Made by a program: the position numbers and the translations under genes
Part shown: positions 1-64,000 of the stretch, piece after piece
Layout of the letters: each line of letters begins with the position of its first letter
How positions within the stretch are numbered: the stretch's first letter is position 1
Source: Desulfovibrio sp.
GTDB lineage: Bacteria; Desulfobacterota; Desulfovibrionia; Desulfovibrionales; Desulfovibrionaceae
Length of the DNA stretch: 64,000 nucleotides
Assembly (NCBI GenBank): GCA_016218665.1
Contig: JACRDI010000020.1
Span: forward strand, 1 to 64,000
Direction: 5' to 3'
Notes under the pieces: model-generated
Told to the model about the DNA's origin: nothing
The model's database searches: none
Seen by the model: only the letters and a program-made list of their open reading frames with translations

Positions 1-1284
1 CTCCACCAGGGTCAGGAACTCGTCCTCGCCCTGGGACAGATAGGCCAGCTTGGGCAGGTTCAGGGTCACCACGCCGATGGAGCCGGTGAGATCCCCGGCG
101 CCGAAGAGCCCGCCCACCTTGTTGCGCAGTTCGCGCAGGTCCATCTTCAGGCGGCAGCACATGCTGCGCACGTCCTCGGGCGAGAGTTCGGAATTGATGA
201 AGTTCTGGAAGTAGGGCGCGCCGTACTTGGCGGTGAGCTTCAAAAGCAGCTCGCCGATCTCCGACTCCCAGGGGAAGTCCTCGGTGACGTTGTAGGTGGG
301 GATGGGGAAGGAGAAGATCTGCCCGGCGTAGTCGCCCTCCAGCATGACCTCAAGGAAGGCGCGGTTGAACATCTCCATCTCCGGCCCGTACTCGCCGTAG
401 GTGGAATCCTGCAGCTTGCCGCCGATGATGACGGCTTCCTTCGCAATATGTTTGGGCGGGGTCAGGTCGAAGGTCAGGTTGGTGAAGGGGCTCTGCCCGC
501 CCCAGCGGCTGGTGGTGTTCACGTTGAACACGAACTTCTGCACCGCCTGGCGCACCTTCTCATAGGGCAGCTTGTCGTGCCGGATGAAGGGCGCGAGGTA
601 GGTGTCCACGTTGTTGAAGGCCTGGGCCCCGGCCCATTCGTTCTGCAGGGTGCCCAGGAAATTCACCATCTGGCCCAGGGCGGAGTCGAAGTGCCGGGCC
701 GGGCCCGCGCAGGAGCGGCCCTCCAGGTTGAAGCCCTCCAGCAGCAGGTCGCGCAGGCTCCAGCCGGCGCAGTAGCCCGCCAGGCCGAAGGACAGGTCGT
801 GGATGTGGAAGTAGCCGTGCTCGTGGGCCTGGCGCACTTCCTCCGGGTATTTTTCCAGGGCGTAGCGCGCCTGGACCGTGCCCGAGAGGTGCAGCATGAG
901 GCCCTGGAAGCTGTGGCTCATGTTGGAGTTCTCGGCCACACGCCAGTCGCTCTTGTCCAGGTACTCGTCGATGGTCTCCTTGATGTCCAGGAAGGCCTCC
1001 TGCTGGTTGCGCAGCTGGCGGCGCTTCTCGCGGTACAGGATGTATTTGCGGGCCACGGTGAACTGGCGCATCTCCATGAGCACCAGCTCCACCATGTCCT
1101 GCACGTGCTCCTGCTCGGGGATGTCCACGTCGGCGAGCTTGGCTTCCACCTTCTGGGCCAGGCGGCGGCCAAGCAGCGGATCCTTGATGCCGCTGGCGGA
1201 AAGGGCCTTGAAGATGGCCTTGGCGATGCGGTCAGTCGACCAGGTTTCCAGCCGTCCGTCGCGCTTCAGAATCTGCGAGGGCAT
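1..1284 (-). CDS. nrdD: Anaerobic ribonucleoside-triphosphate reductase (class III), 5' part
   Basis: Partial gene: the C-terminal part lies beyond the left edge. NrdD is the glycyl-radical enzyme that reduces ribonucleoside triphosphates to dNTPs without oxygen. The translation opens with an ATP-cone (MPSQILKRDGRLETW, then the VQDMVELVLM helix). The catalytic fold follows, with the family patterns HIHDLSFG and NFINSELSPEDVRSMCCRL. The glycine-radical loop would be in the missing part. The ATG at 1284 has a GGAGG box 5 bases upstream. The first 53 bases overlap the end of nrdG, so the two are co-transcribed and probably translationally coupled. Confidence 0.95.
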   Translation of the reverse strand, partial: MPSQILKRDGRLETWSTDRIAKAIFKALSASGIKDPLLGRRLAQKVEAKLADVDIPEQEHVQDMVELVLMEMRQFTVARKYILYREKRRQLRNQQEAFLDIKETIDEYLDKSDWRVAENSNMSHSFQGLMLHLSGTVQARYALEKYPEEVRQAHEHGYFHIHDLSFGLAGYCAGWSLRDLLLEGFNLEGRSCAGPARHFDSALGQMVNFLGTLQNEWAGAQAFNNVDTYLAPFIRHDKLPYEKVRQAVQKFVFNVNTTSRWGGQSPFTNLTFDLTPPKHIAKEAVIIGGKLQDSTYGEYGPEMEMFNRAFLEVMLEGDYAGQIFSFPIPTYNVTEDFPWESEIGELLLKLTAKYGAPYFQNFINSELSPEDVRSMCCRLKMDLRELRNKVGGLFGAGDLTGSIGVVTLNLPKLAYLSQGEDEFLTLVE

Positions 1285-1906
1285 GAGGCCTCCGTGGTTT
1301 TTTGTAGTCCTGGATGGTCAAGGCAAAGCCGGCGGGCAGCATGCCGCGCACGGCCTCCATGTCGTCATCGGTCAAAAGGGGCACCCTGGTGGTGCGGAAG
1401 TAGAAGGCCTCCGGGCGCTCCTCCGCCAGGGCGAAGATGCGCGAAAGGCTTTTGCGCGCCGCAGTCTCGTCCGCCGCGCCGCCGGTGAGAGCCGGATATT
1501 TGGCGTACGGCCCCTTCACATCCACGGCGAAGGTGCGCACCAGCCCTTCGGCCAGCATCAGCGCGACAACCTCGGGCAGCATGCCATTGGTGTCGAGCTT
1601 CACCGGCAGGCCGGAGGCCTTGAGCTCGTGCAGGATGGCGCCGACGCCGGGCACGGCGGTGGGCTCGCCGCCAGTCACCGTGATGCCCGAGAGCCAGCGC
1701 GCGCGCCGGGCCAGAAAGCCGCGCAGGGCCGCCTGGGGCAGCAGCGCCTGCGACTCCATGTCCCAGGCCAGGCTGGCGTTGTGGCAGGTGGGGCAGCGCA
1801 GGTTGCAGCCGCCCAGGTAGACCACGCAGCAGGGATGGCCGGGCCAGTCGCACAGGCTCAAGGGGGTCAAGCCCCGCAGATGGTTCCAGGCGATGTCGCT
1901 GTGCAT
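1232..1906 (-). CDS. nrdG: Anaerobic ribonucleotide reductase activating protein (radical SAM)
   Basis: Radical SAM activase that makes the glycyl radical on NrdD. The radical SAM cluster motif CNLRCPTC (Cx3Cx2C) sits in the context VYLGGCNLRCPTCHNAS, followed by the TGGEPTAVPG (GGEP) SAM-binding motif. The size, about 224 residues, is normal. Start choice: the ATG at 1906 has a GGAG about 11 bases upstream and gives a typical N-terminus (WNHLRGLTPLSLCDWPG). An upstream in-frame TTG at 1948 would add 14 residues. It is the first gene of a nrdG-nrdD operon and overlaps nrdD. Confidence 0.93.
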   Translation of the reverse strand: MHSDIAWNHLRGLTPLSLCDWPGHPCCVVYLGGCNLRCPTCHNASLAWDMESQALLPQAALRGFLARRARWLSGITVTGGEPTAVPGVGAILHELKASGLPVKLDTNGMLPEVVALMLAEGLVRTFAVDVKGPYAKYPALTGGAADETAARKSLSRIFALAEERPEAFYFRTTRVPLLTDDDMEAVRGMLPAGFALTIQDYKKPRRPHALADSEARRTAGNLVD

Positions 1907-2063
1907 GAAATCGTGCGCTCCCTCTGCCCCCGAAATGTCGCCGCTCAACCCCGAATCCGCCCCTGCACAGGCCTGCCGGACTGATGAGCCACGCGAGACA
2001 ACACACTACTCCAACGGCGGTTTTCTGTACAGGTGCCCGCAGCCACGCGGCGAAAGGGACGTC

Positions 2064-2103
2064 CGATTTCCGGCGATTACCGACAATCTCCGGCAATTGT
2101 CGT
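2064..2103. repeat. Four imperfect 10-bp tandem repeats in the nrdG leader
   Basis: Four consecutive decamers (CGATTTCCGG, CGATTACCGA, CAATCTCCGG, CAATTGTCGT) repeat with a period of exactly 10 bp, about one helical turn, in the non-coding region 1907-2415 upstream of nrdG. Phased repeats suggest a cooperative protein-binding array; the protein is unknown to me and the sequence is not an NrdR box. The rest of 1907-2415 is AT-richer than its surroundings and contains two copies of TCTAGACA (around 2166 and 2200), but no ORF that I would call a gene. Confidence 0.45.
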
Positions 2104-2116
2104 CAAAATTTTCGCG

Positions 2117-2125
2117 TTTTCCACA
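2117..2125 (+). promoter_or_regulatory. DnaA-box-like 9-mer upstream of nrdG
   Basis: TTTTCCACA fits the relaxed DnaA box TTWTNCACA and lies about 210 bp upstream of nrdG, next to the 10-bp repeat array. DnaA control of ribonucleotide reductase genes is known in other bacteria (E. coli nrdAB). With only one 9-mer a chance match is quite possible. Confidence 0.25.
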
Positions 2126-2415
2126 AGTTAAGAACTACGGCATGCGGGGCATATTCACGGTGATCTCTAGACAATTTCACGCGGCATACTCACGCCTTTT
2201 TCTAGACATCGTGTAGAAGAATTTTTCCTGGCTCGGTTCCTCGCTGTTTTCGACAAGCGGCCCTGGGAAAGCTCGCAAAACAATCGCCCGGCGCAGGGAG
2301 CAGCTGCACGGAGGCCCTCCACATGCGGGCACAATTTCCAAAACGGCATGCCCTTTGCTTACACCTTTGCGGGCAACATCTGCCCGGGCCATTTTTTTGT
2401 GAGAGAGGTGCCGCC

Positions 2416-3522
2416 ATGACGCATTCGACAGCCGCTGATACGACGATCCACGCCGCGCACGCGGCGAATCCCGCCCCCCACGGGGAGCCCCCGCGCCTGC
2501 TGGCCGACCCGGCCTGGCTGGTGCGCGGCAACCCGGACCACGCCGACCACGATCCGCTGGGCCTGCGCAATCCCAGGGGCATCCAACTGCCCGAACTGGC
2601 CGTCATCGGCGGCGGGCAGGTGTACGGCGAAGGCCTGTCCCACGCCCACAGCTGGCCCGCACAGCTCGGCCGGCGCATGGGCGGCGGCGTCATCAACGCC
2701 GGCCTGCCCGGCTGGGGCAGCGTGCAGTATGCCCTCATCGCCGAGCGCCTGCTGGCCCTCTCCCCGCGCCGGTTCATCGTCTGCCTCACCCCGGCTGCGG
2801 ACCTGCCGCAGACCTTCCTGGCCGCACGCAACAGCACCTCCCGGCTGGCGCGCTCGTTCTTTGAGCCCCAGTGGGCGCGGCTGCCGCACCCGGACCAGTC
2901 CATCGCCTTCAGCTCGGGCCGCGCGGTGGCCGATTTCCTGGCCGCGCACCCGGACACGGCCGAGGAGGACGCCCTGGCCATCCTGGCGCAGCGCGGCGAG
3001 CCCGACGTGAATCCCTGCGTCATCGACGCCAGCCGCTTCTACCTCACCGAGCGCTCGCTCCACGCCATGCTCGACCTGGACCATCCGGCCATCGAGGCCG
3101 GCCTGTCCATCACCGCCAAGGTTCTGGCGCACCTGCGCGCCCTGGCGGAGGAGCACCTCATTTCCTTGACGGTGCTGCTGCTGCCCAGCCGCGAATACCT
3201 TGTGGCCCAGCGTCTGGACGAAGCCCGCGTGCGCGACGCCGAGACCCTGGAGCGCCTGGGCCTGGCCGAGGCCGCTGTGCTGGGCGAGTTGCGCGCCGTG
3301 TGCGCGGGCTTAAGCCTGCGCTGCTTCGACCTGACCGGCTACCTGAAGGCCTTTGTGGGCGGACGCATCCACGCGCAGAACCGCCGCGAGGGCTGGCTCT
3401 CGGCCAAGGGCTGCGAGCTGCTTTCGCGCTTCGTGCGCGAGCGCGTGCTGCCCGGAGCGGTGGTGCGCATGCCGGAGCGCCCTGCCGGAGCGGCCGTGGG
3501 CGGCATCTACCCGCTGTACTGA
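2416..3522 (+). CDS. SGNH-hydrolase-like protein lacking the canonical nucleophile
   Basis: About 368 residues. From residue ~60 the layout resembles the GDSL/SGNH fold: strand plus block I (AVIGGGQVYGEGL), a block II-like INAGLPGWGSVQ, and a C-terminal helix after REGWLSAKGCELLS where the catalytic Asp-x-x-His normally lies. Block I reads GGGQVYG instead of GDSxTxG, so the serine nucleophile is absent, and no clear DxxH is visible. It may be a non-catalytic carbohydrate- or lipid-binding relative. The ATG at 2416 has GAGAGAGG upstream; an open frame begins further upstream at 2323 without an SD. No signal peptide is seen. Convergent with proB. Confidence 0.6.
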   Translation: MTHSTAADTTIHAAHAANPAPHGEPPRLLADPAWLVRGNPDHADHDPLGLRNPRGIQLPELAVIGGGQVYGEGLSHAHSWPAQLGRRMGGGVINAGLPGWGSVQYALIAERLLALSPRRFIVCLTPAADLPQTFLAARNSTSRLARSFFEPQWARLPHPDQSIAFSSGRAVADFLAAHPDTAEEDALAILAQRGEPDVNPCVIDASRFYLTERSLHAMLDLDHPAIEAGLSITAKVLAHLRALAEEHLISLTVLLLPSREYLVAQRLDEARVRDAETLERLGLAEAAVLGELRAVCAGLSLRCFDLTGYLKAFVGGRIHAQNRREGWLSAKGCELLSRFVRERVLPGAVVRMPERPAGAAVGGIYPLY

Positions 3523-3582
3523 ACGCCGACGCCGGCGGTTGGCAAAGCCGCCGGCACCCCGCCCCAGAAAAAAAGGGGAGAA

Positions 3583-3621
3583 AGGAAAACGGGCCGCGCT
3601 CCTGACTGGGAGGGCGGCCCG
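3583..3621 (-). terminator. Intrinsic terminator after proB (minus strand)
   Basis: The arms CGGGCCGC (3590-3597) and GCGGCCCG (3614-3621) form a GC-rich stem. On the minus strand the stem is followed by a GTTTTCC tract, as expected just past the proB stop. On the plus strand only a weak CTTCGTT follows, so it may serve the convergent gene poorly. Confidence 0.7.
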
Positions 3622-3648
3622 CTTCGTTGCGTCCGGGGAGGATGCGGC

Positions 3649-4823
3649 CTAGAGCGCGGCGTCCAGCAGCAGGTTGTCGCGGTGGATGGCCTCGGCAAAG
3701 GGCGCCTGGCCCAGCACATCGGCCAGCTCGGCGCTCTTCCTGCCCATGATGCGGCGCACCTCGGCTGCGGAGTAGTTGGACAGGCCCACGCCCACCGTGG
3801 CCCCGGCCTCGTCCACGATGCGCACCAGCGCGCCCCGGGCGAAGCGGCCTTCCACGGCGCGGATGCCCGCCGGAAGCAGACTCTTGCCCTTCTCGCGCAG
3901 GGCGTTGGCCGCGCCCGCGTCCACGCTCAGGCTGCCGGCCGGGTTGTCGTGGTAGGCCAGCCAGAACTTGCGGTGCGACACGGTGCGCGAAAGCGGCAGC
4001 ACCAGGGTGCCCAGCTCTTCGCCCTTGAAGATGCGGTCGAGGGGGATGTCGTCGCGGCCGGAGACGATGAGCGTGGCCACGCCCAGCTGGGCGGCCCGGC
4101 GCGCGGCGCGCAGCTTGGAGTACATGCCGCCGGAGCCCACGCTGGTCTTGCCGTCGCACATGCCCTCGATGTCCAGCCCCTCCACGTCCTCGATGACGGG
4201 CAGGCAGCAGGCGTCCGGGTGCTTGTCCGGGTTCTTGTCGAACACGCCGCCCGCGCTGGTGAGGTTCACGAACAGGTCCGCGCCCACCAGGTCCACCATG
4301 AGGCTGGCCAGGGTGTCGTTGTCGCCGAACTCCAGCTCGGCCACGGCCACGGTGTCGTTCTCGTTGATGATGGGGATGACGCCCCAGTCCAGCAGGCGCT
4401 GCATGGTGTTGCGGGCGTTCAAAAAGCGCTTGCGGCTCTTGAGGTCCTCGCGCGTCAGCAGCAGCTGGGCCACGGTCTTGCCGAAACGGCCGAAGGCCTC
4501 GTCGTACTCGTGCATGAGGCGGCTTTGGCCGATGGCCGAGGCGGCCTGGCGCGCGGGCAGCTCGGAAAAATCGATGGCGTCGGCCCCGGCCACGCTCTGA
4601 CGGATGCGCGTGCGCCCGGCGGCCACCGCGCCGGAGCTCACCAGCACCACCTTCAGGCCGCGGTCGTGCAGCATGGACAGCTGGTCCACCAGGCGGCCGA
4701 TGGCGCGGGCGTCCAACCCGGTGCCGCAGGTGAGCACCGCGCTGCCCACCTTCACCACCACGGTGCGCGCGCGGGACAGGAACTCCAGGCGGCGCTCGGC
4801 CGTGGATGCGGAATCAGGTGCGC

Positions 4824-4827
<4 letters not shown>
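3649..4827 (-). CDS. proB: Glutamate 5-kinase
   Basis: First enzyme of proline synthesis: phosphorylates L-glutamate to glutamyl-5-phosphate in the cytoplasm. An N-terminal amino-acid-kinase domain is visible (VVKVGSAVL, VLVSSGAVAAG, IINENDTVA, FGDNDTLASLMVDLVGAD, VGSGGMYSKLRAA). It is followed by a C-terminal PUA domain (from ~residue 290: SLSVDAGAANALREKGKSLL). The length of 392 residues fits the two-domain form. The ATG at 4827 has GGAGGAGG immediately upstream and overlaps the obgE stop as ATGA, so translation is coupled. proA is not in the window. Confidence 0.96.
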
Positions 4828-6026
<1,199 letters not shown>

Positions 6027-6039
6027 AGGATCACCCTTG

Positions 6040-6081
6040 AAAGAAAACGGGCAGGAGCCGCCGTGAAGCCGCTCCTGCCCG
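6040..6081 (-). terminator. Intrinsic terminator/attenuator between rpmA and obgE
   Basis: Perfect arms CGGGCAGGAGC (6048-6058) and GCTCCTGCCCG (6071-6081). Read on the minus strand the hairpin is followed by TTTTCTTTC. It lies inside the operon, so it would let rplU-rpmA be made in excess over obgE-proB by partial termination. Confidence 0.7.
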
Positions 6082-6113
6082 CGCTATGGTTCGTCTTTGG
6101 AGCCGCCTAAGCT

Positions 6114-6383
6114 TTAGGCGCTCACGGGGAGAATGTGCACCCGGGTCTTGACCTTGTTGTTGCGGGTGTACTTCTCGTACTTCACCTCGCCGTCAACCAG
6201 GGCGAACAGGGTCCAGTCCTTGCCCACGCCGACGTTCTTGCCGGGGTGGATGCTGGTGCCGACCTGGCGCACGAGGATGTTGCCGGCCAGAACCTTCTGG
6301 CCGCCGAAGCGCTTCACGCCGCGGCGCTGTCCGGCGCTGTCGCGTCCGTTTCTGGAGCTGCCGCCTGCTTTTTTGTGAGCCAT
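6114..6383 (-). CDS. rpmA: 50S ribosomal protein L27
   Basis: 89 residues, beginning [16 protein letters not shown] and containing the L27 signature [19 protein letters not shown]. The N-terminus reaches the peptidyl-transferase centre in the 50S subunit. There is no cleavable N-terminal extension of the Firmicutes type. Second gene of the rplU-rpmA-obgE-proB unit, 18 bases after rplU. Confidence 0.98.
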
Positions 6384-6401
6384 TGTTTCCTCCTTGCCCT
6401 A

Positions 6402-6713
6402 TTAGGCCTGGATGGCTTTGACCTTCAGGCTGGTGTAGTCCTGACGGTGGCCGGTCTTCTTGTGGAAGTCGTTGCGGCGCTTCTTCTTGAAGATGATGAT
6501 CTTCTCGCCGCGGCCGTGACCCAGAACCTCGCAGGCGACCTTGGCGCCGTCGAGGTAGGGAGCTCCGATCTTGGTCTGGCCGCCATCGGCCACCAGAAGG
6601 ACTTTGTCCAGGCTCACCTCGGTGCCGGGCTCGGCCTGCAGAAGCTCAACCTTGAACTCGAGTCCCTGTTCCACGCGGTACTGCTTACCGCCGGTCTCGA
6701 TGATTGCGAACAT
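6402..6713 (-). CDS. rplU: 50S ribosomal protein L21
   Basis: 103 residues: MFAIIETGGKQYRV at the start and the 23S rRNA-binding C-terminus KKRRNDFHKKTGHRQDY, both diagnostic for L21. The ATG at 6713 is chosen because GGAGG lies 8 bases upstream; an earlier in-frame ATG at 6728 overlaps that box. First gene of its operon, with a good promoter just upstream. Confidence 0.98.
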   Translation of the reverse strand: MFAIIETGGKQYRVEQGLEFKVELLQAEPGTEVSLDKVLLVADGGQTKIGAPYLDGAKVACEVLGHGRGEKIIIFKKKRRNDFHKKTGHRQDYTSLKVKAIQA

Positions 6714-6745
6714 TGCGAATACCTCCATCGCGTAAGAGGCGTTCT

Positions 6746-6773
6746 CTTATCCTGGGCGACCAGGAGAAGTCAA
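6746..6773 (-). promoter_or_regulatory. Sigma70-type promoter of rplU-rpmA-obgE-proB
   Basis: On the minus strand TTGACT (6768-6773) is followed after 16-17 bases by GATAAG/ATAAGA, about 35 bases upstream of the rplU start. Position and sequence fit a strong housekeeping promoter. Confidence 0.65.
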
Positions 6774-6806
6774 GCGCCGGGTGCGGATTTTTTTCCACCC
6801 GCGCCC

Positions 6807-7532
6807 TTATGCCCTGGCAAGCACCAGCACGTCCACTCTTTTCGCGCCGGCGGCGCACATTGCCCGCGCGCATTCTTCCAGGGTCGCGCCCGTGGTCATT
6901 ATGTCGTCCACCAGCAGCGCGTTCCTGCCTTCAAGCACCTCCGCCCGCGCGGCAAAGGCTCCGCGGATGTTCTCCGCACGCTCCTCGCGCGCCAGCTCCA
7001 TCTGCGGGGTGGTGCGGCGCACGCGCGAAAGCGCTCCCTGCAGGATGGGCAGCCGCCGCCGCGCCGCCAGCAGCCGGGCGATCTCCCGGCTCTGGTTGAA
7101 GCCACGGCTCAGCAGCCTGCGCGGGTGCAGGGGCACGGGAACGAGGCAGTCGGCCTCCAGCAGCTCCGGGCAGCGCCCGCCCGCCTCCTCGAAGCCAGCC
7201 AGCAGCGTCTCCTGCAGCTCCCGGCCGCAGTCCAGCCGGCCCTCGAACTTGTAGGCCAGGATCAGCTCCTTGAGCCGCCCCTCGTAGGCTCCGCAGGCCA
7301 CGGCAACGCCCCAGGGCCTCGGCCGCTCCACGCAGCGGGCGCACAAGCCCGCGCCCATACCCGGCTCTGCGCAGCCGGGACAGGGGTGGCCCATCGCCCT
7401 GCCCTGTTCCGCGCAATCCGGGCACGGTCCCCGGCCCGCCGCCAGCACAGCGCCACAGGCCGGGCAGCGCGCCTCGGTCAGCAGGGCCGCGCCCAGCACG
7501 GGCCGCATCCAGCGCAGCAGAAGCTCACGCAC
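6807..7532 (-). CDS. ComF family phosphoribosyltransferase-like protein
   Basis: About 241 residues. An N-terminal zinc-finger-like part has four CxxC pairs (CPAC, CPDC, CPGC, CARC). It is followed by the PRTase domain with the PRPP-loop LVDDIMTTGATLEECA and the ComF signature VPVPLHPRRLLSRGFNQ. ComF proteins act in DNA uptake in some bacteria; the enzymatic substrate is unknown and competence here is not implied. Start: a GTG at 7532 overlaps the stop of the upstream gene by 8 bases with GGGGG upstream; the ATG at 7508 is an alternative. Confidence 0.88.
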   Translation of the reverse strand: MRELLLRWMRPVLGAALLTEARCPACGAVLAAGRGPCPDCAEQGRAMGHPCPGCAEPGMGAGLCARCVERPRPWGVAVACGAYEGRLKELILAYKFEGRLDCGRELQETLLAGFEEAGGRCPELLEADCLVPVPLHPRRLLSRGFNQSREIARLLAARRRLPILQGALSRVRRTTPQMELAREERAENIRGAFAARAEVLEGRNALLVDDIMTTGATLEECARAMCAAGAKRVDVLVLARA

Positions 7533-8142
7533 CGTTTCGCCCCCGCAAGGCCATGAGCGCGGCGTCGCGCCCCAGCTCACGCACCAGGCGCACCGCGTCC
7601 GGGTGCGAGGCCAGGTCTCCGGCGGCATCCATCCCGCGCAGGCCCAGGGGCTCGGACAAGGTCAGCCCGAAGTTCACCAGGAAATATTTCAAGGTAAACC
7701 GTGCGCCCTCGAACAGCTTCTGCCCCGAGGGCTGGCCGGCCACAAGGCACGCATACGCCGGCCTGTCCCGCAGCTCCATTATCCACGCATCGCCCTTGCG
7801 GCGCGCCTCCCAAAAGCGCTGGGAGCGGTCCACCCAGGTCTTGCAGCGCGAGGGCACCCCGTAGAAATAGATGGGCGACGCGAACACCACCACCGGAGCG
7901 CGCACGAGCACCGCGAACAGCTCCTCGGCCTGGTCCTTCCGGGCCAGCACGCAGCGCGAGAGCCTGTCGCCCGCGCAGGCGCGGCAAGCCAGGCAGGGCA
8001 GCACCTCATAGTCGCGCAGCGGGACGATCTTGGCCGTCGCGCCCGCCTCCCGCACGGCCAGTTCCAGCAGTTCGGCGGCAGCGTCGGAATTGCCCCCAGC
8101 CCGGTGGCTGCAGGCGATGATGGCAACGTCGGCGTCCCACAT
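7525..8142 (-). CDS. Iron-sulfur flavoprotein / NAD(P)H-dependent FMN reductase family
   Basis: 205 residues. Flavodoxin-like fold with an FMN phosphate loop (CSHRAGGNSDAAAE), a compact cysteine motif CLACRACAGDRLSRC (Cx2Cx2Cx7C) like the [4Fe-4S] site of archaeal iron-sulfur flavoproteins, and the conserved SPIYFYGVPSRCKTWVDRSQRFW segment. It probably transfers electrons in the cytoplasm; the partner is unknown. The ATG at 8142 has GGGGG upstream. It is 26 bases downstream of the candidate selenoprotein and overlaps comF, so the three look like one operon. Confidence 0.85.
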   Translation of the reverse strand: MWDADVAIIACSHRAGGNSDAAAELLELAVREAGATAKIVPLRDYEVLPCLACRACAGDRLSRCVLARKDQAEELFAVLVRAPVVVFASPIYFYGVPSRCKTWVDRSQRFWEARRKGDAWIMELRDRPAYACLVAGQPSGQKLFEGARFTLKYFLVNFGLTLSEPLGLRGMDAAGDLASHPDAVRLVRELGRDAALMALRGRNGA

Positions 8143-8168
8143 GCTCGTTCCCCCCGCTTCCCTGAACG

Positions 8169-8390
8169 CTAGTCCCTGCGCCGCACGCGCGCGGCGATCC
8201 AGCCCCCGGCCTCCGGGCCCCTGTCCCACTCCAAAGCCCAGCCGCCAGCGATGAATACCGCGTCCTCCACATTGGGCGCAAGCTTCGCCTGGACCAGGAA
8301 CTCCAGCGCATCATCGCGCGAGAAACGGAGGTGCCACCCGACCTCCATGCCCACGCCTCAGCACTTGTCGCGCAGATCGATGGTCGTCAT
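8169..8390 (-). CDS. Candidate small selenoprotein (in-frame UGA read as Sec)
   Basis: An ATG at 8390 with a GGAG box 5 bases upstream opens a frame reading MTTIDLRDKC, then TGA (8358-8360), then 62 further residues (GVGMEVGWHLRFSRDD...) to a TAG at 8169. Read as selenocysteine, the TGA gives a 73-residue protein with a Cys-Sec pair at 10-11. A SECIS-like hairpin begins a few bases after the TGA. A caller that stops at TGA would report only a shorter ORF from an ATG at 8348 (59 residues) or GTG at 8354. I do not recognise the family. The same-operon iron-sulfur flavoprotein suggests a redox role. The alternative is simply the shorter ORF. Confidence 0.55.
8321..8352 (-). promoter_or_regulatory. 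SECIS-like hairpin just after the in-frame UGA
   Basis: On the minus strand GGAGGT (8341-8346) pairs perfectly with ACCTCC (8327-8332) around an 8-base loop CGGGTGGC. A lower stem GGGCAT/GTTTCT extends it with one mismatch and some G-U pairs. The apical loop starts about 17 bases after the UGA and contains a GU, the spacing and loop feature known for bacterial SECIS elements that recruit SelB. Found by eye; no folding energy was computed. Confidence 0.5.
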
Positions 8391-8447
8391 TGATGCTCCG
8401 ATGTTGTTTCGAATATGCCTCCGGCGGCCCGCGGACAGCCCCGCATG

Positions 8448-8488
8448 CCGCTCCTTTCCAGGACGGAAGCCGTCCTGGAAAGGAGCGG
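8448..8488. repeat. Perfect 19-bp inverted repeat
   Basis: Two perfect 19-bp arms (starting CCGCTCCTTTCCAGGACGG) separated by AAG, between the candidate selenoprotein and the end of the ppiD-like gene. No T-tract follows on either strand, so it is not an obvious terminator. The rest of 8391-8738 holds only this palindrome and the double-hairpin element at 8603-8651; no gene is seen. Confidence 0.7.
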
Positions 8489-8602
8489 GAGCCGCCCCGG
8501 CAAGGAGCTGGAACTTCAGCGCCGGCCTTCTGTGCCGCCACTGCCCTCCGCCGGATTCCTGACCGGCCACGGCCGGGCAGGCTTCCGGCGGCACGCGGGG
8601 GC

Positions 8603-8651
8603 CCGGGGGAGCGCATGCTCCCCCGGCGGGGTGCAGGGGCGGCGCCCCTGC
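8603..8651 (+). repeat. Double-hairpin dispersed repeat, copy 1
   Basis: Two adjacent hairpins, CCGGGGGAGC/GCTCCCCCGG and GCAGGGGC/GCCCCTGC, joined at GGCGGGGT. The same architecture and linker recur at 56192-56251 and, on the opposite strand, at 62511-62568. It is REP-like and lies past the 3' end of the ppiD-like gene. Confidence 0.6.
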
Positions 8652-8738
8652 GCTCTCCCCTGCCCGCCTTCCGCCACGAAAAAAAGGGGGACAGCCGAAG
8701 CCGCCCCCCTGTGAGTGTCACGCGTTGCGCTCTCCGTG

Positions 8739-10649
8739 CTAGTTCAGCAGGTCCTGGCGCACGATCTCGACCTTGGTGGTGGCGCGCAGGTTCTTCAGCA
8801 GGGCCTCGAAGAGCTCCTGACGGAAGGCCCCGGCTCCCTGGCCCATCCACAGGCGCTTTTCCTTCTCCCAATCGGCCTCGGGCGCGGGGATGCGCTCGGC
8901 CACGCGGGCCAGGACCACGGCGTCGGGCAACTCGTAGGGCTGCTTCAGCCAGGCCTTGTCCATGGAGGAGAACAGGTCCTGCATGAGCTGCGGGTTGCCG
9001 CCGGTCTGCAGCAGCGCGCCCTGGCGGTCCACCGGGGCGCCGGACTTGAATTCGGCCTTGTACTGGGCCAGGGCCTTGGCCTGGCCTTCGGGGGTGGCCA
9101 ATTCGGCCAGCACGGCCTTGGCCTTGTCCATGGCCAGCTTGCGGCCCTGCTCCTGCTTCACCAGGGCGGCGACCTTGTCCTTGACCTTTTCGAGGGGCAG
9201 CACGGACTCGGGCGTGCCCTCGATCTTCTCGGCCAGCAGGTAGCCGCGGGCGGGCTCCATGGCCAGCGGGGTCTTGGCCCCGGCGCCGTTGGCCAGGGCG
9301 AAGAGGGTCTCTGCGGCTTCCTTCTTCAGGCCGAACTGGTTCTGCACGGCCTGCAGGTCGAGCAGCTCGCTCTTCTGGGTGGAGAGGCCCAGGCCCTGGG
9401 CGATCTTGGCCAGCTTCACACCTGCGGCGATCTGGTCCATGCTCTGGTCCAGGATCTCGTTGATCTTCTCGCTGGCGCGCTCTTCGGCCAGGCGCCTGCG
9501 GATGTCGGCGGCGGCCTCCTCGAAGGCCACCTTGCCGGCGGGGCGGCTGGCTTCAAGCTTGATGAGGTGCCAGCCGTACTGGGTGCGCACGGGCTCGCTC
9601 ACCTGGCCGGGCTTCAGGGCCTTGGCAGCGTCCTCGAAGGGCTTCACCATGGTGCCCTCGGAGAACCAGGGCAGCTCGCCGCCCTTTGCGGCGCTGCCGG
9701 GATCCTGGGAGTGCTTCTTGGCCAGGGCCTCGAAGCTGGCGCCCTTCTTGAGCTGGGCCTGGATGTTCTTGATCTCGGCGAGGGCCTTGTCGGCGACCTC
9801 CTGGGTGGCGCTGGGCGGCACCAGGAGCAGGATGTGCCGGGCGCGCATCTGGGCGGGGTGCTTGAAGGTCTCCGCGCCGGCGTCGTACTGCTTCTTCACG
9901 TCCTCGTCGCTCACCTTCTGGCCGGCGGCCAGGTCGGCCACAGTGATGGGCAGGTACTCCAGGCGCACGCGGGCGGGCTCCTTGAAGCGGTCCTTGCCGG
10001 CCTCGTAGGCGGCGTTCATCTGCTCGTCGGTGGGCTTCACCTGCTCGGCGAAGGTCTTCACCGGGAAGCTCAGGGTGTCGATGCGCACGGTCTCGCGCGC
10101 CCACTGGTAGAGGCTCTTGGCCTCGGGCTCGCTGATCCAGGCGGCCACGGCGGAGAAGCCCTGGAGCTTCTGGATGGCCTGGCTGGCGCGGAGGTCGTCC
10201 TCGAAGCGCTTGGGGTTGGTGTGGTTCTGGGCCAGGGCGTTCTTGTAGATGGCCTGGTCGAAGGCCCCGGACGTGCTTTGGAACGCCGGGATGCGGCTGA
10301 TGACGGCGCGCAGCTCGGGCAGGGTGACGGTGACGCCCATCTGCTTGGCGGCGGCGAGCAGCAGCTTGGTGTCCACCAGCTCGCGCAGGATGGCCTGCTT
10401 GAACTGGGGGGTGTTCAGCTCCTCGGCGCTGGCGCCGGGGCTCTGACGGCGCAGGGCCGTCACGGCGTCCTCGTAGGCCTTCTGGAACTCGCGGGCGCTG
10501 ATGGCCTCGCCGCCGACGTAGGCGACCACGGGCTCTTTCTTGTCGGTGAAGTTGCCCATGCCGAAGTAGAAGATGAAGACCACGATGATGATGCCGAAGG
10601 CGATCTTGATGCCCCAGCTCTCGGCGTTCTGGCGTAACCTGTCGAGCAT
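8739..10649 (-). CDS. PpiD-like periplasmic chaperone / peptidyl-prolyl isomerase
   Basis: 636 residues anchored by one N-terminal membrane helix (IKIAFGIIIVVFIFYFGMG, ~residues 14-32), then a SurA-N/PpiD-type chaperone region. A parvulin domain follows around residues 265-355 (ARHILLLVP, GASFEALAKKHSQDPGS, GGELPWF, FGWHLIK-like YGWHLIKLEA). It should help outer-membrane and exported proteins fold at the Sec exit site. Length and topology match PpiD (~620 residues). The ATG at 10649 has GGAG 8 bases upstream. Confidence 0.9.
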   Translation of the reverse strand: MLDRLRQNAESWGIKIAFGIIIVVFIFYFGMGNFTDKKEPVVAYVGGEAISAREFQKAYEDAVTALRRQSPGASAEELNTPQFKQAILRELVDTKLLLAAAKQMGVTVTLPELRAVISRIPAFQSTSGAFDQAIYKNALAQNHTNPKRFEDDLRASQAIQKLQGFSAVAAWISEPEAKSLYQWARETVRIDTLSFPVKTFAEQVKPTDEQMNAAYEAGKDRFKEPARVRLEYLPITVADLAAGQKVSDEDVKKQYDAGAETFKHPAQMRARHILLLVPPSATQEVADKALAEIKNIQAQLKKGASFEALAKKHSQDPGSAAKGGELPWFSEGTMVKPFEDAAKALKPGQVSEPVRTQYGWHLIKLEASRPAGKVAFEEAAADIRRRLAEERASEKINEILDQSMDQIAAGVKLAKIAQGLGLSTQKSELLDLQAVQNQFGLKKEAAETLFALANGAGAKTPLAMEPARGYLLAEKIEGTPESVLPLEKVKDKVAALVKQEQGRKLAMDKAKAVLAELATPEGQAKALAQYKAEFKSGAPVDRQGALLQTGGNPQLMQDLFSSMDKAWLKQPYELPDAVVLARVAERIPAPEADWEKEKRLWMGQGAGAFRQELFEALLKNLRATTKVEIVRQDLLN

Positions 10650-10716
10650 GATGTCTCCGGTGCTTGGTGGACTGTTTGCTGCCTGATCGTGCCGATTTCC
10701 TAACGCTTTTCAGCCG

Positions 10717-12639
10717 TTAGGAGAGCTTCACGGTGTTGAGCAGTCCGCCCGATTGGATAATCTCCAGTTCCTTGGCCGTCAAATCATTTGTCACGGCCAC
10801 CTTGGCGCCGCCCGCCACCAGGATGTCCACGCTCTTGCCGGGCTTGATGTCGGCGGCGGGGATGGTGAGCGTGGCGCCCTGCTCCAGCTTCTCGTAGTCG
10901 TCCTTGTTGACGAGCAGCAGCGGCAGGATGCCGAAGTTCACAAGGTTGGCGCGGTGGATGCGCGCCAGGGACTTGACGATGACGGCCTTGACGCCCAGGT
11001 GGCGGGGGGCCAGGGCGGCGTGCTCGCGGCTGGAGCCCTGGCCGTAGTTCTCGCCGCCCAGGATGAAGCCGCCGCCCATCTCCTTGATGCGCGCCACGAA
11101 CTGCGGGTCGGTCTTCTCGAACACGTGCTGGCTGATGGCCGGGATGTTGGACCGCAGGGCCATGATGGCCGCGCCGGCGGGCATGATGTGGTCGGTGGTG
11201 ATGTTGTCGCCCACCTTGAGGGCGATCTTGCCCTCCATCTTGGCGGGGGTGCCGGCGAAGCGCTCCAGGGCCACGATGTTGGGCCCGCGCAGGATCTCCA
11301 CGTCCTTGCCGTCCTCCGGCGGGAAGACGAAGAGCTGGCGGATGCTGGGCACGCGCTTGGGCAGCTCGGCCTTCTTGGGGGCCTCGCCCCAGGTGGCGGG
11401 GTCGGTGAACTTGCCGTTCAGGGCGGCCTGGGCGGCGGTCAGCGGGCTCACCAGGTACACCTGGGCGTCCTGGGTGCCGCTGCGGCCCTCGAAGTTGCGG
11501 TTGAAGGTGCGCGCGCACACGCCCTTGGAGACCGGCGAGCCGCCGATGCCGATGCAGGGCCCGCAGGCGCACTCGAGGATGCGCGCGCCGGCGTCCAGCA
11601 GCGGATCAAGCAGGCCCTCGGCGGTCAAAAGCTTCAGCACCTGCTTGGAGCCGGGGGCGATGAGCAGGTCGGTGGAGGGGTCGATGCGCTTGTCCTTCAG
11701 GATCTGGGCCGTGGCCTTAAGGTCCGTGTAGGAGGAGTTGGTGCAGGAGCCGATGGCCGCCTGGTCCACCTTCATGCCGGCCAGGTCCTTGATGCGGACC
11801 ATGCGGTCGGGCATGTGGGGAGCGGCAGCGAGGGGCTCAAGCTTGGAGAGGTCGATCTCGACCTCTTCATCATAGGTGGCCTTGGGGTCGGCGGCCATGG
11901 CGACGAAGTCTTCGGGGCGGCCCATGCGGGACAGGAACTTCTTGGTCTGGGCGTCGCTGGGGAAGATGCTGGTGGTGGCGCCCAGCTCCGCGCCCATGTT
12001 GGTGATGGTGGCGCGCTCGGGCACGGTCAAGGTGGCCACGCCGGGGCCGGTGAACTCCATCACCTTGCCCACGCCGCCCTTGACGGTGAGCAGGCCCAGG
12101 AGGTGCAGGATGACGTCCTTGGCGCTGGCCCAGCCGGTGAGTTGGCCGGTCAGGTTCACGCGCACCACCTTGGGCATGGGCAGCATGTAGGGCTCGCCCG
12201 CCATGGAGAGCGCCACGGACAGGCCGCCCGCGCCCATGGCCAGGCTGCCCACGCCGCCGGCCGTGGGGGTGTGGGAGTCGGAGCCGATCAAGGTCTTGCC
12301 GGGCTTGGCGAAGTTCTCCAGGTGCAGCTGGTGGCAGATGCCCGTGCCCGCGGGGGAGAACACGATGCCGTACTTCTCGGCGATGGTGCGCAGGTAGCGG
12401 TGGTCGTCGGGATTGCGGAAGCCGGTCTGCAGGGTGTTGTGGTCCACGTAGCTCACGGAGAGCTCGGTGCGCACGCGGGGAATGCCGATGGCCTCGAACT
12501 GGAGGTAGGCCATGGTGCCGGTGGCGTCCTGCGTCAGGGTCTGGTCGATGCGCAGGCCGATCTCGGCTCCGGGGGTCATCTTGCCGGTCACGAGGTGCTG
12601 GGCGATGATCTTCTGGGTCAGGTTGCGCGCTTTGGCCAT
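10717..12639 (-). CDS. Aconitate hydratase
   Basis: 640 residues; interconverts citrate and isocitrate via cis-aconitate with a [4Fe-4S] cluster. Cluster cysteines are visible in GSCTNSSYTD and in CACGPCIGIGG, and substrate-binding segments include GSDSHTPTAGG and GENYGQGSSREHAALAPRHLG. The length is that of the compact aconitase type (Aquifex-like), shorter than the ~890-residue AcnA. It pairs functionally with icd at 41345. The ATG at 12639 is followed by MAKARNLTQKII. A weak hairpin overlaps the stop. Confidence 0.95.
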   Translation of the reverse strand: MAKARNLTQKIIAQHLVTGKMTPGAEIGLRIDQTLTQDATGTMAYLQFEAIGIPRVRTELSVSYVDHNTLQTGFRNPDDHRYLRTIAEKYGIVFSPAGTGICHQLHLENFAKPGKTLIGSDSHTPTAGGVGSLAMGAGGLSVALSMAGEPYMLPMPKVVRVNLTGQLTGWASAKDVILHLLGLLTVKGGVGKVMEFTGPGVATLTVPERATITNMGAELGATTSIFPSDAQTKKFLSRMGRPEDFVAMAADPKATYDEEVEIDLSKLEPLAAAPHMPDRMVRIKDLAGMKVDQAAIGSCTNSSYTDLKATAQILKDKRIDPSTDLLIAPGSKQVLKLLTAEGLLDPLLDAGARILECACGPCIGIGGSPVSKGVCARTFNRNFEGRSGTQDAQVYLVSPLTAAQAALNGKFTDPATWGEAPKKAELPKRVPSIRQLFVFPPEDGKDVEILRGPNIVALERFAGTPAKMEGKIALKVGDNITTDHIMPAGAAIMALRSNIPAISQHVFEKTDPQFVARIKEMGGGFILGGENYGQGSSREHAALAPRHLGVKAVIVKSLARIHRANLVNFGILPLLLVNKDDYEKLEQGATLTIPAADIKPGKSVDILVAGGAKVAVTNDLTAKELEIIQSGGLLNTVKLS

Positions 12640-12682
12640 GGTCTGCAGTGCTCCTTTGCTTCCTGGGATTTCTTGCCGTGTG

Positions 12683-12979
12683 CTAGAACACGAGTCCGCC
12701 GGCGCTCTGCACGTTGTCGTCGCAGAGGCCGAGGCGGATGCGGTTTATCTTCTTGCGCCGGAACTCCATCTCCACCTCAAGGCGCAGCTTGTCCTGCTGC
12801 AGGCGGAAGATCTCGGCCGCGTGGAACACGCCCTTGGCCGGGTCCTCGGCCGCGAGCAGTTCGCGGCACCTGGCCACGCAGGCGTCGCGCTCGGCGGCGA
12901 AGCCGGCCATCTCCGCCTCGCAGCGGGCGATGTCCTCAGCCGGAGACGCGGACTCTTCTGTTCTTGGGCTTTGCGTCAT
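12683..12979 (-). CDS. Hypothetical coiled-coil protein (98 aa)
   Basis: Starts inside the 3' end of the upstream EPSPS-like gene (44-base overlap), with GAGAAGC upstream of the ATG, so it is probably translationally coupled. The sequence is a charged helix with heptad-like spacing (AEDIARCEAEMAGFAAERDACVARCRELL; written here only as a description of the helix spanning residues 14-42), then EIFRLQQDKLRLEVEMEFRR. No enzyme motif is seen. I do not recognise the family. Confidence 0.65.
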   Translation of the reverse strand: MTQSPRTEESASPAEDIARCEAEMAGFAAERDACVARCRELLAAEDPAKGVFHAAEIFRLQQDKLRLEVEMEFRRKKINRIRLGLCDDNVQSAGGLVF

Positions 12980-14615
12980 GCTTCTCGGGCTCCTTGCGCG
13001 CGGGGGCGGGGTCGCGCGCGATGGGCAGGGAGTTGAACAGCACCCAGAACCTGGGCCACAGGGCGGCCAGGCCGCCGGGGTTGTCCAGGGCGATGCCGGG
13101 GCGGATGAAGGACATGAGGGCCAGGCCCATGGCGCTCCAGGCGTCGGGCGCGGTCCACACGCCCTCCCAGGCGGCCTGGGGCCCGCCGGTGACCACGAGC
13201 ACGTCCTCTCCGGCCGCGTTCTGGCCAAGGGCTTCCTGGTCGGCATAGGGCGCGCCCAGGCGGTCCAGCAGGTCCAGGGCCCAGGCGCGGGCTGCCGCGC
13301 CCTCGGCTCCGCCGGGCAGGGCCACCTTGGCCCCGCCGGCCTTCAGCGCCAGGGCCAGGGCCAGGGGCAGGCAGCGGGGATCGCGGCCCATGCCCAGGCT
13401 CAGGCCGGCGTTCAAGGGTGCGTGGCGGCAGATGGCCGCGCCGCCCTCGAAGGACGGGGCAAGGCCCAGGGTCTTGAAGTCGGCCAGCACCTGCGCGGGC
13501 AGGACAAGCTCGCCCGTGAGCCGGGCAAAGCCCCCGGCCATGGCCGGAATGGCCAGCAGGTAGGCGGAGAGCAGCGGGTCCATGGGCAGCGCCGGGGCCT
13601 TGGGCAGCTTGGGCTTGCCCGCCGGAATGACATATTCGTCACCTTTGCGCAGGGCCTTCACCTGGCACTGGTTCAGCACCTCCACGGCGTCGTCCAGTGC
13701 CGCGGCCTGGGCGGCGGCGGCCCGGGGATCGTTGCTGAGGGCCACGCGCAGACCGTCCGGGTAGCTCCAGGCGGCGATGGCCAGGGCCTGGGCGAACAGG
13801 GCCGGGGTTTCCGGCGCGAGCTGGATGCGCGCGGCCATGCCGCCGCCGCTCTCCAGCCGGGCGGGCAGGCCCCGGGTGCGCGGATTCATGGGGGCCAGGC
13901 GCGCGCCCAGCTGGGGCAAAAGCGCGTCCAGGGGCTTCAGGTCCAGGGACTTGAGGCCCGGCCCGCCGGCGAATTTGCTTCGGCCGACATCGCGCAGGGC
14001 CAGGGCGATGAGCGCGTACAGGGTGAAGGCGTCCTCCCCGGCGAAGACAAGGACCTCCTCGAAATTGAGAGGAAAGGCGTCCTTGGGCTTGCCCACGGAG
14101 GCGGATTCCAGCGCGTCGTCGGCCCAGGAGAGGTGCGCGCCGCACTGGTTCAGCGCCTTCACCAGCTCAATCAGCGGGTCGGACAGGATGACGCCGGACA
14201 GGCGCAGGTTCTGGTCCGTGGCGGCGGCCAGCACGGCGTAAAGCCGCGCCTGGGCGCGGGAGCGCGGACCGGTGAGGTCCATGTCCGCGGCCTCGGAGCG
14301 GGGCACCAGGGTGAAGGGTTTGTCCGCGGCGCGGCGCTGGGCCGGGGCCTCCAGGCCGAAGGAGCCCAGCAGGGCGAAGAGCTGGCGCGTCAGGCGCGGG
14401 TCCAGCCCCTGCTGCCGGGAAACCTGGTCGAAGGCGCTCCAGAGCTGCTTTTCCACGTCGCGGCTCAAGACCTGCCTGCCCTTGGCGGCGCGCTGCACAA
14501 GCTTCATCCTGCGGGCCACCTGGGCCAGCAGGCGGGAGTCGATGTCCAGCAGATCCTCAAGGATGGTGGTCTTCTGGCGCGGGCCTTTGTCGAAAGTGAT
14601 AGGACGGTCGGTCAT
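12936..14615 (-). CDS. EPSP-synthase-like protein with chorismate-mutase-like N-terminus
   Basis: 559 residues. Residues ~10-75 form helices like an AroQ chorismate mutase (LLDIDSRLLAQVARRMKLVQ, VLSRDVEKQLW). The rest resembles the two inverted alpha/beta halves of EPSP synthase (SGVILSDPLIELVKALNQCGA; LPKAPALPMDPLLSAYLLAIP; DFKTLGLAPSFEGGAA). The usual N-terminal Lys-Ser of the GDKSIS loop is replaced by GPRSRAQ, so activity is doubtful from sequence alone. It might be the lineage's own AroA variant or a non-catalytic paralogue. ATG at 14615 with AAAGAGAA upstream. Confidence 0.6.
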   Translation of the reverse strand: MTDRPITFDKGPRQKTTILEDLLDIDSRLLAQVARRMKLVQRAAKGRQVLSRDVEKQLWSAFDQVSRQQGLDPRLTRQLFALLGSFGLEAPAQRRAADKPFTLVPRSEAADMDLTGPRSRAQARLYAVLAAATDQNLRLSGVILSDPLIELVKALNQCGAHLSWADDALESASVGKPKDAFPLNFEEVLVFAGEDAFTLYALIALALRDVGRSKFAGGPGLKSLDLKPLDALLPQLGARLAPMNPRTRGLPARLESGGGMAARIQLAPETPALFAQALAIAAWSYPDGLRVALSNDPRAAAAQAAALDDAVEVLNQCQVKALRKGDEYVIPAGKPKLPKAPALPMDPLLSAYLLAIPAMAGGFARLTGELVLPAQVLADFKTLGLAPSFEGGAAICRHAPLNAGLSLGMGRDPRCLPLALALALKAGGAKVALPGGAEGAAARAWALDLLDRLGAPYADQEALGQNAAGEDVLVVTGGPQAAWEGVWTAPDAWSAMGLALMSFIRPGIALDNPGGLAALWPRFWVLFNSLPIARDPAPARKEPEKHDAKPKNRRVRVSG

Positions 14616-14818
14616 GGATTCTCTTTCAATTGATGGTGTAAAAAAGGGACTCATAGCCCGAATTCCCGTGGCGGGCAAGTGCGGGCCCGGCCGGGAAACC
14701 CCGTCGGTCCGGGGGGTTCCGCGTCGAACAAAATTCGGCAGCCGATTGTTTTTAGGGCATCAGGCGTTACCGGGCAAGGCATCCGGCGTGCGCTTACATT
14801 TTTTGCAAATCTTCGCGC

Positions 14819-14848
14819 TTGATTTTAATCCGCCTGACTCTGTATACT
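14819..14848 (+). promoter_or_regulatory. Promoter of the liv operon
   Basis: TTGATT (14819-14824), an 18-base spacer and TATACT (14843-14848) form a near-consensus sigma70 promoter. Only 11 bases separate the -10 box from the livG ATG, so the mRNA would have a leader of a few bases and no room for a Shine-Dalgarno sequence. Confidence 0.7.
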
Positions 14849-14859
14849 CCACGCCACTT

Positions 14860-15624
14860 ATGGCAACCCTCGAACTCTCCGACATCAGTGTCCGCTTTGG
14901 CGGGCTGCAGGCCCTGACCGATGTTTCCTTCCGCGTGCGCGAGGGGGACATCGTCGGGCTCATCGGCCCCAACGGCGCGGGCAAGACGACTGTTTTCAAC
15001 GTCATCACCGGCGTTTACCAAACCAGCGCAGGCCAGGTGAGCTACGACGGGCACCCCCTGAAGGGGATGCGCCCGCACAAGATTCTGGCCATGGGCGTTG
15101 CGCGCACCTTCCAGAACATCCGCCTGTTCCAGAACATGACGGCGCTCGAAAACGTCATGGTGGCCCAGCACAGCCGCTCCCGCGAGGGCGTGCTCGGGGC
15201 CATCCTGCGCACCCCTTCCCAGAAGCGGGAGGAGGCCCGGATACGCGAGAAGTCCATGCAGGCCCTGGCCTTCATGGGACTGGAGTCCTACGCGCACGAG
15301 GTGGCCTCCAACATGGCCTACGGCCTGCAGCGCAGGCTGGAGATCGCCCGGGCCCTGGCCAGCGAGCCCAAGACCATCCTGCTCGACGAGCCCGCCGCCG
15401 GCCTGAACCCGGCGGAGAGCCGCGACCTGATGCACACCATCGGCCGCATCGCCGATCTGGGCATCAACATCCTCATGGTGGAGCACGACATGAAGGTGGT
15501 CATGGGGATATGCCGCCACATCGTCGTTCTTGATCACGGTGTGATGATAGCCGAGGGCAAGCCTGAAGAGATTCAGCGCGACCCGCGGGTCATCGAGGCG
15601 TATTTGGGGAATGAACACCATTAA
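14860..15624 (+). CDS. livG: Branched-chain amino acid ABC transporter ATP-binding protein LivG
   Basis: 254 residues. Walker A GPNGAGKTT, Q-loop TFQNIRLFQNMTALENV, an ABC signature variant (YGLQRRLEIARAL), Walker B ILLDEPAAGLNP and the H-loop VEHDMKVVM. LivG is one of two ATPases powering high-affinity Leu/Ile/Val uptake. It leads the operon here, an order that puts an ATPase before the binding protein. The ATG at 14860 has no SD and lies next to the promoter. livK starts 13 bases after its stop. Confidence 0.95.
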   Translation: MATLELSDISVRFGGLQALTDVSFRVREGDIVGLIGPNGAGKTTVFNVITGVYQTSAGQVSYDGHPLKGMRPHKILAMGVARTFQNIRLFQNMTALENVMVAQHSRSREGVLGAILRTPSQKREEARIREKSMQALAFMGLESYAHEVASNMAYGLQRRLEIARALASEPKTILLDEPAAGLNPAESRDLMHTIGRIADLGINILMVEHDMKVVMGICRHIVVLDHGVMIAEGKPEEIQRDPRVIEAYLGNEHH

Positions 15625-15637
15625 AGGGGGAAAATTG

Positions 15638-16798
15638 ATGAAACGCGCGTTGTACCTGATCTCCATGCTCCTTCTCGCTTCGTTCGTGGCCGTGGGCTGC
15701 GGCGGCGAGAAGAAGGAAGACAAGAAGGCCGAGGCGCCCAAGGCCGGCCTCAAGATCGGCAGCCTGGGCCCCCTGACCGGCCAGTACGCCGCCGACGGCA
15801 ACGACATCAAGAACGGCGTCCTCGCCGCCATCGAGGTCATGAACCCCGAAATGGGCGCCCTGGGCCCCGTGACCCTGCAGGCCGAAGACGACGCCTGCGA
15901 CCCGCGCCAGGCCGTGGCCGCCGCCAACAAGCTCATCAACGAGAAGGTCACCGCCGTCATCGGCGCGTACTGCTCCAGCGCCACCATCCCGGCTTCCGAA
16001 CCCCTCATCGCCGCCAAGATCTTCATGATCACCCCGGCCTCCACCAACGAGAAGGTCACCGAGCGCGGCATGCCCTACATGTACCGCACCTGCGGCCGCG
16101 ACGACGACCAGAGCAAGGCCGCCGTGAAGTTCATGGCCGAGCAGCTGAAGGCCAAGGCCATCTACATCGTGGACGACAAGACCACCTACTCCCAGGGCCT
16201 GGCCGACAACGTTGAGAAGCTGGCCCCCGGCGCGAACCTCAAGGTTCTTGGCCACGAGCACGTGAACCAGGGCGACAAGGACTACTCCGCCGTGCTGACC
16301 AAGGTGAAGGCCGCCAAGCCCGACGTCTTCTACGTCAGCCTGCAGAACTCGGCTTCCGCCGCCCCCATGCTCATCCAGATCGCCCGCATGGGCATCAAGA
16401 CCAAGATCCTTGCCCAGGACGCCGTGTACCATCCGCAGCTGATGGAACTGGCCAAGAAGGACGCCGAGGGCGTGTTCCTGACCTTCGGCTACACCGACAA
16501 GGAGACCCCGGCCTACAAGAAGTTCGCCGAGGCCTACAAGAAGTTCGGTGAGCCCGGCGCCTACTCCGCCTACTCCTACGACTCCACCGTGGCCTACCTG
16601 AAGGCCGTGAAGGCCGCCGGCTCCACCGACCCCGAGAAGGTGAAGGCCGAACTGGCCAAGCTCGAGTTCGACGGCGCCTCCAAGAAGATCAAGTACAAGG
16701 AGAACGGCGATTCCGGCTCCAACTACGTGATCCAGGTCGTCAAGGACGGCAAGTTCACCAACTACTGGAACCCCGAGACCGGCGAGCTGTTCAAGTAA
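15638..16798 (+). CDS. livK: Branched-chain amino acid ABC transporter substrate-binding lipoprotein
   Basis: 386 residues. A lipoprotein signal ends at lipobox VAVGC (Cys ~21), so it is anchored in the membrane facing the periplasm. The mature part is a type I periplasmic binding fold of the Leu/Ile/Val family (LKIGSLGPLTGQYAADGND, VIGAYCSSATIPASEPL, MYRTCGRDDDQ). GGGGG precedes the ATG at 15638. Codon use is strongly biased (AAG, GCC), consistent with high expression. A hairpin after the stop probably keeps livK mRNA more abundant than the membrane genes. Confidence 0.95.
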   Translation: MKRALYLISMLLLASFVAVGCGGEKKEDKKAEAPKAGLKIGSLGPLTGQYAADGNDIKNGVLAAIEVMNPEMGALGPVTLQAEDDACDPRQAVAAANKLINEKVTAVIGAYCSSATIPASEPLIAAKIFMITPASTNEKVTERGMPYMYRTCGRDDDQSKAAVKFMAEQLKAKAIYIVDDKTTYSQGLADNVEKLAPGANLKVLGHEHVNQGDKDYSAVLTKVKAAKPDVFYVSLQNSASAAPMLIQIARMGIKTKILAQDAVYHPQLMELAKKDAEGVFLTFGYTDKETPAYKKFAEAYKKFGEPGAYSAYSYDSTVAYLKAVKAAGSTDPEKVKAELAKLEFDGASKKIKYKENGDSGSNYVIQVVKDGKFTNYWNPETGELFK

Positions 16799-16830
16799 AA
16801 CGGGCACCGGCCCAATCACGTGAAATCATG

Positions 16831-16858
16831 GCGGAGGCCCTTCGGGGCCTCCGCTTGT
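16831..16858 (+). terminator. Hairpin after livK (partial terminator / mRNA stabiliser)
   Basis: GCGGAGGCCC, TTCG tetraloop, GGGCCTCCGC, then only TTGT. A short T tract inside an operon suggests partial termination or protection of the upstream mRNA end. Confidence 0.6.
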
Positions 16859-16875
16859 AAAAGGCGCAAATAAAA

Positions 16876-17758
16876 GTGGAATTCCTTCTCCAGCAGCTCG
16901 TGAACGGCATCACCCTGGGCGGGGTGTACGCCCTGGTGGCCCTGGGCTACACCATGGTCTACGGCATCATCCAGCTCATCAACTTCGCCCACGGCGAGAT
17001 TTACGCCGCCGGCGGGTACATGGGCGTCATCCTCATCAGCTGGCTCTTCTCCCAGGGCTTTCCCCCGGCGGTGTGCCTGGGCGCCGCGCTCGTGCTGGCC
17101 ATGGGCTACTGCGCCATGCTGGCCATGGCCGTGGAGAAGGTGGCCTACAAGCCCCTGCGCCAGTCCTCCCGACTGTCCGTGCTGCTTTCCGCGCTCGGCA
17201 TGTCCATCTTTCTGCAGAACGGCCTGATGCTGACCCAGGGCGTGTACGACCGCGCCTACCCCACGGAAATGGTCCAGGGCGGCTTCGAGTTCGGCGGGGC
17301 GGTGGTCTCCTGGATGCAGGTCATCATCGTGGGCGTCACCGTGCTGCTGCTGGTGGCGCTGAACCTCCTGGTGTTCAAGACGCGCATCGGCAAGGCCATG
17401 CGCGCCACCGCCCAGGACAAGACCATGAGCGCGCTGGTGGGCATCAATTCCAACCGCATCATCAGCCTCACCTTCGCCATCGGCGCCGGCCTGGCCGCCG
17501 CGGCGGGCATCATGGTGGGGCTCTACTACGGCTCCGTGCGCTACGACATGGGCTTCGTGCCCGGGGTGAAGGCCTTCTCCGCCGCGGTTCTGGGCGGCAT
17601 CGGCAACATCACCGGGGCCATGCTCGGCGGGCTCATCATCGGCATGATCGAGGTCCTCGCCGCGGGTTATATTTCCAGCGAATACAAGGACGTGTTCGCC
17701 TTCGTGATCCTGATCGCAGTTTTGTATTTCATGCCCACGGGCATCATGGGAGAGAACG

Positions 17759-17778
<20 letters not shown>
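16876..17778 (+). CDS. livH: Branched-chain amino acid ABC transporter permease LivH
   Basis: 300 residues, about eight membrane helices, opening LLQQLVNGITLGGVYALVALGYTMVYGIIQLINFAHG, a LivH hallmark (residues 4-39; the key NFAHG follows the third helix region). It forms the channel with LivM. The start is a GTG at 16876 with a poor SD (AAAGGCG), so translation may be re-initiated from livK. It overlaps livM by 20 bases. Confidence 0.94.
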
Positions 17779-18970
<1,192 letters not shown>

Positions 18971-18973
18971 ATC

Positions 18974-19699
18974 ATGACCAAGGCCACCCCCATCCTCGAA
19001 CTGAAGAACGTCACGTCCGCCTATGGCCGCATCAAGGCCATCAGCGAGGTCTCCCTCAAGGTCTACCCCGGCGAGGTGGTGAGCATCATCGGCGCCAACG
19101 GCGCCGGCAAGAGCACCACCCTCATGAGCATCTGCGGGGTGCTCAAGCCCGTTTCCGGCGAGGTCTGGTACGACGGCGCGCGCATCGACGGCCTGGCGGC
19201 CGACCTGCTGCCCTCCCGCGGCCTGTGCCAGGTGCCGGAGGGCCGGCGCATCTTCCCCCGGCTGACGGTGGAAGAGAACCTGGACATGGGGGCCTTCTTC
19301 CGCACGGACAAGGACGGCATGGAGCACGACAAGAACCGCGTGTTCCAGATGTTTCCCATCCTGCTGGAGCGCCGCAAGCAGCACGGCGGCACCCTCTCCG
19401 GCGGCGAGCAGCAGATGCTGGCCATGGGCCGGGCCCTCATGAGCCGCCCCAAGCTGCTGCTGCTGGACGAGCCCAGCCTGGGCCTGGCCCCGCTCATCGT
19501 GCAGCAGATCTTCCGCATCATCCAGGAGATCAACGAGGTGGACGGCGTGACCGTGGTGCTGGTGGAGCAGAACGCCAACCTGGCCCTCAAGAGCTCCAGC
19601 CGGGGCTATGTGCTGGAGACCGGCAACGTGGTCATGGAGGACGACGCCCAGGCCCTGCTGGCCAACCCGGCCATCCGCGCGGCCTACCTGGGCGAATAG
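18974..19699 (+). CDS. livF: Branched-chain amino acid ABC transporter ATP-binding protein LivF
   Basis: 241 residues. Walker A GANGAGKST, signature LSGGEQQMLAMGRAL, Walker B LLLDEPSLGLAP, H-loop LVEQNA. It pairs with LivG. GAGGAGAAGG precedes the ATG at 18974, 3 bases after livM. Last gene of livGKHMF; a strong terminator follows at 19782-19813. Confidence 0.95.
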   Translation: MTKATPILELKNVTSAYGRIKAISEVSLKVYPGEVVSIIGANGAGKSTTLMSICGVLKPVSGEVWYDGARIDGLAADLLPSRGLCQVPEGRRIFPRLTVEENLDMGAFFRTDKDGMEHDKNRVFQMFPILLERRKQHGGTLSGGEQQMLAMGRALMSRPKLLLLDEPSLGLAPLIVQQIFRIIQEINEVDGVTVVLVEQNANLALKSSSRGYVLETGNVVMEDDAQALLANPAIRAAYLGE

Positions 19700-19709
19700 C
19701 CGAGGTTGG

Positions 19710-19746
19710 GAACAGCCTGCGAACAGCCCAGGAACAGGTTGCGAAC
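19710..19746. promoter_or_regulatory. Tandem SOS-like operators: four GAAC motifs at 11-bp spacing
   Basis: GAACAG begins at 19710, 19721, 19732 and 19743, exactly 11 bp apart, giving three overlapping GAAC-N7-GAAC units (GTTC-N7-GTTC on the other strand). This is the direct-repeat LexA box known from Alphaproteobacteria, and umuDC follows. A caveat is that the liv terminator and the apparent umuD promoter lie downstream of the array, so repression of that promoter would have to act from about 110 bp away. Confidence 0.5.
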
Positions 19747-19781
19747 AGGATTTTCAACAGTTTCGTTCAAACGGCATTCAT

Positions 19782-19813
19782 GGCGGCATCCGGCAAGGGT
19801 GCCGCCTTTTTTT
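19782..19813 (+). terminator. Intrinsic terminator of the liv operon
   Basis: GGCGGCA (19782-19788) pairs with TGCCGCC (19800-19806), followed by seven T residues. Confidence 0.85.
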
Positions 19814-19853
19814 ATCGCAAGCGCGCGGCCATCGCCGGACCGCTGGCCCGGTC

Positions 19854-19882
19854 TTGACCCCTGCCCGACCCTCCCGTAGCGT
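19854..19882 (+). promoter_or_regulatory. Promoter of umuDC
   Basis: TTGACC (19854-19859), 17-base spacer, TAGCGT (19877-19882). Six bases separate the -10 box from the umuD ATG, so transcription would start at or next to the start codon. Confidence 0.55.
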
Positions 19883-19888
19883 GCCCCC

Positions 19889-20353
19889 ATGACACTGCGC
19901 ACCACCGCCATACGCAGCCTGGGAGGCCTTGAGATCCTGGGCACCACGGACCCCGACGCCGCCGTGAAGCTTGCGCTGCCCCTGCTGCTTGCGGGCGTGC
20001 AGGCGGGCTTCCCCTCCCCGGCGGACGACTTCATCGACAAGCGGCTGGACCTGAACGAGCACCTCATAAGCCACCCGGCGGCCACGTTCTTCGTGCGCGC
20101 CGTGGGCGACTCCATGCTCGGCGCAGGCATCCACGACGGCGACCTCATCATCGTGGACCGGGCCGTGGAGGCGCACGCCGGCAAGGTGGTCATGGCCGCC
20201 ATCGGCGGCGAGCTGACCTTGAAGCGCCTGGAGCGCAAGGGCGAGCGCCTGCTGCTGGCCCCGGCCAACCCGGACTATCCCAGCTTCGACGTCACCGACC
20301 GCGAAGACTTCGAGATCTGGGGCGTGGCCACCCACGTCATCCACAGGCTCTAG
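19889..20353 (+). CDS. umuD: UmuD-like S24 family protein (Pol V accessory subunit)
   Basis: 154 residues. The self-cleavage site QAGFPSPADD lies near residues 37-46 (Ala-Gly), the catalytic serine is in VRAVGDSMLGAGI and the lysine in KVVMAAIGGELTLKRL, as in LexA/UmuD. There is no N-terminal HTH domain, so it is UmuD rather than LexA. RecA-stimulated cleavage would convert it to UmuD', which activates UmuC. It is followed after 11 bases by umuC. No SD is present before the ATG at 19889. Confidence 0.92.
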   Translation: MTLRTTAIRSLGGLEILGTTDPDAAVKLALPLLLAGVQAGFPSPADDFIDKRLDLNEHLISHPAATFFVRAVGDSMLGAGIHDGDLIIVDRAVEAHAGKVVMAAIGGELTLKRLERKGERLLLAPANPDYPSFDVTDREDFEIWGVATHVIHRL

Positions 20354-20364
20354 CCCGATCTGCC

Positions 20365-21630
20365 ATGCCCCTCTACGCCCTGGTGGACTGCAACAACTTC
20401 TACGCCTCCTGCGAACGTCTGTTCCGCCCGGAGCTGAAGCGCACGCCCATCGTGGTCTTGTCGAACAACGACGGCTGCGTCATCTCGCGCTCATCCGAGG
20501 CCAAGGCCCTGGGCATCCCCATGGCCGCGCCCGCCTTCCAGTGGGAGCACGCGTTCCGCAGGCACGGCGTGGCGGTGTTCTCCAGCAACTACGCCCTGTA
20601 CGGCGACCTCTCCGCGCGCGTCATGAGCGTGCTGGAGGACATGGCCCCGCGCGTGGAGGTCTACTCCATCGACGAGGCCTTCCTTGACCTCACCGGCGTG
20701 GCCGACGCCGAGACCCTGTGCCGCGCCCTCCGCGAACGCGTTGCCAGGCACACCGGCATCCCGGTGTCCATCGGCATCGCGCGGACCAAGACCCTGGCCA
20801 AGCTGGCCGCGGGCCGGGCCAAGAAACGGCCGGAGCACGAAGGGGTCTTCCGCCTGGACGAGGCGGACCGCGAAGGACTGCTGGCCGCCACGGAGGCGGG
20901 CGAGGTGTGGGGCGTCGGCCACCGCAGCGCCAAGCGGCTTGCCGCGCGCGGGGTGCGCACCGCCCTGGACTTCATCCGCCTGCCCCAGCAGTGGGTGCGC
21001 ACGGAGCTGACCGTGACGGGCCTGCACATCCAGCTGGAGCTCAAGGGCATTTCCTGCCTGGACATGGCCGCCGCCCCGGCCCCGCGCCGCAGCGTGCTCT
21101 GCTCGCGCTCCTTCGGCCAGCTCATAGAGGACAGGGAGCACCTGCGCGAGGCCGTGTGCAGCTTCGCCGCGCGCGCGGCGGAAAAGCTGCGCCGGGCCGG
21201 GCTGGAGGCCCAGGCCGTGCAGGTCTTCGTCCTCACCCCGCGCCACAGGCAGGAGCTGCCCCAGCACCAGGGGCAAGCCACCATCGGCCTGCCGCTGCCC
21301 TCGGACTTCACCCCGGAGATCGTGGACGCCGCCCTGCGCGGGCTGGACGAGGCCTTCCGCGAGGGCTTCGCCTACCTGAAGGCCGGGGTGGTGCTGCTGG
21401 GCCTTACGCCGGCCAGCGCGCGGCAGCGCTCACTGCTGGACCTGCCGCCCGAGGAACGCCAGCGCCGCCGGGCGCTTACGGCGGTCATGGACGCGGTGAA
21501 CGCGCGCCACGGCCGGGGAGCCCTGCGCCTGGCCCTGAGCGCCGCGCCGGACCGGCCCTGGCACATGCGCCAGCACCGTCGCAGCCCCCGCTACACCACC
21601 AATTGGGACGAGCTGCCGCGCGTGGGCTAG
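20365..21630 (+). CDS. umuC: DNA polymerase V catalytic subunit UmuC
   Basis: 421 residues; Y-family translesion polymerase. Palm motifs ALVDCNNFYASCERLF (metal-binding Asp), SNNDGCVISRSSEAKALGI and YSIDEAFLDLTG, then a helix-hairpin-helix region and the UmuC-specific C-terminal domain (DUF4113-like end QHRRSPRYTTNWDELP). The YTTNWDELPRV ending is typical of UmuC and distinguishes it from DinB. Last gene of the umuDC operon; a terminator follows. Confidence 0.96.
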   Translation: MPLYALVDCNNFYASCERLFRPELKRTPIVVLSNNDGCVISRSSEAKALGIPMAAPAFQWEHAFRRHGVAVFSSNYALYGDLSARVMSVLEDMAPRVEVYSIDEAFLDLTGVADAETLCRALRERVARHTGIPVSIGIARTKTLAKLAAGRAKKRPEHEGVFRLDEADREGLLAATEAGEVWGVGHRSAKRLAARGVRTALDFIRLPQQWVRTELTVTGLHIQLELKGISCLDMAAAPAPRRSVLCSRSFGQLIEDREHLREAVCSFAARAAEKLRRAGLEAQAVQVFVLTPRHRQELPQHQGQATIGLPLPSDFTPEIVDAALRGLDEAFREGFAYLKAGVVLLGLTPASARQRSLLDLPPEERQRRRALTAVMDAVNARHGRGALRLALSAAPDRPWHMRQHRRSPRYTTNWDELPRVG

Positions 21631-21728
21631 TGGAGCTGCAAGACGTTGTTCACAACCTGCCCGCTGCGGCTGATTGGCGGGTTATTCTGCAACGCAGCAT
21701 GATTACGGGAAGAGTTGTACCCGTTGAG

Positions 21729-21759
21729 CCAGCGGGGCGCCCCGCTGGTTCTTTCACTT
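21729..21759 (+). terminator. Terminator after umuC
   Basis: CCAGCGGGG and CCCCGCTGG form a stem with a 2-base spacer (4-base loop if the last pair opens), followed by TTCTTTCACTT. Confidence 0.6.
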
Positions 21760-22009
21760 GAGCCGCCGCGGCTGGCGGCATAGATTTACTCCCTTGAGGG
21801 CCTGCTCCGAAACAGGGCGGTCGGCGCGGACAGAGCGTTCCTCCACTTGGGCCGGCTGCCCCGGCTCGGCCAAGACCTGCCGGCCAAGACCTGCCGGCCG
21901 CAACGCCCGACAGGCCCCACCCGCCATCCCCACTTGCGGATGATTGCGCAGGCAACGCTCACCGCGACACCGGCAGAGGCTGCCCCCCATTGAAACCCCG
22001 AAGGGGGGG
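21760..22009. other. Intergenic region without a supported gene
   Basis: Between the umuC terminator and the stop of the MBL-fold gene I see no ORF with family motifs. It contains two tandem copies of CGGCCAAGACCTGC (21867-21894). Near the right end, a CCCC-TTCG-GGGG hairpin (minus strand, 21994-22009, followed by TTTC) may weakly terminate the MBL gene. Composition is a little less codon-like than its neighbours; it could be decayed coding DNA. Confidence 0.4.
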
Positions 22010-22636
22010 CTAGAGCATGTCGTGCAGGAAGAAGGGATTGTGGGTGCGCTCGGCGGCCACCGTGGTTTCCAGCCCGTGGCCGGAATAGAGCACCGTGTCG
22101 TCCGGCAGGGTGAAGATCTGCGAGAGCACGGACTCCTTCAGCTGGGCGCTGCTGCCGCCGGGAAAGTCCGTCCGGCCCACGGAGCGGTAGAAGATGAGGT
22201 CGCCCACGAAGGCCGCCCCGGCCTCCGGGAAGTAGTAGGTGACGCTGCCCGGCGTATGGCCCGGCGTGGCCAGGCAGCGGCACTCCAGGCCGATGAACTC
22301 TTGCCTGCCCACGGGGGCGGCAACGCGCTCGAAGGGCTCCACCTGGGGGAAGCCGTACACCCCGCCTTTGCCCAGCTCGGTCTCCATCAGGTAGGTGTCG
22401 CCCTTGGGGGCCAGCACCGGCGCGCCCGTGGCCTTGGCGAGCGCCGCGCAGCCGTAGATGTGGTCGAAGTGCAGGTGCGTCACCAGGATGTGCCTGAGGG
22501 CAAGCTTCTCCGCGCGCAGGAAGTCCAGCACCTCGGCCGGGTCGCCGCCGGGATCCACGACCAGGGCCTGGCCGCCGTGGTCCAGCACGTAGCAGTTGGT
22601 TTCCAGGGGACCCAGGGAATAGCTGGTGATGCGCAT
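22010..22636 (-). CDS. MBL-fold metallo-hydrolase (glyoxalase II-like)
   Basis: 208 residues. Metal-binding THLHFDH (HxHxDH), later histidines in TPGHTPGS and the C-terminal SGHGLETT, and the conserved Asp in FVGDLIFYRSVGRTDFPGG. It begins with the short pattern ITSYSLGPLETNCYVL seen in the YcbL-type small glyoxalase II group, which lacks the C-terminal domain of GloB. It probably hydrolyses a thioester such as S-lactoylglutathione or an analogue; the substrate is not proven. The ATG at 22636 has GGAGG 6 bases upstream. Confidence 0.9.
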   Translation of the reverse strand: MRITSYSLGPLETNCYVLDHGGQALVVDPGGDPAEVLDFLRAEKLALRHILVTHLHFDHIYGCAALAKATGAPVLAPKGDTYLMETELGKGGVYGFPQVEPFERVAAPVGRQEFIGLECRCLATPGHTPGSVTYYFPEAGAAFVGDLIFYRSVGRTDFPGGSSAQLKESVLSQIFTLPDDTVLYSGHGLETTVAAERTHNPFFLHDML

Positions 22637-22676
22637 GCAAAGCCTCCGCGATGATGTGGCGCGCTGATGTGGCCGG

Positions 22677-22705
22677 AAGGTAGCCTCGCAAAAACATCTT
22701 GACAA
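22677..22705 (-). promoter_or_regulatory. Promoter of the MBL-fold gene
   Basis: On the minus strand TTGTCA (22700-22705), a 17-base spacer and TACCTT (22677-22682), about 40 bases upstream of the ATG. Confidence 0.55.
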
Positions 22706-22769
22706 GCCTCTTCACAACCCCCCAGAGTTTTGGCTGGATAAGTAGTAATCAATGCTAGAGGAGGTCGCA

Positions 22770-23513
22770 GTGAGATTCCCCCCGAATACCGACTCCAAGC
22801 GAAGAAGCCTGCTGAAATTTCTGGCCGGCGGGGCGGTGGTCATCGGCACCGGCCTGTGGAACCTGCTGCCTGCCTGCGCGCGCCAGGCCATAGCCTCCCG
22901 CTTCCGCACGAACACCGTGGAAAAGAAGAACTTCCGCTTCGACCCGGCTCGCGGCGAAATCGTCTGGAAGGACGGCCGTCGGGAACCCTACCGGCTGGTC
23001 CTGGACGGGCTTGTGGAGACCCCGGCCTCCCTCACCTACGCGCAGCTGCGCGCCCTGCCGCAACTCCAGCGCACCATCGATTTCCACTGCGTGGAGGGCT
23101 GGAGCGTTGAGAACGTGCCCTGGGGCGGCGTGGCCTATCGGGATCTCTTCGCCAAGGTGAAGATCTCGCCGCAGGCCAAGTACGCCGTGTTCCACGCCCT
23201 GGGCCAGACCGAGTCCCTCGGCGGCCTGACGCACTATGTGGAAAGCCTGCCCCTGCGCGACCTGATGAACCCGGCCATGAACACCCTGCTGGCCCTGGAC
23301 ATGGACGGCGCGCCCCTGACCGACGAGCGGGGCGCCCCGGCGCGGGCCGTCAGCCCCTTCGACCTGGGCTACAAAGGCTGCAAGTTCGTGACGCGGGTGG
23401 AGTTCACCGCCGAACCCACCCTCGGCTGGTGGACCCGGGCCAATCCCATCTACGGGGTGTACGCCCCGGTGGAGAAGAGCCGCCTGCGCACTCCGGATCC
23501 GAGAGGCGGTTGA
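22770..23513 (+). CDS. Tat-exported molybdopterin-dependent oxidoreductase (sulfite oxidase/MsrP-like)
   Basis: About 247 residues. The N-terminus has a Tat signal (SKRRSLLKFLAGGAVVIG) with Arg-Arg and a short hydrophobic core, so the cofactor-loaded enzyme is exported folded. The sulfite-oxidase-type Mo domain shows the molybdenum-ligand cysteine in IDFHCVEGWS and the later DLGYKGCKFVTRVEF segment. MsrP repairs oxidised methionines in the periplasm with the MsrQ membrane partner; no msrQ is adjacent, so the substrate is open. The GTG at 22770 is preferred because AGGAGGT lies 4 bases upstream; an ATG at 22752 would swallow that box. Confidence 0.85.
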   Translation: MRFPPNTDSKRRSLLKFLAGGAVVIGTGLWNLLPACARQAIASRFRTNTVEKKNFRFDPARGEIVWKDGRREPYRLVLDGLVETPASLTYAQLRALPQLQRTIDFHCVEGWSVENVPWGGVAYRDLFAKVKISPQAKYAVFHALGQTESLGGLTHYVESLPLRDLMNPAMNTLLALDMDGAPLTDERGAPARAVSPFDLGYKGCKFVTRVEFTAEPTLGWWTRANPIYGVYAPVEKSRLRTPDPRGG

Positions 23514-23664
23514 TTCCGCCTCATTGTCCAGATTTGTCAAACCGGCGCGGTTTGCATGTTTTTCCGTCCAGGCAGTACCCAGGCTTGCGAAAATAATGTA
23601 TAGAGAAACACCCGGTTGAGATAGGCACAAGAAAACCGCAGCATTGCAGCACCGTTGAGGCCAG

Positions 23665-26600
23665 ATGACCCTTCGCAAGGCCACCATACTCTACATTTGC
23701 CTGGGCACGACGGCCCTGCTTGGCCTCATTTCCCTGGCCACGCATCTGGTCATCGACTCCACCTTCGAAGGGCTTGAGCGCGACCAGGCCGTGCGCAACA
23801 TCGAGCGCGCGCGCAACGCCGTGAACCAGGAGATCCGCAGCCTGGACGAGATCATGGTGGACTGGGCCGTGTGGGACGATTCCGAGCGGTTCATGCGCGG
23901 TCAGGGCAAGGACTTCGTCGAGTCGAACCTCAACGACCGCACGCTGAACTCCCTGCGTCTGGCCGCCATCGTCTTTCTGGACACCAAGGGCGGAGTGAAG
24001 CTTGCCCGCGGCTTCAACCCCGTGCAGGGAGTGCCCGCCAAGCTGCCGGAAGGGCTCATGCAGCAGCTGGTCGTCGGCTCTCCGCTGCTCAGGGCCCGCA
24101 ACATAGAGGACCGGGTCAACGGGCTGGTGCTGTTGCCGCAGGGCCCCATGTTCGCGGCCAGCTGCCCCATCACCAAGAGCGACGGCCTGGGCCCCCCGGT
24201 CGGCACCCTGGTCATGCTCCGCCCGCTGACGCCCGACCTTGCGACGGGCATCGCCGAGCGCGTGCGCCTGCCCCTGACGCTGGAGCGCGCCGACGCCCCC
24301 CTCCCGGCGGACATCGTCCCCCTGGCCAAGGGGCAGACCGGAGGCATGCTCGCCGGGCCGATCGCCGGCGACCTGTACTGCGCCACGCTGGTGCTGCCGG
24401 ACCTCTGGGGCTATCCGGCCCTCCGGCTCATCCTGCGCGATACGCGCGAGATTGTGACCAAGGGCGACCGCGCCATGGATCTGGCCCACGCCTGGACCAT
24501 CCTGGGCACCCTGGCAAGCTTCGCCGTGCTGCTGTTCTTCCTGGAACGCCGCGTGCTGCGCCGCCTGGCCACCCTCAACGCCCAGGTGGAGGCCATCGGC
24601 GCCGACGCAGGAGACGCCGACTCCCAGGACCGCTGCCAGCTGCCCGCGCCCCTTGGCCGGGTGGACGTGCCCGGCTCGGACGAGCTGGCCCTGCTGGCCC
24701 AGCGCATCAACGGCGCCCTTGCCGAGCTGGAGCGCTCGCGCCACAACCTTACGGAGCAGTGCCGGCTGACGCAGGAGCAGGAGAGCTATCTGCAGCAGCT
24801 GCTCGACTCCATCCAGGCCGGCGTCATCCTGGTGGACCCGGAAACGCACCTCATCCGCGAGGTGAACGCCTTTGCCGCGCAAAGCGCGGGCCGCAAGCGG
24901 GACGACATCGTGGGCAGGCTCTGCCACGGCTTCATTTGCCCCAACGCGGAGGGCAAGTGCCCGGTGACCGACCTCGGCCAGTCCGGCGACCAGGCCGTGC
25001 GCCGGCTCATCCGCGCCGACGGCTCCGAGCTTCCGGTGCTCAAGAGCGTGTCCACCATCGAGCGCAGCGGCAAGCCCCTGCTGCTGGAGACTTTCATCGA
25101 CGTGGGCGAGCTGCAGCAGGCCCAGGAGGCGCTCCGGCAGTCGGAGGAGACCTACCGCGCGGTGTTCATGAACACCGGCACGGCCACCATGCTCATCGAG
25201 GCCGACACCACCATCACCCTGGCCAACCAGGAGTTCGAGAAGCTCTCCGGCTACAGCCGCGAGGAAATCGAGGGCAAGCGCCGCTGGACGGAGTTCTTCG
25301 CCCCGCGCGACGTGGCCTGGATGCTCCAGCACCACGTGAAGCGCCGCCAGTCGCCGGAGCTGGCCCCGCGCAACTACGAGGCCCACTTCATCACCCACCG
25401 CGGGGAGGAGCGCATCGTGGTCCTCACCGTGGGCATGATTCCCGGCACGGCCATCAGCGTGGCCTCCATCGAGGACATCACCGAGCGCAAGCAGGCCGAG
25501 GAGCAGCTGCGCCACCAGGCCTTCCACGACAGCCTCACCGGGCTGCCCAACCGCCAGCTGCTGCACGACCGCCTGGACCGCGCCATGGAGTCCGCCCGGA
25601 GGGAAGGCGAGCAAATCGCCGTATTTCTGCTGGACATGGACCGCTTCAAGGACGTGAACGACTCCCTGGGCCATTCCGCGGGCGACAGGCTGCTCAAGCT
25701 CGTGGCCGGACGACTGGAGCAGGCCGTGCGCCGCAGCGACACCGTGGCCCGCCTCGGCGGCGACGAGTTCGTGCTTGTGGTGGACGGCCCCGGCGGCCAG
25801 GACATGGCGCGCGAAGTGGCCGAACACCTGCTGGAGAGCTTCGCCCAGCCCTTTGAACTGGACGGCATGAGCCTGCACGTGCGGCTGTCGCTGGGCATCG
25901 CGCTGTTCCCCGTCCACGGCGAAACGCCCGAGGAACTTCTGAAGAACGCCGACCTGGCCATGTACCAGGCCAAGGAGGGCGGCCGGAACACTTACGCCTT
26001 CTTCACCAAGGAGTTGAACGACCAGGTGCTGCGCCGCCTGGCCGTGGAGGCCGGCCTGCGCCGCGCCCTGGCCACCGGCGGCATCGAGGTGTTCTACCAG
26101 CCCAAGGTGTCCGAGCCGGGCGGCCGCATCACCGGGGCCGAGGCCCTGGTGCGCTGGCGGCGCGAGGACGGCACCCTCGTTCCCCCGGCGGAGTTCATCT
26201 CCGTGGCCGAGGACACGGGCCTCATCATCCCCCTCTCCCGCCACGTCATCACCACGGCCGGCCGCCAGGTGATGGAATGGCGCAAGAGCGGGCACAAGGA
26301 CTTCACGGTGGCCGTGAACCTCTCGCCCCGGCAGTTCCTGAACGCCGGGCTGGAGAACCGCATCCGCGCCGTGCTGGAGCAGAACGGCACCCCGCCGGAG
26401 GCCATGGAGTTCGAGATCACCGAGAACCTGCTGGTGGACAACCGGCCAGAGACCATCGCCACCCTGGCCGCCTTGAGCGACATGGGCTCCACCGTCGTGC
26501 TGGACGACTTCGGCAAGGAGTATTCGTCGCTCTCCTACATCAAGAAGCTGCCGGTGCAGGGCATCAAGATCGACCGCTCCTTCATCGACGGCCTGCCCGA

Positions 26601-26817
26601 AGACGAGGACGACGCCAGCATCGTGCGCTCGGTGCTCTCCCTGGCCCAGGGGCTGGAGCTGCGCGTGGTGGCCGAGGGCGTGGAAACCAGGCAGCAGCGG
26701 GACTTCCTGCTCTCCCTGGGCTGCACGGAGTTCCAGGGCTACCTTTTCAGCAGGCCCATCTCCACCCTTGACATGACGGAGCTTCTGGCGCAGGCCAACC
26801 CCTTCGCCGATCTCTAG
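23665..26817 (+). CDS. Membrane sensor with CHASE4, PAS, PAS, GGDEF and EAL domains
   Basis: 1050 residues. TM1 lies at ~8-28, then a periplasmic CHASE4-like domain (EIMVDWAVWDDSERF) and TM2 at ~273-293. Two PAS domains follow (~380-490 and ~495-610); the first carries CHGFICPNAEGKCPVTD with conserved cysteines. Next are a diguanylate cyclase domain with an intact GGDEF (~697) and a phosphodiesterase domain with EALVRW (~825) and DDFGKEYSSL. Both active sites look complete, so it may make or break c-di-GMP depending on signal. GAGG lies before the ATG. It is the longest gene here and appears monocistronic. Confidence 0.93.
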   Translation: MTLRKATILYICLGTTALLGLISLATHLVIDSTFEGLERDQAVRNIERARNAVNQEIRSLDEIMVDWAVWDDSERFMRGQGKDFVESNLNDRTLNSLRLAAIVFLDTKGGVKLARGFNPVQGVPAKLPEGLMQQLVVGSPLLRARNIEDRVNGLVLLPQGPMFAASCPITKSDGLGPPVGTLVMLRPLTPDLATGIAERVRLPLTLERADAPLPADIVPLAKGQTGGMLAGPIAGDLYCATLVLPDLWGYPALRLILRDTREIVTKGDRAMDLAHAWTILGTLASFAVLLFFLERRVLRRLATLNAQVEAIGADAGDADSQDRCQLPAPLGRVDVPGSDELALLAQRINGALAELERSRHNLTEQCRLTQEQESYLQQLLDSIQAGVILVDPETHLIREVNAFAAQSAGRKRDDIVGRLCHGFICPNAEGKCPVTDLGQSGDQAVRRLIRADGSELPVLKSVSTIERSGKPLLLETFIDVGELQQAQEALRQSEETYRAVFMNTGTATMLIEADTTITLANQEFEKLSGYSREEIEGKRRWTEFFAPRDVAWMLQHHVKRRQSPELAPRNYEAHFITHRGEERIVVLTVGMIPGTAISVASIEDITERKQAEEQLRHQAFHDSLTGLPNRQLLHDRLDRAMESARREGEQIAVFLLDMDRFKDVNDSLGHSAGDRLLKLVAGRLEQAVRRSDTVARLGGDEFVLVVDGPGGQDMAREVAEHLLESFAQPFELDGMSLHVRLSLGIALFPVHGETPEELLKNADLAMYQAKEGGRNTYAFFTKELNDQVLRRLAVEAGLRRALATGGIEVFYQPKVSEPGGRITGAEALVRWRREDGTLVPPAEFISVAEDTGLIIPLSRHVITTAGRQVMEWRKSGHKDFTVAVNLSPRQFLNAGLENRIRAVLEQNGTPPEAMEFEITENLLVDNRPETIATLAALSDMGSTVVLDDFGKEYSSLSYIKKLPVQGIKIDRSFIDGLPEDEDDASIVRSVLSLAQGLELRVVAEGVETRQQRDFLLSLGCTEFQGYLFSRPISTLDMTELLAQANPFADL

Positions 26818-26852
26818 CCGACCTCCAGCACCGCCCAGCACAAGGACCGCCC

Positions 26853-28061
26853 ATGCCCTTTTCCGATCGCAAGCGCCCCATTCTCGTCACCTGCCCCAAG
26901 GGCCTGCCGCCGTTTCTCGCCCGCGAAACCGCCGCCCTGGGCCTGCCTGGCCGCGAACTGGCCGCCGGGGTGCTGTGCGAAGGCGACATGCGCGACTGCA
27001 TGCGCCTGAACCTGGCCCTGCGCACCGGCCACCGCGTGCTGCTGGAGCTGGCGCGGCTCTCCGCGCCGGACCCCGCCGCCCTGGCGCGCGAGCTTTCCCG
27101 CCTGCCCTGGGAGGACATCATCCCGGCCGACGGCCACCTGACCATCGATTCCTCCGTGCAGAACGAGCACGTGCGCGACAGCCGCTTCGCCAACCAGAAG
27201 GCCAAGGACGCCATCGTGGACCGCATCAGCGCGCGAAAAGGGCGCCGGCCGGACTCCGGCCCGGACCCCGTGGGCGCGTGCCTGTTCCTGCACTGGCGCG
27301 GCGAGGCGGCCACCGTGTACATCGACACCACGGGCGCGCCGCTTTCGCGCCGGGGCTACCGCAAGATGCCCCACAAGGCCCCCCTGCAGGAGACCCTGGC
27401 CGCGGGCATCGTGCTGGCCACGGGCTACGGCCAAATGGCCGGGCAGGCAGAAAACGTGCAGCACTTCCTCTCCCCCATGTGCGGCAGCGGCACCCTGGCC
27501 ATCGAGGCCGCGCTCATCGCCCTGAACCGCGCGCCGGGCCTGCTGCGGCCCGACTTCGCCTTCCGCCACCTCATCGGCTTTGACGACAAGGTCTACGCCG
27601 AGCTGCGGCGCGAGGCCCAGGCAGGAGCGAAAAAGGAGCTGCCCGGCCGCATCATCGCCAGCGACCTCGACCCCGAGGCCGTGGCCGCGGCCCGGCAGAA
27701 CGCCCGCACCGCCGGGGTGGAGGCGCACATAAGCTTCGAGGTCTGCGACTTCCGCGACTCCACCGTGCCCGCAGAAGGCACCGGCGTGTGTGTGCTGAAC
27801 CCGGAGTACGGCGCGCGCCTGGGCGATTCCCCCCGGCTTGAGCCCATGTACGAGGGCATCGGCGAATTCTTCAAAAAAAGCCTGCCGGGCTGGCGGGGCT
27901 TCGTGTTCACCGGCAACCCCGCCCTTGCGGCCAAGGTGGGCCTGAAGCCCCGGCGCAAGACGCCCCTGTTCAACGCCAAGATAGAATGCCGCCTGCTGGA
28001 GTACGAGCTGTACCAGGGCAGCCGCCGCGCCCCGAAACCGGCCTCGAACCCGCCGGAGTAA
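26853..28061 (+). CDS. THUMP/RlmL-type 23S rRNA guanine-N2 methyltransferase
   Basis: 402 residues. An N-terminal ferredoxin-like/THUMP part (LVTCPKGLPPFLARE) is followed by a Rossmann methyltransferase with motif I FLSPMCGSGTLAIEAAL, an acidic SAM loop IIASDLDPEAV and motif IV VLNPEYGARLG. The layout matches the RlmL N-terminal half (m2G2445 of 23S rRNA). Motif IV reads NPEYG instead of the common NPPYG. The stop codon lies inside a 13-bp tandem repeat. It follows the GGDEF/EAL gene by 35 bases but has its own spaced leader. Confidence 0.87.
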   Translation: MPFSDRKRPILVTCPKGLPPFLARETAALGLPGRELAAGVLCEGDMRDCMRLNLALRTGHRVLLELARLSAPDPAALARELSRLPWEDIIPADGHLTIDSSVQNEHVRDSRFANQKAKDAIVDRISARKGRRPDSGPDPVGACLFLHWRGEAATVYIDTTGAPLSRRGYRKMPHKAPLQETLAAGIVLATGYGQMAGQAENVQHFLSPMCGSGTLAIEAALIALNRAPGLLRPDFAFRHLIGFDDKVYAELRREAQAGAKKELPGRIIASDLDPEAVAAARQNARTAGVEAHISFEVCDFRDSTVPAEGTGVCVLNPEYGARLGDSPRLEPMYEGIGEFFKKSLPGWRGFVFTGNPALAAKVGLKPRRKTPLFNAKIECRLLEYELYQGSRRAPKPASNPPE

Positions 28062-28108
28062 CCAGCCGGAGCAACCAGCCGGAGCAACAGGGCGGAGCAA
28101 CAGGGCGG
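28052..28108 (+). repeat. 13-bp tandem repeats across the methyltransferase stop codon
   Basis: Four 13-bp units (GCCGGAGTAACCA, GCCGGAGCAACCA, GCCGGAGCAACAG, GGCGGAGCAACAG) plus a partial fifth. The TAA stop lies in unit 1, where the other units read CAA. The unit length is not a multiple of three, so copy changes would not extend the protein unless the stop is lost. Confidence 0.75.
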
Positions 28109-28158
28109 CTTGACCAGGCCGTGGTACGGCGGCTCACCCGGTGGGACGGCCCGACCGA

Positions 28159-28187
28159 TTGACAGCCCTCGCCCGCCGGGCTAGCCT
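28159..28187 (+). promoter_or_regulatory. Promoter of the BtsR/BtsS-like genes
   Basis: Consensus TTGACA (28159-28164), 17-base spacer and TAGCCT (28182-28187), about 45 bases upstream of the regulator ATG. Confidence 0.6.
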
Positions 28188-28232
28188 CGCGCAGTCACGA
28201 ACCGGACGCATACCGGAGGGGAACCCACCGCC

Positions 28233-29009
28233 ATGCATCTGCGCGCGCTCATAGTCGACGACGAGGCCCCGGCCCGCGACGAACTGCTCTACCTGCTGCA
28301 GGCCCACCCGGACGTGGAGGCCGCCCAGGCCGAAAGCGCGGGCGAAGCCCTGGCCGCCATGGCCCAGGGCAACGTGGACCTCGTGTTCCAGGACATCCAG
28401 ATGCCCGGGCAGGACGGCTTCGACGTGCTGGCCGGAGCCCAAGGGCTGGAGCGCCCGCCGCTCTTCGTCTTCGTCACCGCCTTCAACGAGCACGCCATCC
28501 GCGCCTTTGAGGAAAACGCGGCGGACTACCTGCTCAAGCCCGTCTCCCCGGACCGGCTGGCCAAGAGCCTGGAGCGCATCCGCAGGCTGCTGGCCGAGCC
28601 CGCGCCCAGCGACCTGAGCAGCGCCATCCAGCGCCTGCTGGTCAGCGCCGGCCGGGCCGAGGCCAGGCCCCTTTCGCGCATCGCCGTGGAACAGGGCGGC
28701 CGCATCGCCCTCATCCCCGCCGCCAGCGTGCTCTTCATCGAGGCCGACGAGAAACGCCTGGTGGCCGTGACCGACACCGAGCGCCTGCCCTGCCACGGCC
28801 TGCCCACCCTGGCCAAGGCGGCGGAGCGCCTCTCCGGCCTGCCCTTTTTCCAGGCCAACCGGGCCCAGCTGGTGAACATGGAGCGCGTGGCCGAGTTCGC
28901 CCCCTGGTTCGGCGGCAAGTACTGCGTCACCATGGCCGACCCCGCCCGCACCGAGGTGACCGTGAGCCGCAACCGCGTGCGCGAGTTCAAGGAAAAGCTG
29001 GGCATCTAA
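28233..29009 (+). CDS. LytTR-family response regulator (BtsR/YehT-like)
   Basis: 258 residues. The receiver domain has acidic pair LIVDDEAPARDE (Asp 9-10), phospho-acceptor Asp in LVFQDIQMPGQDGFDVL, the conserved Thr in FVTAFNEHAI and the Lys in YLLKPV. A LytTR DNA-binding domain follows from ~145 (VLFIEADEKRLVAVT, FFQANRAQLVNMERV). It is encoded 15 bases before the sensor kinase and just upstream of a CstA/BtsT gene, the target of BtsSR in E. coli. GGAGGGG precedes the ATG. Confidence 0.93.
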   Translation: MHLRALIVDDEAPARDELLYLLQAHPDVEAAQAESAGEALAAMAQGNVDLVFQDIQMPGQDGFDVLAGAQGLERPPLFVFVTAFNEHAIRAFEENAADYLLKPVSPDRLAKSLERIRRLLAEPAPSDLSSAIQRLLVSAGRAEARPLSRIAVEQGGRIALIPAASVLFIEADEKRLVAVTDTERLPCHGLPTLAKAAERLSGLPFFQANRAQLVNMERVAEFAPWFGGKYCVTMADPARTEVTVSRNRVREFKEKLGI

Positions 29010-29024
29010 GCGGAGCGGAGCGCC

Positions 29025-30749
29025 ATGGACGATTTCTTCAACCCCCAGGTACCGGAGCTCTTCCTCAACCTTTCCCAGCGCTTCGGCCTGCTGCTGGCGG
29101 GCTGCTTCGCGGTCATGACCGTCACCGCCATCGACAAGCTGGGCCCCCGGCACGACAGGCCCGTGTGGGCCACGGCCCTGCTCACCGTCATGTTCGGGCT
29201 CTTCGGCGTGCTGGGCACGTACTCCGGCAACGTGGTGTTCCAGTCCTTCGCCAACCTGCGCGGCATGGTGGTCATCACCGCCGGGCTCTTCGGCGGGCCC
29301 GTGGTGGGCATCGGCTCCGGGCTCATCGCCGGGGGCCAGCGCTACCTCATGGACATCGGCGGCTTCTCCGCCCTGCCCTGCGGGCTGGCCACGCTCATCG
29401 AGGGCACGGTGGCGGGCCTTGTGGCCTGGCGCTACCCGGCCCGCAGCCTGGACTGGCGCCTGGCCTTCTTCCTGTGCCTGGGCGGGGAGACCCTGCACCA
29501 GTTCCTCGTGCTGGGGCTCTCGCGTCCCTTCCCCACGGCGGTGGCCGTGGTGCAGGTCATCGCCCTGCCCATGATGGTCTTCAACTCCATCGGCGCGGCC
29601 TTCCTGGTGCAGGCGCTGAACATGCAGATGAGCTACCGCCAGGCCCGGAACCGCGCCCTGGCCCGGCAGATCCTCAGCATCGCCAACCAGACCCTGGCGC
29701 ACCTGCGCGCGGGCCTCACCGAGACCTCGGCCCGGGCCACGGCGGAGATCATCATGCGCGAGGCCCAGGTGCCGGCCGTGGCCGTCACCAGCGGCGAAAT
29801 CATCCTGGCCCACCTGGGCGAGGGGGAGGACCACCACCTGGCAGGGGGCGAGGTGCTCACCCGGGCCACGCACAAGGTCATCGAAACCGGCGAGGCCATG
29901 TTCCTGCGCGACAAGGCCGAGATATGCTGCCCCAACCCCGGCTGCCTGCTCACCGAGGCCATCATCGTTCCCCTGCGCAAGGGCGAGGGCATCCAGGGCT
30001 GCCTGAAGCTTTACGGCACGCGCAGGCGCCCGCTCGACGACACCCTCTTCGAGCTGGCCAAAGGCCTGGCCGGCCTCTTCGCCACCCAGCTGGAGCTGGA
30101 GAACATCGGCATCAAGAACCAGTTGCTGGCCCACGCGGAGATCCGCCGCCTGCAGGCCCAGATCAACCCGCACTTCCTGTTCAACTCGCTCAACACCATC
30201 GCCAGCTTCTGCCGCACGGCCCCGGCCCAGGCGCGGGAGCTGCTGCTCGATCTCTCGCGCTACATGCGCCGCAACCTGGACTCCAGCCGGGGGCTCATCC
30301 GCCTGTCGGAAGAAATCGAGCAGACGAGCGCCTACCTGGCCATCGAGCAGGCCCGCTTCGGCAGCCGCATCAAGACCGAGATCGACCTGGGCCCCCTGGC
30401 CGAGGACTGCGTCACCCCGCCGCTCATCATCCAGCCCCTGGTGGAGAACGCCGTGCGCCACGGCATTTTGCCCAAGCCCGAGGGCGGGCTGGTGAAGCTG
30501 ACCGCCTGGAGGGAGGACGGGCACCTGCTGGTGGAGGTGCACGACGACGGCGTGGGCATGCCCCCGGACCAGGTGCGCGCCATCACCGCCGCGGTGGAGC
30601 TGGAGTCGCTCTCCGAGGGCATCGGCGCGCGCAACTCCAATCAGCGGCTGGTGCAGCTCTACGGTCCGGCCTATGGCATGATGGTCATGAGCGCGCCGGG
30701 CGAGGGCACGAGCATCACCCTGCGCATTCCCCAGCTGCTTCCCCAGTAG
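29025..30749 (+). CDS. LytS-family sensor histidine kinase (BtsS/YehU-like)
   Basis: 574 residues. A 5TMR-LYT type membrane region (~15-200) contains GLFGGPVVGIGSGLIAG. It is followed by a GAF-like domain (~210-345) and a His-kinase domain with phospho-accepting His in QINPHFLFNSLNTI (~380). The ATPase has VENAVRHG and DDGVGMPP. In E. coli BtsS senses extracellular pyruvate; the same ligand is a reasonable guess because a CstA/BtsT carrier follows. The cysteine-rich CCPNPGCLLTE inside the GAF could be a metal or redox site. RBS GGAGCGGAGCG. Confidence 0.92.
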   Translation: MDDFFNPQVPELFLNLSQRFGLLLAGCFAVMTVTAIDKLGPRHDRPVWATALLTVMFGLFGVLGTYSGNVVFQSFANLRGMVVITAGLFGGPVVGIGSGLIAGGQRYLMDIGGFSALPCGLATLIEGTVAGLVAWRYPARSLDWRLAFFLCLGGETLHQFLVLGLSRPFPTAVAVVQVIALPMMVFNSIGAAFLVQALNMQMSYRQARNRALARQILSIANQTLAHLRAGLTETSARATAEIIMREAQVPAVAVTSGEIILAHLGEGEDHHLAGGEVLTRATHKVIETGEAMFLRDKAEICCPNPGCLLTEAIIVPLRKGEGIQGCLKLYGTRRRPLDDTLFELAKGLAGLFATQLELENIGIKNQLLAHAEIRRLQAQINPHFLFNSLNTIASFCRTAPAQARELLLDLSRYMRRNLDSSRGLIRLSEEIEQTSAYLAIEQARFGSRIKTEIDLGPLAEDCVTPPLIIQPLVENAVRHGILPKPEGGLVKLTAWREDGHLLVEVHDDGVGMPPDQVRAITAAVELESLSEGIGARNSNQRLVQLYGPAYGMMVMSAPGEGTSITLRIPQLLPQ

Positions 30750-30930
30750 CGCCCCCGGAGCAGGGCGCATGGAGGACCAGCGGGGCGTTCCCGGCCGGCA
30801 GGACGCGCATTTCAGGCCCCGCTAGCGCCGCCTCATCCCCCGGATTCGCCTTTTCGACCATGGCCCCCTGCACAAGACACGCGTCCAGTGGCACAGAGCA
30901 GTCATCACCCCTACAGGTAAGGAGGACAGA

Positions 30931-32742
30931 ATGAACGCCTTGACCCTGGTCTTTGTCTCCCTATGCGTCTTCGCCATAGGCTACCGGCTTTACGGCCTGT
31001 TCATCGCCAACAAGGTGCTGGAGCTGAAGGCCGAGCGCGTGACCCCGGCCGTGAAAATGGCCGACGGCCGCGACTACGTGAAGACGAACAAGTTCGTGCT
31101 GTTCGGCCACCACTTCGCGGCCATCGCCGCGGCGGGCCCGCTTTTGGGACCGGTGCTCGCGGCGCAGTTCGGCTACCTGCCCGGCGCGCTGTGGATCATC
31201 GTGGGCTGCGTGCTGGCCGGCGCCGTGCACGACATGGTGGTCCTCTTCGCCTCCGTGCGGCACAAGGGCCGCAGCCTGGGCAAGATCGCCGAGAGCGAGA
31301 TCGGCAAGACCGTGGGCCACGTGGCCTCCTGGGCGGTGCTGTTCATCCTCATCCTGACCCTGGCCGGGCTTTCCATCGCCGTGGTCAACGCCATGGCCGA
31401 GAGCGCCTGGGGCACCTTCACCGTGTTCGCCACCATCCCCATCGCCCTGCTCATGGGCGTGTACCTGCACGTGTGGCGCGAGGGCGACGTGAAGGGCGCC
31501 AGCATCATCGGCGTGGTGCTGCTGTTCCTGGCGGTCATCGCCGGTCCCTACGTGGTGGCCGACCCCACCCTGGGCCCCCTGTTCAACATGAGCAAGAAGA
31601 CCATCGCCCTCACCATCCCGGTGTACGGCTTCGTGGCCTCGGTGCTGCCGGTGTGGCTGCTCCTGTGCCCGCGCGACTACCTGTCCACCTACCTCAAGAT
31701 CGGCACCATCGTCATGCTGGCCGCGGGCATCATCTTCGTGCAGCCCACGCTGCTCATGGAGCCCATCACCAAGTTCGTGGCCGGCGGCGGCCCGGTCATT
31801 CCCGGCCCTGTGTTCCCCTTCATCTTCATCACCATCGCCTGCGGCGCCCTGTCCGGCTTCCACGCCATCATCGGCACCGGCACCACGCCCAAGATGATCG
31901 GCAACGAGCGCGACGTGCTCTTCGTGGGCTTCGGCGCCATGCTGGTGGAAGGCTTCGTGGCCATCATGGCCCTCATCGCCGCTTGCACCCTGGTGCCGGC
32001 CGACTACTTCGCCATCAACTCCGCCCCGGCGGTGTTCGCCAAGCTCGGCATGGACGTGGTGGACCTGCCCGCCCTGTCCGCAGCGGTGCAGGAGAACATC
32101 CAGGGCCGTCCCGGCGGCGCGGTGAGCCTCGCCGTGGGCATGGCCCACATCTTCGCCAAGGTGCCCTTCATGCAGCACCTGATGAGTTACTGGTACCACT
32201 TCGCCATCATGTTCGAGGCCGTGTTCATCTTGACCGCCGTCGACACCGGCACCCGCGTGGGCCGCTTCTTCCTGCAGGAAATGATCGGCACCGTCATTCC
32301 GAAGTTCGACGACAAGCGCTGGTGGCCCGGCGTCATCATCACCAGCGCCATCTTCACCGCCAGCTGGGGCTACCTTGTCTACACCGGCGACATCAGCACC
32401 ATCTGGCCGCTCTTCGGCATGAGCAACCAGCTGCTGGCCTCCTGCGCGCTGATCATCGGCACCACCATGATCATCCGCATGAACAAGGCCAAGTACGCCT
32501 GGATCACCGCGGTGCCCGGCATCTCCATGGCCTTCATCACCATGTATGCCGGCTACCTGAACATCTTCAACAACTACCTGCCGGGCGGCAAGTACCTGCT
32601 GGCCGGCCTGGGCGGCCTGGTCATGGTGCTCATGGTCATCGTGTTCATCGGGGCCATACGCCGCTGGATGGAGCTTCTCTCCATCAAGACGACCCAGAAG
32701 GACGAGTACGGCGAGACCGTGGTCGCCCTGGCCGAGGAATAA
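30931..32742 (+). CDS. cstA: CstA/BtsT family carbon-starvation protein (pyruvate/peptide carrier)
   Basis: 603 residues with about 16 membrane helices. CstA-family signatures include FGHHFAAIAAAGPLLGPVLAAQFGYLPG and GAVHDMVVLFASVRHKGRSLG near the N-terminus, and FHAIIGTGTTPKMI in the middle. It likely imports pyruvate (or peptides) by proton symport. The length fits the shorter CstA group (E. coli CstA is ~700). TAAGGAGG precedes the ATG. The 181-bp gap from the kinase gene could hold LytTR regulator sites, but I could not identify one. It ends at a strong terminator. Confidence 0.93.
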   Translation: MNALTLVFVSLCVFAIGYRLYGLFIANKVLELKAERVTPAVKMADGRDYVKTNKFVLFGHHFAAIAAAGPLLGPVLAAQFGYLPGALWIIVGCVLAGAVHDMVVLFASVRHKGRSLGKIAESEIGKTVGHVASWAVLFILILTLAGLSIAVVNAMAESAWGTFTVFATIPIALLMGVYLHVWREGDVKGASIIGVVLLFLAVIAGPYVVADPTLGPLFNMSKKTIALTIPVYGFVASVLPVWLLLCPRDYLSTYLKIGTIVMLAAGIIFVQPTLLMEPITKFVAGGGPVIPGPVFPFIFITIACGALSGFHAIIGTGTTPKMIGNERDVLFVGFGAMLVEGFVAIMALIAACTLVPADYFAINSAPAVFAKLGMDVVDLPALSAAVQENIQGRPGGAVSLAVGMAHIFAKVPFMQHLMSYWYHFAIMFEAVFILTAVDTGTRVGRFFLQEMIGTVIPKFDDKRWWPGVIITSAIFTASWGYLVYTGDISTIWPLFGMSNQLLASCALIIGTTMIIRMNKAKYAWITAVPGISMAFITMYAGYLNIFNNYLPGGKYLLAGLGGLVMVLMVIVFIGAIRRWMELLSIKTTQKDEYGETVVALAEE

Positions 32743-32766
32743 GCTCTCCGGCCCGCCCAACCGCAA

Positions 32767-32797
32767 GGCCCCCGGATGCGTCCGGGGGCCTTTTTTT
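32767..32797 (+). terminator. Intrinsic terminator after cstA
   Basis: GGCCCCCGGA, TGCG loop, TCCGGGGGCC, followed by seven T residues. Very strong. Confidence 0.92.
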
Positions 32798-32857
32798 GCG
32801 CGCATCCCTTTGACCCCAGGCGGGCAAACGGGTAATGAAGCGCAACGGAGGAACGCC

Positions 32858-33142
32858 ATGACCAACGCCATTGTCCTCATGCACGTCCAGCCCACGGCCA
32901 TCAACGTCGTGGCCCAGAAGCTCGTCGCCATCGACGGCATCAGCGAAGTCCATTCCGTGGGCGGCCGCTACGACCTCGTGGCCATCATCCGCGCGCGGGA
33001 CAACGACGACCTGGCCACCATCGTGACCGAGAAGATGCTCCTCATCCAGGGCATCACCGGCACGGAAACCCTCATTTCCTACCGCGTCATCTCCAGCTAC
33101 GACCTTGAGAGCACCTTCTCCCTGGGCAATGACAGGCCGTAG
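32858..33142 (+). CDS. Stand-alone Lrp/AsnC ligand-binding (RAM) domain protein
   Basis: 94 residues: an alpha-beta sandwich of the Lrp effector domain (IVLMHVQPTAINVVAQKLVAIDG..., VGGRYDLVAIIRARD, IQGITGTETLISYRVIS) without any DNA-binding HTH. Such proteins bind amino acids as oligomers and may modulate true Lrp proteins. GGAGG lies 7 bases before the ATG at 32858. A terminator follows the stop at once, so it is a one-gene unit after the cstA terminator. Confidence 0.88.
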   Translation: MTNAIVLMHVQPTAINVVAQKLVAIDGISEVHSVGGRYDLVAIIRARDNDDLATIVTEKMLLIQGITGTETLISYRVISSYDLESTFSLGNDRP

Positions 33143-33149
33143 AGCTTTC

Positions 33150-33170
33150 CCCGCGCCAGCGCGGGCTTTT
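33150..33170 (+). terminator. Terminator after the RAM-domain gene
   Basis: CCCGCG, CCAG loop, CGCGGG, then CTTTTG. It lies 8 bases past the stop codon and argues against starting the next gene further upstream. Confidence 0.65.
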
Positions 33171-33191
33171 GTCCGCAGCGGCGTCCGCCAT

Positions 33192-34346
33192 ATGGTGCGG
33201 GGGCTTGCCCTTGCGTGCATGGGCCTGGCCCTTGCCGGCTGCGCCCTCCTCCGGCCGGAGGCCCCAACGCCTGAGCTCAAGCGCCAGGCCGGTCAGATGC
33301 TCCTGGTGGGCTTCCGCGGGGCGGAGCCCCTGGACGCCGCGGGCAGGGCCCTGCCCATCCTGGAGCAGATCCCCCGCCTGAACCTCGGTGGGGTCATCCT
33401 CTTCGACCGCGACGCCCAGCTGGGCACGCCGGGGCGCAACGTCACCGGCCCGGAGCAGCTCAAGCGCCTGAACGCCGCCCTGGCCCAGGCCGCGCGCGGG
33501 GCCGGCATGCCGCCGCTGTTCATCGCCGTGGACCAGGAGGGCGGGCGCGTGCAGCGCCTGAAGCCCGCCAACGGCTTCCCCGACAGTCCTGCCGCGGCGG
33601 ACCTCTGCCCGGATGCCGACGCCGACGGGCAGGCCGCCCTGGCCGCCGGAACGGCCACGGGCCGCATGCTGCGCCAGGCGGGCTTCAACCTGGACTTTGC
33701 CCCCGTGTGCGACGTGAACGTGAACCCGCAAAACCCGGTCATCGGCGGCATCGGCCGCAGCTTCTCCGCCGATCCCGCGCGCGTTGCCGCCTGCGCCGGG
33801 GCCTTTGCCCGGGGCCTGCGGTCCGCAGGGGTGCTCAGCGTGGCCAAGCACTTCCCCGGCCACGGGTCCAGCACCTCGGACAGCCACCTGGGCTTCACCG
33901 ATGTTTCCGCCACCTGGAGCGAGTCCGAGCTCGCCCCCTTTTCCGCGCTCATCGCAAGCGGCCAGGCGGACATGGTCATGACCGCCCACGTGTTCAACGA
34001 GCGCCTGGACACCCGGCACCCGGCCTCGCTGTCGCGCCCGGTGACCACAGGACTTCTGCGCCGCAGGCTCGGCTTCACCGGCGTGGTGGTGACCGACGAC
34101 CTGCAGATGCGCGCCATCACGGACAAGTACGGCCTCAAGGAGGCCCTGGGCCTGGCGGTGAACGCCGGGGCGGACCTGCTGCTCATCGGCAACAACCTGG
34201 CCTACGAGGAAGACGCCGCCGACAAGGCGCTTGGCGCCCTCATGGAACTGGTGGCCGAGGGAAGCGTCAGCCCCGCGCGCATCCGCGAATCCGCCGAACG
34301 CATCCGGGCCCTGAAGGCCCGCGCCCTCTCCGGAGAGCACGAATAA
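33192..34346 (+). CDS. nagZ: Glycoside hydrolase family 3 beta-N-acetylhexosaminidase, lipoprotein
   Basis: About 384 residues. A lipoprotein signal MVRGLALACMGLALAGC ends in lipobox LAGC. The GH3 barrel follows, with IAVDQEGGRVQRL, the NagZ-type general acid loop AKHFPGHGSSTSDSHLG and nucleophile Asp in VVVTDDLQMRAI. It removes terminal GlcNAc from peptidoglycan fragments, here probably at the periplasmic face of a membrane. Classical NagZ is cytoplasmic, so the lipobox is a difference. Start uncertain: the frame is open to 33105 and an ATG at 33129 overlaps the previous gene, but those precede the terminator. Confidence 0.87.
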   Translation: MVRGLALACMGLALAGCALLRPEAPTPELKRQAGQMLLVGFRGAEPLDAAGRALPILEQIPRLNLGGVILFDRDAQLGTPGRNVTGPEQLKRLNAALAQAARGAGMPPLFIAVDQEGGRVQRLKPANGFPDSPAAADLCPDADADGQAALAAGTATGRMLRQAGFNLDFAPVCDVNVNPQNPVIGGIGRSFSADPARVAACAGAFARGLRSAGVLSVAKHFPGHGSSTSDSHLGFTDVSATWSESELAPFSALIASGQADMVMTAHVFNERLDTRHPASLSRPVTTGLLRRRLGFTGVVVTDDLQMRAITDKYGLKEALGLAVNAGADLLLIGNNLAYEEDAADKALGALMELVAEGSVSPARIRESAERIRALKARALSGEHE

Positions 34347-34368
34347 CGACCCGAACGGGGGGAACGCC

Positions 34369-36228
34369 ATGGGCAGACACCGCACCGACACCGCAGAGAA
34401 CGCCGTCCCCCCCGGCAGAATGCGAAGCACACCAACCGCACAAGGCTTTTCGCCGGCCCCGGGCCTGCTGGCCGCCTGCGCCGCCCTTTTGGCGGCCCTG
34501 CTCTACGCGCGCACGGCGGGCTTCGGCTTCATCTTCCTGGACGACACCCTCTACATCACCGAGAACCCGCACGTTCTGGCGGGGCTCACCCTCGACAGCC
34601 TGCGCTGGGCGCTCTCCTTCAACGACGCCAACTACTGGCACCCGGTCACCTGGCTCTCGCTGCTGCTGGACAGCACGCTCTACGGCGACTGGGCGGGCGG
34701 GTTCCACCTGACCAACGTGATTTTCCACTGCGCAAACGCCTCGCTTCTGTATTTCCTCGTCCTGCGCTGGTTCGGCCTTGCCCGGCCGCAGGGAGCGGAC
34801 CCCGCAGGGGCCAAGTGGGCGGCCTTCGGCGTGGCCCTGGCCTTCGCCCTGCATCCGGCGCACGTGGAGTCGGTAGCCTGGGTGACGGAACGCAAGGACG
34901 TGCTGCTCCTGTTCTTCGGGCTGCTTTCCCTGCGCAGCTACACCGTTTACGCCCAGCGCCGCGCGGCCGGGGAGAAGGCAAGCCTGCTGCCCGCCCTTGG
35001 CTGGTTTGTGCCGAGCCTGCTCTCCAAGCCCATGCTGGTCACCATGCCGGCGCTGCTTCTGCTGCTCGACTTCTGGCCCCTGGGACGGCTGCGCGCGGAC
35101 GGCGGGAACTCCCACAGGACGCCCCTCGGCGCGCTGCTCATGGAGAAGCTTCTTTTCCTCGTCCCCGCCCTGGCCATGGGCGTCATCGCCATCGTGACCC
35201 ACCCGCAGGCCTATGGCGCGGAAGAGCTCACCCTGGGCCTGCGGCTGGGCAACGGCGTCGCCTCGTACCTGGACTACCTGCGGCTGCTCTTCTGGCCGGA
35301 GGGCCTCGCCCTCGTCTATCCCTACCCCGCCTCGGTGCCCGCCCTGAAGCTGGCCGGCGCGCTGCTTCTGCTGGCCGGGGCGACGGCAGCGGCCCTGTGG
35401 CAGCTGAAGCGGCGGCCGCATCTGGCCGTGTGCTGGTTCTGGTTTGTCGGCACGCTGGCGCCCATCCTCATCCCCCCCAAGGTGGGCCTGCACGTGGCCT
35501 ATGCCGACCGCTGGCTCTATCTCCCGGCCATCGGCATCTCCCTGGGCCTGGCGCTGCTGGCGTGGGAAGGGCTCTCAAGGCTCTCCGACGGACGCCTGCG
35601 GCAGCGCGCCGCGGCGGGACTCCTCGCGGCCCTGGTCCTCGGCCTGGGGGCGCTGTCCCACAGGCAGCTGGACTGGTGGCGCGACGGCATGACCGTGTAC
35701 GAGCGCGTCCTGGCCGTCACGGACGAGAATTACTTCGTCATGAACAACTACGGGGTGCAGAAGATGCGCGCCGGGGACTTCCAGGCGGCGGAAAAATGGA
35801 TGCGCAAGTCCCTGGCCATCCAGCCGGGCTACGACAAGGCCCTGGGCAACCTGGGCATCCTGTACGCCAACACGGAGCGTTACGCGCAGGCCCTGCCCTT
35901 TCTCGCGGCAGCCCTCGCCAAGGATGCGTCTGAACCCTGCGAGCTGGCCGAGGACCACTATGTCACGGGGCTGTGCCTGGCCCGGCTGGGCCGCTACGAC
36001 GAGGCCGAGCCGCACTACAGGGCAGCGCTCAAGATCATGCCGCAATACGCCCAGGCCTACAACGACCTGGGCAACATCGCCAGCCTGCGCGGCAGGCCCG
36101 ACCAGGCCGAGGAGCTCTACGCCAAGGCCCTGGAGATCAACCCGACGTATGCCGTCGCGCGGGAGAATCTGGCACGGGCCCGGGCGCAACGCGCAACTGC
36201 GGCAACAAGCCCCGCGCAAAACCCTTGA
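34369..36228 (+). CDS. TMTC/DUF1736-like membrane protein with C-terminal TPR repeats
   Basis: 619 residues. About eleven membrane helices occupy residues 30-440, with the GT-C-like first-loop motif FIFLDDTLYITENPHV (acidic pair) and the family segments FHLTNVIFHCANASLLYFL and ALHPAHVESVAWVTERKDVL. TPR repeats cover ~455-600 (NYGVQKMRAGDFQAAEKWMRK, YNDLGNIASLRGRPDQAEELYAKALEINP; described as spanning three to four units). Relatives include eukaryotic TMTC O-mannosyltransferases, so it may glycosylate exported proteins using a lipid-linked sugar. GGGGGGAACGCC precedes the ATG; it follows nagZ by 22 bases, likely the same mRNA. Confidence 0.82.
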   Translation: MGRHRTDTAENAVPPGRMRSTPTAQGFSPAPGLLAACAALLAALLYARTAGFGFIFLDDTLYITENPHVLAGLTLDSLRWALSFNDANYWHPVTWLSLLLDSTLYGDWAGGFHLTNVIFHCANASLLYFLVLRWFGLARPQGADPAGAKWAAFGVALAFALHPAHVESVAWVTERKDVLLLFFGLLSLRSYTVYAQRRAAGEKASLLPALGWFVPSLLSKPMLVTMPALLLLLDFWPLGRLRADGGNSHRTPLGALLMEKLLFLVPALAMGVIAIVTHPQAYGAEELTLGLRLGNGVASYLDYLRLLFWPEGLALVYPYPASVPALKLAGALLLLAGATAAALWQLKRRPHLAVCWFWFVGTLAPILIPPKVGLHVAYADRWLYLPAIGISLGLALLAWEGLSRLSDGRLRQRAAAGLLAALVLGLGALSHRQLDWWRDGMTVYERVLAVTDENYFVMNNYGVQKMRAGDFQAAEKWMRKSLAIQPGYDKALGNLGILYANTERYAQALPFLAAALAKDASEPCELAEDHYVTGLCLARLGRYDEAEPHYRAALKIMPQYAQAYNDLGNIASLRGRPDQAEELYAKALEINPTYAVARENLARARAQRATAATSPAQNP

Positions 36229-36289
36229 GAACTGCGGCCATCCTCCATACAACGGGGAAAACGGCACCATCCAAACTGAAGGAGCTCCA

Positions 36290-36586
36290 ATGTTTCTCGT
36301 ACATGTGAACTATGTGAAGCCCGCGGAAGTCATCGACGAGCTGTTGCCCGCCCACCGCAAGTTCCTGGAGGCCAACTACGAGGCCGGCCTGTTCCTGCTC
36401 TCCGGCCCGCGCGAGCCGCGCACCGGCGGCATCATCCTGGCCCAGGCCGGCAGCCGCTGGGAGCTGGCCGCCGTGCTGGAGCAGGATCCCTTCGTCACCG
36501 AGGGCGCCGCCACCTACGAAATCATCGAGTTCAAGGCCACGCGCACCGGCAAGGCCCTGCGCTTCCTCCTCGACGGAGAATGCTAG
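36290..36586 (+). CDS. YciI-like protein
   Basis: 98 residues with the YCII ferredoxin-like fold: FLVHVNYVKPAEVIDELLPAHRKFL, LLSGPREPRTGGIILAQ and EQDPFVTEGAATYEI. The conserved His of AHRKFL and the Asp of DPF are the residues usually considered functional. The role is unknown, possibly a small dehydratase-like or stress protein. AAGGAG lies 6 bases upstream of the ATG at 36290. It follows the TMTC-like gene by 61 bases. Confidence 0.88.
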   Translation: MFLVHVNYVKPAEVIDELLPAHRKFLEANYEAGLFLLSGPREPRTGGIILAQAGSRWELAAVLEQDPFVTEGAATYEIIEFKATRTGKALRFLLDGEC

Positions 36587-36633
36587 GCGGCGAGTGCTAG
36601 CCCCAGGGCGCCAGCCGCCCAGCGGCAAATGAA

Positions 36634-36661
36634 AAGGGCTGCGGCACCTGCCGCAGCCCTT
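36634..36661. terminator. Bidirectional terminator between yciI-like gene and sodB
   Basis: AAGGGCTGCGGC, ACCT loop, GCCGCAGCCCTT, between two convergent genes. A T-rich tract (TTCATTT) follows on the minus strand and TTGCGTT on the plus strand. Confidence 0.75.
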
Positions 36662-36686
36662 GCGTTCCTCCTGCGTCCGGCCGCGC

Positions 36687-37403
36687 CTATTTCAGGTTCG
36701 CGGCCACGAAATCCCAGTTCACCAGCTTGTCCATGAAGGCGTTCACGTAGTCCGCCCGCCTGTTCTGATAGTCCAGGTAGTAGGCGTGTTCCCACACGTC
36801 CACCACCAGCAGCGGCGTGGCCCCCTGGGTCAGCGGAGTCTCGGCGTTGGAGGTGGTGACCACCTTGAGCTTGCCGCCCTCCTGCACCAGCCAGCCCCAG
36901 CCGCTGCCGAAGCGCCCGATGGAGCCGTCCACAAAGGCCTTGCGGAAGGCGTCGTACCCGCCGAAGCCGGCGTTGATGGCGTTCATGAGCTTGCCTGTGG
37001 GCATTCCGCCACCGCCGGGCTTCATGCATTTCCAGTAGAAGGCGTGGTTGTAGCACTGGGCCGCGTTGTTGAAGAAGCCCGCCTTGTCGGCCTTGCCGGC
37101 CGTGGCCATGACGATCTCCTCCATGCTCTTGCCCTCAAGCCCGCTGCCCGGCACCATCTTCTTCACGTTGGCGGCGTAGCCCGCGTGGTGCTTGCCGTAG
37201 TGGAACTCCAGCGTTTTGGCGCTGATGACCGGCTCCAGCGCGTTCATGGCGTAGGGAAGCGGGGCCAGCTCCAGCGGGTCGCCCGCGGCGAAGGCGTCGG
37301 AAAGGAACAGGCCGGGCGCCGCCATGGCCGCCCCGGCCACGCCGGCCAGGGCCAGAAACTCCCTGCGGTCCAGACCCGTTTTGGTTTCTTCGGCTTGGCT
37401 CAT
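36687..37403 (-). CDS. sodB: Tat-exported iron superoxide dismutase
   Basis: 238 residues. A Tat signal (LDRREFLALAGVAGAAMAA) precedes the mature enzyme, so it works in the periplasm, as reported for Desulfovibrio FeSOD. Metal ligands: His in EFHYGKHHAGY, His in CYNHAFYW, Asp and His in VDVWEHAYY. The Gln in NNAAQCYNH is typical of the Fe form. It protects a periplasm rich in hydrogenases and cytochromes from oxygen. The ATG at 37403 is preceded by GGAGGAGCAC. It is followed downstream by the bidirectional terminator. Confidence 0.93.
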   Translation of the reverse strand: MSQAEETKTGLDRREFLALAGVAGAAMAAPGLFLSDAFAAGDPLELAPLPYAMNALEPVISAKTLEFHYGKHHAGYAANVKKMVPGSGLEGKSMEEIVMATAGKADKAGFFNNAAQCYNHAFYWKCMKPGGGGMPTGKLMNAINAGFGGYDAFRKAFVDGSIGRFGSGWGWLVQEGGKLKVVTTSNAETPLTQGATPLLVVDVWEHAYYLDYQNRRADYVNAFMDKLVNWDFVAANLK

Positions 37404-37492
37404 GTGCTCCTCCTTGATGTTTTGGGGGTGAGAAATGCCAGTGATAGCTATTTTCTCTCCCAAAGGAGCGCATGCTGTCAAGACAGGCAGGA

Positions 37493-39526
37493 TTATTTTG
37501 GAGCTTCCCAGGGCCTCTTGCGGCCGGTGAACAGCCCGGCCTTGGCCGCGATGTCCGCGTGGGGGCCGAAGACGTAGGCCACGTCGCCCGCCTGGAGCTT
37601 GAGCGAGCCGTCCGGGTTGGCCATGACCTCGCCCTCGCGTCCCACGGCCACCACCGTCAGGCCGTGGGTGCGCCGCAGGTCGGCCTCCAGCAGGGTCTGC
37701 CCGTCCAGGATGGACCCCGGCTCCACGCTGAGGGCGCTCACGTCCATGCCGGGGAACTGGCGGTTCAGGGTGCAGAAGCTCTCGCCCCGCACCTCTGTGG
37801 AACGCAGCATCTCGTAGCCTTCGCTGCGCACCTCGTCGGTGAAGCGCTCGATGTCTCCGCGCGGCACCAGGTAGCGCATCATCACCCGGGTGAAGATCTC
37901 CACGCTGGTCTCGAACTCCTCGGGGATGACGTCGCTGGCGCCCAGGTCCAGCAGGGGCTCCAGCTCGCTCATGAAGCGCGTGCGCGCGATGATGTGCAGG
38001 GAGGGGTTCAGCTTGCGCGCCGCGTCGGTGATGCGGCGGATGCTGGCGGGGTCGCTCACCACCACGGCCAGCACCCGGGCGTTCTGCGCGCCCACGTGCT
38101 CCAGCACGGCGGTCTGGCTGGCGTCGCCGTAGATGATGGGCTCGCCCTCGGCGGCGCTCTGGCGCACGGTGTCGGGGTTCATCTCGATGATCCGGTAGCC
38201 GATGCCGAAGTTCTTGGCCGCCCGGGCCAGGTGCCGCCCGCCCACGCCGAAGCCCACGATGACCAGATGGTCCGTGAGGCAGGCATGGCCACCGCAGGCC
38301 TTGTCCATCTCCTGCTCAAAGGGGCGGGGCCGGATGCGGGCGAACAGGGGCAGGCCGCGGATTCTGTCGGCGATGCGCCCGGACTGGCTGATGAGCGGCG
38401 GCGTCAGGGTCATGGTCAGGATGCTGGCCGCCAGGAAGAGCTGGTAGCCGTCCTGGTCCATGAGTCCCTGGGCGAGGCCCGCCTTGGCCAACACGAAGGA
38501 GAACTCGCCCACCTGGCACAGGGCCAGGCCCACCATGATGGCCGGGCGGATGGGATAGCCCAGCATATAGGCCGCGCCCGCCGCCAGGAGGGCCTTGACC
38601 GCCAGCACGGCCACCGTGGCCCCGGCCACCGGCGCCAGATGCGTGGCCAGGTAGCTCACGTCGAAGAGCATGCCCACCGAGATGAAGAACAGGCTGGTGA
38701 ACACGTCGCGGAAGGGCATGATGCCCTCCAGGGCGCTCAAGCTGTACTCGGACTCGGAGATGATGAGCCCGGCCAGGAACGCGCCAAGGGAAAGTGACAG
38801 GCCCATGTGCGCGGTCAAAAAGGCCGTGGCCAAGCACATGGCCAGGGTGCAGATGAGGAAGAGCTCGCGGCTGCGCGTTTTGACGATGCTGTGCAGCACC
38901 CGGGGCACCACCTTGCGCGCCAGGAAGAACACCAGTCCCACCATGCCGAAGCCCTTGAGCATGGACAGCGCCAGCGACGTTCCCGAGCCGCCGCCGTTCG
39001 CCGCCTGCCCGGCCAGGAAGGGAATGGCCAGCATCATGGGCACGATGATGAGGTCCTGGAAGATGAGCACCGAGAGCGACACCCGGCCGTGGACCGAGTC
39101 CATTTCCGCCCGCTGCTGGAAGATCTTGAGCACGATGGCCGTGGACGAGAGCGCGGCCAGGAAGCCGATGAACACGGCGTGGGAGCCGCTCTGCCCCAGG
39201 GCGTAGGCGATGCCGCCCCCCACGACGATGGTGAAGAAGACCTGCGCGCCGCCGCCCAGCAGCACGCTCTTGCGCAGGCGCACCAGCTCGCCGATGGACA
39301 GCTCGATGCCGATGGTGAACAGCAGGAGCACCACGCCCACCTCGGCCATGATCTCGACCTCGTGCACGGCGCTGACAAGGCCCAGGCCATAGGGGCCGGC
39401 GATGACGCCGGTGATGAGGAAGCCCACGATGGCCGGTACGCGGATCTTGTGACAGAAGTAGATGACCGCCACGGACAGGGCGAAGACGGTAAGCATCTCG
39501 GACAGAAGCTTCAGTTCCATCCTCAT
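37493..39526 (-). CDS. Kef-type monovalent cation:proton antiporter with RCK domains
   Basis: 677 residues. A CPA2 Na+/H+-exchanger membrane domain of ~12 helices (residues 8-385; VGVVLLLFTIGIELSI, FLAGLIISES) is followed by RCK_N (~415-530; HLVIVGFGVGGRHLARAA, YGDASQTAVLEHVGA) and RCK_C (~575-660; GQTLLEADLRRTHGLTVVAV). The RCK_N nucleotide loop GFGVGG has the Rossmann glycines. It probably exports K+ or Na+ in exchange for H+, gated by nucleotide. Start: ATG at 39526, with a second in-frame ATG 6 bases later. No adjacent KefF/KefG partner is seen. Confidence 0.92.
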   Translation of the reverse strand: MRMELKLLSEMLTVFALSVAVIYFCHKIRVPAIVGFLITGVIAGPYGLGLVSAVHEVEIMAEVGVVLLLFTIGIELSIGELVRLRKSVLLGGGAQVFFTIVVGGGIAYALGQSGSHAVFIGFLAALSSTAIVLKIFQQRAEMDSVHGRVSLSVLIFQDLIIVPMMLAIPFLAGQAANGGGSGTSLALSMLKGFGMVGLVFFLARKVVPRVLHSIVKTRSRELFLICTLAMCLATAFLTAHMGLSLSLGAFLAGLIISESEYSLSALEGIMPFRDVFTSLFFISVGMLFDVSYLATHLAPVAGATVAVLAVKALLAAGAAYMLGYPIRPAIMVGLALCQVGEFSFVLAKAGLAQGLMDQDGYQLFLAASILTMTLTPPLISQSGRIADRIRGLPLFARIRPRPFEQEMDKACGGHACLTDHLVIVGFGVGGRHLARAAKNFGIGYRIIEMNPDTVRQSAAEGEPIIYGDASQTAVLEHVGAQNARVLAVVVSDPASIRRITDAARKLNPSLHIIARTRFMSELEPLLDLGASDVIPEEFETSVEIFTRVMMRYLVPRGDIERFTDEVRSEGYEMLRSTEVRGESFCTLNRQFPGMDVSALSVEPGSILDGQTLLEADLRRTHGLTVVAVGREGEVMANPDGSLKLQAGDVAYVFGPHADIAAKAGLFTGRKRPWEAPK

Positions 39527-39586
39527 TCAGTGGCGCATGACGCGCGAGAGGTCAATACGCAGACGCCGAATCGAGGGATGGGCCTG

Positions 39587-39624
39587 AAAAGGCGGGAGAA
39601 GCCCCTTCGAAGGCTCCCCCCGCC
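39587..39624 (-). terminator. Terminator after trpB2 (minus strand)
   Basis: Arms GGCGGG and CCCGCC enclose an inner GAAGCC/GGCT-like stem around CCTTCGA. On the minus strand the stem is followed by TTTTCAGG, just past the trpB2 stop. Confidence 0.65.
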
Positions 39625-39645
39625 TGGGTGCGATGCGGTTGCGGC

Positions 39646-40992
39646 CTACCCTTTCACGTCCGGGCACATCATGAGGGCCTGGTCGATGTGCTCCTGGGGC
39701 AGCTCGTAGTTGGACAGGTCGCCGCGCAGGTAGGCGTCGTAGCTGGCCAGGTCGAGCATGCCGTGGCCAGAGTACAGGAAGACCACCGTGGAGCCGGGCT
39801 TGGCCGTCCTGGCCACGTCGATGGCGCTGGCGATGGCGTGGCTGGTCTCCGGCGCGGGCAGGAAGCCCTCGGTCTTGAGGAAGAGCATGGCCGCCTCGAA
39901 GCAGTCGCCCTGGTAGTAGGCGCGGGCGTCGATGAGGCCCTCTTCCATGAGGTTCGACACGATGGGCGCCTCGCCGTGGTAGCGCAGGCCGCCGGCGTGG
40001 ATGGGCGCGGGCATGAAGGCGTGGCCCAGGGTGTGCATCTTCATCAGCGGGGTCAGACGGGCCATGTCGCCGTAATCGTAGCGGAAGCTGCCGCGGGTGA
40101 GCGTGGGGCAGGCCTTGGGCTCCGCCGCGACGAAGGTGATGTCCTCGCCTTTGAGCTTGCGGGGCAAAAACGGCAGCACCAGGCCGCCGAAGTTGGACCC
40201 GCCGCCCACGCAGCCCACCAGGTAGTCCGGCTTCTCGCCGATCATGGCCAGCTGCTTCTCGGTCTCCAGGCCGACGACGGTCTGGTGCAGCAGCACGTGG
40301 TTCAGCACGCTGCCCAGGGTGTACTTGGTGTCCTCGTGGGTGGCGGCGTCCTCCACGGCCTCGCTGATGGCCAGGCCCAGGCTGCCCTTGCAGTCCGGAT
40401 CCTTGGCCAGCATGGCGCGGCCGGCATTGGTCTTGTCCGAGGGCGAGGGGAAGATCTCGCCGCCGTAGGAGTTGATGAGGATCTTGCGGTAGGGCTTCTG
40501 CTCAAAGCTCACCTTCACCATGTATACGGTGCACTGCATGCCGAACATGCTGCACGCGAAGGAGAGGGCCGTGCCCCACTGGCCGGCGCCGGTCTCGGTG
40601 GAGAGGCGCCGCACGCCCTCAAGCTTGTTGTAGTACACCTGCGGCACGGAGGTGTTGGTCTTGTGCGAGCCGGAAGGCGAGACGGACTCGTTCTTGTAGT
40701 AGATGCGGCACTTGGCCCCGATGGCTTTTTCCAGCCTGTGGGCGCGCACCAGGGGCGTGGGCCGGAACAGACGGTAAATGTCCTGCACGGGCTCGGGAAT
40801 CTCGATGAAGCGCTCCGGGCTCATCTCCTGCTTGATGAGTTCCTTGGCGAAGATGGGCTCCAGCTTGTCCGGAGTCAGGATCTCCTTGGTCTCCGGGTCG
40901 CGCGGGGGGGCCAGCGGGGTGGGCAGGTCAGGCAGGGCGTTGTACCAGGCCTTGGGCATCTCACTCTGGGGCAGGTTGATTCTGGTCTCCAT
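39646..40992 (-). CDS. trpB: Tryptophan synthase beta chain, TrpB2 type
   Basis: 448 residues, longer than classical TrpB (~395) as usual for TrpB2. The PLP lysine is in [10 protein letters not shown] and the phosphate loop in [10 protein letters not shown]. The N-terminal extension [18 protein letters not shown] and the insertion around [22 protein letters not shown] are TrpB2 hallmarks. It makes Trp from indole and Ser, and may salvage indole without TrpA. AAGGAG lies 8 bases before the ATG. The 5' leader encodes a Trp-rich peptide and a terminator, so expression is probably controlled by attenuation. No other trp gene is adjacent. Confidence 0.94.
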
Positions 40993-41065
40993 GAGGGATT
41001 CTCCTTGCGGTTTTTGAGCCCGGTCCTGGGGCCGCCACCTTCATCCTCCGCGCCTGCGGGGCACG

Positions 41066-41096
41066 AAAAAGGGCCGCGTCCCGAAGTCCGCGGCCC
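41066..41096 (-). terminator. Attenuator terminator in the trpB2 leader
   Basis: Read on the minus strand: GGGCCGCG, loop, CGCGGCCC, then TTTTTCG. It lies between the Trp-rich leader peptide (its stop is 31 bases upstream) and the trpB2 ATG, where a classical attenuator should be. No other gene upstream on this strand needs a terminator there. Confidence 0.8.
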
Positions 41097-41127
41097 TGTC
41101 ATTCTCAAGCATCCATCGCCGGCGGCT

Positions 41128-41190
41128 TCAGTCCCTGTGCCACCAGCGCCACCAGCCCTGGCTGGAGATATGGATAAAACTCTCACGCAT
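41128..41190 (-). CDS. trpL: Trp-rich leader peptide of trpB2
   Basis: A 20-residue ORF starting with ATG at 41190 and ending with TGA at 41128. It holds the run WWRWW at residues 13-17, four Trp codons out of five, followed by HRD and the stop. Trp is the rarest residue, so this clustering immediately before a terminator and trpB2 is the signature of ribosome-stalling attenuation. With Trp short the ribosome would stall at the TGG codons and prevent the terminator from forming. The SD is weak (AGGCG), and the start codon lies only 6 bases from a -10-like box. Confidence 0.85.
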   Translation of the reverse strand: MRESFIHISSQGWWRWWHRD

Positions 41191-41196
41191 GGTGAG

Positions 41197-41225
41197 CGCC
41201 TACTTTGCCCCCGCGCAATTGTCAA
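41197..41225 (-). promoter_or_regulatory. Promoter of trpL-trpB2
   Basis: On the minus strand a perfect TTGACA (41220-41225), 17-base spacer and TAGGCG (41197-41202). The -10 box is poor at its end. Transcription would start at or near the leader peptide ATG. Confidence 0.55.
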
Positions 41226-41251
41226 GCCCCGCCCCTGCGCGCAGACGGCGC

Positions 41252-41280
41252 TTGCCTTGGGGCCGAAGCCCGGCTATCAA
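41252..41280 (+). promoter_or_regulatory. Promoter of icd
   Basis: TTGCCT (41252-41257), 17-base spacer and TATCAA (41275-41280), about 65 bases before the icd start. It is divergent from the trp promoter, with the two -35 boxes about 27 bases apart. Confidence 0.5.
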
Positions 41281-41344
41281 GTGGCACGCGCACGCCGGGC
41301 CCAAGAGAGCGGACCGGGCCGCGAATTTTCTTCGGAGGGCTTGA

Positions 41345-42499
<1,155 letters not shown>

Positions 42500-42521
42500 G
42501 CGGCAGCCGCACACATGAACG

Positions 42522-42580
42522 GGGCCGTCCGGCCCGGCGTCATCCTTCCGGATGCGCCGGGCGGGCGGCCCTTCTCGTTT
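42522..42580 (+). terminator. Long terminator after icd
   Basis: GCCCGGCG-T-CATCC pairs with GGATG-CGCCGGGC, with outer GGGCCG/CGGCCC pairing, then TTCTCGTTT. It lies 23 bases past the icd stop. Confidence 0.75.
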
Positions 42581-42679
42581 GCCGCGGCGTGCCGCGGGGG
42601 CGAAAACGGGGAACGGGAAAGCAGACGGCGCCGGGCCGCAGCTGAAAGCAGGCGGTCGGGAAAAGCCGGACCGGGAGAC

Positions 42680-43090
42680 TTACCCGCCCAGGCCGGGCAG
42701 GGCGGCGCTCCATATGGCGGCCGGGCCGGCCTTGGCGGCCTGCACCAGCACGCGGGCCTGCGCAAGCACTGTCTCGGCCTCGCGCCCGAGGGCCCTGGCG
42801 GCGGCCAGCGCCTGGGAGCGGTCCTCGCGCTTCACGGCGTCGCCCACGCTCTTGGTCAGGTCGCTCATGGCGTACGCGCGCACCGCTCCAGAAATATTGA
42901 TCAGGGAATGCAGCACGGCCCGCGCAGCCATGACGTCCCACGCGGCGAGGTGCGCGTCGAGCTGCGCCATGCGCTCCGCAGCCTGTACGAGGAAGAGTCC
43001 GAGCATCTGCTCCAGCACGTCCTCGCTGCCTTCAAAGGCCTCGTGCAGGCTCGTCAGGTCGATGCCGGACACCATCGCTCCATCCATCAT
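42680..43090 (-). CDS. Hpt-domain (histidine phosphotransfer) protein
   Basis: 136 residues, all helical. Pattern of an Hpt four-helix bundle: FEGSEDVLEQMLGLFLVQAAERMAQLDAHLAAWD, then AVLHSLINISGAVRAYAM (described as the phospho-His helix, His ~66), where the usual xAHxLKGxS appears as LHSLINIS. It would relay phosphate between a hybrid kinase and a response regulator; no partner is adjacent. Start: ATG at 43090 with GGTGG upstream; the frame is open further upstream without an SD. Divergent from fdhE. Confidence 0.72.
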   Translation of the reverse strand: MMDGAMVSGIDLTSLHEAFEGSEDVLEQMLGLFLVQAAERMAQLDAHLAAWDVMAARAVLHSLINISGAVRAYAMSDLTKSVGDAVKREDRSQALAAARALGREAETVLAQARVLVQAAKAGPAAIWSAALPGLGG

Positions 43091-43211
43091 CAGGTTACCA
43101 CCGAAAAAATGCAGGGTTCCAGAACTCACCCTCCCATACGTGCATGACCGCATGCGCGCAAGGGGAATGTGGAAAATGCAGGGGCCAAAGCATGAACCTG
43201 CGCCCACCCGG

Positions 43212-43240
43212 TTGCATCCGGACGCCGCAGCACGTAGTGT
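43212..43240 (+). promoter_or_regulatory. Promoter of fdhE
   Basis: TTGCAT (43212-43217), 17-base spacer and TAGTGT (43235-43240), about 50 bases before the fdhE ATG. Confidence 0.5.
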
Positions 43241-43290
43241 GACGGACGCGGGTCTTTCCGTCCCGTCAAACCAGCCCAAGGACACACGCG

Positions 43291-44178
43291 ATGCACTTCG
43301 ACGACCAGACCTACGCGCGGCATGCTGCGGCCAAGATTGCGCTCATCCGCTCGCAGGACATCCTGCCCGAGGCGCTCATCGGCCTTGTGGAGCAGGTGCT
43401 GCCCCTTTTGCGCCAGGCCCGGACCCAGGCCCGGGTGGAGCTTCCCCCGGCCGAGACCTGCGCCACGACCGAGGCCATGTTCGCCGGCAGCCCGCTGCTG
43501 CTGCGCCAGCACTTCCCTTTCGACCTTGAGCAGGCCGTGGGGCTCATGCCGCCCCTGCTGGACATCCTGGAGGCCTCCGGCGACGCCGCGGCCGAGGCGG
43601 CCCAAGCGCTGCGCCAGGCCTTCTCCTCCGGCGGGCTGGACCCGGAGGCCGTGCTGCGCGGCCTGGCCGCCGGCGACGACACCGTCTTCGCCCCCTGGCG
43701 CGAGCGCCTGCCCGGCAGCCCGAGGGCCCTGGACTTCGTGGCCACCTGCGCCCTGCTGCCCAGCCTGAACAAGGCCGCAGAGGAACTGGCCGCCCGCCTG
43801 CCGGAGAACCTGCCCCACGAGCGCGGCCACTGCCCGCTGTGCGGCAGCCTGCCCTACATCTCGCTGCTGAAGGACAAGGAAGGCAAGCGCTTCGGCGTGT
43901 GCTCCTTCTGCGGGTTCGAGCACCGGGTGCGGCGCATCGCCTGCCTGTATTGCGACGAGGGCGACCAGGACAAGCTCAAGCTCTTCCGCGTGGCCGAATA
44001 CCCCGGAGTGCGCGTGGACGTGTGCGAGACCTGCAAGATGTACGTGAAGACCCTGGACAGCCGCGACCTGGACCAGGCCACCCTGCCGGATCTGGACGAC
44101 ATGGCCTCCGTGGCCCTGGACGTGCTGGCCCAGCAGCAGGGCTACAAGCGCCCCACCCTCTCGGCCTGGGGCTTCTAG
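43291..44178 (+). CDS. fdhE: Formate dehydrogenase accessory protein FdhE
   Basis: 295 residues. The C-terminal half has the four CxxC pairs of FdhE (CPLCG ~181, CSFCG ~204, CLYCD ~217, CETCKMYVKTLD ~246), arranged as two rubredoxin-like metal sites; the N-terminal half is helical. FdhE assists assembly of periplasmic formate dehydrogenases, many of which are selenoenzymes in this group. The fdh structural genes are outside the window. It stands alone, with its own promoter. Confidence 0.93.
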   Translation: MHFDDQTYARHAAAKIALIRSQDILPEALIGLVEQVLPLLRQARTQARVELPPAETCATTEAMFAGSPLLLRQHFPFDLEQAVGLMPPLLDILEASGDAAAEAAQALRQAFSSGGLDPEAVLRGLAAGDDTVFAPWRERLPGSPRALDFVATCALLPSLNKAAEELAARLPENLPHERGHCPLCGSLPYISLLKDKEGKRFGVCSFCGFEHRVRRIACLYCDEGDQDKLKLFRVAEYPGVRVDVCETCKMYVKTLDSRDLDQATLPDLDDMASVALDVLAQQQGYKRPTLSAWGF

Positions 44179-44263
44179 CGCCGGACCTCCAAGCCGGGCC
44201 TTCCGCTCGCCTTTCCTCGGCGCCCCTCTTTCCTTGCGCCCCGGTCTGTCGTACCCTGCGACG

Positions 44264-45466
44264 ATGGACACTGGGCGCAGGGAAGGCGCGGCGGCCGCAC
44301 CCATCGAACGGCGCATCGCGCACATCGACATGGACGCCTTTTTCGCGTCCATCGAGCAGCTGGACCACCCGGAGTGGCGCGGCAAGCCGCTGGCCGTGGG
44401 CGACGGCCCGCGCAGCGTGGTCTCCGCCGCCAGCTACGAGATCCGCGCCTTCGGCGTGCGCTCGGCCATGCCCGTGGCCCAGGCGCGCAAGCTCTGCCCC
44501 CACGGAATCTTCGTGCCCGTGCGCATGTGGCGCTACAAGGAGATGTCCCGCCGGGTGATGGCCGTTTTGCAGCGCTTCTCGCCCCTGGTGGAGCAGGCCA
44601 GCGTGGACGAGGCCTACCTGGACGCCACGGGCATGGAGCGGCTCTTCGGCCCGCCGGAGGAGTTCGCCGCCACCCTGAGGGCGGAAGTGAAGGCCGAAAC
44701 CGGCGGCCTCACCTGCTCCGTGGGCATGGCCCCGGTGCGCTTCCTGGCCAAGATCGCCTCCGACTACCACAAGCCCGACGGCCAGACCATCATCCGCCCG
44801 GATCAGGTGCGCGCCTTCCTGGACGCCCTGCCCGTGCAGAAGGTGCCCGGCGTGGGCGGCCGGATGCTGGAGACGCTGCACAGGCTCGGCGTCGTGTTCG
44901 CGGGCGACGTGCTGAAGCGCCCCCTGGGCTTCTGGCAGAAGCAGCTTGGCGAGCGCGGCCTGTGGCTCCACGCCCTGGCCGAGGGCCGCGACGACCGGCC
45001 CGTGACGCCCTTCACTCCGCCCAAGTCCTCCAGCGCGGAGAACACCTTCGACACCGACACGCGCGACCCCGCCATCCTGCGGCGCTGGCTGCTTTTGCAA
45101 AGCGACCGCGTGGGCGCGGACCTGCGCGCGCAAGGGGTGCGCGGCCGCACCGTCACCCTCAAGGCCAAGTTCGCGGACTTCACCCAGGTGACGCGCGCGC
45201 GCACGCTGCCCGAGGCCATCTGCGACACGCAAACCATCTTCCAGACTGCGGTGGAGCTGCTTGCGGAGCTGAACCCCAAGCAGGACCTGCGGCTCATCGG
45301 CGTCGGGGTCAGCCAGTTCGGGGAGCGGCCCCGGCAGCTCTCCCTGCTGGAACCGGAGCCGGAAGCCAGGCCCAAGGGCGCCCTGGACAGCGCGCTGGAC
45401 GCCGTGCGCGGCCGCTTCGGCAAGGGGGCCATCGTGCGCGGAGACCTGCTGGACTTCAAGGGCTGA
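44264..45466 (+). CDS. dinB: DNA polymerase IV (Y-family)
   Basis: 400 residues. Palm motifs IAHIDMDAFFASIEQLDHPE and QASVDEAYLDATGMERLFG with the metal-binding acids, then SVGMAPVRFLAKIASDYHKPDG and the HhH segment VPGVGGRMLETLHRLGV. The little-finger domain ends near residue 360. It lacks the UmuC C-terminus. It bypasses lesions and extends mispaired ends. ATG at 44264, no clear SD; a TACCCT sequence lies 6 bases before the ATG, a possible -10 box for a leaderless mRNA. No GAAC-N7-GAAC box is seen upstream, unlike umuDC. Confidence 0.95.
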   Translation: MDTGRREGAAAAPIERRIAHIDMDAFFASIEQLDHPEWRGKPLAVGDGPRSVVSAASYEIRAFGVRSAMPVAQARKLCPHGIFVPVRMWRYKEMSRRVMAVLQRFSPLVEQASVDEAYLDATGMERLFGPPEEFAATLRAEVKAETGGLTCSVGMAPVRFLAKIASDYHKPDGQTIIRPDQVRAFLDALPVQKVPGVGGRMLETLHRLGVVFAGDVLKRPLGFWQKQLGERGLWLHALAEGRDDRPVTPFTPPKSSSAENTFDTDTRDPAILRRWLLLQSDRVGADLRAQGVRGRTVTLKAKFADFTQVTRARTLPEAICDTQTIFQTAVELLAELNPKQDLRLIGVGVSQFGERPRQLSLLEPEPEARPKGALDSALDAVRGRFGKGAIVRGDLLDFKG

Positions 45467-45508
45467 GATCCTCCATTTTCCCATCTTTTCACAAGATTCT
45501 GTCCGGGC

Positions 45509-45537
45509 TTGGCTTTTTCTCGGGCCTGGGCTAAGCT
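45509..45537 (+). promoter_or_regulatory. Promoter of a small transcription unit
   Basis: TTGGCT (45509-45514), 17-base spacer and TAAGCT (45532-45537). It would produce a transcript of about 250 nt ending at the terminator near 45793. Confidence 0.5.
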
Positions 45538-45589
45538 GTCAATTCACGCGGCGGCAGTTTCGCCGCGCAACGACCAACGGAGCGTCCGC

Positions 45590-45727
45590 ATGAACCGGCC
45601 CAGCACCAACGCCACAACCGCCCGTCGCGCCTGCACGCGCGCGGTCCGGGCCGTGCGCCAGATCCGCGTCACCCGTCCGGGCGTCGCGGCCGGCATGCCC
45701 ACCAAGGCCACGGGGGCCCTCATGTAG
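45590..45727 (+). CDS. Small basic peptide (45 aa), or part of a small RNA
   Basis: An ATG at 45590 with CGGAG 7 bases upstream opens a 45-residue Arg/Ala/Thr-rich frame (begins MNRPSTNATTARRA, contains VRAVRQIRVTR) ending TAG at 45725-45727. It sits between its own promoter-like sequence and a strong terminator, with nothing else in the unit. That supports a transcribed gene but does not decide between a small protein and an sRNA. I do not recognise it. It occupies most of the 358-bp gap between dinB and the DksA-like gene. Confidence 0.4.
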   Translation: MNRPSTNATTARRACTRAVRAVRQIRVTRPGVAAGMPTKATGALM

Positions 45728-45756
45728 CGCGTCACGCCATGTACGCCTGCACAGGG

Positions 45757-45793
45757 GCCCCGCCATTCCGGTCGTCGGAAGGCGGGGCTTTTT
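45757..45793 (+). terminator. Terminator of the small transcription unit
   Basis: GCCCCGCC-A-TTCCG, GTCGT loop, CGGAA-GGCGGGGC, then TTTTTC. Long stem with one bulge, just before the DksA-like gene. Confidence 0.85.
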
Positions 45794-45824
45794 CATTCAC
45801 GCACAAACAAACCAGGAGGCAGAA

Positions 45825-46172
45825 ATGACTGCGGAACAGTTGTCGAGGTTGCGACAGATCGTGGAAACGGAAATCAATGAGATACACACGGCCATGGAGC
45901 TCTGGCGCGCCTGCAACGGTCTGGACGAGAACGGCCGGCCCAATGTGGAGGAGCTGGCGGAGCGCATGCTGCGCCAGCAATGGAAGGACAAGGCCGACCG
46001 GCGCATGGTGGAGCTGCTGCGCCTGCTGGGCCGGATGGAGGAGGAGGACTTCGGCATATGCGAGGAATGCGGCGAGGACATATCCCCGCGCAGGCTGGAG
46101 GCAGTGCCCGCCACCACCTTCTGCGCCCAGTGCATGACCCAGCGGGAGACGGCGCAGGCCGCGGCCGTCTGA
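45825..46172 (+). CDS. DksA/TraR family zinc-finger protein
   Basis: 115 residues. N-terminal helices (LSRLRQIVETEINEI) lead to the C-terminal C4 zinc finger CEECGEDISPRRLEAVPATTFCAQC. It likely binds the RNA polymerase secondary channel with or without ppGpp. It is shorter than E. coli DksA (151) and lacks the paired Asp at the usual coiled-coil tip, so it may be a TraR-like variant. Strong SD AGGAGG 6 bases before the ATG. Confidence 0.88.
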   Translation: MTAEQLSRLRQIVETEINEIHTAMELWRACNGLDENGRPNVEELAERMLRQQWKDKADRRMVELLRLLGRMEEEDFGICEECGEDISPRRLEAVPATTFCAQCMTQRETAQAAAV

Positions 46173-46183
46173 CGCGCGCCCGG

Positions 46184-46219
46184 AAAAAAGGCGGGAGCGG
46201 ACCATCGCCCGCTCCCGCC
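46184..46219 (-). terminator. Terminator of the hemC-HhH operon (minus strand)
   Basis: Arms GGCGGGAGCGG (46190-46200) and CCGCTCCCGCC (46209-46219); on the minus strand the stem runs into TTTTTT. It also lies just past the convergent DksA-like gene. Confidence 0.8.
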
Positions 46220-46250
46220 TCATCGCTTCACGTTCCGGCTTCCGCCCGGC

Positions 46251-46538
46251 TCAGCCCTTCCAGTTCCACCACTTGAGCTTTTCCGGCTCCGGCGCGGCGG
46301 TCTGCGCAAAGTAGACCGCGCAACGCAGCACGTAGAGCATGCAGCGGTCCACGTGGCGGCCGGCCAGTTCCTCCAGCCGGGCGTACAGGGCCTCCGGGCT
46401 CTTCCCGCGCAGGTCGTCCACGCCGCGCAGGCCCAGGTTCCACAGGTCCACCGCGATGGACCGCCCCACGCCGGGGATGCGCCGCAAGTCCTTCAGCACT
46501 TGCGGATCGGGACTCTGGCCGGGCCTAGGCCCTGGCAT
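46251..46538 (-). CDS. Helix-hairpin-helix protein of the Cdd1 (pathogenicity locus) family
   Basis: 95 residues. An HhH motif [27 protein letters not shown] (around residues 19-45, with GVG at its turn) is followed by a helical part rich in aromatic residues ([20 protein letters not shown]). This matches the small Cdd1 family of unknown function, named after a pathogenicity locus but widespread in harmless bacteria. The start at 46538 overlaps the hemC stop by 14 bases with GAGG upstream, so it is translationally coupled to hemC. Confidence 0.85.
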
Positions 46539-47454
46539 ACACCTCGTCCAGAATGGCCTTGCCGCCAGCGGCCAGAACCTTGTCGGCCAGCTGCGCGCCC
46601 AGTTCCCAGGCCTTGCCCGGCGCGCCGGCGGCCTCCAGGCGGATGGGATTCTCGCCGTTGACCCCGGCCACGAAGCCGGTGAGGGTCAGGCTGTCCCCCT
46701 CCATGCGGCTCCAGGCCGCGATGGGCACCTGGCAGCCGCCGTCCAGGCCGGTGAGGAAGCCGCGCTCCGCGGCCACCTGGCAGGCGGTCTCCGGGTGGTT
46801 CAAGAAGGCCAGCAGCTCGGCCATCTCCGGCCGGTCCTTGCGGTACTCTATGCCCAGCGCGCCCTGGGCCACGGCGGGCAGAAAACGCGGGGGCCCAAGG
46901 ATCTCCATCTTGGGCGCGGAAAGGCCCAGGCGGTTCAAGCCGGCCGTGGCCACCACGATGGCGTCGAACTGGCCCTCCATGAGCTTGCGCACCCGGGTGT
47001 CCAGGTTGCCGCGCAGGGACTCGATGACGAGATCCGGGCGGAGGGTCATGAGCTGGGCCTGGCGGCGCAGGCTGCTGGTGCCCACCTTGGCGCCCTTGGG
47101 CAGGGCGTCCAGGCCGTCGTACTTCACGGAAAGCAGGCTGTCGGTGGGGGCCTCGCGCACGGGGTTCACGCCCACGATGAGCTCCTCGGGCAGCTCGGTG
47201 GGCACGTCCTTCATGCTGTGCACGGCCAGGTCGGCGCGGCCGTCCAGCAGCGCCTCCTCGATCTCCTTCACGAACAGGCCCTTGCCGCCCACCTTGGCCA
47301 GGGGCACGTCAAGGATCTTGTCGCCCGTGGTCTTGATCTTGAGCAGGTCGACCTCCAGGCCGGGGTAGCGGGACTGGAGCAGGGACTTGATGTGCTCGGC
47401 CTGCCAGAGGGCGAGCATGCTGCCGCGGGTGGCGATGGTGACTTTCTGCATCAT
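46525..47454 (-). CDS. hemC: Hydroxymethylbilane synthase (porphobilinogen deaminase)
   Basis: 309 residues; polymerises four porphobilinogens into hydroxymethylbilane for heme, siroheme and corrinoids. N-terminal [30 protein letters not shown] with the catalytic Asp region, [11 protein letters not shown] and the dipyrromethane-binding Cys in [13 protein letters not shown]. Length is normal. It sits 11 bases after the FmdB-like gene on the same strand and overlaps the HhH gene, forming a three-gene unit. Confidence 0.96.
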
Positions 47455-47465
47455 CTGGGGCGCAC

Positions 47466-47717
47466 CTAGTGGCAGGAGGAGCAGGAGCCGCCGGAACAGC
47501 CGGCGCAGCCGCCGCCCGAGGGGGCAGAGGGAGCCGCGGGCGCGGCGCTGCCCACGGAGTCGCCGGGGCCGCCGCCCATCTTGCTGCGGCAGCAGCTCAT
47601 GAGCTTCTCGGTCTTGGTGGAACCGCAGTGCGGGCAGGCGACGGCCTCATCCTGGCTGAACACCAGTTCCTCGAACTGCTTTTTGCACTTTTTGCAGGTG
47701 TATTCGAATATGGGCAT
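47466..47717 (-). CDS. FmdB-family zinc-ribbon protein
   Basis: 83 residues. N-terminal zinc ribbon [16 protein letters not shown]...CPHCG, the FmdB regulatory-protein pattern, followed by a Gly/Ser/Ala/Pro linker and a cysteine-rich tail ([12 protein letters not shown]). The extra Cys tail is common in deltaproteobacterial members and might bind a metal. The role is unknown. First gene before hemC. Confidence 0.9.
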
Positions 47718-47976
47718 GGCGGGTACCTCGTCGTATGTGCCCGGCGGCGATGCGCTCTCCGGGCCGGGGGTGTGGTGTAGCGCAATTCACTCTGGCTGGC
47801 AACGCACGCGGGCGCCGCTTATTTCATACCCATTTGGCATACTATAGAAGTAATCAATCGCAATTTAAATTATCATTGTGCAAAACAATCATTTTTTGTT
47901 ACCTGCGACCAAAAGAATGTGCAGCACCTTCGAGCCGCACTTCGACTCTCAACTCTGAACAAGGAGCTCCCCCCCC

Positions 47977-49728
47977 ATGAGCTGGAAGGATCTGAAACTT
48001 CGCAGAAAGATCTTCGTCGCCGTCGCTCCTGTGCTTGTGTTGTTCTGTGTGGTCGCCTTGTGGTCCTTTTTCTCCATGAGCGCCATGGAGAAAAAATCAA
48101 AGGAGGTGGATGTCACCCGCGAACTGCAGATGAATCTGCTGGAGCGCGAGATCGACCACCTGAAATGGACCCAGACCGTGAGCACCTACGTCCACGATGC
48201 GAACGTCACCGAACTCAAGGCCCAGGTGGACGGGACAAAATGCGCCTTCGGGAAATGGTTCTACGGCGATGAACGCGAACGGACCGTGCAGGCCATGCCC
48301 GAGTTGCGGCCCCTGCTGAACCAGATAGACGAGCCGCACAAGAAACTGCACGCCACCGCCGCCGCCATAGTCCGGCTGCGGGCCGAGGGCAAAAACGCCG
48401 AGGCCCAAAAGATATTTGAAACCGAAAGCATCGCCCAGCTGAAGATCGTGCAGGACTTGCTGGGCGAAATGCGCAAGCAAAGCGCCCTCAAGTCCGAGGC
48501 CATCAGCCACATGATCCTGGCCGACGCCCGCATGTCGCGCACCGTCATCCTCGGCGCCGCCATGGTCAGCATCCTCATGGGCCTGCTGGTCAGCATCGCC
48601 GTCATCCGCGCCATCTCCCGGCCCCTTACCACCACGGTCAAGTACGCCGACGAGGTGCGCGCCGGCAACCTGGACGCCGAGATCTCCGTGAATCAGCAGG
48701 ACGAGGTCGGCACCCTCGCCCTCGCCATCCGCGAGATGGTGAAGGTGCTGCAAAGAAAGATAGCCGAGGCCGACCAGAAGAGCGCCGAGGCCGCCACACA
48801 GGCCCGCAAGGCCGAGGAGGCCATGCGCCAGGCGGCGGAGAGCGAGGCGCACAACGTGAACCTGATGAAGGAGATGCTGGAGATTTCCACGGACGCCGGG
48901 GACATCGCCAAACGGCTGTCCGACTCGGCCGATGAGCTCTCCGCCCAGGTGGAGCAGGTCTCGCGCGGGACCGCCGTGCAGAAGGAGCGCATGGGCGAGA
49001 CCGCCATCGCCATGCAGCAGATGAGCGCCTCGGTGGAGGACGTGGCCAAAAGCGCCCAGGGCGCCTCGGAGAGCGCCTCGGAAACCCTGGACAAGGCCTC
49101 CGAGGGATTCAAGGTGGTGCAGGAGAGCGTGGCCGCCATCGGCGAGGTGAACAGCCTTTCCCGGACCCTGCGCGAGAACATGCAGGCCCTGGGCCAGCAG
49201 ACCCAGGCCATCGGCCAGGTCATGACCGTCATTTCCGACATCGCCGACCAGACCAACCTGCTGGCCTTGAACGCCGCCATCGAGGCCGCGCGCGCGGGCG
49301 ACGCGGGCAGAGGCTTCGCCGTGGTGGCCGACGAGGTGCGCAAGCTGGCCGAGAAGACCATGGGCGCCACCAACGAGGTCGGCTCCATCATCGGCTCCAT
49401 CCAGCAGTCCGCCCGCGCCAATCTGGAGAGCATGGACCACGCAGCCCTGGCGGTGAACACCGCCACGGAGCTCTCCACCCGCTCCGGCAGCTCCCTGCAG
49501 GAGATCGTGCGCCTGGCCACGTCCAGCTCATCCCAGGTGGAGAGCATCGCCGCCGCCGCGCGGCAGCAGTCCGCCGCGTCGGAGCAGATCACCCGCGCCA
49601 TCGAGGAAGTGAGCCAGGTGACCGCCGAGGCCAGCGCCGGCATGCAGCAGTCCGAGCGCGCCGTGCACGAACTGGCCGGCATGGCCGGAGACCTGAAACG
49701 CCTCATCGAGCGCCTGAACGCCCACTAG
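47977..49728 (+). CDS. Methyl-accepting chemotaxis protein with CZB-like sensor
   Basis: 583 residues. TM1 ~11-31, TM2 ~188-209, HAMP ~210-262, then a long cytoplasmic signalling hairpin with the conserved tip [24 protein letters not shown] and [13 protein letters not shown]. Between the TMs lies a helical region with His/Trp/Cys spacing typical of a CZB zinc-binding domain ([31 protein letters not shown]). The periplasmic location is less common than the C-terminal one. CZB domains bind Zn and sense hypochlorous acid in some receptors. AAGGAG precedes the ATG at 47977; an unusually AT-rich stretch lies at 47820-47905. Confidence 0.93.
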
Positions 49729-49743
49729 CGCCAGCGCGCGGAC

Positions 49744-49785
49744 GAAAAAAAGGCGGCGGGGGAACTTCCCTCGCCGCCCTTTCGT
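49744..49785. terminator. Bidirectional terminator between the chemoreceptor and lon
   Basis: GGCGGCG and CGCCGCC enclose an inner GGGAA/TTCCC-like stem. Seven T residues follow on the minus strand, CTTTCGTT on the plus strand. The 218-bp gap holds nothing else that I can identify. Confidence 0.75.
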
Positions 49786-49946
49786 TCCAATCCTTTTCGG
49801 CTCGCCCTGTTGCCGCCTGACCTCGTCTGTCACTCTGACCCGCTCTGGCCCGCTTTGGCCGTTGCACAAGGCCGGGGCACTCTCCCCCTCTGTCCACTTC
49901 GGCGCCTGCTGCGGGGCTTCCCCGGGTCCCCGGCGCCTTTGCCGGA

Positions 49947-52706
<2,760 letters not shown>

Positions 52707-52972
52707 AAAGCTTCTCCTTGCCGTCGAGCATCCCCGTCACTCGCCCGGAGGACGCGCCTCCAGACGCCGGGCCCGTTTATTCTAATGCCGCTTTGGCCCA
52801 AGGCAAGGGCGAAGTGCAGAATTCTGCGCCCTTTCCCGCCCGAAGGGGCCTTTTCCTCCCTGGCCGCGTCTCCCAAAGTTTGCCTGTCCGTCACCCCCTG
52901 GTAACAAACAGGCGCCCCGGAGGCGCTAGGGTCGCAGCCGTAACGGACCAGAACCAACGAAGGAGACGGCCC

Positions 52973-53659
52973 ATGGATCAGCGGCGCATCATGGTGGTGG
53001 AGGACCACGCGCAGACGCGTGAACTGTTGCTGTACAACCTGCAGGCCGCCGGCTACGAGGTGCGCACCGCGCCCGACGGAGCCCAGGGCCTGGACACCAT
53101 GCACCGCTGGCGGCCCGACCTGGCCCTGCTGGACATCATGCTGCCGGAAATGGACGGGCTGGAGCTGTGCCGCAGGCTCAAGCAGGTGCCCTCCCTGCGC
53201 TCCGTGCCGGTGATCATGCTCACCGCGCGCGGCGACGAGGTGGACCGCGTGGTGGGCCTGGAGCTGGGGGCCGAGGACTACATCGTCAAGCCCTTCAGCC
53301 CGCGCGAACTCCTCCTGCGCATCAAGAACACCCTGCGCAGAAGCGCCGCCGAGCCCGCCACGGCGGACGAGATATGGCGCCACGAGGGCCTGGTGGTGAA
53401 CTTCGCCGCGCACGAGATGGACGTGGACGGCGAAAAGCGCCCCCTCACCGCCACGGAGCACCGGCTGCTGAAGGAGCTGGTGCAGGCGCGGGGCCGCGTG
53501 CTCTCCCGCGACCGTTTGCTGGACACCGTGTGGAACACGGATTTCGAGGGCGCCTCGCGCACGGTGGACACACACATGCGCCGCCTGCGCGCCAAGCTCG
53601 ACGGCTACGCCGAATGCATCGAGACCGTGCGCGGCGTGGGCTACCGCCTCAAGGCCTGA
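52973..53659 (+). CDS. OmpR/PhoB-family response regulator
   Basis: 228 residues. Receiver: MVVEDHAQTREL, phospho-Asp in LALLDIMLPEMDG, Thr in MLTARGDEVD, Lys in YIVKPFSPREL. Winged-helix DNA-binding domain with LTATEHRLLKELVQARGRVLSRD and RTVDTHMRRLRAKL...VRGVGYRL. It looks most like PhoB, but no kinase, phoU or pst genes are adjacent, so the signal is unknown. AGGAG precedes the ATG at 52973. The leader (52880-52960) has TGTCCGTCAC, at best half of a Pho box. Confidence 0.9.
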   Translation: MDQRRIMVVEDHAQTRELLLYNLQAAGYEVRTAPDGAQGLDTMHRWRPDLALLDIMLPEMDGLELCRRLKQVPSLRSVPVIMLTARGDEVDRVVGLELGAEDYIVKPFSPRELLLRIKNTLRRSAAEPATADEIWRHEGLVVNFAAHEMDVDGEKRPLTATEHRLLKELVQARGRVLSRDRLLDTVWNTDFEGASRTVDTHMRRLRAKLDGYAECIETVRGVGYRLKA

Positions 53660-53802
53660 CCCCACCCAGTTCCCCCCGGTCCCGCCCATTCACTGTCCAG
53701 TCCCGGTCCGCGCCCCTTTCGCTGGCATGCCAGGCGACAGCTAGGCAACGGGCAAGGCGGGCGGCATTCCCCCTCATGTCCTCCTGAAAGTTGGGAGGGA
53801 AG

Positions 53803-53823
53803 ACACCCCTCCGGGGTGTTATT
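53803..53823 (+). terminator. Hairpin after the response regulator gene
   Basis: ACACCCC, TCC loop, GGGGTGT, then TATT. It is 144 bases past the stop and directly before the upp promoter; a modest terminator. Confidence 0.45.
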
Positions 53824-53826
53824 CCC

Positions 53827-53855
53827 TTGACCTCGCCGCGCGGGGTTTTTAGAAG
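53827..53855 (+). promoter_or_regulatory. Promoter of upp
   Basis: TTGACC (53827-53832), 17-base spacer, TAGAAG (53850-53855). The upp ATG is 46 bases downstream. The short leader contains a small hairpin AGCGGA/TCCGCT (53856-53873). Confidence 0.55.
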
Positions 53856-53901
53856 AAGCGGATTTGTTCCGCTCACCGCCCAACAACAAGGAGTACACAC
53901 C

Positions 53902-54528
53902 ATGGCCGTCCATGTGGCCCAGCACCCGCTGGTCAAGCACAAGCTCGGGCTTCTGCGCAAGCACGACATCACCACCAGCCTGTTCCGCGACGTGACCAAG
54001 GAGCTGGCGCGCCTGCTTACCTACGAGGCCACCAAGGACCTGGAGGTGGAGAAGAAGACCATCAAGGGCTGGGCCGGAGAGGTGGAGATCGAGCGCATCA
54101 AGGGCAAGAAGATCACGGTGGTGCCCATCCTGCGCGCAGGGCTCGGCATGATGGACGGCGTGCTGGACATGGTGCCCGGCGCCAAGGTCAGCGTGGTGGG
54201 CTTCTACCGCAACGAGGAAACCCTCAAGCCCGTCAAGTATTACGTCAAGCTCGCCAGCGACATCAAGGCGCGCATGGCCATCATCCTGGACCCCATGCTG
54301 GCCACCGGCGGCACGCTGGAAGCCACCATCGAGCTTCTGAAGCAGGCCGGCTGCACCCAGATTCGCGGGCTCTTTCTCGTGGCCGCGCCGGAAGGCATCA
54401 AGCGCATCCAGGACAGGCACCCGGATGTGGACATCTACTGCGCGTCGGTCGATGAACGGCTGAACGAAAAGGGCTACATCCTGCCTGGTCTGGGCGACGC
54501 GGGCGACAAAATCTTCGGCACCAAGTAG
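53902..54528 (+). CDS. upp: Uracil phosphoribosyltransferase
   Basis: 208 residues; converts uracil and PRPP to UMP. PRPP-binding motif [39 protein letters not shown] and the C-terminal uracil-binding [23 protein letters not shown] lies about 8 bases before the ATG at 53902. It is followed by a terminator and then uraA, a standard uracil-salvage pairing. Confidence 0.97.
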
Positions 54529-54537
54529 CACACACGA

Positions 54538-54566
54538 AAGGGGGGCGGCGACGCCCCCTTCTTTTG
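54538..54566 (+). terminator. Terminator between upp and uraA
   Basis: AAGGGGGGCG, GCGA loop, CGCCCCCTT, then CTTTT. It may only partly separate upp from uraA, because no clear promoter is seen in the remaining 100 bases. Confidence 0.7.
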
Positions 54567-54673
54567 GCGCGCATGCAGGCCACGCTTCCCGCTGTCTCCC
54601 CCCGGCACCGGTCAAAGGTCGACGGAACCTGTTCGCGAGGTTCGAGAACCCCATAGGCAAGGAGTCTTCACAC

Positions 54674-55963
54674 ATGATCAGAAGGACCATCCAGGTTGAG
54701 GAGAAGGTGCCGTTCCTGCAGGGCATTCCGCTCAGCTTCCAGCACCTGTTCGCCATGTTCGGGGCCAGCGTGCTGGTGCCCACCCTGTTCAAGATCGACC
54801 CCGCCATCGTGCTTTTGATGAACGGCATCGGCACGCTGATCTATCTCTTCCTGTGCAAGGGCAAGGCCCCGGCCTTCCTGGGATCGAGCTTCGCCTTCCT
54901 CTCGCCGGTGTTCGTGGTCCTCGGGGCGGACAAGGCCTTCTGGGGCGCCAACTACTCCTATGCCCTGGGCGGCTTCATCGCCTCCGGCCTGGTGTTCATC
55001 GCCGTGGCGCTCATCATCTGGCGCTTCGGCCCCGGCTGGATCAGCATCGTTCTGCCCCCGGCCACCATGGGCCCCATCGTGGCGCTCATCGGCCTTGAGC
55101 TGGCGAACGTGGCCACCGGCATGGCCGGCATCATGCCCGACGCCAAGACCGGCGCCTTCGACACCAACGCCATCATCGTGTCCATGGTCACGCTTCTGAC
55201 CGTGGCCTTCGGCTCGGTGCTCTTCCGCGGGTTCATGGCCGTCATCCCGGTGCTCATCGGCATCCTGGTGGGCTACGGCACCTCCATGGCCATGGGCATG
55301 GTCAAGCTGGAGGCCGTGGCCGCCGCCCCGGTGCTGGCCCTGCCCACCTTCTACACGCCCATCTTCGACATCAACGCCGTGCTCATCATCCTGCCCGCCG
55401 CCCTGGTGGTCATCAGCGAGCACATCGGCCACCTGGTGGTCACGGGCAACATCGTGAACCGCGACCTGACCCGCGACCCCGGCCTGCACCGCTCCCTCAT
55501 GGGCGACGGCGTGTCCACCGCGCTCTCCGGCTTCTTCGGCTCCGTGCCCACCACCACCTACGGCGAGAACATCGGCGTCATGGCCATCACCCGCGTGTAC
55601 TCGGTGTGGGTCATCGGCGGGGCGGCGGTCATCTCCGTGGCGCTGGCCTTCGTGGGCAAGCTCTCGGCCTTCATCCAGTCCATCCCGGCCCCGGTCATGG
55701 GCGGCGTGTGCATCCTGCTCTTCGGCGTCATCGCCGCCTCGGGCATCCGCATGCTGGTGGAGGCCAAGGTGGACTACTCCAAGCCCGTGAACCTCTCCCT
55801 CACCGCCATCACGCTCATCGTGGGCATCAGCGGCGCGGCGGTCAAGATCGGCAACGTGCAGCTCAAGGGCATGGCGCTGGCCACCGTGGTGGGCATGGCG
55901 CTGTCCGTCGTGTTCCGCCTGCTGGAAAAGAGCGGCCTGGCCAACGAGCAGACGGATTTGTAG
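54674..55963 (+). CDS. uraA: Uracil permease (NCS2 family)
   Basis: 429 residues, about 14 membrane helices. N-terminal LQGIPLSFQHLFAMFGASVLVP, the NCS2 motif with FLGSSFAFLSPV and the catalytic-acid region VVISEHIGHLVVTGNIV, then GVSTALSGFFGSVPTTTYGEN (residues ~278-298). Imports uracil with H+. AAGGAG lies 9 bases before the ATG. Works with upp. Palindromes and a repeat element fill the 296-bp gap behind it. Confidence 0.95.
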   Translation: MIRRTIQVEEKVPFLQGIPLSFQHLFAMFGASVLVPTLFKIDPAIVLLMNGIGTLIYLFLCKGKAPAFLGSSFAFLSPVFVVLGADKAFWGANYSYALGGFIASGLVFIAVALIIWRFGPGWISIVLPPATMGPIVALIGLELANVATGMAGIMPDAKTGAFDTNAIIVSMVTLLTVAFGSVLFRGFMAVIPVLIGILVGYGTSMAMGMVKLEAVAAAPVLALPTFYTPIFDINAVLIILPAALVVISEHIGHLVVTGNIVNRDLTRDPGLHRSLMGDGVSTALSGFFGSVPTTTYGENIGVMAITRVYSVWVIGGAAVISVALAFVGKLSAFIQSIPAPVMGGVCILLFGVIAASGIRMLVEAKVDYSKPVNLSLTAITLIVGISGAAVKIGNVQLKGMALATVVGMALSVVFRLLEKSGLANEQTDL

Positions 55964-55986
55964 ACAAGAGAAAGAGAATCTTTTTT

Positions 55987-56007
55987 CCAGGGGGTTGCAC
56001 CCCCTGG
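55987..56007 (-). repeat. Single-hairpin relative of the dispersed repeat
   Basis: CCAGGGGGT, TGC, ACCCCCTGG: a perfect 9-bp stem that resembles the second hairpin of the double-hairpin elements. The T run precedes the hairpin on the plus strand, so it is not a normal terminator for uraA. Confidence 0.45.
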
Positions 56008-56016
56008 ACCCGCAGG

Positions 56017-56070
56017 GCAAACGAGAAAGCCCGGGCCGAGCAGACGCTCGGCCCGGGCTTTCTCGTTTGC
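56017..56070. terminator. Perfect 25-bp palindrome, bidirectional terminator type
   Basis: Perfect 25-bp arms (left arm starts GCAAACGAGAAAGCCCGGGC) around AGAC, ending in TTTCTCGTTT on both strands. It is between the convergent uraA and TSUP genes, as expected for a shared terminator. The stem is unusually long. Confidence 0.75.
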
Positions 56071-56144
56071 GGAGGGGCCTGGTTGGCCGCTTCTCCCGCA
56101 CCCTCACCAGCGGATAATGAATGGGACACCCCCTGACCCATCCA

Positions 56145-56189
56145 GCGCGAAGGCCCGGAACCGTTCTTCACGGTTCCGGGCCTTCGCGC
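56145..56189. repeat. Second long palindrome before the TSUP gene end
   Basis: Perfect 19-bp arms (GCGCGAAGGCCCGGAACCG and its complement) around TTCTTCA, immediately next to the double-hairpin repeat. No clear T tract. The stem may protect the 3' end of the TSUP mRNA or act as a recombination or protein-binding site. Confidence 0.6.
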
Positions 56190-56191
56190 CA

Positions 56192-56251
56192 CAGGGAGTC
56201 CAAAGGGCCTCGTGCCCTCTGGCGGGGGGTGCAGGGGGCAGCGCCCCCTGC
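56192..56251 (+). repeat. Double-hairpin dispersed repeat, copy 2
   Basis: Hairpin 1 CCAAAGGGC/GCCCTCTGG (one mismatch), linker GGCGGGGGGT, hairpin 2 GCAGGGGGC/GCCCCCTGC. It shares AGGGAGTCCA, GGCGGGG and GGGCAGCGCCCC with the inverted copy at 62511-62568, and the linker and second hairpin with 8603-8651. Confidence 0.7.
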
Positions 56252-56259
56252 GCTCTGCT

Positions 56260-57078
56260 CTACCCGAAGTACGGCGCCACGAGCGGCCAGAGCATCTTGG
56301 TGGCCATGGCGATGAGCAGGAAGGCGAAGATTTTCTTCAGCTTGGGCACGGGCAGGCTGTGGGCGAGCTTGGCCCCGAGGGGCGCGGTGAGGATGCTCGC
56401 GGCGGCCACGCCGGCCAGGGCGGGCAGGTAGACGAAGCCCAGGTAGCCGGCCTCCAGGCCGGGCAGCGGCGCGGAAAGGCCGTTGACGACGTACCCTGCG
56501 GTGCCGGCCACGGCGATGGGGAAGCCGATGGCCGCGCTGGTGCCGATGCAGGTGTGCAGGGCCACGTTGCACCAGGTCATGAAGGGCACGGACAGGGTGC
56601 CCCCGCCGATGCCCACGAGGCTGGACACGCCGCCGATGACGTTGCCCGCGGCGAACATGCCCAGGGGTCCGGGCACCTGGCGCGTGGCCTTGGGCTTGAT
56701 GTTCAGCAGCATCTGCGCGGCCACGTAGTACAGGAAGACCACGAAGAAGCCGGAGAGGAAGCGCGTGGACAGGAGCGCGGCGACCTTGGAGCCCAGGAAG
56801 GTGCCGATGAGGATGCCCGGGGTGATGGCCTTGACGATGGCCCACACCACTGCCCCGCGCTGGTGGTGCGCCCGCAGGGAGGACACGCTGGTGAACATGA
56901 TGCTGGCCAGCGAGGTGCCCAGGGCCAGGTGCTGGATGTAGTCGGCCGGGAGCTCGATGATGTGGAACACGAAGTTGAGCATGGGCACGATGACGAGCCC
57001 GCCGCCCACGCCGAGGAGGCCGGCCAGGACTCCGGCGAAGGCGCCGGTGGCGATGTAGAGGAGCCAGGCGGTGATCAT
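56260..57078 (-). CDS. TSUP (TauE/SafE) family permease
   Basis: 272 residues, about eight membrane helices in two homologous halves; each half carries the glycine-rich motif (GVLAGLLGVGGGLVIVPML and GGVSSLVGIGGGTLSVPFM). The family exports sulfite, sulfoacetate or other organosulfur anions, which suits a sulfur-metabolising anaerobe, but the substrate cannot be read from sequence. GGAGG lies about 12 bases before the ATG at 57078. Divergent from asnB. Confidence 0.9.
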   Translation of the reverse strand: MITAWLLYIATGAFAGVLAGLLGVGGGLVIVPMLNFVFHIIELPADYIQHLALGTSLASIMFTSVSSLRAHHQRGAVVWAIVKAITPGILIGTFLGSKVAALLSTRFLSGFFVVFLYYVAAQMLLNIKPKATRQVPGPLGMFAAGNVIGGVSSLVGIGGGTLSVPFMTWCNVALHTCIGTSAAIGFPIAVAGTAGYVVNGLSAPLPGLEAGYLGFVYLPALAGVAAASILTAPLGAKLAHSLPVPKLKKIFAFLLIAMATKMLWPLVAPYFG

Positions 57079-57220
57079 TGCGGAAAGATCCTCCAGGGTT
57101 CTTGCGCCCGGCTCGCGCGGGGCGTCATCTGCGCAGCACGGCCGGAAATCGGGCGAGAGGCCCTTCTACGTCTGGGCCAAACGCTTGTAAAGACGCTCCA
57201 CTTTCCCGTACCGCCCGCCA

Positions 57221-57249
57221 TTGCCACCGCGCGCGCCCCCTGCTAGAAG
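57221..57249 (+). promoter_or_regulatory. Promoter of asnB and the glycan genes
   Basis: TTGCCA (57221-57226), 17-base spacer, TAGAAG (57244-57249), 7 bases before the asnB ATG. The AAGGGG overlapping the -10 box could instead be an SD of a longer mRNA. Confidence 0.45.
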
Positions 57250-57256
57250 GGGCAAC

Positions 57257-59281
57257 ATGTGCGGCATAGCGGGCATTTTCGCCCCTTCGGGGACAACAGC
57301 GGCGCAGGAGTTGGCGGAGGCCGCCCTGCGCATGGCCGATGTCCAGGGCCATCGTGGCCCGGACGGGCGCGGCGTCTGGGCCGATCCCGATGGCGGCCTG
57401 GCCCTTGGGCACCGCAGGCTGGCCGTGCTGGAGCTTTCCGCCGCCGGGGCCCAGCCCATGGTCAGCCACTGCGGCCGCTGTGCCCTCGTCTTCAACGGCG
57501 AAATCTACAATCACTCGGATCTGCGCGCCCAGGTGGACGCGGCCCGCGCCTATTCCGGCCGCCCGGCCGTCGCCTGGCGGGGCCGCAGCGACACCGAGAC
57601 CCTGCTGGAGGCCCTGGCCCTGTGGGGCGTGGAGGAAGCCCTCAAGCGCTCCACCGGCATGTTCGCCCTGGCCCTGTGGGACCGCCGCGACCGCACCCTG
57701 GCCCTGGCGCGCGACCGCATGGGCGAAAAGCCCCTGCACTACGCCGCCTCGCGCGGGCGCATCCTCTTCGCCTCGGAGCTGCCCGGGCTCACCGCCGCGC
57801 CGGACTTCTGCCCCGGCGTGGACAAAAGCGCCCTGGCGCTCTACCTGCGCCTGTCCTGCGTGCCCGCGCCGCACTGCATCCTGAGCGGGGTGCGCAAGCT
57901 GCCCGCCGGGCACGTGCTCACCATCGGCGAGGGCGAGGCCAAAAGCGGCTCCCTGCCGGCCACGAGGCCTTACTGGTCCCTCAAGGCCGTGGCCGAGGCC
58001 GGCCTGGCCCTGCCCTTCGCCGGAACGGACGAGGAGGCCCTGGACCGGCTGCTGGACCTCCTGCGGCAGAGCGTGCGCGGCCAGATGCTGGCCGACGTGC
58101 CCGTGGGCGCGCTCCTGTCCGGCGGCATCGACTCCTCCCTCGTCACGGCGCTGATGACCGAGGCCGCCCAGGCCTCCGGCGGGCCAAAGGTGCGCACCTT
58201 CACCATCGGATATGAGGACGCGCGCACCGGGGGCTACGACGAGTCGCCCCAGGCCGAGGCCGTGGCCCGGCACCTGGGCACGGAGCACACCACGCTGACC
58301 TTCCGGGCGGAGGACGCCCTGGCCCAGGCCACGCGGCTGGTCAAGGCGGCGGGCGAACCCTTCGCCGACGCCTCGTTCTTGCCCGCGCGGCTGGTGGCCG
58401 GCCTCACCAAGGGGCACGTCACCGTGTGCCTGACCGGGGACGGCGGCGACGAACTCTTCGCGGGCTACAACCGCCACGTGCAGGGCGCGGCCCTGTGGGC
58501 CCAGATGTCGGGCATTTCGCCGGGTCTGCGCGGCCTGGCCGCAGGGCTGCTGCAGGCCCTTCCGCCCCGCGCCTGGGACCGCGTGTTCGCCCTGCTCGGT
58601 CCGCTGCTCCCGAAATCCGCGCGCCAGCGCCTGCCGGGGGAGAAGCTGCACAAGCTGGCCCAGGCCCTGCCCGTGCGCGTGGCCCCGGCCTTCTACTCGG
58701 CCCTGGTCTCCGCCTGGCCGGACCCCGGCCTGCTTGCGCCCGGCGCGGCGGAGTCCTCCTGGATTCTGCGCCAGCCCGGCGGCTGGCCCGCGCCCGCCCT
58801 GTGCCCGGAGGGCGGCACGGCCTGGATGCAGTTCCTGGACAGCCTGTGGTACCTGCCCGAGGACATTTTGACCAAGGTGGACCGCGCCTGCATGAGCGTG
58901 GGCCTGGAGCCGCGCGCGCCCTACCTGGACCGCCGCGTGGCCGAGTTCGCCTGGAGCCTGCCTGCGCACATGCGCGTGCGCGCGGGCCAGGGCAAGTGGG
59001 CCCTGCGCGGCCTGCTCTCCCGCTATGTTCCGCCTGCGCTGTGGGACAGGCCCAAGATGGGCTTCGGCGTGCCCCTGGACGCCTGGCTGCGCGGGCCCTT
59101 GAAGGCCTGGGCCGAGGCCCTGCTGGACCCCGAGCGCCTGGCCTGCGAGGGCTACTTCGAGCCCGGCCCCGTGGCCAGCGCCTGGGCCGAGCACCAGTCC
59201 GGCCGCTTCAACCGCCAGTATCGCCTGTGGCCCGTGCTCATGTTCCAATCCTGGCTGGAAAGTGCGGGCATTTCCGGGTAG
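57257..59281 (+). CDS. asnB: Glutamine-hydrolysing asparagine synthase family protein
   Basis: 674 residues. The glutaminase domain starts MCGIAGIF with the nucleophile Cys2 and contains RGPDGRG and FNGEIYNH. The synthetase domain has the ATP pyrophosphatase loop LSGGIDSSLV (~288), TGDGGDELFAGYNRH and KVDRACMSVGLEPRAPYLD. As the first gene of a polysaccharide cluster it may amidate a sugar acid (as in O-antigen AsnB/WbpS relatives) and not make asparagine. The start at Cys2 removes 12 non-homologous residues. Followed by a glycosyltransferase after 9 bases. Confidence 0.92.
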   Translation: MCGIAGIFAPSGTTAAQELAEAALRMADVQGHRGPDGRGVWADPDGGLALGHRRLAVLELSAAGAQPMVSHCGRCALVFNGEIYNHSDLRAQVDAARAYSGRPAVAWRGRSDTETLLEALALWGVEEALKRSTGMFALALWDRRDRTLALARDRMGEKPLHYAASRGRILFASELPGLTAAPDFCPGVDKSALALYLRLSCVPAPHCILSGVRKLPAGHVLTIGEGEAKSGSLPATRPYWSLKAVAEAGLALPFAGTDEEALDRLLDLLRQSVRGQMLADVPVGALLSGGIDSSLVTALMTEAAQASGGPKVRTFTIGYEDARTGGYDESPQAEAVARHLGTEHTTLTFRAEDALAQATRLVKAAGEPFADASFLPARLVAGLTKGHVTVCLTGDGGDELFAGYNRHVQGAALWAQMSGISPGLRGLAAGLLQALPPRAWDRVFALLGPLLPKSARQRLPGEKLHKLAQALPVRVAPAFYSALVSAWPDPGLLAPGAAESSWILRQPGGWPAPALCPEGGTAWMQFLDSLWYLPEDILTKVDRACMSVGLEPRAPYLDRRVAEFAWSLPAHMRVRAGQGKWALRGLLSRYVPPALWDRPKMGFGVPLDAWLRGPLKAWAEALLDPERLACEGYFEPGPVASAWAEHQSGRFNRQYRLWPVLMFQSWLESAGISG

Positions 59282-59290
59282 GGGATTCGC

Positions 59291-60511
59291 ATGCGCATCG
59301 CCGTCGTCGCTGGCTACGCCCCCTCGCTGGTGCATTTCCGGGGCCCGCTCCTCGCCGCCTTCAAGGCGCGCGGGCACGAGGTCATCGCCCTTGCCCCGCC
59401 CGAGCCCGGCGGCGGCCTGGCCACGGAGGCCGCCCTCCGGGCCATGCGCATCCCCCTGCTGCGCTACCAGCTGGACCGCGGCGGCATGAACCCCCTGCGC
59501 GACCTGCGCACCCTGCAGGCCCTGCGCAGCCATTTCCTCGCCCTCAAGCCCGGGCTGGTCCTCTCCTACACCATCAAGCCGGTGATTTACGGCTCCTTCG
59601 CCGCGCGCCTGGCCAAGGTGCCCCGCGCGGCCTCGCTCATCACCGGGCTGGGCTACGCCTTCGGCGGCCTGTCCGAAAATCTGGGCGACGCCCTGCCCGG
59701 CCAGCCGCAGACCGTATCCCGCCGCTGCCTGACGGAACTTGTGACGCGCATGTACGCCAAGGCTCTGGAACACAACCGCGCCGTCATCTTCCAGAACCCG
59801 GACGACCGCGACCTGTTCCAGCGTTTGAACATTTTGTCCCCAGGCCAGCGCGTGGCCGTGGTGGGGGGCAGCGGCGTGGACCTGGACCGCTTCGCCCCCG
59901 CGCCGCCGCTGCTCGCCCACCCGGAGACGGGCGGACCGGTGTTCACCTGCGTGGCCAGGCTGCTGTGGGCCAAGGGCGTGGGCGTGTTCGTGGAGGCCTG
60001 CCGCATGCTCAAGCGCAAATATCCCCAGGCGGTGTGCCGGCTCATCGGCCCGGCGGACGACGTGCCCGACGCCGTGCCCCAGGACATGCTGCGCCGCTGG
60101 CGCGAGGACCGCGTGGTGGAGATCCTGGAGCCGGTGGAGGACATCCGCCCCGTGCTTGCCGCCAGCAGCGTCTTCGTGCTGCCGAGCTACCGCGAGGGAA
60201 CGCCGCGCTCGTCGCTGGAGGCCATGGCCATGGCCAGGCCCGTGGTGACCACCGACGTGCCCGGCTGCAGGCAAACCGTGGAAGACGGCGTGACGGGCTT
60301 CCTCGCGCCGCCGTTCGAGCCCGGCGAGCTCATGCGCGCCATGGAGCGCTACGTGCTTGAGCCCGAACTCATCGCCCAGCAGGGCGCGGCCGCGCGCAGG
60401 CTGGCCGAGGAACGCTTCGACGCGGCCCGCGTCACCGAGGCCATGCTGGCCGTGCTGCCCCTGCCGGAAAACGCCGTTTCCCCCGCCGGGGCGCAGGCCC
60501 CGACCCCATGA
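59291..60511 (+). CDS. GT4-family glycosyltransferase (PglA-like)
   Basis: 406 residues, GT-B fold. Acceptor domain start MRIAVVAGYAPSLVHFRGPLL and LSYTIKPVIYGSFAARLA; donor domain VFTCVARLLWAKGVGVFVEA and the E-x7-E motif PSYREGTPRSSLEAMAMA. The N-terminal pattern resembles PglA/WbpX-type enzymes that add GalNAc or GlcNAc to an undecaprenyl-linked sugar. It overlaps the next gene as ATGA, so the PglC-like priming transferase is coupled. The C-terminal 20 residues are low complexity. Confidence 0.9.
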   Translation: MRIAVVAGYAPSLVHFRGPLLAAFKARGHEVIALAPPEPGGGLATEAALRAMRIPLLRYQLDRGGMNPLRDLRTLQALRSHFLALKPGLVLSYTIKPVIYGSFAARLAKVPRAASLITGLGYAFGGLSENLGDALPGQPQTVSRRCLTELVTRMYAKALEHNRAVIFQNPDDRDLFQRLNILSPGQRVAVVGGSGVDLDRFAPAPPLLAHPETGGPVFTCVARLLWAKGVGVFVEACRMLKRKYPQAVCRLIGPADDVPDAVPQDMLRRWREDRVVEILEPVEDIRPVLAASSVFVLPSYREGTPRSSLEAMAMARPVVTTDVPGCRQTVEDGVTGFLAPPFEPGELMRAMERYVLEPELIAQQGAAARRLAEERFDAARVTEAMLAVLPLPENAVSPAGAQAPTP

Positions 60512-61134
60512 CCGCCAAGCGGCTCATGGACCTGGCCATCGCCGTGCCGGGGCTCCTGCTCGCCGCGCCGCTCATGCTCTGCGTGGCCCTGTGCGTGCGC
60601 CTGGCCCTGGGGCCGGGGGTGCTCTTCCGCCAGGAGCGCCCCGGTCTGCACGGCCAGCCCTTCACCATCCTCAAATTCCGCACCATGAAGGACGGCCCCG
60701 GAACGGACGCCGAGCGCCTGACCGCCTTTGGCCGGCTGCTGCGCGGCACCTCGCTGGACGAGCTTCCCGAACTGCTGAACGTCATCCGCGGCGACATGAG
60801 CCTCGTCGGACCCCGGCCGCTTTTGATGCGCTACCTGCCGCGCTACAGCGCCAAGCAGGCGCGCCGCCACGAGGTGCCGCCCGGCATCACCGGCTGGGCC
60901 CAGGTGAACGGCCGCAACGCCCTCACCTGGGAGGAGCGCCTGGCCCTGGACGTGTGGTACGTGGACAACAGGACCCTGTGGCTCGACCTGCGCATTCTGG
61001 GGCGCACCCTCTGGGCCGTGCTCTCCCGCCGGGGCATCAGCGCCCCGGGCGAGGCCACCATGGGCGAGTTCATGGGCCAGGGCGACGGCCAGGAGCACTC
61101 CCCGCCCCGCGCCCCGCGCCTCCCCCAAGATTGA
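60508..61134 (+). CDS. Monotopic phosphoglycosyl transferase (PglC-like)
   Basis: 208 residues. One N-terminal re-entrant hydrophobic helix with KRLMDLAIAVPGLLLAAPLM, then the catalytic Asp-Glu pair in RGTSLDELPELLNVIRGDMSLVGPRPL and PGITGWAQVNGRNALTW. It transfers a sugar-1-phosphate (often diNAcBac-1-P) from UDP-sugar to undecaprenyl phosphate at the inner face of the membrane, starting a glycan. PglE-like and PglD-like genes follow, which supports a bacillosamine-type substrate. ATGA overlap with the GT4 gene. Confidence 0.93.
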   Translation: MTAKRLMDLAIAVPGLLLAAPLMLCVALCVRLALGPGVLFRQERPGLHGQPFTILKFRTMKDGPGTDAERLTAFGRLLRGTSLDELPELLNVIRGDMSLVGPRPLLMRYLPRYSAKQARRHEVPPGITGWAQVNGRNALTWEERLALDVWYVDNRTLWLDLRILGRTLWAVLSRRGISAPGEATMGEFMGQGDGQEHSPPRAPRLPQD

Positions 61135-61248
61135 ACATCGGCCCCGCATCTGCTACCTAGGGCCACGCGCCGCAGGCCCCAGCCGTCGTCCCGCCGGGCA
61201 ATTCCCGGACCGCTCCCCGCCGCGCCCAACGCAAACAAAGGAAACACA

Positions 61249-62439
61249 ATGTCCGAGCGTCCCCCTGTCCGCACCAAGGAGAATTTCCTCGTCTTCGGCT
61301 CCCCCGCGCTGGAGCAGGCCGAGATCGACGAGGTGGTGGCCTGCCTGAAGAGCCGCTGGATAGGCACTGGGCCGCGCACGGCCCGGTTCGAGCGCGACTT
61401 CGCCGCGTACAAGGGCGTGGACGCCGCCGTGGCCCTGCATTCCTGCACGGCGGCCCTGCACCTGGCCATGGTGGCCCTGAACCTGAAGCCCGGCGACGAG
61501 GTCATCACCACGCCGCTGACCTTCTGCGCCACGGTGAACGCCATCCTGCACGCGGGCGGCACCCCGGTCCTGGCCGACATCGACCCGGCCACCCTGAACA
61601 TCGACCCGGCCAAGGTGCGCGAGAAGATCACCCCGCGCACGCGCGCCATCCTGCCCGTGCACTTCGCCGGCCGCCCCTGCGACATGGACAGCCTCATGGC
61701 CATCGCCAGGGAGCACGGCCTCGCCGTCATCGAGGACTGCGCCCACGCCATCGAGACCCTGTACCATGGCCAGCACGCGGGCACCCTGGGCGACTTCGGC
61801 TGCTTCAGCTTCTACGTCACCAAGAACATCATCACCGGCGAGGGCGGCATGGTCATCGCCAAAAAGCCGGAGGACCTGGCCCGCATCAAGGTGCTGGGCC
61901 TGCACGGCATGAGCGCCGACGCCTGGAAGCGCTTCGGCGACGAGGGCTACAAGCACTATGCGGTGGTCGAGGCCGGGTTCAAGTACAACATGATGGACAT
62001 CCAGGCCGCGCTCGGCATCCACCAGCTGCCCCGCGTGGACGCCTACCACGCCCGGCGCGAGGCCGTGTGGGCCCGCTACATGGAGGCCTTCTCCGCCCTG
62101 CCCGCAGGCAGGCGCATCGGCCTGCCCGCGCCCCAGGAGCCGGACACCCTGCACGCCCGGCACCTGTTCACGGTCCTGGTGGACGAGGAGACCAGCGGCA
62201 TAGGGCGCGACGACTTCCTCATGGCCATGACCAAGCAGGGCATCGGCGTGGGCGTGCATTACCTCTCCCTGCCGGAGCACCCCTACTACCAGGAGCGCCT
62301 GGGCTGGAAGCCGGAAGCCTACCCCGAGGCCGCGCGCATCGGGCGGGAGATCGTCAGCCTGCCCATCTCCGCCCGGCTGGAGGACCAGGACGTGGCCGAC
62401 GTCATCAGCGCCGTGCGCCGCGTGCTGGGAGCGGAGTAA
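61249..62439 (+). CDS. DegT/DnrJ/EryC1/StrS aminotransferase (PglE-like)
   Basis: 396 residues. PLP lysine in FSFYVTKNIITGEGG (~190), HSCTAALHLAMVAL and the VIEDCAHAIET motif. The family makes 4-amino sugars from nucleotide 4-keto sugars; with PglC- and PglD-like neighbours UDP-4-amino-4,6-dideoxy-GlcNAc is a plausible product. The N-terminal FLVFGSPALEQAEIDEVVACLKSRWIGTGP (residues ~13-42) is usual. AAAGGAAAC precedes the ATG. The 299-bp gap behind it contains a dispersed repeat. Confidence 0.92.
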   Translation: MSERPPVRTKENFLVFGSPALEQAEIDEVVACLKSRWIGTGPRTARFERDFAAYKGVDAAVALHSCTAALHLAMVALNLKPGDEVITTPLTFCATVNAILHAGGTPVLADIDPATLNIDPAKVREKITPRTRAILPVHFAGRPCDMDSLMAIAREHGLAVIEDCAHAIETLYHGQHAGTLGDFGCFSFYVTKNIITGEGGMVIAKKPEDLARIKVLGLHGMSADAWKRFGDEGYKHYAVVEAGFKYNMMDIQAALGIHQLPRVDAYHARREAVWARYMEAFSALPAGRRIGLPAPQEPDTLHARHLFTVLVDEETSGIGRDDFLMAMTKQGIGVGVHYLSLPEHPYYQERLGWKPEAYPEAARIGREIVSLPISARLEDQDVADVISAVRRVLGAE

Positions 62440-62510
62440 GGCAATCGGGCAAGGGGCTCCGCGTCTGACTGAAAGAGTGGCCCCGCCGCTGCCGAGCAAG
62501 GTGAACTCCG

Positions 62511-62568
62511 CTGGGGCGCTGCCCCAGACCCCGCCAAAGGGTCTTCGACCCTCTGGACTCCCTTTGGG
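62511..62568 (-). repeat. Double-hairpin dispersed repeat, copy 3 (inverted)
   Basis: Read on the minus strand: hairpin 1 CCAGAGGGT/ACCCTTTGG, linker GGCGGGGT, hairpin 2 CTGGGGC/GCCCCAG. It aligns over about 55 bases with 56192-56251 (shared AGGGAGTCCA, GGCGGGG, GGCAGCGCCCC). Nothing else is identifiable in 62440-62738. Confidence 0.7.
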
Positions 62569-62738
62569 GGGAATTGGATAAAAAGAACCGGCCCGGCTTT
62601 CCATGACGGGGTTCCAAGGGGCCGAGGCCCCTTGGCCTGCGGAGCGCGACACGGGCGATGCCCCGGCCCCAGGCGCACAGGCCCCAGCCGCTGCGCCCGG
62701 CGCAGGCGCAACGAAACCAGACGTTCGAGGTCCGCGCG

Positions 62739-63365
62739 ATGGAATTTCTGCCGCACCTGCTCACCCTGGCCGCCATCATGCTGCTGGCCTGCATCAGCCC
62801 CGGCCCGGACTTCGTGGTCGTCTCCAGCCACGCCCTGGGCGGGCGCAAGGCGGGCATCCTGGTGGCCCTGGGCGTGGCCGCGGGCTGCGTGGTCTGGGCC
62901 ATGCTGGCCGTCTTCGGGCTGGGGCTGGTCATCGCCCGGCTCTCCTGGCTGTACTGGCTGGTGCGCCTGGGCGGCGCGGCCTATCTGCTCTGGATGGGCG
63001 CGCGGATGCTCTGGGCGGCGCGCCATCCCGCCCAGGGGGAGGCTCCGGCCCGCCCCGCGGCAAGGCCCCTTTCGGCCCCGCAAGCCCTGCGCGCGGGCTT
63101 TCTGGTGAACATGACCAACCCCAAGGCCGTGGCCTTCTTCGGCAGCCTTTTCGTCACCGTCCTTCCGGCCTCGGCCCCTGGCTGGGTGCACTGCGCCACG
63201 GTGGGCGTGGTTGGCGTGGTCTCGGCGGGCTGGTTCTGCGTGCTGGCGCTGCTCTTTTCCGTTCCCCGCGTGCGCGGAACCTACCTGCGGCTGCGCAGGC
63301 CCGTGGACGCCCTCATGGGCGCGGCCCTGGTGGGCCTGGGCGCGAAGCTGGCCGTTTCGCGCTAG
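62739..63365 (+). CDS. LysE/RhtB family amino-acid exporter
   Basis: 208 residues, six membrane helices. Family patterns SPGPDFVVVSSHALGGRKAGILVALGVAAG (residues ~18-47, with the conserved SPGPD) and GFLVNMTNPKAVAFFGSLF. It exports an amino acid such as homoserine, threonine or lysine; the substrate is unknown. The ATG at 62739 with GAGG upstream is chosen; the frame is open upstream without support. It lies among glycan genes but has no obvious tie to them. Confidence 0.9.
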   Translation: MEFLPHLLTLAAIMLLACISPGPDFVVVSSHALGGRKAGILVALGVAAGCVVWAMLAVFGLGLVIARLSWLYWLVRLGGAAYLLWMGARMLWAARHPAQGEAPARPAARPLSAPQALRAGFLVNMTNPKAVAFFGSLFVTVLPASAPGWVHCATVGVVGVVSAGWFCVLALLFSVPRVRGTYLRLRRPVDALMGAALVGLGAKLAVSR

Positions 63366-63396
63366 GGCGCGGACATTTCCCTCCCGGCGCTGCGGA

Positions 63397-63426
63397 TTGA
63401 CGCAAAGCGCCCGGGGACGCTACATT
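63397..63426 (+). promoter_or_regulatory. Promoter of the acetyltransferase gene
   Basis: TTGACG (63397-63402), 18-base spacer, TACATT (63421-63426), 40 bases before the ATG at 63467. Confidence 0.55.
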
Positions 63427-63466
63427 CGGACAAACACACGCGGCGGGCGATCCGCCGGAGGCAGCG

Positions 63467-64000
63467 ATGAAGATAGTTGTGCTGGGCGCCAACGGACACG
63501 GCCAGGTGGTGGCGGACATCCTGTTCCAGATGTGGACCAAGGGCCGCGAGATGGAGCTGGTGGGCTTTCTGGACGACGACCCCAAGCTTGGCGGCACGCG
63601 CATACTGGGCCTGCCCGTGCTGGGCAAGCTGGCGGACCTGCCCGCCACCCCGCACGACTGCGTGATCCTGGGCATAGGCGACAACGCCGCCCGGGCCCGC
63701 GTGTACGGCGAACTGGTGCAGGCGCGCAAGCGCTTCGCCACGGCCATCCACCCCTCGGCCATCCTGGCCCCGGACGTGGTCGTGGGCGCGGGCGCGGTGC
63801 TGGCCGCAGGGGCCATCGCCAACCCCGGCGCGCGCATCGGGGAGAACGCCATCCTGAACACAGGCTCCAGCATCGACCACCACTGCGTGCTGGGCGCGCA
63901 CAGCCACGTGGCCCCGGGCGTGCACTTGGCCGGGCGCGTCACCGTGGGCGAGGGCGCGTTCGTGGGCATCGGGGCCTGCGCCGTGCAATGCGTGCAGATC
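63467..64000 (+). CDS. NeuD/PglD-family sugar O/N-acetyltransferase, 5' part
   Basis: Partial at the right edge (178 residues seen, about 210-220 expected). N-terminal Rossmann part KIVVLGANGHGQVVADIL and VGFLDDDP, then left-handed beta-helix hexapeptide repeats (VVVGAGAVLAAGAIANPGARIG..., SIDHHCVLGAHSHVAPG) with the catalytic His in the DHHC segment. PglD acetylates the 4-amino sugar made by PglE. GGAGG 6 bases before the ATG. Together with the PglC- and PglE-like genes it suggests di-N-acetylbacillosamine synthesis. Confidence 0.9.
   Translation, partial: MKIVVLGANGHGQVVADILFQMWTKGREMELVGFLDDDPKLGGTRILGLPVLGKLADLPATPHDCVILGIGDNAARARVYGELVQARKRFATAIHPSAILAPDVVVGAGAVLAAGAIANPGARIGENAILNTGSSIDHHCVLGAHSHVAPGVHLAGRVTVGEGAFVGIGACAVQCVQI

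Follow-up and report, generated by a model that had tools for sequence, protein, structure and literature searches.

A small gene with an in-frame TGA codon in Desulfovibrionales: a probable selenoprotein remotely related to TusA/SirA sulfur carriers

A small, broken-looking gene of Desulfovibrio sp. (GenBank assembly GCA_016218665.1) is very probably read through with selenocysteine (Sec) at UGA codon 11, as judged from a comparison of its homologues, and the predicted selenoprotein occurs commonly within a single order of sulfate reducers. The gene lies in a stretch of 64 000 nucleotides (contig JACRDI010000020.1, positions 1 to 64 000), which is referred to below as the window and to which all unprefixed coordinates apply; the features discussed are collected in Table 1. 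The best explanation, and in our view a likely one, is a genuine selenoprotein that would act as a TusA-like Cys–Sec redox or sulfur shuttle with a flavoprotein reductase of its own.

Table 1. Positions of the selenoprotein gene, its parts and its conserved neighbours in the window.
Feature	Position	Strand	Basis
Selenoprotein gene, 73 residues, Sec11 (CUG motif), stop TAG	8169..8390	-	Sequence reading, homologue comparison
GGAG Shine–Dalgarno-like site, 5-nt spacer to ATG	8396..8399	-	Direct reading
In-frame TGA read as Sec; column is Cys in paralogues and the reactive Cys in TusA-like domains	8358..8360	-	Homologue and profile alignment
SECIS-like hairpin, 7 pairs (6 Watson–Crick plus outer T–G), 8-nt loop; first paired base +14	8326..8347	-	Covariation, synonymous-codon control
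FMN reductase/flavodoxin-fold flavoprotein, CxxCxxCx7C, conserved downstream neighbour	7525..8142	-	Pfam, synteny
ComF/GntX-like phosphoribosyltransferase gene, next in conserved order (start inferred)	6807..7532	-	Synteny
rplU (ribosomal protein L21), frequent syntenic flank	6402..6728	-	Synteny
rpmA (ribosomal protein L27), frequent syntenic flank	6114..6383	-	Synteny
obgE GTPase, frequent syntenic flank	4824..6026	-	Synteny

The ATG (8390-8388, minus strand) opens ten codons, MTTIDLRDKC, the tenth of which is a TGC (Cys) codon directly 5′ of the TGA; 62 open codons then follow and end at a TAG (8171-8169, minus strand). With the TGA translated as Sec the product reads MTTIDLRDKCUGVGMEVGWHLRFSRDDALEFLVQAKLAPNVEDAVFIAGGWALEWDRGPEAGGWIAARVRRRD. 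This re-reading agrees with an earlier sequence-only reading of the same DNA, which had described the GGAG, the ATG, the ten codons, the TGA after Cys, the 62 codons and the TAG. It had also held that a caller stopping at TGA would yield just a shorter 3′ frame or nothing, and the mechanical open-reading-frame caller did return only a 61-residue 3′ frame with a GTG start at 8354. A separate long hairpin (8447-8489) was observed in the leader between a PpiD-like gene and the selenoprotein gene; it has exact 17-base arms (8450-8466 and 8470-8486) with further pairs outside them, the arm sequence has no other copy in the genome and folding of 8400-8520 gave a z score of -6.6.

To find homologues, 199 genomes from the window's own family (Desulfovibrionaceae) were searched in six frames at a cutoff of E <= 0.01. 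Matches were found in 108 of the 199 genomes and in 25 of 44 genera; counted as rows, there were 116 matches, 107 with exactly one TGA, eight without a stop codon and one with two TAA codons. The 107 one-TGA rows come from 107 different genomes. Genes were read at the DNA level for 82 of these rows, all 82 encoding distinct proteins, and in every one the stop codon was TGA, never TAA or TAG, and stood directly after a Cys codon. With a one-TGA homologue in 107 of the 199 family genomes and TGA in 82 of the 82 genes read, conservation of this codon is not a matter of chance. The vicinal Cys before Sec is thus found in 82/82 genes of this first set, and in 14/15 of a set of further Sec loci; L250 (G057:C13:34039-34263) is a Sec homologue in which Gly takes the place of this Cys (IGUG).

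An order-wide search with a 64-row alignment of family members matched 161 of 297 genomes at E <= 0.001, Cys paralogues being included in this count. Reading of individual genes showed TGA forms in three further families of the order (f108, f110 and f112), and the TGA gene is also present in genomes G015 and G612. In a draw of 395 genomes from the phylum ten matched at E <= 0.01; six of these were strong and all belonged to the window's own family, and the other four, from outside it, were weak, partial and without TGA.

The possibility that the TGA is an ordinary stop, closing a ten-codon leader peptide ahead of a separate protein that starts at GTG 8354 or at the ATG of codon 15, was weighed against these data and is considered very improbable. 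Start codons do occur shortly 3′ of the TGA in the window, as this explanation would need, but the codons upstream of the TGA are conserved as DLRxKC and change mainly in third positions. Asp5 and Cys10 are invariant in all 82 Sec genes read, and over all pairs of genes the six codons before the TGA differ 4495, 3371 and 9433 times at codon positions 1, 2 and 3, respectively, an excess at the third position that is the pattern expected of coding sequence. The ten upstream codons, whose lack of conservation had been named beforehand as a ground for abandoning the Sec assignment, are therefore conserved. Moreover, homologues have Leu, Gln, Val or Ala in place of Met15, Cys paralogues cross the site in a single frame and the hairpin 3′ of the TGA covaries (see below). 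An ordinary stop with a downstream start was accordingly rejected on the upstream codon conservation and the Cys paralogues.

The sequence-only reading had proposed a homologue search for Cys or Sec in the TGA column, and both were found, the former at separate loci that encode proteins with Cys at the Sec position, mostly in a CGLVP motif. The residue before this Cys in the paralogues is T, C, A, S, M or Y. One such paralogue is encoded in the window's genome outside the window (G000:C45:81195-81410); in a single BLASTP comparison it showed 25% identity to the window protein over 71 residues (E = 0.001). The Cys subfamily with the motif xCGLVP, whose members often terminate in LDY or LMxF, was observed at this locus and at L237, L238, L248, L252, L253, L255, L258 and L259. 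The one protein of the subfamily that was searched had no match in Pfam, and at eight CGLVP-type loci none of seven query neighbour genes was found within the fetched flank. The CGLVP-type proteins look like a separate subfamily that is not linked to the flavoprotein. A different kind of replacement occurs at L254 (G630:C7:10374-10589), a syntenic orthologue in which ACPC replaces CUG and whose genus mates L249 and L251 keep CUG; from its sequence and position, L254 is taken as a natural Sec-less form. Comparison across these genes thus indicates that UGA corresponds to Sec and that Cys is its equivalent.

For the description of the hairpin the T of the TGA is numbered +1. On the minus strand the core stem is formed by GGAGGT (8346-8341), which starts at +15, and ACCTCC (8332-8327), and encloses the 8-nt loop CGGGTGGC. 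A perfect 6-bp stem with an 8-base loop and a lower extension near the TGA had been noted before; all of this is seen, the extension amounting to one T–G pair. Taken alone, the window hairpin is only modestly unusual: folding of the region, which had been suggested at the same time, gave z = -1.93, with five of 200 shuffles equally stable, and single-sequence folding elsewhere gave z = -1.4 (L014) and -4.0 (L030). A search of 8100-8500 against Rfam returned seven matches, all of them below threshold and to unrelated families.

The alignment of homologues is more informative. Among 73 distinct rows 98.4% of the cells of the seven-pair stem are standard pairs, a value as high as this being reached in none of 500 shuffles, and the covariation score of the stem was likewise reached in 0/500; when the partner was slid by 1-3 columns pairing dropped to 39-63%. 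The number of pairs changed on both sides and that of further pair types are unexceptional (34 and 125 of 500 shuffles, respectively, reach the observed values). Pair +19/+30 is formed in all 82 genes, as GC in 36, AT in 36 and GT in ten, and pair +15/+34 is GC in 77, CG in four and broken in one. In 80/82 genes +30 falls on the silent third position of a codon for Tyr or His, and it tracks +19: A is matched by T in 36/36 cases and G by C in 34/44 (Fisher test, 6e-14, with shared descent ignored). Stems of at least 6 bp are present in 82/82 Sec genes, compared with a mean of 33/82 and a maximum of 42 after synonymous-codon resampling (200 runs), which rules out that the hairpin is a mere by-product of the protein sequence. 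Such stems occur in one of 17 Cys-type entries (16 distinct genes). In more distant Sec genes the hairpin is kept with altered letters, in some of them in a shifted register (L240, L241, L249 and L257).

The window's genome, which is 84% complete, contains the components needed for Sec insertion: selA (603 bits), selB (378 bits, above the cutoff) and a tRNA-Sec with anticodon TCA (86.5 bits; gathering score, 47), together with a selD that itself has one in-frame TGA. An absence of selB or selC, which would have spoken against Sec, is thus not what was found. There are also three matches to fdhA with one TGA each, of which one lies at the end of a contig; in two the TGA context is UHSP. The selB cutoff was passed by 167 of the 199 family genomes, some of which have no match to the new gene (for example G017). 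The assignment of the TGA as a Sec codon, put forward from the sequence of the window, has gained support from the conservation of the TGA, the Cys paralogues, the covarying hairpin and the Sec machinery.

Searched alone against Pfam and NCBIfam, the window protein gave no convincing match, and the sequence-only reading had not recognized its family. The 64-row alignment was used for searches of Pfam, NCBIfam and the PDB. None of the 64 members matched PF01206 at E <= 1. In Pfam the lowest E value, 0.0058, came from a single member and an unrelated family; the matches in NCBIfam release 20 did not rise above chance level (best E = 0.064), and nothing in the PDB was matched by the profile at E <= 10. 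A TusA profile was compared directly with the family: PF01206 brought 30 loci, of which the 17 in which a script recognized a CPxP-type domain were used and the other 13 were left out. With hhalign, the family aligned with the 17 TusA-type domains at 68.6% over 68 columns, DLRDKC-U being paired with DARGLS-C. Column-shuffled TusA profiles reached at most 11.0 (200 shuffles), the reversed profile 0.4 and decoys at most 1.0 (118 windows from neighbourhood ORF clusters, some of them antisense frames), and a chance profile match to TusA is ruled out by these three controls. When the seven Cys paralogues were aligned by themselves the value was 65.5%, with maxima of 5.4 for shuffles and 3.7 for decoys. 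Circularly permuted TusA profiles scored up to 40.1% (family) and 61.1% (Cys group); because these profiles keep long blocks in order, the values are read as a match spread along the domain and not as a negative control.

The TusA/SirA fold is beta-alpha-beta-alpha-beta-beta. An AlphaFold model made from nine sequences only had a pLDDT of 69.9, with residues 1-16, Sec included, below 50; in this model, which is weak at the N-terminus, no helix follows Sec, so that the first TusA helix is missing. A Foldseek search with this model found nothing at E <= 0.001 and no TusA among the best 50 matches listed.

From the profile comparison it is concluded that the new selenoprotein would be a remote relative of the TusA/SirA sulfur carriers that falls outside PF01206 and has Sec at the position of the catalytic Cys. 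Since none of the 64 members matches PF01206, the kinship is remote and has the profile comparison as its sole basis. Like TusA/SirA (PF01206), the new protein has about 70-80 residues and an N-terminal D(L/A)Rxxx followed by a reactive chalcogen residue, and the profile alignment runs along the domain. Unlike them, it has CUGxG in place of CPxP and no Pfam match; relative to DLRGLxCPxP the reactive Cys is changed to Sec, which stands between a Cys and a Gly (DLRxKC-U-G).

The CPxP motif is named for the SirA-like domain in the available part of PMC5322559, where YedF, a protein with SirA-like and DsrE-like domains, is described in other bacteria as adjoining the genes for Sec lyase and SelD. 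YedF is thus a further case of a SirA-type domain tied to selenium biology, whereas the new protein, with 73 residues, is without the DsrE-like domain and has Sec in the protein itself. Rhodanese-like and DsrE-like selenoproteins, as covered in the accessible text of PMC13188914, resemble it in having Sec in sulfur-transfer families, but they belong to PF00581 and PF02635 and show the motifs UxxG, UxxS, CxU and UxxC.

Gene neighbourhoods were compared by tblastn in 35 loci, namely the window and 34 regions chosen, non-randomly, for long contigs and diverse genera. The flavoprotein gene lies directly downstream in 29/35 and is not adjacent in 6/35; comF is present in 29/35 loci and rplU further on in 21/35. 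On the upstream side, and on the same strand, a metallo-beta-lactamase-fold gene was found in 26/35 loci and a nitroreductase gene in 19/35. The flavoprotein, comF and metallo-beta-lactamase-fold genes accompany the selenoprotein gene in all of 15 further Sec loci, two of which come from genomes among the 35. The selenoprotein gene therefore usually stands between the metallo-beta-lactamase-fold gene and the flavoprotein gene, and the association with the latter is one that the comparison of loci brings out; the window itself has a PpiD/SurA-like gene where the metallo-beta-lactamase-fold gene is usual. Five of the six loci without an adjacent flavoprotein (L184, L185, L189, L190 and L193) share a neighbouring gene for a membrane protein that is presumably GDT1-like.

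The members of the iron–sulfur flavoprotein (ISF) family have an FMN reductase/flavodoxin fold and a compact CxxCxxC...C motif, both of which recur in the neighbour flavoprotein, a putative member; the motif was found in 24 of 29 copies. The neighbour had been read from the sequence as an iron–sulfur flavoprotein. Its flavoprotein nature is borne out by a Pfam match to FMN_red (E = 3.6e-15), and the CxxCxxCx7C motif is present; the Fe–S cluster stays putative.

These neighbours also bear on a reading in which the selenoprotein would serve in detoxification (of peroxide, electrophiles, arsenic or mercury) as a Cys–Sec thiol–disulfide reductase, accompanied by the nitroreductase and the metallo-beta-lactamase-fold protein, the likeness to TusA being a matter of descent or fold only. 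The frequency of the two companion genes upstream and on the same strand (19/35 and 26/35) is in keeping with it, but they are specific to no single stress, and the neighbouring comF, rplU, rpmA and obgE are suggestive of a stable locus of housekeeping genes, in which case the neighbours may be uninformative. We regard this role as rather unlikely.

In the mechanism that we favour, that of a TusA-like shuttle, UGA codon 11 is very probably decoded as Sec under the direction of the hairpin immediately 3′ of it. The selenol would then attack an oxidized sulfur substrate (a persulfide, a polysulfide or some other donor, of the sulfane-sulfur or disulfide kind), and the neighbouring Cys would resolve the adduct as a Cys–Sec selenenylsulfide or take over the sulfur. 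The neighbour flavoprotein with its compact Cys cluster would re-reduce the pair, NAD(P)H or ferredoxin supplying the electrons. We infer the shuttle role, the reduction by the flavoprotein and the nature of the substrate (sulfane sulfur or disulfide) from the features set out above.

A bolder form of this proposal, which is offered tentatively, is that the protein may be the first Sec-containing TusA-type chalcogen carrier: its selenol would carry sulfane sulfur as Se-S(-) and unload it via the neighbouring Cys, and with its own Fe–S flavoprotein reductase it would form a module for sulfur handling that is specific to this order of sulfate reducers. The TusA kinship seen by profile comparison would also suit a selenoprotein that serves selenium trafficking instead of sulfur or disulfide reduction and carries selenium, as a perselenide, towards SelD or a tRNA-modifying enzyme, a role of the sort proposed for SirA-type proteins associated with selenium, and the location of YedF, with its SirA-like domain, beside Sec lyase and SelD genes elsewhere (PMC5322559, in the part available) points the same way. 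The recurrent neighbours in the 35 loci are, however, redox, metallo-beta-lactamase-fold, comF and ribosomal genes, and we think such a role improbable.

The family appears in none of the catalogues searched (Pfam, NCBIfam and a table of 119 selenoprotein families), and an earlier listing in a supplement is possible. That table, in a 2026 review (PMC13188914), has no SirA/TusA entry, and neither name occurs in the available text; the 'hypothetical protein' families DG, DW and DF given there carry NCBIfam accessions, and none of the corresponding models matches the 64 members at E <= 1. By word search, the texts of a 2022 review (PMC9312934) and of a 2016 survey (PMC5029168) name neither SirA nor TusA. 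The new-families section of the deep-Sep paper contains none resembling the new selenoprotein, and none alike is among the selenoproteins of D. vulgaris and D. desulfuricans listed in the available part of PMC1794560, although these strains may not carry the gene. The family is described in none of the titles and abstracts that the literature searches listed; the D. gigas genome paper, in its available part, reports nine selenocysteine-containing proteins (its Table S4), and that table and other supplements may list it.

The results would add a selenoprotein family that is present in about half of the sampled genomes of the window's family (107/199) and in three other families of the order, that a caller based on stop codons truncates and that the curated libraries searched are without. 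The 82 aligned SECIS-like hairpins are a possible training set for SECIS models. If the link to TusA holds, selenocysteine would be found on a sulfur-carrier scaffold, and the question of why a sulfate reducer spends selenium on sulfur handling would become testable.
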